A stretch of 38,274 nt of DNA from Bacteroidales bacterium. Lineage in GTDB: Bacteria > Bacteroidota > Bacteroidia > Bacteroidales > GWF2-38-335. Below the pieces are notes generated by a model, which saw only the letters and a program-made list of their open reading frames with translations, did not search any database and was not told the DNA's origin. This document shows, in pieces, positions 1 through 38,274 of this stretch; the stretch's first letter is position 1, and every line of letters starts with the position of its first letter. The position numbers and the translations under genes were made by a program. Location of the stretch: the NCBI GenBank assembly GCA_016936815.1, contig JAFGXD010000072.1, positions 1 through 38,274 of the forward strand, given 5' to 3'.

Positions 1-8
1 AAAGAGCA

Positions 9-1805
9 TCAGTTTATTACAAAAGTACAATGATTTGCAGTTTCAACGTTAGCATACGAAATCATTTTTGTGAAAAAGGGGGAATGACCTCTAACACACC
101 ATCCACACCAAGTACCTGTTCCTTCTTCACCAATAACTCTTTTTTGAGGAGCAACTGAAACGCCTGTAATAGTTTTTGTTAAGCTATTGTTTATTAAGTT
201 TCCGTCTGTTGTGGTATTTACATTACCTATTACCACATTAATATCATGAGCACCCAAAGTAGCATTCCACTGAACATCGTGTGTGAAGTTATGAGTGTCA
301 CCTGTTGCTAGATTCACACCTGTAACAGTATAAATTGCAGAAGAAGCACCTCCATCAACCGTGTAAGTAACATCATAAGAGGTAATATTATCAGTACCCA
401 TATTCAATATTTGCCCTGTAATATTTACCATTCCAGGTAAAACATATGAAGGAGTAGTAATCATTTTCAACTGAGCATCAATTGGTTCGCATCCATCACC
501 AATAGAATATCTAACCCATTCTGATCCAAAATTAGATTCTGCTGAAGTAAATCCTCCAATAACAGTTCCATTCCAAGACAAGCTTAAAGTTCCACTTGGA
601 GCTGTTCCGTCTCCATAAGAATCGTACAAATAGAAGGTATAGCAATCGTCAGCAATTAAACAAACATTAGTAATATTATGTGAGGAGGCTGTGAAAGATG
701 TTTTTTCAGCAACTAATTCACCGGCGGAATTGTAAATTTCCCAACTAGTTTCTGAGGAGTAGGTGTCTGTTAGTACATCTATGGTTAGGGTTGCATCTGC
801 ATTTGTTACATCTACTGAAAAACCATCGTTTGCAGCATTTCCGTCGCTGGAAAGACTTGTATAAGCCTCAATGGTATATTCTCCTACAGTTGATAAATCA
901 GCCGTTGCAGTAAAAGTATAATCATAAGTTGCTCCGGAGGCTATTGTAGTTGAAACTGTTTCTGTAACCGGTGTACCTCCATTAATTGTGTAAGAAACAT
1001 CACAACTTGTAATTGGGTTAATTCCAAAATTAGTAACGGTAACGGTAACATTCTCAGAAGCAGTTAGGCTGCAAGATGAAGCATTAGTTGGCGATGTAAT
1101 AGCAGTAACACCTGCATCGTCATTGGCTAAATCAAATAATTGAATTCCATCAAATGCACCTAGATCACCATCGTAACCATAGTACTGAAATGCTAAATAA
1201 AAAGTTGTTCCTCCGTAAGTTGATTGTAGGTCAAGATTTATTTCTTCCCAAGCCCACGATTCAGTTCCAATATGAGTATCGGAATATGACCAAAGGGTTG
1301 TCCAGGTAGTTCCGTCGAGAGACCCAATAACCCTTAAATCAGCTCCGGTACCTCCGGCCTGACTTCCACCAATCATCCAAGATCCACTATATCCAGCCCA
1401 GAAAGTTAAATTAAGTGCTGTAGCAGAAGTAGCGTTAATTGCCGGAGTAATCAGCTTTTCGTCGCAGTCGGCGGCAATGTAAGCATGAAGAGCTGATTGA
1501 ACATTGGTTGGATCAATAGTAGTAAATGAACTAGCAGAAGGATTGCCTGCAAACCAAACTGATGTTGCGTGCAAATTGCTTACCGTCCATGTTCCTGGAG
1601 GAACAGCTGCATCAAAATTTTCAGTAATATAAGTCGCTTTTGCGCCTCTATTAGTAATACTTTTTCCAGTATTAACAGGCGCTTTAGGTAGCACCATTTT
1701 ACCTCCCTTAGTTTGAATTTTTTCTAAATCACCCTTTGTAAGGTTTTGTGAAAAAGAAAAACCTGAAATAAGTAAGGCCACAAATAAAATGTACACTCTT
1801 TTCAT
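9..1805 (-). CDS. Secreted choice-of-anchor J / Omp28-like protein, C-terminally truncated
   Basis: The 598-residue product starts with a clear signal peptide (MKRVYILFVALLISGFSFSQ). Residues about 60-230 look like a cleaved-adhesin/choice-of-anchor J (MAM-like) beta sandwich. They are followed by CARDB-like beta domains with repeated 'tNfG' type motifs at about 235-335 and 445-550, and a domain in between (about 340-440). Near residue 560 comes GTWCGWCVRG, the CxxC signature that opens the thioredoxin-like domain of Omp28-related Bacteroidota proteins. The family normally continues for well over 100 residues and often ends in a T9SS sorting domain. Here an in-frame TGA stops the protein about 30 residues after the CxxC. 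I checked the other two frames over the last 80 bases and they do not restore the expected continuation. It is either a truncated gene or a sequence or assembly artefact at the window edge. It is probably exported to the periplasm; its role is unknown. Confidence 0.8.
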   Translation of the reverse strand: MKRVYILFVALLISGFSFSQNLTKGDLEKIQTKGGKMVLPKAPVNTGKSITNRGAKATYITENFDAAVPPGTWTVSNLHATSVWFAGNPSASSFTTIDPTNVQSALHAYIAADCDEKLITPAINATSATALNLTFWAGYSGSWMIGGSQAGGTGADLRVIGSLDGTTWTTLWSYSDTHIGTESWAWEEINLDLQSTYGGTTFYLAFQYYGYDGDLGAFDGIQLFDLANDDAGVTAITSPTNASSCSLTASENVTVTVTNFGINPITSCDVSYTINGGTPVTETVSTTIASGATYDYTFTATADLSTVGEYTIEAYTSLSSDGNAANDGFSVDVTNADATLTIDVLTDTYSSETSWEIYNSAGELVAEKTSFTASSHNITNVCLIADDCYTFYLYDSYGDGTAPSGTLSLSWNGTVIGGFTSAESNFGSEWVRYSIGDGCEPIDAQLKMITTPSYVLPGMVNITGQILNMGTDNITSYDVTYTVDGGASSAIYTVTGVNLATGDTHNFTHDVQWNATLGAHDINVVIGNVNTTTDGNLINNSLTKTITGVSVAPQKRVIGEEGTGTWCGWCVRGHSPFFTKMISYANVETANHCTFVIN

Positions 1806-2137
1806 AAAATATTAATTTAATGGTTTAACAAATAATAATGCCGCAATATAGATTATTTTTTTTCACATTTGGTTGCATTAATATCAATAATTATAACCAT
1901 TTATATAAAATTAAAGACATTCACGTATTTTTATCAGGTCTATTCACTTAGGGGAATAAACGTAATTTTACAAAATGTACTAACGGCTGTAAAATCTCTA
2001 TTGGATTAGTTTCTAAAATTTTAAATCGTTTTTTATGAAAAATGCAACTTTATTCAGTATTTTTAAGTCTTGTAATAGAACAAATAATTTTTGTACATTT
2101 GTAACGATTACTTTTGTAAAACTAAAAAATAGATTAA
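1806..2137. other. Divergent intergenic region, 332 bp, no gene seen
   Basis: This AT-rich spacer separates two divergently transcribed secreted-protein genes. Apart from the promoter for the rightward gene (2069-2101) I find no open reading frame, no convincing hairpin and no repeat. The leftward gene has only an imperfect -7-like sequence close to its start, so its promoter is not assigned. Confidence 0.6.
2069..2101 (+). promoter_or_regulatory. Bacteroidota-type promoter for the 2138 gene
   Basis: CTTG at 2069-2072 and TACATTTG at 2094-2101 match the Bacteroidota -33 (TTTG) and -7 (TAnnTTTG) elements with a 21-base spacer. Transcription would start about 25-30 bases before the ATG at 2138. 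Confidence 0.7.
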
Positions 2138-2857
2138 ATGAAAAAACTATTACTTTCCACAGCAATATTACTTAGCGTTGTTTTTACAAATGCACAAAGT
2201 TTCTCTATTACTTATGAATCTGTTGATGTTACAAACGACACTGTATTTCTTTCAATTCCTCTGAACACCAATATTGATGCTTATTTTCACATAAACAATC
2301 TTACATCCTCAACCATTGCAGCCCATGTTCAAAGGTATGTTGAATGTGCTCCATCATCCTTCACTCATCTTTGGTGCTTCGGTTCATCTTGTTATGCAGG
2401 TAATGTTTTTGGAATTAATGCCGATGTTGCAGGCTCATCTTATACAGAATTTCATGTTGGTCCGGTTCTTATGTCAGAAAATACCACAGGATACACTTTT
2501 AGATATACTTTCTACCCGGTTGCAAATCCGGCAGATTCTGTTTGGGTTTGGCTTGTAAATGATCCAAATGGAGACTGCACTTCGTCAAGAAGTCTTGTTG
2601 ATGCTTCTCAAACAAAAGCAAAAGTTTATCCAAATCCTGCTGATAATTATACTGATTTCGAATTTAAACTTAACTCAGTAAATTCAAGACTTGATATTTA
2701 TAACATTATTGGCGAAAAAGTTAAATCTATTTCCCTTAATAAAAAAGAAGGTGTTATTAGACTAAATACTGCCAATTTACCTGCCGGAACTTATATTGGA
2801 AATGTTATTGAATCAGGCATTCGTACTAAATCCATTAAAATTATTGTAAGTCATTAA
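2138..2857 (+). CDS. Small secreted protein with T9SS type A sorting domain
   Basis: The 239-residue product has a signal peptide (MKKLLLSTAILLSVVFTNAQ). A central beta-rich domain (about 20-155) carries several cysteines (VECAPSS, LWCFGSSCYAG, GDCTSS). The C-terminal domain of about 75 residues starts at KVYPNPADNYTDFEF, includes LDIYNIIGEKV and LPAGTYIGNV, and ends in KSIKIIVSH; this is a textbook T9SS type A sorting domain. The protein is therefore expected to cross the outer membrane through T9SS and be anchored at or released from the surface. I do not recognise an enzymatic family in the central part; paired cysteines suggest disulfides. The gene is monocistronic: it has its own promoter (2069-2101) and a strong terminator (2879-2914). 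Confidence 0.88.
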   Translation: MKKLLLSTAILLSVVFTNAQSFSITYESVDVTNDTVFLSIPLNTNIDAYFHINNLTSSTIAAHVQRYVECAPSSFTHLWCFGSSCYAGNVFGINADVAGSSYTEFHVGPVLMSENTTGYTFRYTFYPVANPADSVWVWLVNDPNGDCTSSRSLVDASQTKAKVYPNPADNYTDFEFKLNSVNSRLDIYNIIGEKVKSISLNKKEGVIRLNTANLPAGTYIGNVIESGIRTKSIKIIVSH

Positions 2858-2878
2858 TAGTTTTTCATAATTCATTTT

Positions 2879-2914
2879 AAAAGGTTTTGAAATATTGTTC
2901 AAAACCTTTTTTTT
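2879..2914 (+). terminator. Intrinsic terminator of the 2138 gene
   Basis: A perfect 13-bp inverted repeat (AAAAGGTTTTGAA at 2879-2891, TTCAAAACCTTTT at 2898-2910) with a 6-base loop runs straight into a T tract to 2914, 22 bases after the stop codon. Confidence 0.88.
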
Positions 2915-2978
2915 ACATTTCAACTTAATGTATTTCATTTACTTGCAATCAATAATTATTCAAGGTTAATAACTTAAA

Positions 2979-3009
2979 TTGCTAAAGAGCGGCTTTTAGA
3001 TTAATTTCG
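2979..3009 (+). promoter_or_regulatory. Probable dnaG promoter
   Basis: TTG at 2979-2981, a 20-base spacer and TAATTTCG at 3002-3009 (7 of 8 matches to TAnnTTTG) end 19 bases before the dnaG ATG, implying a very short leader. Confidence 0.45.
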
Positions 3010-3028
3010 TAGCCAATTCCAAATTAAA

Positions 3029-4963
3029 ATGATTGACCAGGATACCATAAATAAAATTTTTGATGCTGCCGATATTGTAGATGTGGTTCAGGACTTTGTT
3101 AGTCTTAAGAAAAGGGGCACAAATTATCTTGGACTTTGTCCTTTTCATAACGAAAAAACTCCTTCTTTTTCTGTTTCCCCTTCAAAAGGAATTTACAAGT
3201 GTTTTGGTTGCGGAAAAGGTGGTAATCCGGTAAATTTCGTTATGGAACACGAAAATTTTACTTACGTAGAAGCTCTTAAATTTTTGGCCAACAAATATCA
3301 TATAGAAATTGTTGAAAAGGAAGAATCGGAAGAAGAAAAACAACAGAAAAACGATAGAGAAAATTTAATAATTGTAAGTCTTTTTGCTCAGAGATATTTT
3401 ACTCGCACGCTTCACGAAACCGCTGAAGGAAAAGCTATTGGACTGAGTTATTTTCGTGAAAGAGGCTTTAACGACAGCATTATTGAAAAGTTTCAGCTTG
3501 GCTATTCCCCCGAACAAAAAGATGCTTTTACTAAGGAGGCTGTTGAAAAAGGTCATCAGGTTGAATTTCTGGAAAAAGCAGGTCTAACTATTAGAAAAGA
3601 AAATTGGCAAATTGATAGATTTCACGGAAGAGTAATTTTCCCTATTCACTCAATTTCCGGTCAGGTTATTGGTTTTGGAGGCAGAATTCTGAAAACCGAT
3701 AAGAAAGTTGCAAAGTATTTAAACTCACCGGAATCCGATATATACCATAAAAGCAAGGTTTTGTACGGACTTCTTCAAGCCAAAAAAGCTATAACTCAAA
3801 AAGACAAATGCCTTATGGTTGAAGGATATACTGATGTTATTTCCTTTCATCAGGCAGGGGTGGAAAATGTTGTAGCATCTTCCGGAACAGCTTTAAGTAT
3901 AGATCAGGTGCGACTTATTAAAAGGTTTACTAATAATATTACAGTTCTTTTCGATGGCGATGCAGCAGGAATAAAAGCTTCTTTGCGAGGTATAGATATT
4001 ATTCTTGAACAAGGGCTTAATGTTAGGGTTGTTTCTTTTCCTCCCGGTGAAGATCCTGACTCTTTCTCAAAATCTTGCAGCTCAAGCGAATTGATTGAAT
4101 TTCTTGAGAAAAGCGAACAGGATTTTATTAGCTTTAAGACAAATCTATTACTTAAAGACGCTGAAAATGACCCTATTAAGCGAGCAGAACTTCTGTCGGA
4201 TATTGTTGGTTCTATTTCGGTAATTCCCGAAAAACCCGTTAGAGCTGAATTTGTTTCTACATGCGCAAGAATTCTTAAAGTAGATGAAGAAATGCTTCAT
4301 TTTGAAATAAATAAGCGTCTTAGAAACAAGTCCTATCAAAAAACCGATGTTAACACTGAAGAATCTAAAAAAGCCCCGGTTCAACCTACTCCCGAACCTT
4401 CAATTTCTTTCGGTCATCATTTGTTTGAGGAGGAGAAAGTTATTGCCAGACTCCTGCTCCATTATGGCAATAATTTGCTTTTTACAAATTCTGAAGAAAA
4501 AAATAGTATTACAGTTTTTAATTATGTAGCTGAGGAACTCGGAAAAGACGAGCTAACTATTAACAATCCTATTTTTAAGAAAATTTTGGACGAATACCTT
4601 ATTAATCAAAACCAAGGAAAGGAAATTAACATCAAACATTTTACTTTTCATCCCGATGCCGAAATTAGCAAAACTGCCGCTAACTTACTTGCAGATAAAG
4701 CAATTTTAAGTCAAATCTGGACCAGGCACGATTCTCTAATTGAAACTGAGGAAATGATTCTTGGAAGGATTGTACCTCGTGCTATTAATGAATTCAAATT
4801 CAAATACATAAAACACAAACTGAAAGAAATTACTTCGGAAATGATTGTTGCACAAAATAATAACGATTTCGATAAAATTATTGAACTGCAAAAACAGAAA
4901 ATAATGCTGGATATTGTTAAGGGAAAATTATCTACTGAACTTGGCGAAAGAACAATAATGTAA
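3029..4963 (+). CDS. dnaG: DNA primase DnaG
   Basis: This is the replicative primase, which makes RNA primers at the fork. The 644 residues have the standard order. An N-terminal CHC2 zinc ribbon has ligands C37, H40, C58 and C61 (CPFHNEKTPSF and CFGCGKGG). A TOPRIM catalytic domain has the glutamate in VEGYTD (E265) and the DGD pair (D309, D311, in VLFDGDAAG). A helical C-terminal domain of about 200 residues follows, expected to contact the DnaB helicase. Length fits the family, slightly longer than the E. coli protein. The ATG at 3029 places the conserved INKI...DIVDVV helix right at the N terminus, so the start is secure. The gene stands alone between two secreted-protein genes and is not in the rpsU-dnaG-rpoD arrangement known from enterobacteria. 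Confidence 0.97.
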   Translation: MIDQDTINKIFDAADIVDVVQDFVSLKKRGTNYLGLCPFHNEKTPSFSVSPSKGIYKCFGCGKGGNPVNFVMEHENFTYVEALKFLANKYHIEIVEKEESEEEKQQKNDRENLIIVSLFAQRYFTRTLHETAEGKAIGLSYFRERGFNDSIIEKFQLGYSPEQKDAFTKEAVEKGHQVEFLEKAGLTIRKENWQIDRFHGRVIFPIHSISGQVIGFGGRILKTDKKVAKYLNSPESDIYHKSKVLYGLLQAKKAITQKDKCLMVEGYTDVISFHQAGVENVVASSGTALSIDQVRLIKRFTNNITVLFDGDAAGIKASLRGIDIILEQGLNVRVVSFPPGEDPDSFSKSCSSSELIEFLEKSEQDFISFKTNLLLKDAENDPIKRAELLSDIVGSISVIPEKPVRAEFVSTCARILKVDEEMLHFEINKRLRNKSYQKTDVNTEESKKAPVQPTPEPSISFGHHLFEEEKVIARLLLHYGNNLLFTNSEEKNSITVFNYVAEELGKDELTINNPIFKKILDEYLINQNQGKEINIKHFTFHPDAEISKTAANLLADKAILSQIWTRHDSLIETEEMILGRIVPRAINEFKFKYIKHKLKEITSEMIVAQNNNDFDKIIELQKQKIMLDIVKGKLSTELGERTIM

Positions 4964-5027
4964 TTATTTTAATACCAAAGCGTTCCTTTATTATATTTTA
5001 GAAGGAAGGGTTGTTCACATTAATTAG

Positions 5028-5035
5028 TATTTTTG
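5028..5035 (+). promoter_or_regulatory. -7 box for the 5058 peptidase gene
   Basis: TATTTTTG at 5028-5035 matches TAnnTTTG exactly, 22 bases before the ATG. No -33 element at the usual spacing is convincing (a TTG at 5011-5013 is too close). Confidence 0.5.
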
Positions 5036-5057
5036 TATAAACAAATAAATATAAAAC

Positions 5058-6239
5058 ATGAAAAAAATATTTTTAAGTATCTCTGCACTTATTATTATGG
5101 TATCATTTTCCCTTGCTCAGGAAGATGGTTACAAATTTACTGTTGAAAAAGAAATTAAAACCAGTCCGGTTCGAGACCAATATCGTTCAGGAACTTGTTG
5201 GAGTTTTGCCGGTCTTGCTTTTGTAGAAGCCGAAATGATTAGATTGGGTAAGGAAGTTGTTGACCTGGCAGAAATGTATGCGGTAAAAAAATGTTACGAA
5301 GACAAAGCCGAAAAAGCAGTCCGTATGCACGGAGAATTCAACTTTGGTGGTGGCGGTGCTCTTAACGATCCAATGGATGTTATTAAAAAACACGGAATTG
5401 TTCCCGAAGAAGTTTATTCAGGGCTTCAATATGGAACTGAAAAACACGTTCATGGTGAAATAGATAACTTGCTTGTTGCATTAGTTGAGGCAATTATCAA
5501 AAATCCAAATAAGGAACTATCAACAGGATGGAAAGCCGCAATTAAAGGTGTTGTTGAAGCTTATCTGGGCGAAGAACCTGCACACTTCACTTTCAAAGGA
5601 AAAAAATATACTCCAAAAACCTTTTCAAATGAGGTAGTTGGAATTAATCCCGACGATTACGTGCTTCTAACTTCTTTCTCACATCATCCATTTTACAAAC
5701 CTTTTATTCTTGAAATTCCCGACAATTGGTCATGGGCAAATATGTATAATCTGCCTTTAGACGAATTTATGGCTATTTTCGATGCTTCCATAAACAAAGG
5801 CTACACAGTAGGCTGGGCTAGCGATGTTAGCGAAAAAGGCTTTTCATGGAAAAATGGAATTGCTATTGTTCCCGATGAGGAAATTGAAAATTTATCAGGT
5901 TTGGAACAATCAAAATGGGACGATATGAGTCCTTCAGAAAGACAAAAATTATTCTATACTTTTGAAAAACCTATAAAGGAAAAGGTTATTACACAAGAAA
6001 TTAGACAACAAGCTTTCGATAACTACCAAACTACCGACGACCACGGTATGCTGATTAGCGGTATTGCAAAAGACCAAAACGGAACAAAATACTACATTGT
6101 TAAAAACTCATGGGGTGAAGCAGGCATTTATAAAGGATTTTTCTATGCATCGGAAGCTTTTGTGAAGTATAAAACTATTTCCATTATTGTGCATAAAGAT
6201 GTTGTTCCTAAAGAACTTCGCACTAAACTAGGATTCTAA
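5058..6239 (+). CDS. Secreted C1B (bleomycin hydrolase-like) cysteine peptidase
   Basis: The 393-residue protein has a signal peptide (first 20 residues, ending SLAQ). A papain-fold peptidase of the C1B/aminopeptidase C group follows. The catalytic triad is visible: C47 in SGTCWSFAG, H329 in DDHGMLISG and N350 in VKNSWGEAG, and the oxyanion glutamine is Q41 in VRDQYRSG. The GGGGALNDPMDVIKKHG stretch and the acidic-box region fit bleomycin hydrolase relatives and not the short papains. Bleomycin hydrolases in other organisms are cytoplasmic hexamers, so the signal peptide is notable; Bacteroidota are known to export such homologues. It probably degrades peptides in the periplasm or outside the cell. 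No sorting domain is present at the C terminus. The gene is transcribed from its own -7 box; a hairpin follows the stop. Confidence 0.9.
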   Translation: MKKIFLSISALIIMVSFSLAQEDGYKFTVEKEIKTSPVRDQYRSGTCWSFAGLAFVEAEMIRLGKEVVDLAEMYAVKKCYEDKAEKAVRMHGEFNFGGGGALNDPMDVIKKHGIVPEEVYSGLQYGTEKHVHGEIDNLLVALVEAIIKNPNKELSTGWKAAIKGVVEAYLGEEPAHFTFKGKKYTPKTFSNEVVGINPDDYVLLTSFSHHPFYKPFILEIPDNWSWANMYNLPLDEFMAIFDASINKGYTVGWASDVSEKGFSWKNGIAIVPDEEIENLSGLEQSKWDDMSPSERQKLFYTFEKPIKEKVITQEIRQQAFDNYQTTDDHGMLISGIAKDQNGTKYYIVKNSWGEAGIYKGFFYASEAFVKYKTISIIVHKDVVPKELRTKLGF

Positions 6240-6250
6240 AAAACAAAAAG

Positions 6251-6285
6251 CCCGCAACAAAAATGAAAAAATTGTTGCGGGTATT
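6251..6285 (+). terminator. Hairpin after the C1B peptidase gene, possible terminator or leader element
   Basis: A perfect 10-bp stem (CCCGCAACAA at 6251-6260, TTGTTGCGGG at 6272-6281) with an A-rich 11-base loop. The downstream tract is only weakly T-rich (TATTTAT), and the next gene's ATG lies 10 bases beyond the stem. It may be a partial terminator, or a structure protecting or regulating the downstream message. Confidence 0.55.
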
Positions 6286-6291
6286 TATAAA

Positions 6292-7839
6292 ATGAGAAAG
6301 CTAATATTTTTTCTTTTGGTTGTAAATCAATGTCTTGGTCAACACACCAACATTCTTATTTCCCATCTTAACGACCCCGAAGAACCTTCAATAATGATGG
6401 ACTTTAAAAATCCACTTAGAATGGTGGCAGGAGCTAATCTTAATAATGTTTACTATTCCATTGATGGTGGATTTTCATGGTTCGAGAACATTTTAGTCTC
6501 TGAAGAATATGGCGTTTGGGGAGATCCTGTAATTGCTGTTGATACAGCCGGAGACTTCTATTTCCTTCACCTTTCAAATCCTGTTTCGGGAAATTGGATA
6601 GATAGAATAGTTTGTCAGAAATCTACCGATGGGGGAATTTCTTGGAACAATGGCACTTTTATGGGACTTAACGGAACAAAAGCTCAGGATAAGCAATGGA
6701 TTTCAATAGACAGAAGCAATAATGCAATGTATGTAACATGGACTCAATTTGATGAATACGGAAGTACAATAACAACCGACAGTAGTTCAATAATGTTCTC
6801 AAAATCTCTTGATGCCGGCGAAACATGGTCGGATGCTGTTAGAATTAATAAGCTTAACGGAGATTGCATTGACGATGATTTTACCGTTGAAGGAGCTGTT
6901 CCGGCAGTTGGACCAAATGGAGAAATTTATGTGGCTTGGGCAGGTAATTATGGAATTTATTTCGACAAATCAACCGATGGCGGAGAAACCTGGTTGAACG
7001 AAGACGTTTATGTTACCGATATGCCCGGCGGATGGACATTTAACATTCCCGGAATTTACAGATGCAATGGGCTTCCTGTAACAGTTTGCGACACTAGCGG
7101 AGGATTAAATAACGGAACAATTTATATTAATTGGACTGACCAAAGAAATGGAACCGACGATACAGATGTTTGGATTGTAAAATCTACAAACGGAGGAATT
7201 TCATGGTCTGAACCAATTAGAGTTAACGATGATGAGCCCGGCAAACAACAGTTTTTTACATGGATGGCAATAGACCAGAAAGACGGAACTTTGTACTTTG
7301 TTTTCTACGACAGAAGAGCTTATGACGATAATCAAACGGATGTATTTATGGCCAGATCAACCGACGGTGGCGAAACATTCGAAAACTTCAAAATAAGCGA
7401 AACTCCTTTTGTGCCAAATCCAATGGTTTTCTTTGGCGATTATTCCAACATTGTTGCATGGAACGGAATAATTAGGCCTATTTGGACAAGATTAGATGGC
7501 ACTAGCCTAAGCCTAATTACTGCAATTATAGATACAGCTCTAGTTAGCAAACCCGAAATTTTTGAGGAACAAGCTCTTTTGGAACAAAATAATCCAAATC
7601 CTTTTTCACATAGCACATTTTTCTCTTTTAAATTACATGAAACAACAATAGTTAATCTTTCGGTTTACGATATTTATGGAAGAAAAATAACCGATGTAAT
7701 TAAAAATGAAAAGCTTAATTACGGTAAGCATAAAATTGAATTTAACTTTGAAGATTTGAAACTTTCTTCGGGAATTTATTATTATTCCCTAAAAACTGAG
7801 AAGAAAACAATTACCAGAAAAATGATTATTTCTAAATAA
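6292..7839 (+). CDS. Secreted Asp-box (BNR repeat) protein with T9SS sorting domain
   Basis: The 515-residue product has a short signal peptide (MRKLIFFLLVVNQCLGQ) and a beta-propeller built on at least six Asp-box motifs: SIDGGFSW, STDGGISW, SLDAGETW, STDGGETW, STNGGISW and STDGGETF. The last 85 residues are a T9SS type A sorting domain (NNPNPFSHSTFFSF, LSVYDIYGRKI, LSSGIYYYSL). Such proteins are usually labelled 'sialidase/exo-alpha-sialidase', but I do not see an N-terminal RIP motif or a clear arginine triad, so a glycan-binding or structural propeller is as likely as an enzyme. Its TAA is followed directly by the tsaE ATG, so the two are almost certainly co-transcribed and translationally coupled. 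Confidence 0.88.
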   Translation: MRKLIFFLLVVNQCLGQHTNILISHLNDPEEPSIMMDFKNPLRMVAGANLNNVYYSIDGGFSWFENILVSEEYGVWGDPVIAVDTAGDFYFLHLSNPVSGNWIDRIVCQKSTDGGISWNNGTFMGLNGTKAQDKQWISIDRSNNAMYVTWTQFDEYGSTITTDSSSIMFSKSLDAGETWSDAVRINKLNGDCIDDDFTVEGAVPAVGPNGEIYVAWAGNYGIYFDKSTDGGETWLNEDVYVTDMPGGWTFNIPGIYRCNGLPVTVCDTSGGLNNGTIYINWTDQRNGTDDTDVWIVKSTNGGISWSEPIRVNDDEPGKQQFFTWMAIDQKDGTLYFVFYDRRAYDDNQTDVFMARSTDGGETFENFKISETPFVPNPMVFFGDYSNIVAWNGIIRPIWTRLDGTSLSLITAIIDTALVSKPEIFEEQALLEQNNPNPFSHSTFFSFKLHETTIVNLSVYDIYGRKITDVIKNEKLNYGKHKIEFNFEDLKLSSGIYYYSLKTEKKTITRKMIISK

Positions 7840-8247
7840 ATGATTGAAATAAAGACCATAGAAGAATTACCTAAGGCAGCAGATTTCCTAATGGATGAAA
7901 TAAAAATCAATAGGATTACTGCATTTTATGGAGAAATGGGGGCCGGAAAGACAAGTCTAATAAAAGAAATTTGTAAAAAACTTGATGTAACCGATCAGGT
8001 TAATAGTCCAACTTTTTCAATAATAAATGAATACCATACAAAAACAGGTGAAATAATTTACCATTTTGATTTTTACCGTTTGAAAAATGAAGATGAGCTT
8101 CTCGATCTTGGATACGAAGATTATTTGTTTTCTGGAAATATTTGTCTTATTGAATGGCCGGAAAAAATAGAAGATTTTCTTCCACCGGAAACCCTTAAAA
8201 TTCAGATTTTAGTTAAAGCCAACGGAACAAGAATAATAATAAAATAA
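7840..8247 (+). CDS. tsaE: tRNA threonylcarbamoyladenosine biosynthesis ATPase TsaE
   Basis: TsaE is the ATPase that works with TsaB and TsaD to add the threonylcarbamoyl group at A37 of ANN-decoding tRNAs (t6A). The 135 residues contain the P-loop GEMGAGKT (31-38, K37), the family signature SPTFSIINEY near 58-67, the HFDFYRL motif and the ICLIEWPE motif near 105. Length is normal (E. coli has 153). The start is fixed because the ATG abuts the stop of the upstream T9SS gene with zero spacing. The downstream peptidase starts 4 bases after its stop. The surroundings (secreted proteins on both sides) say nothing about its function, which rests on the motifs. Confidence 0.95.
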   Translation: MIEIKTIEELPKAADFLMDEIKINRITAFYGEMGAGKTSLIKEICKKLDVTDQVNSPTFSIINEYHTKTGEIIYHFDFYRLKNEDELLDLGYEDYLFSGNICLIEWPEKIEDFLPPETLKIQILVKANGTRIIIK

Positions 8248-8251
8248 AAAC

Positions 8252-9826
8252 ATGCAAAAAATATTAATAAAAATAATGGTGGCAATATTTGCAATTATTC
8301 CATTTCTATCATTTTCACAAAATAATGAAGTCTCTGAAAGGATTATTGCAATTGCAAAAACCGACAATCAAACAATGAAACATTTGGATGTTTTATGCAA
8401 TAGATTTGGAGGAAGACCAATAGGTTCAAATGCCTACGACAATGCATTCGATTGGGCAAAAATGAAATTTGAAGAATGGGGGTTAAAAGTAATAGTCGAC
8501 ACCGTTGGATATTTACCGGTTGGTTTTAACAGAGGCCCTTGGTTTGGAAAAATGCTTGGGGAAGAAGGAATGACACTTCACTTTGCAACGCCTTCATACA
8601 CATCGGGAACAAAGGGAAAACAAATAGGACATGTAGTAATTGAACCTCAAAATCAGGCAGAATTCGATAGAATGAAGGGAAAACTAAAAGGAGCCTGGGT
8701 ATTAATAGACGGTGAAAGCAAGGGTTGGCCAATAGATTTCTCAGAAAATGCCGACAAATACAGAGATTCCATAAAGCAGGTAAATGCTGAAATTGAATTG
8801 AAAAATCGTGAAATTAGGAGGCAGAATTGGCAGAACAGAAAAGGAGAACAAAAGGAACTACTTCCAATGGTTGAAGAACCTGCATTGTTTTATAAAGAAA
8901 TGAGAGAAGCAGGTATTTTGGGGATTATTCAATCTGCCCCGGTTCCAATTACAGCCCTTTACGATAGAAAGAATTTAATGGATTTAAAATTTGAAACACT
9001 TCCCGAAACTCCTGATATTAAGCTTGATGAACATCAATACAAAAAAATCAGGCAATTGGTTAAAGAAAGAAGAGATGTATTTTTGGAATTCGACATAAGA
9101 AATCATTTTAGACTGGGTCCTGTTCCGTATTGCAATCTTATTGGAGTAATAGAAGGAACAGAACTGCCCGATGAATATGTAATAATGTCGGGGCATTTAG
9201 ACAGTTACGATGTTGCAACGGGTGGGGTTGACGATGGCTCCGGAGTTACGCCGGTAATGGAAGCTGCCAGATTAATAATGAAGGCCGAAGGAAAACCCAA
9301 AAGAACAATCTTAGCAATATTATGGACAGGGGAAGAATTCGGGCTTTTGGGTTCTCAGAGCTGGGTTGACAGAAACGGTGACAAATTGAAGAAAATATCA
9401 AACGTTTTTAACCGTGATGGAGGTCCTTTAGCTAGTGCCGGAATTTCTGTCCCGTCCTCTATGATTGAAGATATGAAAGTTATTTGCGCTCCATTAGATA
9501 ATTTCAATGCAGAAATAAAGTTTGAAATTGAGAAACGTGAACCAATGAAAAGGCCAAAAGAAGCATGGGGTTCGGATTCCGGACCTTTTGCAGTAGCCGG
9601 TGTTCCTGTAATATCTCTTAACGACAAAGATGTATTTGGTTACGATTTTCAGTACAGGGAGATTTGGCACACAGAGAGAGACCTCTATAACAAAAGTATT
9701 CCGGTTTATCAGGAATATTCAGCAGTAGCAATGGCAGTAGTAGTTTTTGGTGTTGCTAACATGAATTATCTAATTCCGGTTAATGAGTTTTATTTGCCTA
9801 CAAGCTCCAATAATAATAAAAAATGA
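8252..9826 (+). CDS. Secreted M28 family zinc aminopeptidase
   Basis: The 524-residue protein begins with a signal peptide (to about residue 23, FLSFSQ). A protease-associated-like insert follows, then an M28 co-catalytic zinc peptidase domain (about 290-505). Metal and catalytic residues can be placed: H315 in MSGHLDSYD, D327 in GVDDGSGV, the base E361 and ligand E362 in WTGEEFG, an aspartate in FNRDGG, and H473 in EIWHTERD. The order fits exopeptidases that remove N-terminal residues. No T9SS tail is present, so a periplasmic or outer-membrane site is most likely. It is the last gene of the 6292-9826 group, 4 bases after tsaE. Together with the C1B peptidase at 5058 and the S9 peptidase at 20102 it suggests active peptide scavenging. 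Confidence 0.9.
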   Translation: MQKILIKIMVAIFAIIPFLSFSQNNEVSERIIAIAKTDNQTMKHLDVLCNRFGGRPIGSNAYDNAFDWAKMKFEEWGLKVIVDTVGYLPVGFNRGPWFGKMLGEEGMTLHFATPSYTSGTKGKQIGHVVIEPQNQAEFDRMKGKLKGAWVLIDGESKGWPIDFSENADKYRDSIKQVNAEIELKNREIRRQNWQNRKGEQKELLPMVEEPALFYKEMREAGILGIIQSAPVPITALYDRKNLMDLKFETLPETPDIKLDEHQYKKIRQLVKERRDVFLEFDIRNHFRLGPVPYCNLIGVIEGTELPDEYVIMSGHLDSYDVATGGVDDGSGVTPVMEAARLIMKAEGKPKRTILAILWTGEEFGLLGSQSWVDRNGDKLKKISNVFNRDGGPLASAGISVPSSMIEDMKVICAPLDNFNAEIKFEIEKREPMKRPKEAWGSDSGPFAVAGVPVISLNDKDVFGYDFQYREIWHTERDLYNKSIPVYQEYSAVAMAVVVFGVANMNYLIPVNEFYLPTSSNNNKK

Positions 9827-9848
9827 AATAATTCTTAAATTATTTTCA

Positions 9849-9884
9849 TTTTGAGTAACAGCATTGTTTTTTTTCTTACTTTTG
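9849..9884 (+). promoter_or_regulatory. Promoter for the 9918 lipoprotein gene
   Basis: TTTTG at 9849-9853 and TACTTTTG at 9877-9884 (exact TAnnTTTG) with a 23-base spacer. The promoter supports the ATG at 9918 as the start: an upstream in-frame TTG at 9864 lies before the expected transcription start. Confidence 0.68.
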
Positions 9885-9917
9885 CATCAGTTATTAACCA
9901 AATTAAACAATTTTATT

Positions 9918-10280
9918 ATGAAATTTTTAAGATTTTTACCGATTGTAATTTTTGTTTTTGCTTTAGCATTTACAACTTCTTGTGGAAAAAGCGGTGCTGC
10001 AAAAGGCGCTGACCTTCTTTGTGAAATGAAAGGTATTCAAAACGATCTTAATAAAGCTACCGAAGAGAATGACGAAGCTAAGATTGAAGAATTAACCAAG
10101 AAAATGGAAGAAAAACAAAAAGAAATGGAAGAATTCGGAAATGAAATGAAAGAAAAGTACAAAGATGACAAAGAGGCAGGTAAGACTGCAAAAAAAGAAA
10201 TGTTTGAAGCTCTTTCAGAATGTGAAAATTACTCAAAAGAAGAACTTGAATCATTAAAAAAATTCCAAGGAATTGAATAA
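9918..10280 (+). CDS. Small helical lipoprotein, unknown function
   Basis: I take the ATG at 9918 as the start, giving 120 residues, because it begins a typical lipoprotein signal (MKFLRFLPIVIFVFALAFTTSC, lipid-modified C22) and lies downstream of the -7 box. The reading frame is open further up to a TTG at 9864, but that would bury the signal peptide. The mature part is very rich in Glu and Lys and predicted to be almost entirely alpha-helical or coiled-coil (about 38-95). Cysteines at 35 and 102 could join the two ends of a helical hairpin. It resembles, without clear homology, the two Cys-containing lipoproteins encoded convergently just downstream. I do not recognise a family. Confidence 0.8.
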   Translation: MKFLRFLPIVIFVFALAFTTSCGKSGAAKGADLLCEMKGIQNDLNKATEENDEAKIEELTKKMEEKQKEMEEFGNEMKEKYKDDKEAGKTAKKEMFEALSECENYSKEELESLKKFQGIE

Positions 10281-10297
10281 TTCTTTCAAAAAAAATT

Positions 10298-10324
10298 AAA
10301 CCGCCTGATGGGCGGTTTTTTTTT
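10298..10324 (+). terminator. Intrinsic terminator of the 9918 gene
   Basis: AAACCGCC (10298-10305) and GGCGGTTT (10311-10318) form an 8-bp stem with a TGATG loop followed by a run of T residues to 10324. Confidence 0.9.
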
Positions 10325-10342
10325 GCCCATTTTTTTAATGGC

Positions 10343-10370
10343 AAAAAAAAAGGCTGCCAAATGGCAGCCT
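10343..10370 (-). terminator. Intrinsic terminator of the 10391 gene (minus strand)
   Basis: AGGCTGCC (10351-10358) and GGCAGCCT (10363-10370) pair around an AAAT loop. Read on the minus strand the stem is followed by a run of T residues (the A tract at 10343-10350). It lies back to back with the plus-strand terminator at 10298-10324. Confidence 0.88.
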
Positions 10371-10390
10371 TTCTAAGAATTTCATTAATG

Positions 10391-10615
10391 TTATTCTTCT
10401 TTTTTCTCGTCTTTTTTCATGATTTCTTCCATACATTTTTCAACATCCTCTTTTGCAGGATCTTTGTATTTATCTTCACACTTTTTAGACATTGCGCTAT
10501 CTCTTTTTTCACTGAATTCATTTTCAATACAGTCACAAAGGCTTGGTCCGCATGATGATACTAAAAAAGCAGCTCCGAAAAATAAAGCAATAACAGAAAC
10601 TTTAAGATTTTTCAT
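10391..10615 (-). CDS. Small lipoprotein with one four-cysteine module
   Basis: The 74-residue product has a lipoprotein signal with lipid-modified C22 (FLVSSC). The rest is one copy of a compact module: C27-x-C29-x16-C46-x14-C61, beginning LCDCIENEF, passing KKCEDKYKD and ending EDVEKCMEE, with a charged tail. The same cysteine spacing and the same LCDC, YKD and EDVxKC landmarks occur twice in the neighbouring lipoprotein (10766-11179), so this is a real conserved unit. Four cysteines at helix ends suggest a disulfide-tied helical hairpin on the outer face of a membrane; metal binding is an alternative. I do not recognise a named family. It has its own promoter and terminator. Confidence 0.82.
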   Translation of the reverse strand: MKNLKVSVIALFFGAAFLVSSCGPSLCDCIENEFSEKRDSAMSKKCEDKYKDPAKEDVEKCMEEIMKKDEKKEE

Positions 10616-10661
10616 AAAATTGTAGATTAAATTGGTTAATAATAACGTTAGTTTATGTTTG

Positions 10662-10695
10662 CAATAATAATCAAAAAATAATTAAGCAACAAAAA
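10662..10695 (-). promoter_or_regulatory. Probable promoter of the 10391 gene
   Basis: On the minus strand, TTTTTG (10695-10690), a 20-base spacer and TATTATTG (10669-10662, 7 of 8 to TAnnTTTG). The leader would be about 40 bases. Confidence 0.5.
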
Positions 10696-10765
10696 TTTCA
10701 AAGTTTTTTTTTAAATTGTAGAGAAAACAAAGCTCATTTAATAAAAATTCTCAAAAATCAATTGT

Positions 10766-11179
10766 TTATTCTTGTTCTCCTTCAACACATTTTTGAACAT
10801 CTTCTTCAGTCGCATCTTTGTACAATTCTTCACAAATCTGCATAATATTTTCGTCAGGTTGCTCCTGCAAAGCTTCTTCCACACAGTCGCATAAAGAATA
10901 GTCAATCATAATATCTTGATTGCTTGTTGCTTCATTACCTTGCATGCTTTCCATACATTTAATAACATCTTCTTCAGTAGCATCTTTGTACATTTCCGCA
11001 CATTTTTTCATTTTTTCTTCATCATAGTTTTCTTTGAATGATTCTTCAACACAATCGCAAAGAGTCATTTCTACCTTTTTTGTCTTTTCAGTTGATTCTT
11101 CTTTTTTAGAATCACAACCGGAAACAATAATTGCAGATACCAAGGCCAGACCTGTAAATAATCCAAATAGTTTTTTCAT
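10766..11179 (-). CDS. Lipoprotein with two tandem four-cysteine modules
   Basis: The 137-residue product has a lipoprotein signal with modified C22 (AIIVSGC). Two copies of the module seen in the next gene follow. Copy 1 has C41, C43, C60 and C75 (LCDCVEESF, KKCAEMYKDATEEDV, KCMES); copy 2 has C97, C99, C116 and C131 (LCDCVEEAL, ICEELYKDATEEDV, KCVEG). In both, the spacing is exactly C-x-C-x16-C-x14-C. An acidic linker of about 21 residues separates them. The DATEEDV core is identical in the two copies, which points to a recent internal duplication. It probably sits on the periplasmic or outer face as a small disulfide-stabilised protein. Function is unknown and I know of no named family for it. 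Confidence 0.85.
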   Translation of the reverse strand: MKKLFGLFTGLALVSAIIVSGCDSKKEESTEKTKKVEMTLCDCVEESFKENYDEEKMKKCAEMYKDATEEDVIKCMESMQGNEATSNQDIMIDYSLCDCVEEALQEQPDENIMQICEELYKDATEEDVQKCVEGEQE

Positions 11180-11209
11180 GATATAAAAATTTAATTATTA
11201 ATTAGACCT

Positions 11210-11241
11210 GAAAAGTAAGAATAATTTACAAATATCCAAAA
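11210..11241 (-). promoter_or_regulatory. Promoter of the 10766 gene
   Basis: On the minus strand, TTTTG (11241-11237), a 19-base spacer and TACTTTTC (11217-11210, 7 of 8 to TAnnTTTG), about 30 bases before the start codon. Confidence 0.6.
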
Positions 11242-11291
11242 TCAATTAAATTTAGGGCATTTAAGATTTTATGTAAAAGCATATTTTCTAC

Positions 11292-11299
11292 TATATTTG
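11292..11299 (+). promoter_or_regulatory. -7 box four bases before the radical SAM start codon
   Basis: TATATTTG is an exact TAnnTTTG match and the ATG at 11304 follows after only 4 bases, so a transcript from this box would be leaderless or nearly so. A -33 element is not clear (TTTT near 11267). Confidence 0.5.
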
Positions 11300-11303
11300 T
11301 GCC

Positions 11304-12191
11304 ATGTTTTTTAATTACCTAAATTATAGCGAGCCGCTATTTCGTCCACCCAGCGAGGCAAATTCATTAATTTTACAGATTACTCATGGATGCAGTTGGA
11401 ACAAATGTATTTTTTGTGAAATGTATAAATCCAAAAAATTCTCTGTAAAACCCGAAGAAGAACTTTTTGCAGAAATTGATGCAATTTTTAATTCTCAATA
11501 TAAGGTGAAGAAGGTTTTTCTTGCCGACGGCGATGCAATGGTTTTGAGTTATGGAAGATTTATTAATATCTTGAAAAAAATAAATACTAATCTAAAACCT
11601 GTAAGAATTACTGCTTATGCTTCTGCCGGAAATTTACGAGATAAGACTATTGAAGAATTGATAGATTTAAGAGAAAACGGACTTCAAATGGTGTATATGG
11701 GAATAGAATCTGGAGATAATGAGGTTCTGAATAATGTAAACAAAGGTGAAACCTATGAAAGTACAGCAGATGCACTTCACAAATTAAAAAAAGCCGGAAT
11801 AAAAGTTTCTGTAATGATTCTTACCGGTTTAGGTGGCAAGGAGTTTTGGGAACAGCATGCAATAAACTCTGCAAAAATTGTAAACGAAACACAGCCCGAG
11901 TTCCTTTCAACATTAGTTTTGAGCTATCCTTTCGGAGAAAAACATTTTATTAAAGGACTTAACAGCAAATTTACCCCTTTAAATGTTGTTGAATTACTGC
12001 TTGAATTAAAACTATTTATACAGAACACCAATTTGGAACAAACAGTATTTCGTTCCGACCATGCTTCTAACTACATGGTTCTAAAAGGTTTTTTGGGTAG
12101 AGATAAAGAGATTTTTCTAAAGCAAATAGAAAATGCAATTTCAGATGAAACAAAATCAGGATTAAGACCGGAATGGTTAAGAGGATTATAA
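11304..12191 (+). CDS. Radical SAM protein, unknown substrate
   Basis: The 295-residue protein has an iron-sulfur signature close to its N terminus: C30, C35 and C38 in HGCSWNKCIFCEMY. The spacing is C-x4-C-x2-C and not the usual C-x3-C-x2-C. The remaining radical SAM barrel features are present: a GGE-like position VFLADGDAM (about 74-82), MVYMGIESGDNEVL (about 132-145) and KVSVMILTGLGG (about 165-176). It resembles the oxygen-independent coproporphyrinogen oxidase/MiaB-like barrel superfamily but lacks additional cluster or cobalamin domains. The substrate cannot be told from the sequence. The next downstream methionine follows the second cluster cysteine, so the ATG at 11304 must be the start even though a -7 box lies directly before it. 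It converges on glnS with only 13 bases between stops. Confidence 0.88.
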   Translation: MFFNYLNYSEPLFRPPSEANSLILQITHGCSWNKCIFCEMYKSKKFSVKPEEELFAEIDAIFNSQYKVKKVFLADGDAMVLSYGRFINILKKINTNLKPVRITAYASAGNLRDKTIEELIDLRENGLQMVYMGIESGDNEVLNNVNKGETYESTADALHKLKKAGIKVSVMILTGLGGKEFWEQHAINSAKIVNETQPEFLSTLVLSYPFGEKHFIKGLNSKFTPLNVVELLLELKLFIQNTNLEQTVFRSDHASNYMVLKGFLGRDKEIFLKQIENAISDETKSGLRPEWLRGL

Positions 12192-12204
12192 TTTCTGCCA
12201 ATAA

Positions 12205-13908
12205 TTATTTTCCTGATATTTTTGCCCAGGAATCTTTTAGCCCAACCGTGCGATTAAAAACAATATTATCAGGCTTAGAGTCTTTATCTACACAAAAATA
12301 GCCAATTCTTTCGAACTGAAACTGTTGCCCTGCTTCAGCATTAATTAGGAATGACTCTACTTTTGCTCTAATTATTTTTAGGGATTCGGGATTTAGGTTT
12401 TCGGTAAAATCGTGTCCTTCCACAACATCATCAGGTTCTTCTGAAAGAAACAATCTGTCGTAGAGTCTTACTTCAGCATCCAAATTGTTTTTTGCATCAA
12501 CCCAATGAATAGTTCCTTTTACCTTTCGTCCGTCTGGAGAAACCCCACCTTTAGAAGCCGGATCGTAAGTACAATGAATTTCTATTATCTCCCCATTTTC
12601 ATCTTTTACTACATTTGTACATGTAATAAAGTAAGCGTATCTTAATCTAACCTCTGTTCCGGGACTTAATCTAAAGAATTTTTTTGGTGCATCTTCCATA
12701 AAATCATCTCTTTCAATGAAAAGCTCTTTCGAAAAGGAGACCTTTCTGGTTCCCATGCTTTCATCCTCAGGATTATTAACTGCTTCAAGATACTCTTTTG
12801 AATCATCTGAATAATTTGTAATAATTACCTTTAAAGGGTTTATAACTCCCATTACCCTAGCAGCCTTCTTGTTAAGATCTTCTCTAACAGAGAATTCCAA
12901 AAGTGAAACATCAATAAGATTATCTCTTTTTGCAATACCAATACGTTCGGCAAAATTTCTAATAGACTCCGGAGTATAACCACGACGTCTGTATCCGCTA
13001 ATTGTGGGCATACGAGGATCGTCCCAGCCTGTAACAAAACCTTCCTGTACCAGTCGAAGCAATTTTCTTTTACTCATAACTGTGTAAGAAAGATTTAGTC
13101 TTGCAAATTCAATCTGTCTGGGACGGTAAGCTCCCGGTTCAACAAATTGGTCTAAAAACCAATCGTATAGAGGTCTGTGAACTTCAAATTCCAAAGTACA
13201 TATTGAATGTGTAATTCCTTCATAATAATCTGATTGACCGTGAGCAAAGTCGTACATTGGATAAATACACCACTTATCGCCGGTTCTATGATGAGTAGCT
13301 TTTTTTATGCGATAAAGAATAGGATCGCGCATGTGCATATTTGGGGAAGCAAGATCAATTTTTGCTCTCAGCATATATTTTCCCTCTTCAAATTCTCCAT
13401 TTTTCATTCCTTCGAAAAGCCTTAAATTTTCCTCAACCGGTCTTTCCCTCCAAGGACTTGGCTTTCCGGCCTGAGTAGGAGTGCCCTTGTATTCGGCCAT
13501 TTGTTCAGGTGATTGTTCACATACATAAGCCTTTCCCTTTTTAATAAGCAAAACAGCAAATTCATAAAGTTTATCGAAATAATCGGAAGCATATTTTGGT
13601 TCGCTTTCCCATTCAAAACCCAACCATTTTACGTCCTCCATAATAGAATCAACATATTCGGTATCTTCCTTAACAGGATTGGTATCATCGAAACGCAAAT
13701 TTGTTTTTCCACCATATTTAATTCCTAAACCAAAATTCAAACAAATAGACTTAGCATGACCAATATGCAGATATCCATTGGGTTCCGGAGGGAAGCGGGT
13801 TAATATTCTTCCGCCGTTTTTACCATTTTTAATTTCTTCCTCTATAATTTGCTCAATAAAATTCAAAGATTTCTTTTCTACTGAATTTTCTTCTGCATTA
13901 ATGGTCAT
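12205..13908 (-). CDS. glnS: Glutaminyl-tRNA synthetase
   Basis: This class I synthetase charges tRNA-Gln with glutamine. The 567 residues carry the class I signatures: [14 protein letters not shown], with HIGH at 48-51, and the KMSKS-equivalent MSKRK at 278-282. The GlnS-specific [14 protein letters not shown] region follows, then the two beta-barrel anticodon-binding domains (from about 350). [14 protein letters not shown] and [11 protein letters not shown] in the last 80 residues are typical of GlnS and argue against GltX. Length agrees with the family (E. coli 554). A direct Gln-charging route is therefore encoded. The gene stands alone with a -7 box upstream (13942-13949). Confidence 0.97.
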
Positions 13909-13941
13909 AATTTGTCTTTTTTATAATATGAATTTAAAGTG

Positions 13942-13949
13942 CAAAAATA
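13942..13949 (-). promoter_or_regulatory. -7 box for glnS
   Basis: TATTTTTG on the minus strand (13949-13942) matches TAnnTTTG exactly, 33 bases before the glnS ATG. I see no clear -33 element. Confidence 0.5.
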
Positions 13950-14000
13950 ATCCGATTTTACCAGAATAGTAAGGAAAAACGAAAAATTATTGGCAATAAT

Positions 14001-14008
14001 GATTTTTG
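14001..14008 (+). promoter_or_regulatory. -7-like box for the candidate RNA
   Basis: GATTTTTG matches TAnnTTTG at 7 of 8 positions (G for the first T). Its expected transcription start falls at about 14014-14016, exactly the 5' edge of the closing stem of the RNA. Confidence 0.4.
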
Positions 14009-14013
14009 GAAGA

Positions 14014-14155
14014 AACCCGGGGATGAAGAAAGCTTTGTGGGATACATTGAACTGAGGACTTGTAGGAAGGTGTATCTACAATAAGAGAAGAAGGTGTATC
14101 CAAAAATTAAGCAACCAAAATCTGGCTTTCTGTCTGGTTCCCCGGGTTGTTTTTT
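14014..14155 (+). ncRNA. Candidate structured small RNA, about 140 nt
   Basis: Nested complementary segments give a long closed structure. The closing stem P1 is 10 bp, perfect and GC-rich (AACCCGGGGA 14014-14023 with TCCCCGGGTT 14139-14148). P2 is 7 bp (AGAAAGC 14027-14033 with GCTTTCT 14125-14131). P3 is 7 bp (GGATACA 14040-14046 with TGTATCC 14095-14101). P4 is 6 bp (TTGTAG 14060-14065 with CTACAA 14076-14081), capped by a 10-base loop. A large asymmetric internal loop lies between P2 and P3, A-rich on its 3' side (14102-14124). A T tract (14150-14155) right after P1 gives the plus strand a terminator-like end; the minus strand lacks one. A -7-like box precedes it at the right distance. 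A stem, open bubble and apical hairpin in a stand-alone locus recall 6S RNA, but I cannot confirm that identity. A transposon-derived inverted repeat is the alternative; I see no target duplication or transposase. Confidence 0.5.
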
Positions 14156-14373
14156 GCATATTAATAATGATAATTATTACGAGTTAAAACTATTATTAAA
14201 TTTTTAATAATGACTACTTTATTGTAAATTATTTTGAATTTTTATACAAAATGTGCTTTTTTATATATCTACCTAAGTATCTATTAGTAAGTAAAATGAT
14301 GGAGGCTTAATAGGTATTATTACGTATATTATTTAACAGTATTACTTATATTTCATTCATTAACACTAATAAA

Positions 14374-15297
14374 TTAAAAAAGTTTAGCTCTCTTAATTAA
14401 GTAAGCCATTAAGACTTTTGAAAAATCCATATTTATGTCGGCTTCAATAATATCAATTTGGTTTTGTAAACATCTAAGTTTAATTTCTTCTTTGTAGTCT
14501 TTATATTGTTTTCTAAATAGTTCCTGAATTTCATTAGGATTGAGTTTAAGCTCTGTTCCTGTTTCCATATCAATAAACTTATAAGGTCTATGAGCATATT
14601 CGAAATTTTCTTCAAGCTTATGATCGGTAACATGAAAAAGAATTACCTCATGTTTTCTGTATTTTAAATGCTGAAGTGCTGAAAAGAGATTATCTTTATC
14701 GCCACTATCGAACATATCTGAAAATACTACTACCAAAGACCTTTTGTGAATCTTCTCAGCTATTTCATGAAGAGCTTGTGCGGCATTTGTTTGCTTTTTT
14801 AGGTCGTCAGCTCCCGGGGTAAGTAGTTTTTCTAACTCGGCAAACAAAAGTTGTGCATGAATATTGGATAATTTTGAAAGGGAATAGAAATCAATTTTAT
14901 CTGAAAAAAGTGACATTCCAACAGCATCTCTTTGTTTCCTAAGCAGGAAAATTAATGCCGCAGCAGTATATACAGAGAAATATAGTTTATTAAAAACATT
15001 ATTTTCTTTGTAAGGAAAGAGCATAGAGCCCGAATGGTCTATAACAAGGTGGCAGCGCAAATTTGTTTCTTCCTCGAAACGCTTAACGTAGAGTTTGTCG
15101 GTTCGGGCAAAAAGTTTCCAGTCAATAAACTTTGTTGATTCTCCTTTGTTGTAAGTTCGGTGTTCGGCAAATTCAACAGAAAAGCCATGAAAAGGACTTC
15201 GATGCAGGCCTGTAATAAAACCCTCAACGACTTGTCTGGCAATAAATTCAAGATTTTGAAATTGCTGAATTGCTTGTATGTCGTTTAGGTTTTTCAA
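14374..15297 (-). CDS. DUF58 domain protein (MoxR-associated type)
   Basis: The 307 residues contain the DUF58 signature: RSPFHGFSVEFAEHRTYNKG followed by TKFIDWKLFARTDKLYVKRF (about 33-74). A von Willebrand A-like fold with the metal-site motif DHSGS (D87, S89, S91) and SLVVVFSDMFDSGD comes after. Such proteins are usually encoded beside MoxR AAA ATPases and membrane VWA (BatA/BatB) proteins and are linked to envelope stress or assembly of periplasmic enzymes. No MoxR or Bat gene lies in this window, which is unusual; the gene is instead downstream of trxA, separated by a hairpin. There is no signal peptide or membrane segment, so it is cytoplasmic. The start at 15297 gives the usual N-terminal helix. 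Confidence 0.88.
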   Translation of the reverse strand: MKNLNDIQAIQQFQNLEFIARQVVEGFITGLHRSPFHGFSVEFAEHRTYNKGESTKFIDWKLFARTDKLYVKRFEEETNLRCHLVIDHSGSMLFPYKENNVFNKLYFSVYTAAALIFLLRKQRDAVGMSLFSDKIDFYSLSKLSNIHAQLLFAELEKLLTPGADDLKKQTNAAQALHEIAEKIHKRSLVVVFSDMFDSGDKDNLFSALQHLKYRKHEVILFHVTDHKLEENFEYAHRPYKFIDMETGTELKLNPNEIQELFRKQYKDYKEEIKLRCLQNQIDIIEADINMDFSKVLMAYLIKRAKLF

Positions 15298-15311
15298 TTA
15301 TATGTATTTAA

Positions 15312-15352
15312 ATAAAAAGAACGCCACTGCAAGATAAGATAACCATGCAGTG
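15312..15352 (-). terminator. Probable trxA terminator
   Basis: CACTGCA (15325-15331) and TGCAGTG (15346-15352) form a 7-bp stem. On the minus strand it is followed by a T-rich run (TTCTTTTTATT). It lies between trxA and the DUF58 gene. Confidence 0.6.
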
Positions 15353-15398
15353 ACGACTTACTGGGTTTAAAAAAAAATCTCGGGTTTAATTCCGAATA

Positions 15399-15716
15399 TT
15401 ACAATAATGCGTCAAGTTTTTGTGTTAGAGTTGCTTTTGGAGCTGCGCCAACATGTTTATCTTTTACTTCGCCGTTTTTGATAAATATTACTGTTGGAAT
15501 ATTTCTAATTCCAAACTTGGAAGCAACACCGTGGTTATTGTCAACATCAACTTTTCCAATAACGGCTTTTCCTTCATACTCCTTGTGCATTTCCTCAATA
15601 ATTGGTCCAATCATTCTGCAAGGACCACACCATTCAGCCCAAAAATCAAGAACAACAGGCTTATCGGATTTCATTACTAGTTCATCAAAGTTCGAATCGG
15701 TTATTTCTAAGGCCAT
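15399..15716 (-). CDS. trxA: Thioredoxin
   Basis: This general protein disulfide reductant has 105 residues and the full thioredoxin fold. The active site is WCGPC in DFWAEWCGPCRM, with C30 and C33. The conserved buried aspartate region (VVLDFW), the cis-proline loop (IRNIPTVIFIKNGE) and the C-terminal helix are all present. There is no signal peptide, so it acts in the cytoplasm. It would be reduced by the thioredoxin reductase encoded at 35121 and can feed the Bcp peroxiredoxin encoded at 24271. A good promoter lies inside the 3' end of dnaE (15757-15787), so trxA can be expressed independently of the upstream genes. Confidence 0.96.
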   Translation of the reverse strand: MALEITDSNFDELVMKSDKPVVLDFWAEWCGPCRMIGPIIEEMHKEYEGKAVIGKVDVDNNHGVASKFGIRNIPTVIFIKNGEVKDKHVGAAPKATLTQKLDALL

Positions 15717-15748
15717 AATAAATTGTTTTTAAATTAATATCTGGTTTT

Positions 15749-18700
15749 CTATTTTTCAAAAATAAACTCTAAGTTTGGATTATTCAACAAAAAGTTTGTG
15801 AATTTTTCAGAAAGATTTACACAATAATTCCTCGAGAACATTCCAATTTTTATATTATTATTTTTATCTATAATTTTAAATTTCAATTTTTTATCTCCCT
15901 TATTTTCTATACTTACAGCTTCAAGTTGATTTATTAGATTACTGTCAACATCGTTTACATCAATTGAAATTGTTACCCCTTTAATTAAATCTTTTCGGGC
16001 ATCGGATAACATGTGAATTTTCTTAATTTTTATTTCAGTTTCCAATATTCCATCTTTGTTGGCATAGGCTCTCTTTTGAATACGGGCTGAAATTAGCAAA
16101 TGAAATCCCTGAGCAATAAAGTTTTTGTATGTAGCATAATCCTGACCAAAAAACATAAATTTATAACTGCCAAAATAGTCCTCAAGAATAAAAAAACCAT
16201 ATTTATTACCATTTTTAGAATAAATATCAACCTGTGCTTCTGTTACCATTCCACCAATTGTAATATCTTTATTAAGAAGGCTTTCCAAATCTTTCAAGTC
16301 CGAAATTTTATGAGTAGTAAGAAAGCTTAGTTCAAGTTTATAAGGATCTAAAGGATGAGCAGACAAAAAGATACCAACCACTTCTTTCTCTTTTTCAAGT
16401 TTTTCTATTGGCGACCATTCTTTACCGACCTGAATTTGTGGAATACTAACTTCAATGTCTATTGAATCTCCAAAAAGTGTTTGTTGAGTAGTATTTTTAT
16501 CTTCTTTCATTTTGTTTCCGAATCGTATTAATCTTTCAACAAATTGAACTCCATCCTCATCCTGTTCAAAAAACTGGTATCTTTTAATTTCAGTAAAACA
16601 GTCAAATCCCCCGGCTAAAGCAAGAGCTTCAAGCGATTTTTTATTCACAGCTCTTAAATCTACCCTTTCCACAAAATCGAAAATTGAAACAAAGTTGCCT
16701 CTTGCCTCTCTTTCTTTAATAATTGATTCTACCGCAGCCTTGCCAACACCTTTTATTGCAGCCATTCCAAAGCGAATATCACCTGCTTTATTTACCATAA
16801 AATCGACAAAACTTTCATTAACATCCGGACCTAACACATTTAATTTCATTCTTTTGCATTCGTCCATAAAAAAAGTAACCTGTTTAATATCGTTTTTGTT
16901 GTTACTTAAAACAGAAGCCATATATTCTGCAGGATAGTTAGCCTTAAGATATGCAGTTTGAAAAGCAATATATGCATAACAAGTGGAATGGGATTTATTA
17001 AAAGCATAAGAAGCAAATGCCTCCCAATCGTGCCATATTTTTTCCAGAATCTGTTCTTCGTGTCCATTAGTTTTGCCACCCTCAAAGAACTTTGGTTTTA
17101 GTTTTTCCAACAAATTTATATCTTTCTTACCCATTGCTTTACGCAAGGTATCGGCTTCACCCTTTGAAAAGTTAGCGAGTTTTTGAGAAAGAAGCATTAC
17201 CTGTTCCTGATAAACCGTAATACCGTATGTTTCCTCAAGAAATTCCTGCATTTCAGCTAAATCGTAACTTACTTTTTCAATTCCATTTTTTCGATTAATA
17301 AATGAAGGAATATACTCCATAGGCCCGGGTCTGTAGAGAGCATTCATTGCAATAAGGTCAGCAAACTGTGTTGGTTTTAATTCCTTAAGGTGTTTTTGCA
17401 TTCCTGGAGATTCATACTGAAAAATTCCAACAGTTGCTCCTTTTTGAAAAAGCTCGTAAGTTTTTGGGTCGTCGAGGGGTATTTCGTCGGGGTCTATTTC
17501 AATTCCATGACGTTTTTTAATAATTGTTAAAGAATCTCTTATAAGGGTTAAAGTTTTTAATCCCAGAAAGTCCATTTTTAACAATCCAGCGGGTTCTACA
17601 ACATGGTTATCGAATTGTGTTACCATTAAATCTGAATCTTTGGCAATAGCAACGGGAACCAAATTTGAAATATCGCATGGTGCAATAATAACACCACATG
17701 GATGAATTCCGGTGTTCCTAATTTGACCTTCTAATTCTATGGCCTTTTCAATGGTTTCAAATTCTAATCCATTTCTACTATTATACTTTTCCCTCAGTTT
17801 TTCGGCATCGGCATATTTATCTTTAGCATTTTCTTTCAGCTCTTTATCTGTCATTGTAAACAGTTTAGCAAGCTTTATATCAGGCATTAATTTGCTAAGG
17901 TTTTCCGAATCCGACAAAGGTAAATCAAGTACCCTGGCTGCATCTTTAATTGAAGATTTTGCAGCCATTGTTCCGTAAGTAATTATTTGGGCTACTTGAT
18001 TATATCCATATTTATCAACCACCCATTTAATAATTCGGTCTCTTCCTTCATCGTCAAAGTCAATATCAATATCAGGTAAAGAAACTCTATCGGGGTTTAA
18101 GAATCTTTCGAAAAGTAAATCGTATTTTATGGGGTCAACATTTGTAATTCCAATGCAGTATGCAACTGCCGAGCCCGCAGCTGAACCTCTTCCGGGCCCA
18201 ACTGCAACTCCCATTTTTCTGGCCTGATTTGTAAAGTCTTGAACTATAAGAAAATATCCCGGATAACCCGTTCTTTCTATAGTTTCAAGTTCAAAATCAA
18301 GTCTTGTTTTAATCTCATCAGTAATTTCCCCATATCTTCTTTTTGCACCCTCAAAAGCAAGATGTCTTAAATATGCATTTTCTCCTCTTTTCCCTTCATC
18401 TTCAGCATCTTTTGGATTAATAAACTCCTCGGGAATATCGAATTTTGGTAGTAAAACAGGTCTTCTTAATTCATATTCTTCTATTTTATCAACAATTTCT
18501 TTAACATTAATTATTGCATCAGGATAATCGAGGAAAAGCTCTTTCATTTCATCCTGATTTTTAAAATAATACTCACTATTTGGAAAACCATATCTGTAGC
18601 CTCTGCCTCTACCAATAGGAGTTGCTTGTTTTTCTCCTTCTTTCAAACAAAGAAGTAAATCGTGCGAATCGGCATCGGATTGATTTACATAGAAGGTGTT

Positions 18701-20092
18701 ATTTGTTGCAACACACTTAATATTATATTTATTACTAAATTTAATTAGAGTATCATTTAGCCTTTTTTCTTCTTCGAGACCGTGATTTACAAGTTCCAGA
18801 TAAAAATCTTCCCCAAATTGTTCTTTCCACCAAAGAAGAGCCTCTTCTGCCTGTTGTTCACCGACATTAAGAATAAGTGAGGGTATTTCTCCAAAACGAC
18901 CTCCTGAAAGCACAATTACATCTTCCTTATATTCTAAAATCACTTCCTTGTCAACTCTAGGAACATAATAAAAACCTTCTTTAAAACCTATTGAAGATAG
19001 TTTTGCAATATTATGATATCCTTTTTTATTTTTTGCAAGAAAAACAACCTGACCTCCATTATCCTTATTGGTTTTATCTGTTCGATTATTGCAAACAAAC
19101 AATTCGCAACCCAAAATTGCCTTAATTTTTTCCTCAGGATTTTCCTTATTTTTGTTATAATTTGAAACTTCCTGAACCATGTTAAAAGCACCCACCATAT
19201 TACCGGAATCGGTTAAAGCTAATGCCGACATTTTGTATTCTGCCGCTTTTTTAACCAAATCTTTTATTGCTGATGTAGATTGCAAAATTGAAAACTGGGA
19301 ATGGTTATGAAGATGAACAAATTCAACATTTTCGAGTATTTCAAGATTTTTCTTTTTCTCTTTTCCTGAAAGCTCTTCGGTAGCCGATAATTCTCTAAGT
19401 TTACGACTTTCTTCCTTTAGATTTAAGTGCTTAAGGCCAATAGGTTGAAAAGGCTTTGTATGATTTTCCTTAAATTTGGAAAGAAAATCCTCAGTTACAT
19501 CCAAATCTTTGGCACTAAAAGTCCCCGTTCTTATTAATTCCAGGAGACATCTGGTAGTAGCTTCCACATCTGCTGTGGCATTGTGTGCTTCGTCAAACCC
19601 ATGACCAAAAAGATAAGAGTGGAGTTCCGAAAGATTTGGAAGTTTAAATTTTCCTCCTCTACCTCCGGGCAATTTCAGTAAGTCGGCTGTAGTTTCAGTA
19701 CAAGTATCAAGAGTTTTATATTTTGTTAGCGGATTCTCTTTTCCTGCCCTTAGAAATTCACAACCCAATATATTTAAATCGAATTCAATATTTTGACCAG
19801 CAAGGAATTTGGTTTTAGCCAGTACCTCTTCAAATTTAGCCAGTATTTCACCTATTTCTGCACCTTGTTTTTGAGCTAGTTCAGTAGAAATACCATGAAT
19901 TTTTTCTGAATCAAAAGGAATATCGAAACCATCGGGCTTAACAAGGAAATCGTCGTGCTCTAATAAATCTCCATTTTCATCGTGCAATTGCCAGGCAATT
20001 TGAATACAGCGTGGCCAATTATCAAAATCATTTAATGGAGCTTTAAAGTTCTTCGGAAGCCCTGTAGTTTCTGTATCAAAAATAAGGAACAT
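15749..20092 (-). CDS. dnaE: DNA polymerase III alpha subunit with fused N-terminal 3'-5' exonuclease
   Basis: This is the replicative polymerase, 1447 residues, several hundred longer than the roughly 1160-residue E. coli DnaE. The extra length is an N-terminal DEDDh exonuclease domain (about 1-190): D7 and E9 in FDTETTGLP, then AGQNIEFDLN and HNATADVEATT. A PHP domain follows from about 255 (HLHNHS, H260, H262, H264), but TDSGN (D295, S296) replaces the usual TDHG and TNNTF replaces the usual TND-H region, so PHP metal ligands seem lost. The polymerase core has the catalytic aspartates D674 and D676 in PDIDIDFDD, and the GPGRGSAAGS motif. A helix-hairpin-helix and an OB-fold (about 1270-1350) close the protein. 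Proofreading is thus probably done by the fused domain. It lies 9 bases downstream of the S9 peptidase stop. Confidence 0.96.
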   Translation of the reverse strand: MFLIFDTETTGLPKNFKAPLNDFDNWPRCIQIAWQLHDENGDLLEHDDFLVKPDGFDIPFDSEKIHGISTELAQKQGAEIGEILAKFEEVLAKTKFLAGQNIEFDLNILGCEFLRAGKENPLTKYKTLDTCTETTADLLKLPGGRGGKFKLPNLSELHSYLFGHGFDEAHNATADVEATTRCLLELIRTGTFSAKDLDVTEDFLSKFKENHTKPFQPIGLKHLNLKEESRKLRELSATEELSGKEKKKNLEILENVEFVHLHNHSQFSILQSTSAIKDLVKKAAEYKMSALALTDSGNMVGAFNMVQEVSNYNKNKENPEEKIKAILGCELFVCNNRTDKTNKDNGGQVVFLAKNKKGYHNIAKLSSIGFKEGFYYVPRVDKEVILEYKEDVIVLSGGRFGEIPSLILNVGEQQAEEALLWWKEQFGEDFYLELVNHGLEEEKRLNDTLIKFSNKYNIKCVATNNTFYVNQSDADSHDLLLCLKEGEKQATPIGRGRGYRYGFPNSEYYFKNQDEMKELFLDYPDAIINVKEIVDKIEEYELRRPVLLPKFDIPEEFINPKDAEDEGKRGENAYLRHLAFEGAKRRYGEITDEIKTRLDFELETIERTGYPGYFLIVQDFTNQARKMGVAVGPGRGSAAGSAVAYCIGITNVDPIKYDLLFERFLNPDRVSLPDIDIDFDDEGRDRIIKWVVDKYGYNQVAQIITYGTMAAKSSIKDAARVLDLPLSDSENLSKLMPDIKLAKLFTMTDKELKENAKDKYADAEKLREKYNSRNGLEFETIEKAIELEGQIRNTGIHPCGVIIAPCDISNLVPVAIAKDSDLMVTQFDNHVVEPAGLLKMDFLGLKTLTLIRDSLTIIKKRHGIEIDPDEIPLDDPKTYELFQKGATVGIFQYESPGMQKHLKELKPTQFADLIAMNALYRPGPMEYIPSFINRKNGIEKVSYDLAEMQEFLEETYGITVYQEQVMLLSQKLANFSKGEADTLRKAMGKKDINLLEKLKPKFFEGGKTNGHEEQILEKIWHDWEAFASYAFNKSHSTCYAYIAFQTAYLKANYPAEYMASVLSNNKNDIKQVTFFMDECKRMKLNVLGPDVNESFVDFMVNKAGDIRFGMAAIKGVGKAAVESIIKEREARGNFVSIFDFVERVDLRAVNKKSLEALALAGGFDCFTEIKRYQFFEQDEDGVQFVERLIRFGNKMKEDKNTTQQTLFGDSIDIEVSIPQIQVGKEWSPIEKLEKEKEVVGIFLSAHPLDPYKLELSFLTTHKISDLKDLESLLNKDITIGGMVTEAQVDIYSKNGNKYGFFILEDYFGSYKFMFFGQDYATYKNFIAQGFHLLISARIQKRAYANKDGILETEIKIKKIHMLSDARKDLIKGVTISIDVNDVDSNLINQLEAVSIENKGDKKLKFKIIDKNNNIKIGMFSRNYCVNLSEKFTNFLLNNPNLEFIFEK
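15757..15787 (-). promoter_or_regulatory. trxA promoter inside the end of dnaE
   Basis: On the minus strand, TTG (15787-15785), a 20-base spacer and TATTTTTG (15764-15757, exact TAnnTTTG). It lies within the last codons of dnaE and 40 bases before the trxA ATG. Confidence 0.65.
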
Positions 20093-20101
20093 GGGCTGTA
20101 T

Positions 20102-22132
20102 TTATTTTAAATAGGTATCTAACCAGTTAAAAAACTCTCTTTGCCACAAAACAGCATTCTGGGGTTTTAAAACAAAATGGGTTTCTTCAGGAAAAATTAA
20201 TAATTTACTTGGAATGCCAACCAATTGAGCGGCATTAAAAGCTTGTAAACTTTCAGTATATGGAATTCTGAAATCGTTCATTCCCGAAATTATCATTATT
20301 GGCGTGTCCCAATTTTGAACAAATTTATGTGGTGAATTTGCATAAGATTTTTGAGCAACAGCATTATCTTTTTCCCAGTATGGTCCTCCCAAATCGTGGT
20401 TTACAAAAAACATTTCTTCTGTAGCAGCATATTGCGATTCTAAATTAAACATTCCGCAATGAGAAATAAAAGCCTTAAACCTGCCTTGATGATTACCTGC
20501 CAGCCAAAATACTGAAAAACCTCCATAACTTGCACCAATAGCACCTAATCTATTTTCATCAATAAAGGGTTCTTTTTTAAAATGGTCAACGGCAGATAAA
20601 TAATCTTTCATATTTTGCCCGCCATAATCGCCCGAAATTTGAGCATTCCACTCCTGTCCGAAACTTGGTAATCCTCTTCTGTTAGGTGCAATAATAACAT
20701 ATCCGTGGGCAGCCATTATTTGAAAATTCCATCGGTAACTAAAAAATTGTGATACAGCAGATTGTGGTCCACCCTGACAATAAAGCAATGCAGGGTACTT
20801 TTTTGTTTTGTCGAATCCCGGAGGTAAAATTAACCAAACAAGCATTTTTTTTCCATCGGTGGTTTCAATCCAATGCTCTTCAACCTTTCCCATTTCATAC
20901 TCGTTATATATCTTTTTGTTTACAAAAGAAAGTTGATTTTCCAGACCTTTCTTTTCGTCAATTACAAAAATTTCTGTTGCCATAGACATAGACATCTTTG
21001 CACCGGCTAAGGTTTTACCCTTTCTATCGAACCATGTATAATCGTGCTGACCTTTTGTAATTTGGTTGAATTTTGCTGATTTGAAATCGTAAGAATAAAT
21101 CTGATAAGTAGCATTTATACCTGAAATAAAAAATATTTTCTTATCATCTTCACTCCAGACAAAATGAGCTGCATTTTGGTCAAGATCCTGAGTAAGATAC
21201 TGTTTTTCACCGGTTGTTAAATCCATTACAAAAAGTCTTTCCTTATCAGCCTCATATCCCGGAGTTTCCATGCTTTGCCATGCAATTTTTTTGCTATCGT
21301 TAGAAAAAACAGGGTACTTGTCGTATCCCAACATTCCTTTGGTAATATTTTTAGTTTCTTTCGATGCAACATTGTAAATATAAATATCAGAATTTGTAGT
21401 TTTTGCATATTCTTCTCCGGTAGTTTTTTTACAAGTGTATGCAATATTTTTTCCATCCGGACTCCAAATCATTTCAGAATTGTCGAAATATGGTGAAAGT
21501 GGTGCGTCCCATGCTTCACCTTTCATAATATCTGTAACCTCTCCTATCTGACCATTTTTGTATGTAGCAACGAAAATATGAGAAAAGTTTTCATCATTCC
21601 AATGGTCCCAATGTCGGTACATTAAGTCTTCTGCAATAATTGCATTAGCTTTTGGTAAATCGGGATGTTTATCGGAAATATTTTTCAACACCTTAACTTC
21701 CGCACAGAAAAGAATGTTTTCTCCGGTTGGGCTGTATTCGAAGCTATTTATACCTCCTTTAATTTTAGAAACCTGTCTTTTATTCGAACCATCGGCATCC
21801 ATTTCCCAAATTTGAGCATCTCCTGTTTCGGTTGATAAATAGCCAATTTTTGTTCCATCAGACGACCATCTTTGGTTAAACTCATGTCCGGGATTAGATG
21901 TTAATTGCAAACAAACTTTGCTATCGACAGAAACCGACCAAATATTACTCTGACCTTTGTTTTGGGCAAGATCGTAGGTAGAAATTCCGTAAACTATTGT
22001 TTTTCCATCCGGAGACAATTGGGGATCGCTAATTCTGCCGAAATCCCATAAAGTTTCGGGTTTAATAACATTCTGGGCATTAAGAGCAACTGATATAAGA
22101 AGCAAGATTGTTAAAAGTAAAAAGCTTTTCAT
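20102..22132 (-). CDS. Secreted S9 family prolyl oligopeptidase-type peptidase
   Basis: The 676-residue serine peptidase has a signal peptide (MKSFLLLTILLLISVALNAQ). A TolB/WD40-like beta-propeller follows (about 25-400, with repeated SPDGK motifs), then a C-terminal alpha/beta-hydrolase domain. The catalytic triad can be placed: S535 in GASYGGF, D620 in MNDFRIP and H652 in EETHFVL. This matches the S9C dipeptidyl/acylaminoacyl peptidase group, e.g. the periplasmic dipeptidyl peptidases (DPP5 type) of Bacteroidota. It probably cleaves dipeptides from peptide N termini in the periplasm for amino-acid uptake. It is packed between the TPR lipoprotein and dnaE in the same direction (32 and 9 bases apart), so read-through transcription is likely. 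Confidence 0.93.
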   Translation of the reverse strand: MKSFLLLTILLLISVALNAQNVIKPETLWDFGRISDPQLSPDGKTIVYGISTYDLAQNKGQSNIWSVSVDSKVCLQLTSNPGHEFNQRWSSDGTKIGYLSTETGDAQIWEMDADGSNKRQVSKIKGGINSFEYSPTGENILFCAEVKVLKNISDKHPDLPKANAIIAEDLMYRHWDHWNDENFSHIFVATYKNGQIGEVTDIMKGEAWDAPLSPYFDNSEMIWSPDGKNIAYTCKKTTGEEYAKTTNSDIYIYNVASKETKNITKGMLGYDKYPVFSNDSKKIAWQSMETPGYEADKERLFVMDLTTGEKQYLTQDLDQNAAHFVWSEDDKKIFFISGINATYQIYSYDFKSAKFNQITKGQHDYTWFDRKGKTLAGAKMSMSMATEIFVIDEKKGLENQLSFVNKKIYNEYEMGKVEEHWIETTDGKKMLVWLILPPGFDKTKKYPALLYCQGGPQSAVSQFFSYRWNFQIMAAHGYVIIAPNRRGLPSFGQEWNAQISGDYGGQNMKDYLSAVDHFKKEPFIDENRLGAIGASYGGFSVFWLAGNHQGRFKAFISHCGMFNLESQYAATEEMFFVNHDLGGPYWEKDNAVAQKSYANSPHKFVQNWDTPIMIISGMNDFRIPYTESLQAFNAAQLVGIPSKLLIFPEETHFVLKPQNAVLWQREFFNWLDTYLK

Positions 22133-22163
22133 TATTATTAGTTTTATAGATTAGTAAAATATT

Positions 22164-23183
22164 TCAAATATTATCAAGTCTATTAAGTCCAGCCAATGCA
22201 GGTTCGTAATTAGGCATTAACTCAAGACAAGTGTTAAAATCCTCTCTGGCTTTTTCTTTATCCTTAAGCTCTTCATAACAAATACCTCTGTGCAGAAATG
22301 CTTGAAAATAAAAATGATTTATTTCAATAGCCTTTGTAAAATATTCTATTGCCTTATTGAAATCTCTTGTATACAAATACAAATATCCAATATTGTGATA
22401 TGCAGGATAATACTCATTATCAATTTCAATTAATTTATTATAAGTTTCCAAAGCTTTTGCAACATTACCGGCATCGTGGTAAAACATAGCCATATTATAG
22501 TAAGCCTGTATACTTTCGGGAACCAGATTAATTGCATTTCTATAATATTGTAGGGCTATTGAATCTCCAAGATAGGCAAAAATTAGCCCAAGTTGAATAT
22601 GAGCATCGTAATAGGAAGCTTCCATTTCAACTGTGGTCTGAAAATTAGCTAAAGCTTTTGCTGTATCTCCGGTTTCAAGATAAATTAGACCACGGGTGTA
22701 ATATTGATGAGGGTTATATTTGTCTATTTCTTTAACCCTATCTAAAAGTGCAAGGGCCTCAGAATATTGTCTTACATAGAAATTAAGATTGGCAAGATTA
22801 ATATGGGCTTCAACATTTTTAGGAAACAATCTAATGCATTTTTCCAATAAATCTTTAGTTTTTTGTGATTGTCCTCTGTTTCTGAGGTAAAGTTCACTAA
22901 GTTTAAGTAGGTAAGTCGATTCCAAAGAATCAATAGAAATTGCAAGTTCAAGACTATGAATAGCACTATCGACCAAGCCTTTTTGAAGATACAAATCCGA
23001 TCTAACATCATAAAGCACAGAGTTTTTCGGCTCTTGTCTTATTAATTGTGTTATTTCTTCAATAGATAGTTTATGTAATTCGGCAATTTCGTCCTTACCA
23101 ATTTTCTTTTCTTTTTGCTCATTTTCTGAACATGAAGAAAATAGAATAACAAATATCAGAGAATAGATTATTGTGTGTTTCAT
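22164..23183 (-). CDS. TPR-repeat lipoprotein
   Basis: The 339 residues begin with a lipoprotein signal (IFVILFSSC, modified C18). About eight tetratricopeptide repeats then fill the rest, with typical motifs such as HQYYTRGLIYLETGD, AYYNMAMFYHDAGN and AYHNIGYLYLYTRD. It is a membrane-anchored scaffold exposed to the periplasm, with no catalytic domain. Members with this layout in Bacteroidota are poorly characterised. It lies between recA and the S9 peptidase. A hairpin at 23196-23219 separates it from recA, so its expression may depend on read-through. Confidence 0.88.
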   Translation of the reverse strand: MKHTIIYSLIFVILFSSCSENEQKEKKIGKDEIAELHKLSIEEITQLIRQEPKNSVLYDVRSDLYLQKGLVDSAIHSLELAISIDSLESTYLLKLSELYLRNRGQSQKTKDLLEKCIRLFPKNVEAHINLANLNFYVRQYSEALALLDRVKEIDKYNPHQYYTRGLIYLETGDTAKALANFQTTVEMEASYYDAHIQLGLIFAYLGDSIALQYYRNAINLVPESIQAYYNMAMFYHDAGNVAKALETYNKLIEIDNEYYPAYHNIGYLYLYTRDFNKAIEYFTKAIEINHFYFQAFLHRGICYEELKDKEKAREDFNTCLELMPNYEPALAGLNRLDNI

Positions 23184-23195
23184 ATAATAAGAATT

Positions 23196-23219
23196 AGGAT
23201 GCTAAAAATATAGCATCCT
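23196..23219 (-). terminator. Hairpin after recA, likely weak terminator
   Basis: AGGATGCTA (23196-23204) and TAGCATCCT (23211-23219) form a perfect 9-bp stem with a 6-base loop. On the minus strand the following run is only moderately T-rich (AATTCTTATT), suggesting partial termination ahead of the TPR gene. Confidence 0.55.
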
Positions 23220-23234
23220 TATTAATTTTCAAAC

Positions 23235-24248
23235 TTACTTAACAAATTCCTTAATTTTGGCAACAACTTCTTCGGTTAATTCAGGATTATCGGTAAGAAG
23301 ATTTTTGACAGCATCCCTACCCTGACCAAGTTTTGTTTCGCCATAGCTAAACCAGGAGCCGCTTTTCTTAATAATATTGCTTTCCACGGCTAAATCTATT
23401 ATTTCTCCAATTCTTGAAATACCTTCGCCATAAATAATATCGAATTCTGCTTTTTTAAATGGAGGAGCAACCTTATTTTTAACAACCTTAACACGCGTTC
23501 TGTTTCCGGAAATATCTTCACCTTCTTTAAGTTGTCCAATTCTTCTGATATCTAAACGTACAGAAGCATAAAACTTAAGTGCATTTCCGCCGGTTGTAGT
23601 TTCCGGGCTTCCAAACATTACTCCAATTTTATCGCGAAGCTGATTAATAAAAATGCAGGTTGTACCGGTTTTATTTATATTGGCGGTCATTTTTCTTAGA
23701 GCTTGCGACATTAATCTTGCCTGAAGACCCATTTTGCTATCGCCCATATTTCCTTCAATTTCATCTTTTGGTGTAAGAGCTGCAACAGAGTCAATTACAA
23801 TAATATCAACAGCTCCCGACCTAATTAAATGGTCGGTAATTTCCAAAGCCTGTTCACCGTTGTCGGGCTGCGAGATTAGCAGGTTTTCTATATCTACACC
23901 AAGTTTTTCGGCATAAAACCTGTCGAAAGCATGTTCTGCATCAATAAATGCTGCTATTCCACCGGCCTTTTGAGCTTCCGCAATGGCATGAATAGCCAGA
24001 GTTGTTTTTCCTGAAGATTCAGGCCCATATATTTCCACAACCCTTCCTCTGGGGTAACCACCAACACCAAGAGCCAAATCGAGAGTTAAGGAGCCTGTCG
24101 AAATGGCAGGAACATCAACAACAACTGATTCGCCCATTTTCATTATGGTCCCTTTTCCGAAATCTTTATCTATTTTGTCGAGAGTTAGCTGCAATGCTTT
24201 TAGTTTCTCGTTTTGAATATCTTTCAGGTCTTTTTTTTCTTTTGACAT
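23235..24248 (-). CDS. recA: Recombinase RecA
   Basis: RecA forms filaments on single-stranded DNA, drives strand exchange and triggers LexA-type cleavage. The 337 residues contain Walker A GPESSGKT (75-82), the Walker B region ([12 protein letters not shown]), the conserved loop [20 protein letters not shown] and the KNKVAPPFK segment. Length is typical, with the short C-terminal tail. The ATG at 24248 follows the bcp stop by 22 bases. The two are probably co-transcribed from the promoter upstream of bcp. I see no obvious SOS operator upstream. Confidence 0.97.
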
Positions 24249-24270
24249 AGTTATATTTTGTTTTAGTTAA

Positions 24271-24729
24271 TTATAGCAATTCAAGTATCTGATTTGTATG
24301 ATCTTTTGTGTTTACTTTTTCAATAACATGAAGAATTATTCCATTTTCGTCGATTATAAAGGTTGTACGAAAAATGCCGAAATACACTTTTCCATAATTC
24401 TTCTTTTCTCCCCAAACGCCATATGCCGTGCAAATTTCTTTAGTTGTATCGGCAATAAGGTCGAAACCCAAAGAAAACTTTGTCTTAAATTTTTGATGCG
24501 ACTGTTCACTATCGGCACTAACTCCCAGAATTTCAAAACCCTTTTTTCTCAAGGCCAAATAACTTTCGTTAAGATTACAAGCTTCGGCCGTACAACCAGG
24601 GGTATTATCTTTTGGGTAGAAAAAAAGAATCAATCCTTTACCCGCAAAATCTTTAAGTGAAATTTCTTTCCCATCCTGATTAACTCCTTTAAATTCAGGG
24701 GCTTTATCTCCAACTTTTAAGATTATCAT
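24271..24729 (-). CDS. bcp: Thioredoxin-dependent peroxiredoxin (Bcp/PrxQ type)
   Basis: This thiol peroxidase reduces hydrogen peroxide and organic hydroperoxides. The 152 residues contain the peroxidatic C46 and resolving C51 in NTPGCTAEAC, a spacing of four residues that is diagnostic for the Bcp/PrxQ group. The GVSADSEQSHQKF motif and the FRTTFIIDENG strand are also typical. No signal peptide is present, so it is cytoplasmic. Electrons would come from thioredoxin (trxA at 15399) and thioredoxin reductase (trxB at 35121). It is the first gene of the leftward series with recA 22 bases downstream, and has a -7 box at 24776-24783. Confidence 0.95.
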   Translation of the reverse strand: MIILKVGDKAPEFKGVNQDGKEISLKDFAGKGLILFFYPKDNTPGCTAEACNLNESYLALRKKGFEILGVSADSEQSHQKFKTKFSLGFDLIADTTKEICTAYGVWGEKKNYGKVYFGIFRTTFIIDENGIILHVIEKVNTKDHTNQILELL

Positions 24730-24775
24730 ATTTTTGTATTTTTTAATTTTTAACTTGAATTTTTATTAGGGGTAG

Positions 24776-24783
24776 CAAATATA
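24776..24783 (-). promoter_or_regulatory. -7 box for bcp-recA
   Basis: TATATTTG on the minus strand (24783-24776) matches TAnnTTTG exactly, 46 bases before the bcp ATG. The -33 element is not clear. Confidence 0.5.
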
Positions 24784-24924
24784 CCTATTAATTAAAAAAA
24801 ATAATAGTTGAAAAATGGGAGTTTATTAACAATTAATTATGGAATTTCAGAAAAAATGTGTCATATTAGTGGGACTTAACACTTATTGACCATAATCGGG
24901 TGTTAACAATTAATTAAATGTAAC

Positions 24925-24932
24925 TATTTTTG
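24925..24932 (+). promoter_or_regulatory. -7 box for the giant SPOR protein gene
   Basis: TATTTTTG matches TAnnTTTG exactly, 41 bases before the ATG at 24974, in a 244-bp divergent spacer shared with bcp. No clear -33 element. Confidence 0.5.
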
Positions 24933-24973
24933 CAATAAAAAAGTAAAAGTAACGATAAACCTGAATTTGGTTT

Positions 24974-27900
24974 ATGAAACTTAAAATAATGAGATTAAGG
25001 GGTATAATTCTGCTAATAGCATTTTTGTTTATTGGCTCGTTAAGTTTCGGACAGCAATTGTCTGAAGCCGAATATGAGCTAGAGCAAGATGCAATAGAGT
25101 TTTTTAAGGCAAAAAAGTATGAAGAAGCTTTGCCTTTGTTTTCATCATTAATTTCTGTTCATCCACAGGAAGGCTTTTATAATTATTGCTATGGAATTTG
25201 CCTTGTAGAAGTTAATAAAGACATACCCAAAGCTATTGAATATCTGAAATTTGCCTCTGGAAAAGATGTGAAGTATTTTGTATATTTCTATCTTGGAAAA
25301 GCCAATCACCTTCTCTACAAATTCGATGAAGCTATTAGGCATTATAATACATTTCTGCAAAAAGGCGGAACAAAAGATGCTGCCGAATATCCCGCTGCCA
25401 GATACATAGAAATGTGTAAGAATGGAAAAGATTTGGTTCAGTTTATAAGCAATTTAATGGTTATTGAAAACAAGACATTACGTAGTCAAGACTTTTTCTA
25501 TTCATATAATTTAGGCGATTTTGGAGGAAAAATCATTATAAAACCAAAAGAATTTAAGACAAAGCTAGACATTAAGAAAGAAGAAAAAGGAATAATGTTT
25601 ATGACTGATTCCAATTATGTTTTTTACTCAAGTTATGGTAAAAATGGTAAAAATGGCAAAGATATATACAGATCAAAGAAACAAGTAAACGGTTTGTTTG
25701 GAGAGCCCGAATGGCTTGGTAATGTTATAAATACGAGTTTCGACGAAGATTATCCTTTTTTGCACCCCGATGGAAAAACCTTGTACTTTTGCTCAAAAGG
25801 ACATAATTCGATGGGTGGCTACGACATTTTTAGGTCGGTTTACGATTCTGTTGGTTCTAAATGGTCTAAACCCGAAAATCTCGATTTTCCGACAAACTCC
25901 CCATACGACGATCTTCTTTTTATAAGCGACGCAGGAGAAGATTATGCCTATTTTGCTTCTGCCAGAGAAACAGGCTCCGATGAGGTTTCAATCTACAAAA
26001 TTAGAATAGATAAAAACCCTGTTAGAAGGGAATTACGTGAATACGAAGAAATTATTAATCTTTCTAAGCTTAATCCTAATGCTTTGGCTGATAATAACAA
26101 CAATAATAATTCGCTTGGAAATTTAAATGAAACCAATTCTAACAAAGCAAACTCCAACAGAAAAGAAATTAAATTCGATAAAATTGCATTCGACCCAAAT
26201 CTTAGCTTTAACGAAATTGTAAAAGAAAGCGACAAGGATGTTGAAGTGGTTCAGGAACAATACAATAAGCTTAACAAACAATCGAAAGTTGCTTATCTGG
26301 CAGCAAACGATAAAAATAAGGAAGCAAACAGAAAATGGCAGGAAGCAATAAGTATTTACGAGGTGGTGAATGAAATTACTAACGAAGAGGAAAAAGAGGC
26401 TGAACTTAATAAAGCAATAAAACTTGAAGAAGAGGCAGATATTCTTTCTAAAGAAGCCGTTGTGGCTTTTAATCTTGGCTCTAACCTGGAAAAAAATGCC
26501 AAGGAAAAAGAAGAGGAATTAAAGAGTTTGGTTGAATTAAGGAATTCATTAACAGAAGGTTCAGATATTGAGGAAATGGTTAATACCATTAACAAATCCC
26601 GTGAAAATCTTAATCTAGCCGAAGAAAAATATACCTCTGTTGAAAATGAACTTGAAAAAAGAAAATCTTCAACTGCAGATAAAAAAGATGAACTGGATGT
26701 TGTAACAGAAGAGCGAATTCACAATGAAAAGGTTGTTAAAAGTATTGAAAATGATATTAGTCTTATAAACAATCAACTAAAAACCGAAAAAAATCAGGAA
26801 TCAATTAAGGATTTAAATTCGCAACTTGCCGATTTGGAAAAAGAAAAACTAGAAACTATTGAAAAAAGAAACAACATAGCTGCTCAGGAAGAAAAATTGA
26901 AAGTGGAAGTTAGGGAAATGAATAACGAGATTGCATATTTGGAAGATTTGGCTCAGCAAGCTTCTGATTCAGAAAACAGTAATAATATAGACGAGAAGCT
27001 TTCAGAAGTAAATAAAGCAAATCTTGATAAGGAAATCTTTGATAAAGAACTTGCAGCCGATTTAAACAAAGCCAAAGAAGTAGCCGATAATATTTCTGCA
27101 AATAATAATGATGAAAATAATTCAGCCAATAATAATACTGCTGAAAATAACAATGGAAATACTTCCAATAATAATACAACAAACGATAATAATGGAGGAA
27201 GCAATTCAGACAATAATACCAATAATACAGAGGAAAATAATAACAATGAAAATTCGAACAATTCTAGCGAAAACAATAATTCAAATGTTGTTAGCGTAGA
27301 TAAAAATACCGAAGAGGTAGTAGATACCTATAAGAACCCGGTTGCTCAAAACCTTTTCCGCGAAGCACGTCAAAATAAAATGCTTTCCGATTCGCTAAAA
27401 TTTCAAGCCGATACAAAAAGAAAGATTTTAGAAACAGTTGATGATGAGGGAAAAAGACGAATTATTGAGAACGAAATAATTCAACTGGAAGCCAAAGCTA
27501 ACGAAGAACATCAAAAAGGAAATATAACTGAGGCTAAGAGACTTAATAATGAGGCGAATGAAAAGAGAAATTTGCTTGTTACCGTAAAAAATATTGAAGA
27601 AAGAAACAAGATAGAAAGAGAAATAAATGAACTTGAAGAGCTTGCGGCAATTAAGAAACAGCAGGCTGTTAGCAAATTTACCGAAGCACAGGTTGAAGAA
27701 AATAATTATGTGGCATCAAACGACGGTAACAACAATAATTCAGACTATAACAATAATGTTACAAATAATAACAATTCAAGCAATAATTCGACAAACAATA
27801 CAAAAGACCCTTTGCTTGCCGAAATAGAAAAAATTGATGAAAACCCAAAGTTTCCCTTCTCCGAATCGGAAGAAGATAGCGACTTAGATAAATATCAAAA

Positions 27901-30900
27901 AGAATTATTTAAAGCAAATTACTACGTAAATCTTACCAAAACTGTTGAATCTCGTTTAGAACAGATGAAAGGCAGTGTAGATACTATTTCCGATTCAAAA
28001 ACTCAGGATCATTATAAAAATGAAATAGTTCGTCTGGAAAATATTTTGGAGAAAAGTAAGGCAAAAGCTGAGGAATCAACAGAAAAAGTCGAGAAACTTA
28101 AACCTTTAGTAATTGACCAATTAGACGGTTCGGAATTTACAAATGAGGAATTGTTGGTAAGAGCAACTTCATATCAGCCAACACTAAAGCTAAACTACTC
28201 TGCAGATCAGCAAAATGAAATAATACTTATTAATGAAGACAGAAACTTTGCTTCACAAAATCAAAAAGAGTATTCTGCTGCTCAAAAAAATCTTGCAGCC
28301 TTAAATGAAAAGCTAGAAAAATCTGATGATCAGAAGGAAAGGAAGTCGTTACAAAAAGAAATAGATGGGGAAAACAAGAAATTTGAGGAAAATTTCAACT
28401 CCTACAACAAATTGTCGGAACAGTCTAATCTAGCAGAATATAACCTATTTAAAAATGTTGCAGAAGATGTTAGATTGGTAAATAGCGATAAAGACATAGT
28501 TCTTGCAAATAATCTGGAAAAAGAAGCCGGCTTATATTTCGAAAAGGCAAAAAATATTAGAGCCAATGCAAATTTAGTATCAGATAATCAAGAAAAAGCT
28601 GCACAAATTCATAAGGCAGACTTAATGGAGCAGGTGGCAATTAATAAGCTAAAGCATGCAACAGACCTGTATTTACTGGGAACACAAAATACGGTAGTTG
28701 AAAATAATAATTCAAATTCTTCAAATAACGTTTCAATAACTTTAAGTCCTGAAGAAGAAGAAACCCTAGCCAAAACAAGAAAAGATAAGCAGGAAGCTGA
28801 AATTTTGGTTCAGGAGGCAGAAAAAACACTTGAAGAAATTGAGATAAAAAAGCAGAAAGCCGATGCAATTTATTCAGAAAAAGAAAAAAAGAAAATTCTT
28901 AAGGGCACCGAGGAAAAGGAAAATGTTGCCAAACAAAGACTTATGGCTGCATATCTTCGCTACAAATCCGCCGACAGTATTCAATACAATTTAAACAAAA
29001 ATCAGATAATTCAGATTAGTAAAAGCCTTGATGATGTAGGAACAAACAAAGCAAAGGCAAAGCAATATACAAAAGAAGCAGACTTTTATTTCGGAAATGC
29101 CCAGAAACGATGGGATGAAGGTAACACAGAGAAAAACATAGACGAAAAATTAAAACTTATGAAATCTGCTGTTGCCATGGAAAATCAGTCCTTGGAAAGT
29201 CAGGTTTTTGCTCTTGATTTGCTTATTAACTCCGAAAACACAATTTTTGTGGCTTCCAATAGTCTTACAAAAATCGACCTTAGCTCAATGAATACCCCCG
29301 TTAATGTTGATGATGTTATTAAATTAGGTACTCAAAGAATAATAAAGAACATTGCTCTGCAACCCGATGAATACAAGGCAATGGACAAAACCACCGAAAT
29401 TGAAGATGTTGCTCTTAATTTAAGAATGGATGTGGATGATATTAAGAAGCAAATAAAGGAATTGGAGGAAGTTATTGCTACATCGAGTAACAATAAAGAC
29501 AAAAAGAAAGCCGAAAAAGAGATTGAAAAATTGGAACAGAAAATGTTTGCCTCACAGTTTACTGAGGTAGAACTTTACGGAAACATAAACAATACAAGAT
29601 TTTACGTATATCAGGATAATATAAAGGCTTACAGAATAAAAGGAACATCAGAAGAAGCAAGACAGGGACGACAACTCGAAAGCGATGCAAAAAACAAGTT
29701 CAACAAAGCTCAATCTCTTAGAGAAAAGGCCTTTATGGAACAAAATCCCAACAAAGCCTATGAGAGAGGAAGAGAAGCAATGAATTTGGAAAAAGAAGCA
29801 ATAATAGATTTGGAAAAAGCTTATAGCATTTACTTAGGTCTGGAACCACTTGATGAGGAAATTGCTGAATTTCAAGCTAATAAAATAAAATCTCAACAAG
29901 AAAATTCCTTAATGGTAAAATCTTTGGCCGATATTACTCCAATAAATATCGATACAATGAACTTCAATAGAAATAAAAACAATAACGATATTAATAATCT
30001 GGCAGATAATAATAATCAAATTGATACAACAAGCAATAATAACAATAGTAATGACATAGCTCTAAACAACAACACAGAAACTTCTGATACAACTGATGTT
30101 TCATCGAATAACAATTTGGCGGATAATACTAATAACAATACTAATAACGATAATAATAACAACAGCAATACCGACAATAACAATTCCGGCAACGACAACA
30201 ACACTAACAACAACACTAACGAAAACAATAACAACGAAAACATCAACGACAACAATAATTCCAACACTAACAACAACAATACTGAAAATAGCGATTTAGC
30301 CTCAAATAATAATTCGGGAAATACTGATTCTAACAATTCAAGCTTAATTATTGATAAGAATATTGAAGGCACAAATATTGTAATTCCGGCACAAGCAATT
30401 TTTAAATTTACAATGAATGCGGGAAAATCCTACTCAGCAGAAAACCCAATTCCAATGAATGAAGAACTACCTGCCGGAATAGTTTTCAAAATACAAATCG
30501 GGGCATTTAAAACAACTATTCCCGACAATACTTTTACTGGTTTAAATCCGGTTAGCGCCGATAAACTTCCAAATTCATCATATATTAAATATTTGGTTGG
30601 TCTTTTTCAGACTTACGAAGCGGCAGGAGTGGCACTAACAGATGTAAGAAATAAAGGATACAGAGATGCGTTTATTGTTGCTTACAAAGATGGAAAAAGA
30701 ATTTCACTTTTTGAAGCCAGAAACCTTATTAATAAAGAGAGTCCGGATGTTAAGCAATATTACGATGCTGTTGCGCAAAAGGAAACAGAAATGGTAAATT
30801 CTAAAGCAAGCGGCGACATAGCTTCAAATAATAATAACAATTCTACAAACGAAAATAGAAATACAAATACCGTTTCAACAGTTATTCCGGTTAAAGCAGG

Positions 30901-31558
30901 AAATCTAACGGAAGTTCAGGGATTGCTTTACACAGTTCAGATTGGTGTTTATAAAACTCCTGTTTCAAAATCGGCTCTTTTCAACCTCGACCCAATTTAT
31001 CAGGAAACAACCGGCGCGGGTTTAATTCGATACACAACCGGAATTTTCAATACTGTTGATGATGCCGTTAAAGAAAAAGATAAAATTGTAAACATTGGAA
31101 TACGAGATGCCTTTGTTACAGCATATTACAATGGAAAAAGAATTAGCATTAGTGAAGCATCAAGGGTTTTGGGATCAGGAACTGCTGAATTTGCCGAATC
31201 GAGAAATACAAATTCAGAAACAATACCTGTAAACACAAATAATAATGCAGATAGCCAAAACAATGCAAGTTCTACAGCAAATAAGATTGAATTTAAAGTA
31301 CAAATAGGTGCATACAAAGAGCAGGTTCCAACCAATGTTGTAAAATCTTTACTTTCGGTGGCTGCGCAAAGAGGTCTCGACCAACAATTAGATGAAAAGG
31401 GCTTTACTGTTTACACCGTTGGCAACTATACTTCTTATCAGGAAGCAAAAACTACCAAGGAAGCAGTTGCAGCAGAAGGAATTACCGATGCTTTTGTGGT
31501 AGCTTTTAACAATGGAAAAAAGATTTCGGTTGAGGAAGCTCTTCGTCTTCAGCAATAA
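24974..31558 (+). CDS. Giant envelope protein: TPR, PD40-type propeller, coiled coils, Asn-rich linkers, three SPOR-like repeats
   Basis: The product has 2194 residues, with a signal peptide ending near SLSFGQQ (about 27; M6 is an alternative start). TPR-like repeats (about 33-145) follow, then a PD40/WD40-like propeller (about 185-345; HPDGKTLYFCSKG, GGYDIF), the N-terminal layout of PorE-like OmpA-family proteins. Next come long Glu/Lys-rich coiled coils, interrupted by Asn-rich linkers at about 372-393, 709-776, 915-944, 1663-1793, 1952-1966 and 2076-2103. At the C terminus, where OmpA-family relatives carry a peptidoglycan-binding domain, there are three SPOR-like repeats (about 1836-1916, 1985-2063, 2105-2194; cores VFKIQIGAFK, YTVQIGVYK, EFKVQIGAYK, each ending with DAF and NGK or DGK). 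SPOR domains bind denuded glycan strands, so anchoring to peptidoglycan is likely. A cell-envelope scaffold role, perhaps tied to T9SS or division, is inference. Confidence 0.88.
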   Translation: MKLKIMRLRGIILLIAFLFIGSLSFGQQLSEAEYELEQDAIEFFKAKKYEEALPLFSSLISVHPQEGFYNYCYGICLVEVNKDIPKAIEYLKFASGKDVKYFVYFYLGKANHLLYKFDEAIRHYNTFLQKGGTKDAAEYPAARYIEMCKNGKDLVQFISNLMVIENKTLRSQDFFYSYNLGDFGGKIIIKPKEFKTKLDIKKEEKGIMFMTDSNYVFYSSYGKNGKNGKDIYRSKKQVNGLFGEPEWLGNVINTSFDEDYPFLHPDGKTLYFCSKGHNSMGGYDIFRSVYDSVGSKWSKPENLDFPTNSPYDDLLFISDAGEDYAYFASARETGSDEVSIYKIRIDKNPVRRELREYEEIINLSKLNPNALADNNNNNNSLGNLNETNSNKANSNRKEIKFDKIAFDPNLSFNEIVKESDKDVEVVQEQYNKLNKQSKVAYLAANDKNKEANRKWQEAISIYEVVNEITNEEEKEAELNKAIKLEEEADILSKEAVVAFNLGSNLEKNAKEKEEELKSLVELRNSLTEGSDIEEMVNTINKSRENLNLAEEKYTSVENELEKRKSSTADKKDELDVVTEERIHNEKVVKSIENDISLINNQLKTEKNQESIKDLNSQLADLEKEKLETIEKRNNIAAQEEKLKVEVREMNNEIAYLEDLAQQASDSENSNNIDEKLSEVNKANLDKEIFDKELAADLNKAKEVADNISANNNDENNSANNNTAENNNGNTSNNNTTNDNNGGSNSDNNTNNTEENNNNENSNNSSENNNSNVVSVDKNTEEVVDTYKNPVAQNLFREARQNKMLSDSLKFQADTKRKILETVDDEGKRRIIENEIIQLEAKANEEHQKGNITEAKRLNNEANEKRNLLVTVKNIEERNKIEREINELEELAAIKKQQAVSKFTEAQVEENNYVASNDGNNNNSDYNNNVTNNNNSSNNSTNNTKDPLLAEIEKIDENPKFPFSESEEDSDLDKYQKELFKANYYVNLTKTVESRLEQMKGSVDTISDSKTQDHYKNEIVRLENILEKSKAKAEESTEKVEKLKPLVIDQLDGSEFTNEELLVRATSYQPTLKLNYSADQQNEIILINEDRNFASQNQKEYSAAQKNLAALNEKLEKSDDQKERKSLQKEIDGENKKFEENFNSYNKLSEQSNLAEYNLFKNVAEDVRLVNSDKDIVLANNLEKEAGLYFEKAKNIRANANLVSDNQEKAAQIHKADLMEQVAINKLKHATDLYLLGTQNTVVENNNSNSSNNVSITLSPEEEETLAKTRKDKQEAEILVQEAEKTLEEIEIKKQKADAIYSEKEKKKILKGTEEKENVAKQRLMAAYLRYKSADSIQYNLNKNQIIQISKSLDDVGTNKAKAKQYTKEADFYFGNAQKRWDEGNTEKNIDEKLKLMKSAVAMENQSLESQVFALDLLINSENTIFVASNSLTKIDLSSMNTPVNVDDVIKLGTQRIIKNIALQPDEYKAMDKTTEIEDVALNLRMDVDDIKKQIKELEEVIATSSNNKDKKKAEKEIEKLEQKMFASQFTEVELYGNINNTRFYVYQDNIKAYRIKGTSEEARQGRQLESDAKNKFNKAQSLREKAFMEQNPNKAYERGREAMNLEKEAIIDLEKAYSIYLGLEPLDEEIAEFQANKIKSQQENSLMVKSLADITPINIDTMNFNRNKNNNDINNLADNNNQIDTTSNNNNSNDIALNNNTETSDTTDVSSNNNLADNTNNNTNNDNNNNSNTDNNNSGNDNNTNNNTNENNNNENINDNNNSNTNNNNTENSDLASNNNSGNTDSNNSSLIIDKNIEGTNIVIPAQAIFKFTMNAGKSYSAENPIPMNEELPAGIVFKIQIGAFKTTIPDNTFTGLNPVSADKLPNSSYIKYLVGLFQTYEAAGVALTDVRNKGYRDAFIVAYKDGKRISLFEARNLINKESPDVKQYYDAVAQKETEMVNSKASGDIASNNNNNSTNENRNTNTVSTVIPVKAGNLTEVQGLLYTVQIGVYKTPVSKSALFNLDPIYQETTGAGLIRYTTGIFNTVDDAVKEKDKIVNIGIRDAFVTAYYNGKRISISEASRVLGSGTAEFAESRNTNSETIPVNTNNNADSQNNASSTANKIEFKVQIGAYKEQVPTNVVKSLLSVAAQRGLDQQLDEKGFTVYTVGNYTSYQEAKTTKEAVAAEGITDAFVVAFNNGKKISVEEALRLQQ
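26088..26160 (+). repeat. Asn-codon (AAY) low-complexity tract 1
   Basis: The first Asn-rich linker of the giant protein, starting with six consecutive Asn codons after LAD and continuing with mixed Asn, Ser and Glu. AAT and AAC alternate. Confidence 0.8.
27098..27300 (+). repeat. Asn-codon (AAY) low-complexity tract 2
   Basis: About 65 residues dominated by Asn with Ser, Glu, Thr and Gly, encoded by AAT/AAC triplets. It separates two coiled-coil blocks. Confidence 0.85.
27718..27805 (+). repeat. Asn-codon (AAY) low-complexity tract 3
   Basis: About 29 residues with runs of two to three Asn separated by Ser, Tyr, Val and Thr, between coiled-coil blocks. Confidence 0.8.
29960..30350 (+). repeat. 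Asn-codon (AAY) low-complexity tract 4, the longest
   Basis: About 130 residues composed largely of Asn with Ser, Thr, Asp and Glu, placed just before the first SPOR-like repeat. The repetitive AAY triplets also create long spurious open frames on the other strand and in the other plus frames. Confidence 0.88.
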
Positions 31559-31592
31559 TAATCGTGACAATTTAACATGTGAATAGTAAGGT

Positions 31593-31628
31593 ATTGGCTG
31601 CAAGCAATATTTTCTTGCAATAGCCAAT
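31593..31628 (+). terminator. Imperfect hairpin after the giant gene
   Basis: ATTGGCT-GCAAG (31593-31604) pairs with CTTGC-AAT-AGCCAAT (31614-31628), i.e. 7 plus 5 bp with a 3-base bulge. There is no clear T tract after it, so termination is only probable. Confidence 0.45.
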
Positions 31629-31685
31629 TAAAATTCCTCCAATTTTTATGCGAACAATAATAGGGTAATAGCTGTTAAAGGTGTA

Positions 31686-31718
31686 TTGTTAATTAATATG
31701 AATTTTTTGTGATATTTG
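31686..31718 (+). promoter_or_regulatory. Possible promoter of the TonB receptor gene
   Basis: TTG at 31686-31688, a 22-base spacer and GATATTTG at 31711-31718 (7 of 8 to TAnnTTTG). The leader would be about 60 bases. Confidence 0.35.
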
Positions 31719-31785
31719 ACAACCGTATAGGAGGTTGTAATACAAAAACATTATTTTTATCGGATTATTTAAAATATTTATTGCT

Positions 31786-34152
31786 GTGAATTATCGAATA
31801 TTGTTGACTATCATCTTTATAACTATTTTTTCGGCGAATATCTTTGCTCAAAAATTTACCATTAGCGGTTACGTAAAAGATGCAAACACCGGCGAAGATT
31901 TAATTGGAGCAAGTGTTTTTGTTAAGAGTCTCTCAAAAGGTGCCTCCACTAACACTTACGGATTTTTTTCTCTTACTCTTGAAAAAGGTACTTACGAGGT
32001 AAGTGCTTCATTTATTGGGTATTCAGATTTTACAAAAACTATTACTCTCGACAAACCGGTAAAACTGAATATTTCCCTTAGACCAACAAGTATAGCAACC
32101 CAAACTGTGGTTGTAACAGGCGAAAAATCCGACCAAAATGTGTCGGGAACACAAATGGGAGTTGTAAAAATGCCTATAGAATCTATAAAAACGCTTCCTG
32201 CCTTTATGGGGGAAGTGGATATTTTGAAAACAATTCAATTGCTACCCGGAGTTCAATCAGGTGGCGAAGGAAATACAGGTTTTTACGTTAGAGGAGGAGG
32301 CCCTGACCAGAATCTTATTTTGCTCGATGAGGCCGTTGTTTACAATGCATCTCACTTGTTTGGATTTTTCTCTGTTTTTAATGCCGATGCTGTTAAAAAT
32401 GTGAATCTAATTAAGGGAGGAATGCCTGCCCAATATGGCGGAAGATTATCTTCTGTGTTGGATATTAGCATGAAAGATGGAAATTCGCATAAATATGAAG
32501 TTGATGGAGGAATAGGAATTATTTCGAGCAGATTAACAGTGCAAGGACCTATAAAAAAAGACACTTGTTCTTTTATTGTCTCAGGAAGAAGAACTTACAT
32601 AGATGTTTTGGTAGAGCCTTTTGTAAAAAAAACAGCAAAAGCAAAAGGTTCGGGTTATTATTTCTACGATTTGAATGCTAAATTAAACTATAAATTTTCC
32701 GATAAAGACAGACTTTTTATTTCGGGCTATTACGGAAGGGATGTTTTTACCTTTAAAAGAAGTGATTTTGGTTTTAATGTTGAAATTCCTTGGGGAAATG
32801 CAACAACATCAGCCAGATGGAATCATCTTTTTAACGACAAACTTTTTGTAAATACTACTGCGGTTTTCTCCGATTATCAGTTTAGTTTTGGAGCAGAACA
32901 AAATAGTTTTGAGTTTAAACTCTTTTCAGGAATTACCGATTATAACGCAAAGGTAGATTTTACATACTTGCCTAATGTTATTCATAATATAAAATTTGGA
33001 GCAAATTACACTTATCATGTTTTTCGTCCCTCCAGCGTTTCTGCAAGAATTGGCGATACAAATTATGATGTAAGCGGAATAATAAAGTATTTTGCTCACG
33101 ATGCCGCTATTTACATAAACGATGAATTCGATATTACAGAAAGGTATAAAATAAGCTATGGACTTCGTGGAACAACATTTATTCAGGTAGGGCCTTTCGA
33201 CAGATTTATTAAAGATGAGTTTGGAATAGTTTCAGATACCATTCATTATAATCCGGGCGAAAAAGTAGCAGACTATCAACGTCTTGAACCCAGACTTTCA
33301 ATGAGATACAGTCTTAATTCAAAGTCTTCATTTAAAGCATCTTATACGCAAAATTACCAGTATATTCATTTGGCATCCATTTCTTCTGTTTCTTTGCCCA
33401 CCGATCTTTGGGTTCCGTCATCGGAATTAGTTCAACCACAGTATGGTACACAATACTCATTTGGTTACTTTCGAAATTTTAAAGATAATTTGTACGAAAC
33501 TTCTGTTGAATTATATTACAAAGACATGAAGAACCAAATTGCCTATAAAGATGGGGCTTTGCCGGGCGATGATATTGGTCAGAATGCCGATAACAGCTTT
33601 ACTTTCGGACAAGGTTGGTCTTATGGTATTGAACTTTTTATTAAGAAACGTTATGGAAAAACAACAGGTTGGATAGGTTATACACTTTCGGAAACTACGA
33701 GAAAATTTGCAGAAATTAACAATGGAGAAATCTATCCTGCAAAATACGACCGACGTCACGATATTTCCTTTATAGCAACTCATGAATTTACCGAAAACCT
33801 CTCGCTTTCCCTTATTTGGGTTTATGCAACAGGTAACGCAACAACTTTAGCTATAGGAAGATATATGATAGACGGAAGAATTGTTAACGAATACGGCCCA
33901 AGAAATTCTTATCGAATGGTTTCTTACCACAGAGGCGATATTTCATTAACTTGGATACCTAAGAAAAGCAAAGAGAGAAAGGTTGAGGAGTCGTGGAACT
34001 TTTCTATTTATAATTTCTATAACCGTTATAACCCTTATTTTATTTATTTCCAAAATGAAGGTAATATTTATGAAGGAAGCTTGCAAACAAAGGCTTTTCA
34101 GGTTTCCTTGTTTCCTATTTTGCCTTCTATAACTTGGAATTTTAAATTTTAA
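31786..34152 (+). CDS. TonB-dependent outer-membrane receptor
   Basis: The 788-residue protein starts at a GTG that begins a good signal peptide (MNYRILLTIIFITIFSANIFAQ). A carboxypeptidase-regulatory-like domain (about 24-105; ISGYVKDANTGEDLIGASVFV) follows. Then come the plug (about 130-240; GFYVRGGGPDQNLILLDEAVV and GGMPAQYGGRLSSVLDI) and a 22-strand-type barrel ending in a terminal aromatic residue (TWNFKF), as needed for outer-membrane insertion. It imports an unknown ligand using TonB energy. It differs from SusC: the next gene, 12 bases downstream, is a DUF4249 lipoprotein and not SusD, a pairing that recurs in Bacteroidota. No TonB/ExbBD genes are in the window. Confidence 0.93.
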   Translation: MNYRILLTIIFITIFSANIFAQKFTISGYVKDANTGEDLIGASVFVKSLSKGASTNTYGFFSLTLEKGTYEVSASFIGYSDFTKTITLDKPVKLNISLRPTSIATQTVVVTGEKSDQNVSGTQMGVVKMPIESIKTLPAFMGEVDILKTIQLLPGVQSGGEGNTGFYVRGGGPDQNLILLDEAVVYNASHLFGFFSVFNADAVKNVNLIKGGMPAQYGGRLSSVLDISMKDGNSHKYEVDGGIGIISSRLTVQGPIKKDTCSFIVSGRRTYIDVLVEPFVKKTAKAKGSGYYFYDLNAKLNYKFSDKDRLFISGYYGRDVFTFKRSDFGFNVEIPWGNATTSARWNHLFNDKLFVNTTAVFSDYQFSFGAEQNSFEFKLFSGITDYNAKVDFTYLPNVIHNIKFGANYTYHVFRPSSVSARIGDTNYDVSGIIKYFAHDAAIYINDEFDITERYKISYGLRGTTFIQVGPFDRFIKDEFGIVSDTIHYNPGEKVADYQRLEPRLSMRYSLNSKSSFKASYTQNYQYIHLASISSVSLPTDLWVPSSELVQPQYGTQYSFGYFRNFKDNLYETSVELYYKDMKNQIAYKDGALPGDDIGQNADNSFTFGQGWSYGIELFIKKRYGKTTGWIGYTLSETTRKFAEINNGEIYPAKYDRRHDISFIATHEFTENLSLSLIWVYATGNATTLAIGRYMIDGRIVNEYGPRNSYRMVSYHRGDISLTWIPKKSKERKVEESWNFSIYNFYNRYNPYFIYFQNEGNIYEGSLQTKAFQVSLFPILPSITWNFKF

Positions 34153-34164
34153 AGAATTAGTTTT

Positions 34165-35049
34165 ATGAAATATCTGTTTATATTCTTAGTTTTTGGTTTT
34201 GTTTTCTACTCTTGTGAAAAAGAGATTACTGTAGATTTACCTCAGGCAAAAGACAAAATTGTTATTGAAGGTTCTATTGAAAACGATATGTTCCCCATTG
34301 TAATAATTTCCAGAAACATGTCGTATTTCGATAAGGTTGATGCAGACACTTACGAGCAACTAATTGTTGACGATGCAATAGTTACAGTAACTTGCGAGGG
34401 AGTTACCGATACTTTGTTCTTTATTAATCCGTTTTATACTAACTTCACGGTTATTGGTGAAATTGGAAAGAAATACGATTTAAAAGTTGAAGTTGAAGGT
34501 AAAGTTATTACAGGAACAACAATTATTCCCAATGCTATTCCGGTTGATTCAATAAAGTTTTTTCCCAGCAAGGTAGAAGGAAGAGATTCCCTTGGGTTCC
34601 TTTGGTTTTATGCTATGGATCCCGATACTTTGGGTAATTGCTATAGGATTTTTACAAAAACCGAAGGCAAAGATCCATTTTTTGTTCATCCAGCCGGCTC
34701 AGCAACAAACGACCAGTTTTTTAATGGACAACTTATTGAGTTTTCCGTTGAAAGCGGCGACAATCCATATATTGAAGAGCCTGAAACAAATCCTGATTCT
34801 GTTGCTCCTTCATATTATTTTATGATTGGAGATACTGTAACAATTAAATTATCTTCAATTACATCCGATCATTACATGTTTTGGTACACAATTGAACAAC
34901 AAATGGGAACCGATGGCAATCCTTTTGCTTCTCCAACAACTGTTAGAAGTAATTTGAAAGGAGATGCACTGGGAGTTTGGGGTGGATATGGCTCTATTCC
35001 AAAAACATTTATTATTACTGAAGACATGATAATGGAAGACAAAAAATAA
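34165..35049 (+). CDS. DUF4249 lipoprotein, partner of the TonB receptor
   Basis: The 294-residue product has a lipoprotein signal with modified C17 (FGFVFYSC). The DUF4249 start EKEITVDLPQAKDKIVIEGSI is followed by a beta-rich domain (IVDDAIVTVTCEGVTDTL, KYDLKVEVEGKVITGTTIIP), a mid-section with YRIFTKTEG, and a C-terminal WGGYGSIP segment. Its position 12 bases after the TonB receptor gene suggests the two act together, the lipoprotein probably as a surface-exposed or periplasmic accessory in ligand capture, by analogy with SusC/SusD. Biochemical function of DUF4249 is not known to me. Confidence 0.88.
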   Translation: MKYLFIFLVFGFVFYSCEKEITVDLPQAKDKIVIEGSIENDMFPIVIISRNMSYFDKVDADTYEQLIVDDAIVTVTCEGVTDTLFFINPFYTNFTVIGEIGKKYDLKVEVEGKVITGTTIIPNAIPVDSIKFFPSKVEGRDSLGFLWFYAMDPDTLGNCYRIFTKTEGKDPFFVHPAGSATNDQFFNGQLIEFSVESGDNPYIEEPETNPDSVAPSYYFMIGDTVTIKLSSITSDHYMFWYTIEQQMGTDGNPFASPTTVRSNLKGDALGVWGGYGSIPKTFIITEDMIMEDKK

Positions 35050-35068
35050 TTTAATAAATTTTAATATA

Positions 35069-35097
35069 TTGACATATCTATATGATTTGTATCTTTG
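35069..35097 (+). promoter_or_regulatory. trxB promoter
   Basis: TTG at 35069-35071, an 18-base spacer and TATCTTTG at 35090-35097 (exact TAnnTTTG), 23 bases before the trxB ATG. Confidence 0.7.
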
Positions 35098-35120
35098 TGA
35101 AAACTTTAAATATTTGAATT

Positions 35121-36113
35121 ATGAATTTCTTTAAGTCAATGGACATTACAAACGAAAAAGATTCCGCCAAAACATCCGGAGATGTTGAAAAAGTTAAATG
35201 TTTAATAATTGGCTCTGGTCCTGCCGGTTATACCGCTGCTATTTATGCCGCAAGAGCAAATATGAGTCCTGTTCTGTATGAAGGTTTGCAGCCCGGAGGT
35301 CAGTTAACTACAACCACTGAAGTTGATAATTTCCCCGGTTATCCACAGGGAGTTACCGGTCCTGTACTTATGGAAGATCTTAAAGCTCAGGCTACAAGAT
35401 TTGGAACTGATGTTAGATTTGGTTTGGCAACTGCAGCCGATTTTTCGGGAAGGCCTCATAAAGTAGAAATCGATAATACAAAAACTATTGAGGCAGATGT
35501 TGTTATTATTGCAACAGGTGCAACAGCAAAATACTTAGGCTTAGAATCGGAAGAAAAATTTAAAGGAATGGGTGTTTCAGCTTGCGCTACTTGCGATGGC
35601 TTTTTCTATAAAGGAAGGGATGTAGCTGTTGTTGGAGGAGGCGATACTGCGGTTGAAGAAGCAACATATTTGGCCGGAATTTGTAATAAAGTTTATTTAA
35701 TTGTTAGACGAGACGAACTAAGAGCCTCTAAAATTATGCAGGAAAGAGCGCTTAGAACAAAAAACCTTGAGATTCTTTTCGAGCATCAAACCAAAGAAAT
35801 TCTTGGAGATAATTCGGGTGTAACAGGCGTTAGACTTATTAGAAAAGGCAATGAGGAAGTAGATATAAAGATTGATGGTTTCTTTGTTGCAATTGGGCAT
35901 CATCCAAATTCTGATATTTTTGCAGAATATATTAAAACCGACGAAAATGGCTACATTATAACAACTCCAGGCAGTTCTAAGACAAATGTATCCGGTGTTT
36001 TTGCATGTGGCGATGTTCAGGATACTCATTACCGACAAGCAATTACGGCTGCTGGTTCCGGTTGTATGGCTGCTTTGGATGCCGAAAGGTATTTGGGGAG
36101 TTTGGAGGATTAA
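35121..36113 (+). CDS. trxB: Thioredoxin reductase (NADPH)
   Basis: This flavoenzyme reduces thioredoxin with NADPH. The 330 residues contain the FAD-binding GSGPAGYTAAIYAARA (about 32-47), the redox centre CATC (C155, C158) in SACATCDGFF, the NADPH-binding GGGDTAVEEA motif, and the C-terminal FAD motif GVFACGDVQD. Compared with the usual start a few residues before the FAD motif there is an N-terminal extension of about 24 residues (MNFFKSMDITNEKDS), supported by the well-placed promoter; an internal ATG at 35139 is an alternative. The stop lies one base from the stop of the convergent phosphatase gene. Confidence 0.96.
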   Translation: MNFFKSMDITNEKDSAKTSGDVEKVKCLIIGSGPAGYTAAIYAARANMSPVLYEGLQPGGQLTTTTEVDNFPGYPQGVTGPVLMEDLKAQATRFGTDVRFGLATAADFSGRPHKVEIDNTKTIEADVVIIATGATAKYLGLESEEKFKGMGVSACATCDGFFYKGRDVAVVGGGDTAVEEATYLAGICNKVYLIVRRDELRASKIMQERALRTKNLEILFEHQTKEILGDNSGVTGVRLIRKGNEEVDIKIDGFFVAIGHHPNSDIFAEYIKTDENGYIITTPGSSKTNVSGVFACGDVQDTHYRQAITAAGSGCMAALDAERYLGSLED

Positions 36114-36114
36114 C

Positions 36115-38274
36115 CTAGAATTTAATTCCTAATACTATTACATCGTCCATTTGTTCATAACCTTTTTTCCAATTCTTGAAAGTTTCGTCAAGAATTAATT
36201 TCTGATTAGCCATAGGTAAATTATAATTATCTAACAGTAATTCCTTAAACGGTTTATACTTAAATTTCTTATTAAACTCACCACCAAATTGGTCGGCATA
36301 ACCATCAGAAAATAAATATACTGAATCACCTTTCTGTATTTCAATTTTATGAAGGGTAAAAGGATTCATTTTAAGGTGAATTGCCACCGGCATTTTATCA
36401 GCTTTTATTTCATAAACCGCATTATTGTCGTTTTCAATAGTTTTACACCCCTGTAGATCAGATCTTTGATTATTAGAAATTAAATATAAAGGATTATTTG
36501 CTCCGCTAAAGAACAAAAAGCCTGAATCGAAATCATAATAAACAATTGCCATATCCATTCCGTCTTTCATTCTGGTTTGAGCAGTTTCTGAATGGTTTTG
36601 TATTTCTTGTTTTAAGGCTTGAATTATTTTTTCTCTAAGTTGGTTTAGAATTAAATCTGGAGCAGTATTTTTCCTGTTATTAACTATTTCATTTAGAAAA
36701 GAAATTCCCAGCATACTCATAAAAGCTCCCGGCACACCATGTCCTGTGCAATCGGCTGCTGTTATTACAATTCCCTTTTCAGTTTTCTCGAACCAGTAAA
36801 AATCTCCCGAAACAACATCTTTTGGTAGAAAAAGAATGAAAGCATCATCAAGATGTTTTTTTAAATTGGTTTCGTCGGGCAAGACAGCAGTTTGTATAAG
36901 ACTTGCATAGTTAATGCTCTGCTTAATGTCGGTAAAAGCTTCTTCTAAATTAGTTTTCTGAAGTGAGATAAGGTCGTTGGCTTTTTTTAATTCTACGTTT
37001 TTAAGTCTTTCAATTTCAGCTTCTTTTTCAGCACTCTCAACAGCATAAGATAACTGCTGCTTTTTCATTTTGTTTATTTGTTCGTTGTTCATAATACTTT
37101 CTTTTAGATTATGAAACTCTTTAAAATGAAAAAATGCCGCATCTCTTTTGCCTAAAGAATCTAATGCTTCCGAAAGCAAATAATGGATTTTATACTCTAC
37201 AGCTTTCTGGTTATTAGATTTTGCAAGTTTTAAGGCTTTTTCCAAAAGTGAAATTGAATCCTCGTATTCGCGATTGTAAATACATACTTTGGCTTTCCCT
37301 TCCAGACTCATCATTAATGCCCTTTCATCAACTGATTTTTCGGATTGAATTAATGCTTTTTCGTAGTATTCATCGGCTTTTTTGTAATTATTACTTTCTT
37401 CATATAGGTTTGCCAGACCAATAAACGACCAGATTATGGCTCCGGTTTGCCCTAATTCTTCGCGGATTTTAATACTTTGAAAATAAAGATTTTCGGCTTC
37501 TACATAATTCTTTTTAAGAACCGAAATTCTGGCTAATTGATTTAATGACGCAGCTATTCCATATTTGTCGCTAAGCTCTTCTCTTATTTTCAAACAATTC
37601 GCAAAATACTTCTCGGCTTCAAAAAAATCTTCAATTCTTAGAAAAAGAAAACCTGCTTGCGAGTAACAATCCGATAGCATCTCCTTATTGTAATCTTTAT
37701 CTTCGGAAAGCAATTTCAAACATTGCAAAATAGCGGAAATTCCCTCTTCGTAAAGTCCATAAAGGTCGAAATGACAAGCTTTTACGTATAAAGTGGCAAT
37801 AATGCCTTTCTTATCGTCAAAACCTAAAAAGAACCGATATATTTCTGAAAGCTTTTCAAGACTGTTTTCATCATCTTGGGATTGCAATAATTCTATCCAC
37901 AACCTATATAATTTAGCAAAAAAGAAGCCGTATTTATAATCAATTGACTCAGAATCATTTTCAAGCAAAGAAATTTCTTCTAAAGCCTCTTTTGTTTTTA
38001 TATATCTTTCTTTCCAAATTTTTTGCAGACTTATTTGAATATGCCGAATTTTTTCTGCAATAGTCATATCCATTGAAAAATATGCAATTTCATGCTTGTT
38101 CCAAAATTCAAAAGAATTAGTAAAATCTAAAGGATTTTGAGTTTCTTCATTGGGCAGAGCGGGAGCAAACTCTCCGGGGAATGCGGTTATTAGATGATAA
38201 TTCTTTTCAATTTTTTTTACTATTGCGAATAGTGTGTTGGTGGGTTTATAAAATTTATTATTTTTAAATACCTG
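36115..38274 (-). CDS. TPR and SpoIIE-type (PP2C) protein phosphatase, 5' end open at the window edge
   Basis: From the first methionine (38073) the frame gives 652 residues. About six TPR repeats (about 40-330) resemble those of Rap/AraC-type sensors. A coiled coil follows (about 330-385), then a SpoIIE/PP2C serine phosphatase domain (about 390-650) with metal-binding aspartates in VVSGDFYWF, TAADCTGHGVPGAF, DGMDMAIVY and FSDGYADQFGG. Such proteins act in partner-switch or stress signalling by dephosphorylating anti-sigma antagonists. The frame, however, stays open upstream of 38073 to the edge (67 more codons) with no alternative start codon, and the extra peptide looks coding: KPTNTLFAIVKKIEK, then LITAFPGEFAPALPNEE and FWNKHEIAYF. 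I therefore annotate it as open to the edge. A separate upstream gene fused by a sequence error is the alternative. Confidence 0.85.
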   Translation of the reverse strand, partial: QVFKNNKFYKPTNTLFAIVKKIEKNYHLITAFPGEFAPALPNEETQNPLDFTNSFEFWNKHEIAYFSMDMTIAEKIRHIQISLQKIWKERYIKTKEALEEISLLENDSESIDYKYGFFFAKLYRLWIELLQSQDDENSLEKLSEIYRFFLGFDDKKGIIATLYVKACHFDLYGLYEEGISAILQCLKLLSEDKDYNKEMLSDCYSQAGFLFLRIEDFFEAEKYFANCLKIREELSDKYGIAASLNQLARISVLKKNYVEAENLYFQSIKIREELGQTGAIIWSFIGLANLYEESNNYKKADEYYEKALIQSEKSVDERALMMSLEGKAKVCIYNREYEDSISLLEKALKLAKSNNQKAVEYKIHYLLSEALDSLGKRDAAFFHFKEFHNLKESIMNNEQINKMKKQQLSYAVESAEKEAEIERLKNVELKKANDLISLQKTNLEEAFTDIKQSINYASLIQTAVLPDETNLKKHLDDAFILFLPKDVVSGDFYWFEKTEKGIVITAADCTGHGVPGAFMSMLGISFLNEIVNNRKNTAPDLILNQLREKIIQALKQEIQNHSETAQTRMKDGMDMAIVYYDFDSGFLFFSGANNPLYLISNNQRSDLQGCKTIENDNNAVYEIKADKMPVAIHLKMNPFTLHKIEIQKGDSVYLFSDGYADQFGGEFNKKFKYKPFKELLLDNYNLPMANQKLILDETFKNWKKGYEQMDDVIVLGIKF

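Follow-up and report, generated by a model that had tools for sequence, protein, structure and literature searches.

In the phylum Bacteroidota it is common to find lineage-restricted small RNAs (sRNAs) that carry a terminator, and in B. thetaiotaomicron 27 of the 49 high-confidence intergenic sRNAs are strain-specific (PMC7366714). GibS, a trans-acting sRNA of 145 nt from Bacteroides, is intergenic, ends in an intrinsic terminator and carries a single-stranded conserved 5' seed, and it is itself conserved in Bacteroides (PMC7366714). The 6S RNAs of the Bacteroidota (RF01685, 6S-Flavo; B. thetaiotaomicron 6S, PMC7366714) share a stand-alone outline in which an end-to-end, GC-rich closing stem with a T tract encloses an internal loop and apical hairpins. 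Here we analyzed an intergenic element that is similar to GibS in its length, its intergenic position and its putative terminal terminator, and to 6S RNA in its outline. However, its 5' end is locked in a stem and it has no homologue, unlike GibS, and it differs from 6S RNA in length (about 142 nt versus 199 nt for the 6S RNA of this genome), in locus, in the lack of any common sequence signature and in the lack of conservation. We see about an even chance that the element is a species-restricted intergenic small RNA gene whose closing stem is also its terminator.

The element lies within the gap 13909-14373 of the window, by which we mean the whole analyzed stretch of 38,274 nt. The gap is flanked by glnS (start 13908) and a DUF58 gene (stop 14374), both on the minus strand. 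The features of the locus are as follows:

12205-13908, minus strand: glnS, glutaminyl-tRNA synthetase
13942-13949, minus strand: TATTTTTG, perfect -7 box (consensus from PMC7366714), putative glnS promoter that separates the element from the glnS start
14001-14008, plus strand: GATTTTTG, -7-like box with one mismatch to the Bacteroidota TAnnTTTG, of a kind found at chance frequency
14014-14148, plus strand: structured element, from the first to the last base of the closing stem
14014-14023, plus strand: 5' arm of the closing helix H1 (AACCCGGGGA), partner 14139-14148, pair probabilities 0.79-1.0
14027-14034, plus strand: 5' arm of helix H2, partner 14124-14131, pair probabilities 0.83-0.97
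14040-14048, plus strand: GGATACATT, whose partner is repeat copy 2 (14093-14101, probability about 0.41) or copy 1 (14069-14076, probability about 0.59)
14060-14081, plus strand: hairpin H4 (14060-14066/14075-14081), probability about 0.4
14066-14081, plus strand: direct repeat copy 1, GAAGGTGTATCTACAA; one of two folds places it in the loop and 3' arm of helix H4
14090-14105, plus strand: direct repeat copy 2, GAAGGTGTATCCAAAA, 24 bases downstream of copy 1
14124-14131, plus strand: 3' arm of helix H2
14139-14148, plus strand: 3' arm of the closing helix H1 (TCCCCGGGTT)
14150-14155, plus strand: T tract (GTTTTTTG), one base (G) past the closing helix, a terminator-like end
14374-15297, minus strand: DUF58 protein gene, its 3' end facing the element

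A sequence-only reading of this DNA had described four nested complementary segments, a GC-rich closing stem within AT-rich DNA and a T tract past that stem on the plus strand, and all of these are present. Including G-U pairs the helices comprise 10, 8, 9 and 7 bp (10, 7, 7 and 6 bp without the terminal G-U pairs): H1 (14014-14023/14139-14148) consists of 10 bp, seven of them G-C, H2 (14027-14034/14124-14131) of 7 bp plus one G-U pair, the third helix (14040-14048/14093-14101) of 7 bp plus two G-U pairs and H4 (14060-14066/14075-14081) of 6 bp plus one G-U pair. Directly 3' of the closing stem follows GTTTTTT, with TTTTTT at 14150-14155. At 42%, the G+C content of the element exceeds that of its flanks (23% and 18%) and of the other gaps of the window (about 25%), as one would expect of a structured RNA encoded in AT-rich DNA, and this counts for an sRNA. 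The plus strand folds better than the minus strand (-43.2 versus -38.9, with four G-U pairs versus one) and has the longer T tract; past the stem on the minus strand the sequence reads TTTCTT. The pairing of the third helix and of H4 is uncertain, as GGATACATT pairs with either of the two GAAGGTGTATC repeats (at 14066 and 14090; about 0.59 versus 0.41).

Folding energy alone marks the element as only moderately unusual: its z-score is -2.17, equally good folds arise in five of 200 shuffles of the region, and with G+C corrected for it ranks tenth among 1,526 folding windows. Stronger evidence comes from the closing stem. No other stem with 10 bp, seven G-C pairs and a span below 200 occurs in the window, none of 500 shuffles of the element produced such a closing stem, and a stem plus T tract of the same class is found once in the window versus 0.017 times per dinucleotide-shuffled window (both strands). 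Scans for stems followed by a T tract covered the window and the loci fetched from related genomes. In 382 kb of these related loci, a search for stems of 7 bp or more, including six G-C pairs and spanning 70-230, with a T tract behind them gave 13 matches, of which 10 are closing stems of 6S RNA (6S loci are over-represented, having been fetched as such; some of the loci are matched on both strands, and one genome is included twice). In this 6S-enriched comparison the candidate is the only match outside 6S RNA whose stem reaches 10 bp. Folding is strongest in the window at 10300-10376, where a pair of neighbouring strong hairpins (AAACCGCC..GGGCGGTTT and AAAGGCTGCC..GGCAGCCTTT) lies between two genes; they are apparently ordinary terminators, one per direction.

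The -7-like box that had been noted upstream of the stem, GATTTTTG, is indeed present at 14001-14008, but it provides no promoter evidence because boxes with one mismatch to the Bacteroidota consensus TAnnTTTG (PMC7366714) occur at chance frequency, with 933 in the window versus 948 expected from shuffled sequence. No TTTG was found near -33 of the element. On the minus strand a perfect -7 box at 13949-13942 is located between the element and glnS, and similar boxes (GCAAAAATA and GCAAAAGTA) are seen again upstream of glnS in several relatives, so that the element probably lies outside the glnS leader; transcripts from this putative glnS promoter would not include it. Across families a TATTTTTGCA-like box stands a short distance ahead of glnS, and this recurring box is probably the glnS promoter.

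Next, we searched for relatives of the element. No Rfam family matches it; the matches to sR1, CRISPR-DR26 and mir-7386 in the region are far under the cut-off and were attributed to chance. With blastn no homologue was found in 40 relatives. A structure model built from the element alone (R1) detected no homologue in 198 genomes of the order, in 395 genomes drawn from the class, in 395 from the phylum and, with laxer filters, in ten close genomes (these sets overlap in part). Weak R1 matches (in G280, G059, G123 and others) have a broken closing stem or lack most of the core, and their E-values are as expected for the number of genomes. G053 gave eleven weak matches, several of which fall in a dispersed hairpin repeat of its own that is unrelated to the candidate, a MITE-like sequence that reaches about 200 bases, has ends resembling ATTATTCATACG and is present on several contigs (L064-L071). 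As a control we used R2, an equal-length model built by the same procedure from the single 6S sequence of the same genome, on the same 198 genomes. It found its target in 81 of them, including the congener, and the negative R1 result thus has power. In the congener, the one other genome available for comparison within genus and family, glnS is 80% and the DUF58 gene 78% identical and both genes have other neighbours. It contains no such element and does not share the glnS-DUF58 junction. Homologues with compensatory changes were likewise not found in these searches, and as far as this can be tested the idea of a conserved RNA family with covarying pairs falls away. A scan of the genome collection for the double repeat GAAGGTGTATC(N8-25)GAAGGTGTATCC returned five contigs of unrelated bacteria.

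The genome's own 6S RNA is on another contig (G000:C139, about 14785-14983; L036, 1471-1669) between zapA (PF05164) and rny, the gene of RNase Y (PF12072). Here RF01685 gives a full-length weak match at G000:C139:14815-14949 (28.7 bits versus a cut-off of 85), and RF00013 matches nowhere in the genome. In 81 of the 198 genomes the home-made model R2 matches once and only once, with E = 3e-14 in the congener. Among 30 fetched loci rny is a neighbour in all 30 and a recognisable zapA in 21. The alignment of the 30 sequences (A3) shows both-sided changes in 27 of 37 consensus pairs, although it was fitted to the model and its counts lean towards it. The RNA on this contig is the 6S RNA of the order. 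That the candidate is itself 6S RNA or a second 6S-like copy binding RNA polymerase is scarcely credible: its outline does match, with an end-to-end closing stem that would serve as terminator, an internal loop and a terminal hairpin, but the 6S RNA proper resides elsewhere in a zapA-6S-rny context kept in relatives. Covariance models RF00013 and RF01685 gave no match in 13800-14400, either at the gathering level or at E<=10, and R2 gave none in the window. Three motifs that are near-invariant in the 30 relatives (ACUCAAC, CAGGCC and the GGRGUUU strand) are absent from 14010-14158. The reading as a 6S orthologue is already refuted by these Rfam, own-model, synteny and signature comparisons, and the likeness noted earlier is one of outline.

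The element could be inserted or decayed mobile DNA, either a single MITE-like copy or the end fragment of an insertion sequence, in which case the arms would be terminal inverted repeats and the stem at the RNA level incidental. Like MITEs it is about 140 bp long, intergenic and bounded by inverted repeats (19-nt arms, 79% complementary), and a TTTTTG at both 14003-14008 and 14151-14156 is readable as a possible target duplication, even if this sequence is rich in T, low in complexity and in one copy coincides with the T tract. The step in G+C is sharp at both edges, and as the congener does not share the glnS-DUF58 junction, the candidate might represent a recent insertion instead of a gene. 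On the other hand, many dispersed copies, which had been named as the sign of a MITE, were not observed: the element is present in a single copy in a genome that is 95% complete, and the arm motif AACCCGGGGA(N3-9)AGAAAGC occurs genome-wide only in its two arms. Pfam detects no transposase in the window, no related transposase was found, and phages, plasmids and viral contigs yielded only short chance matches. In viral contigs with GAAGGTGTATCTACAAT, similarity mostly ends at the 17-18-mer and their number is near chance expectation. We consider mobile DNA unlikely, but a serious contender.

It is rather less likely that the element is a terminator or 3'-end structure of the DUF58 unit on the minus strand that is large by accident, or a roadblock for both strands before glnS. 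The DUF58 gene and glnS are co-oriented, so a DUF58 transcript should end before the glnS promoter, and on the minus strand the same outer helices can form (-38.9) with TTTCTT past the stem. However, the T tract of this strand is weaker, no minus-strand terminator is called at the element, and the apparently ordinary terminators of the window (10300-10376) close loops of a few bases versus 115 bases here. Decidedly improbable as well is pure coincidence, that is, GC-rich arms whose complementarity within an intergenic gap, next to a T-rich flank of the ordinary sort, is accidental; it would fit the five of 200 region shuffles that fold equally well and the lack of conservation, but not the closing stem seen in none of 500 shuffles or the 0.017 stem-plus-T-tract occurrences per shuffled window. 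We also regarded coding and regulatory roles. Degenerate coding sequence was rejected: one minus-strand frame is open for 57 codons without a Pfam or plasmid match, and no reading frame of the element resembles a Pfam family. A leader peptide (ATG at 14023, MKKALWDTLN) was dismissed because the next plus-strand gene starts only at 24974, and for the same reason attenuation of a downstream gene is unlikely. An attC site was excluded by eye, as the ends carry no GTTRRRY or RYYYAAC boxes. In the 2194-aa reading frame at 24974-31558, Pfam recognizes nothing but one PD40 beta-propeller repeat.

By its anatomy the element is best read as a stand-alone structured RNA with its own terminator, and the earlier proposal survives in its weakest form only, as a species-restricted candidate sRNA stripped of 6S homology and of a conserved family. 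This reading is favoured by the excess of the stem with its T tract, the better folding of the plus strand, the longer T tract on that strand and the absence of a Pfam-like frame. Several points speak against it: there is no homologue in the genomes searched, the -7 box is at chance level, TTTG is missing near -33, the z-score of -2.17 is modest and the congener does not share the gene junction. Regarded as an intergenic sRNA, the element has a stem and T tract at its 3' end, but the stem is a long-range closing stem and not a strong local hairpin. According to this model transcription of the plus strand would run from about 14014 to about 14155, and the 10-bp GC-rich outer stem would pair the transcript ends and, together with the T tract, also act as an intrinsic terminator. 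Pairing of GGATACATT with either GAAGGTGTATC repeat would give the core two folds with one repeat copy free in each, and we infer that the free repeat would meet a target, which could be a protein or a base-paired mRNA. Two short direct repeats in a structured region before a terminator also recall the RNA repeats of type III antitoxins, but here there are two partial repeats only and no plus-strand gene for the next 10 kb. A new and very narrowly distributed class of stand-alone RNA, combining a 6S-like end-to-end architecture with an unrelated core and a two-state switch of one strand and two repeats, appears very unlikely to us.

Because lineage-restricted sRNAs are common in the phylum, the candidate is of low interest barring a transcript. 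If transcribed, it would be one more species-specific sRNA in a phylum where such RNAs are already common, here from a poorly studied Bacteroidales-like lineage. The by-product of our analysis is of more use than the candidate: a simple home-made model picks up the 6S RNA of the order once per genome, whereas the Rfam cut-offs miss this family. As 6S RNA in the Bacteroidota is already known as a kind, this points to a gap in the models.
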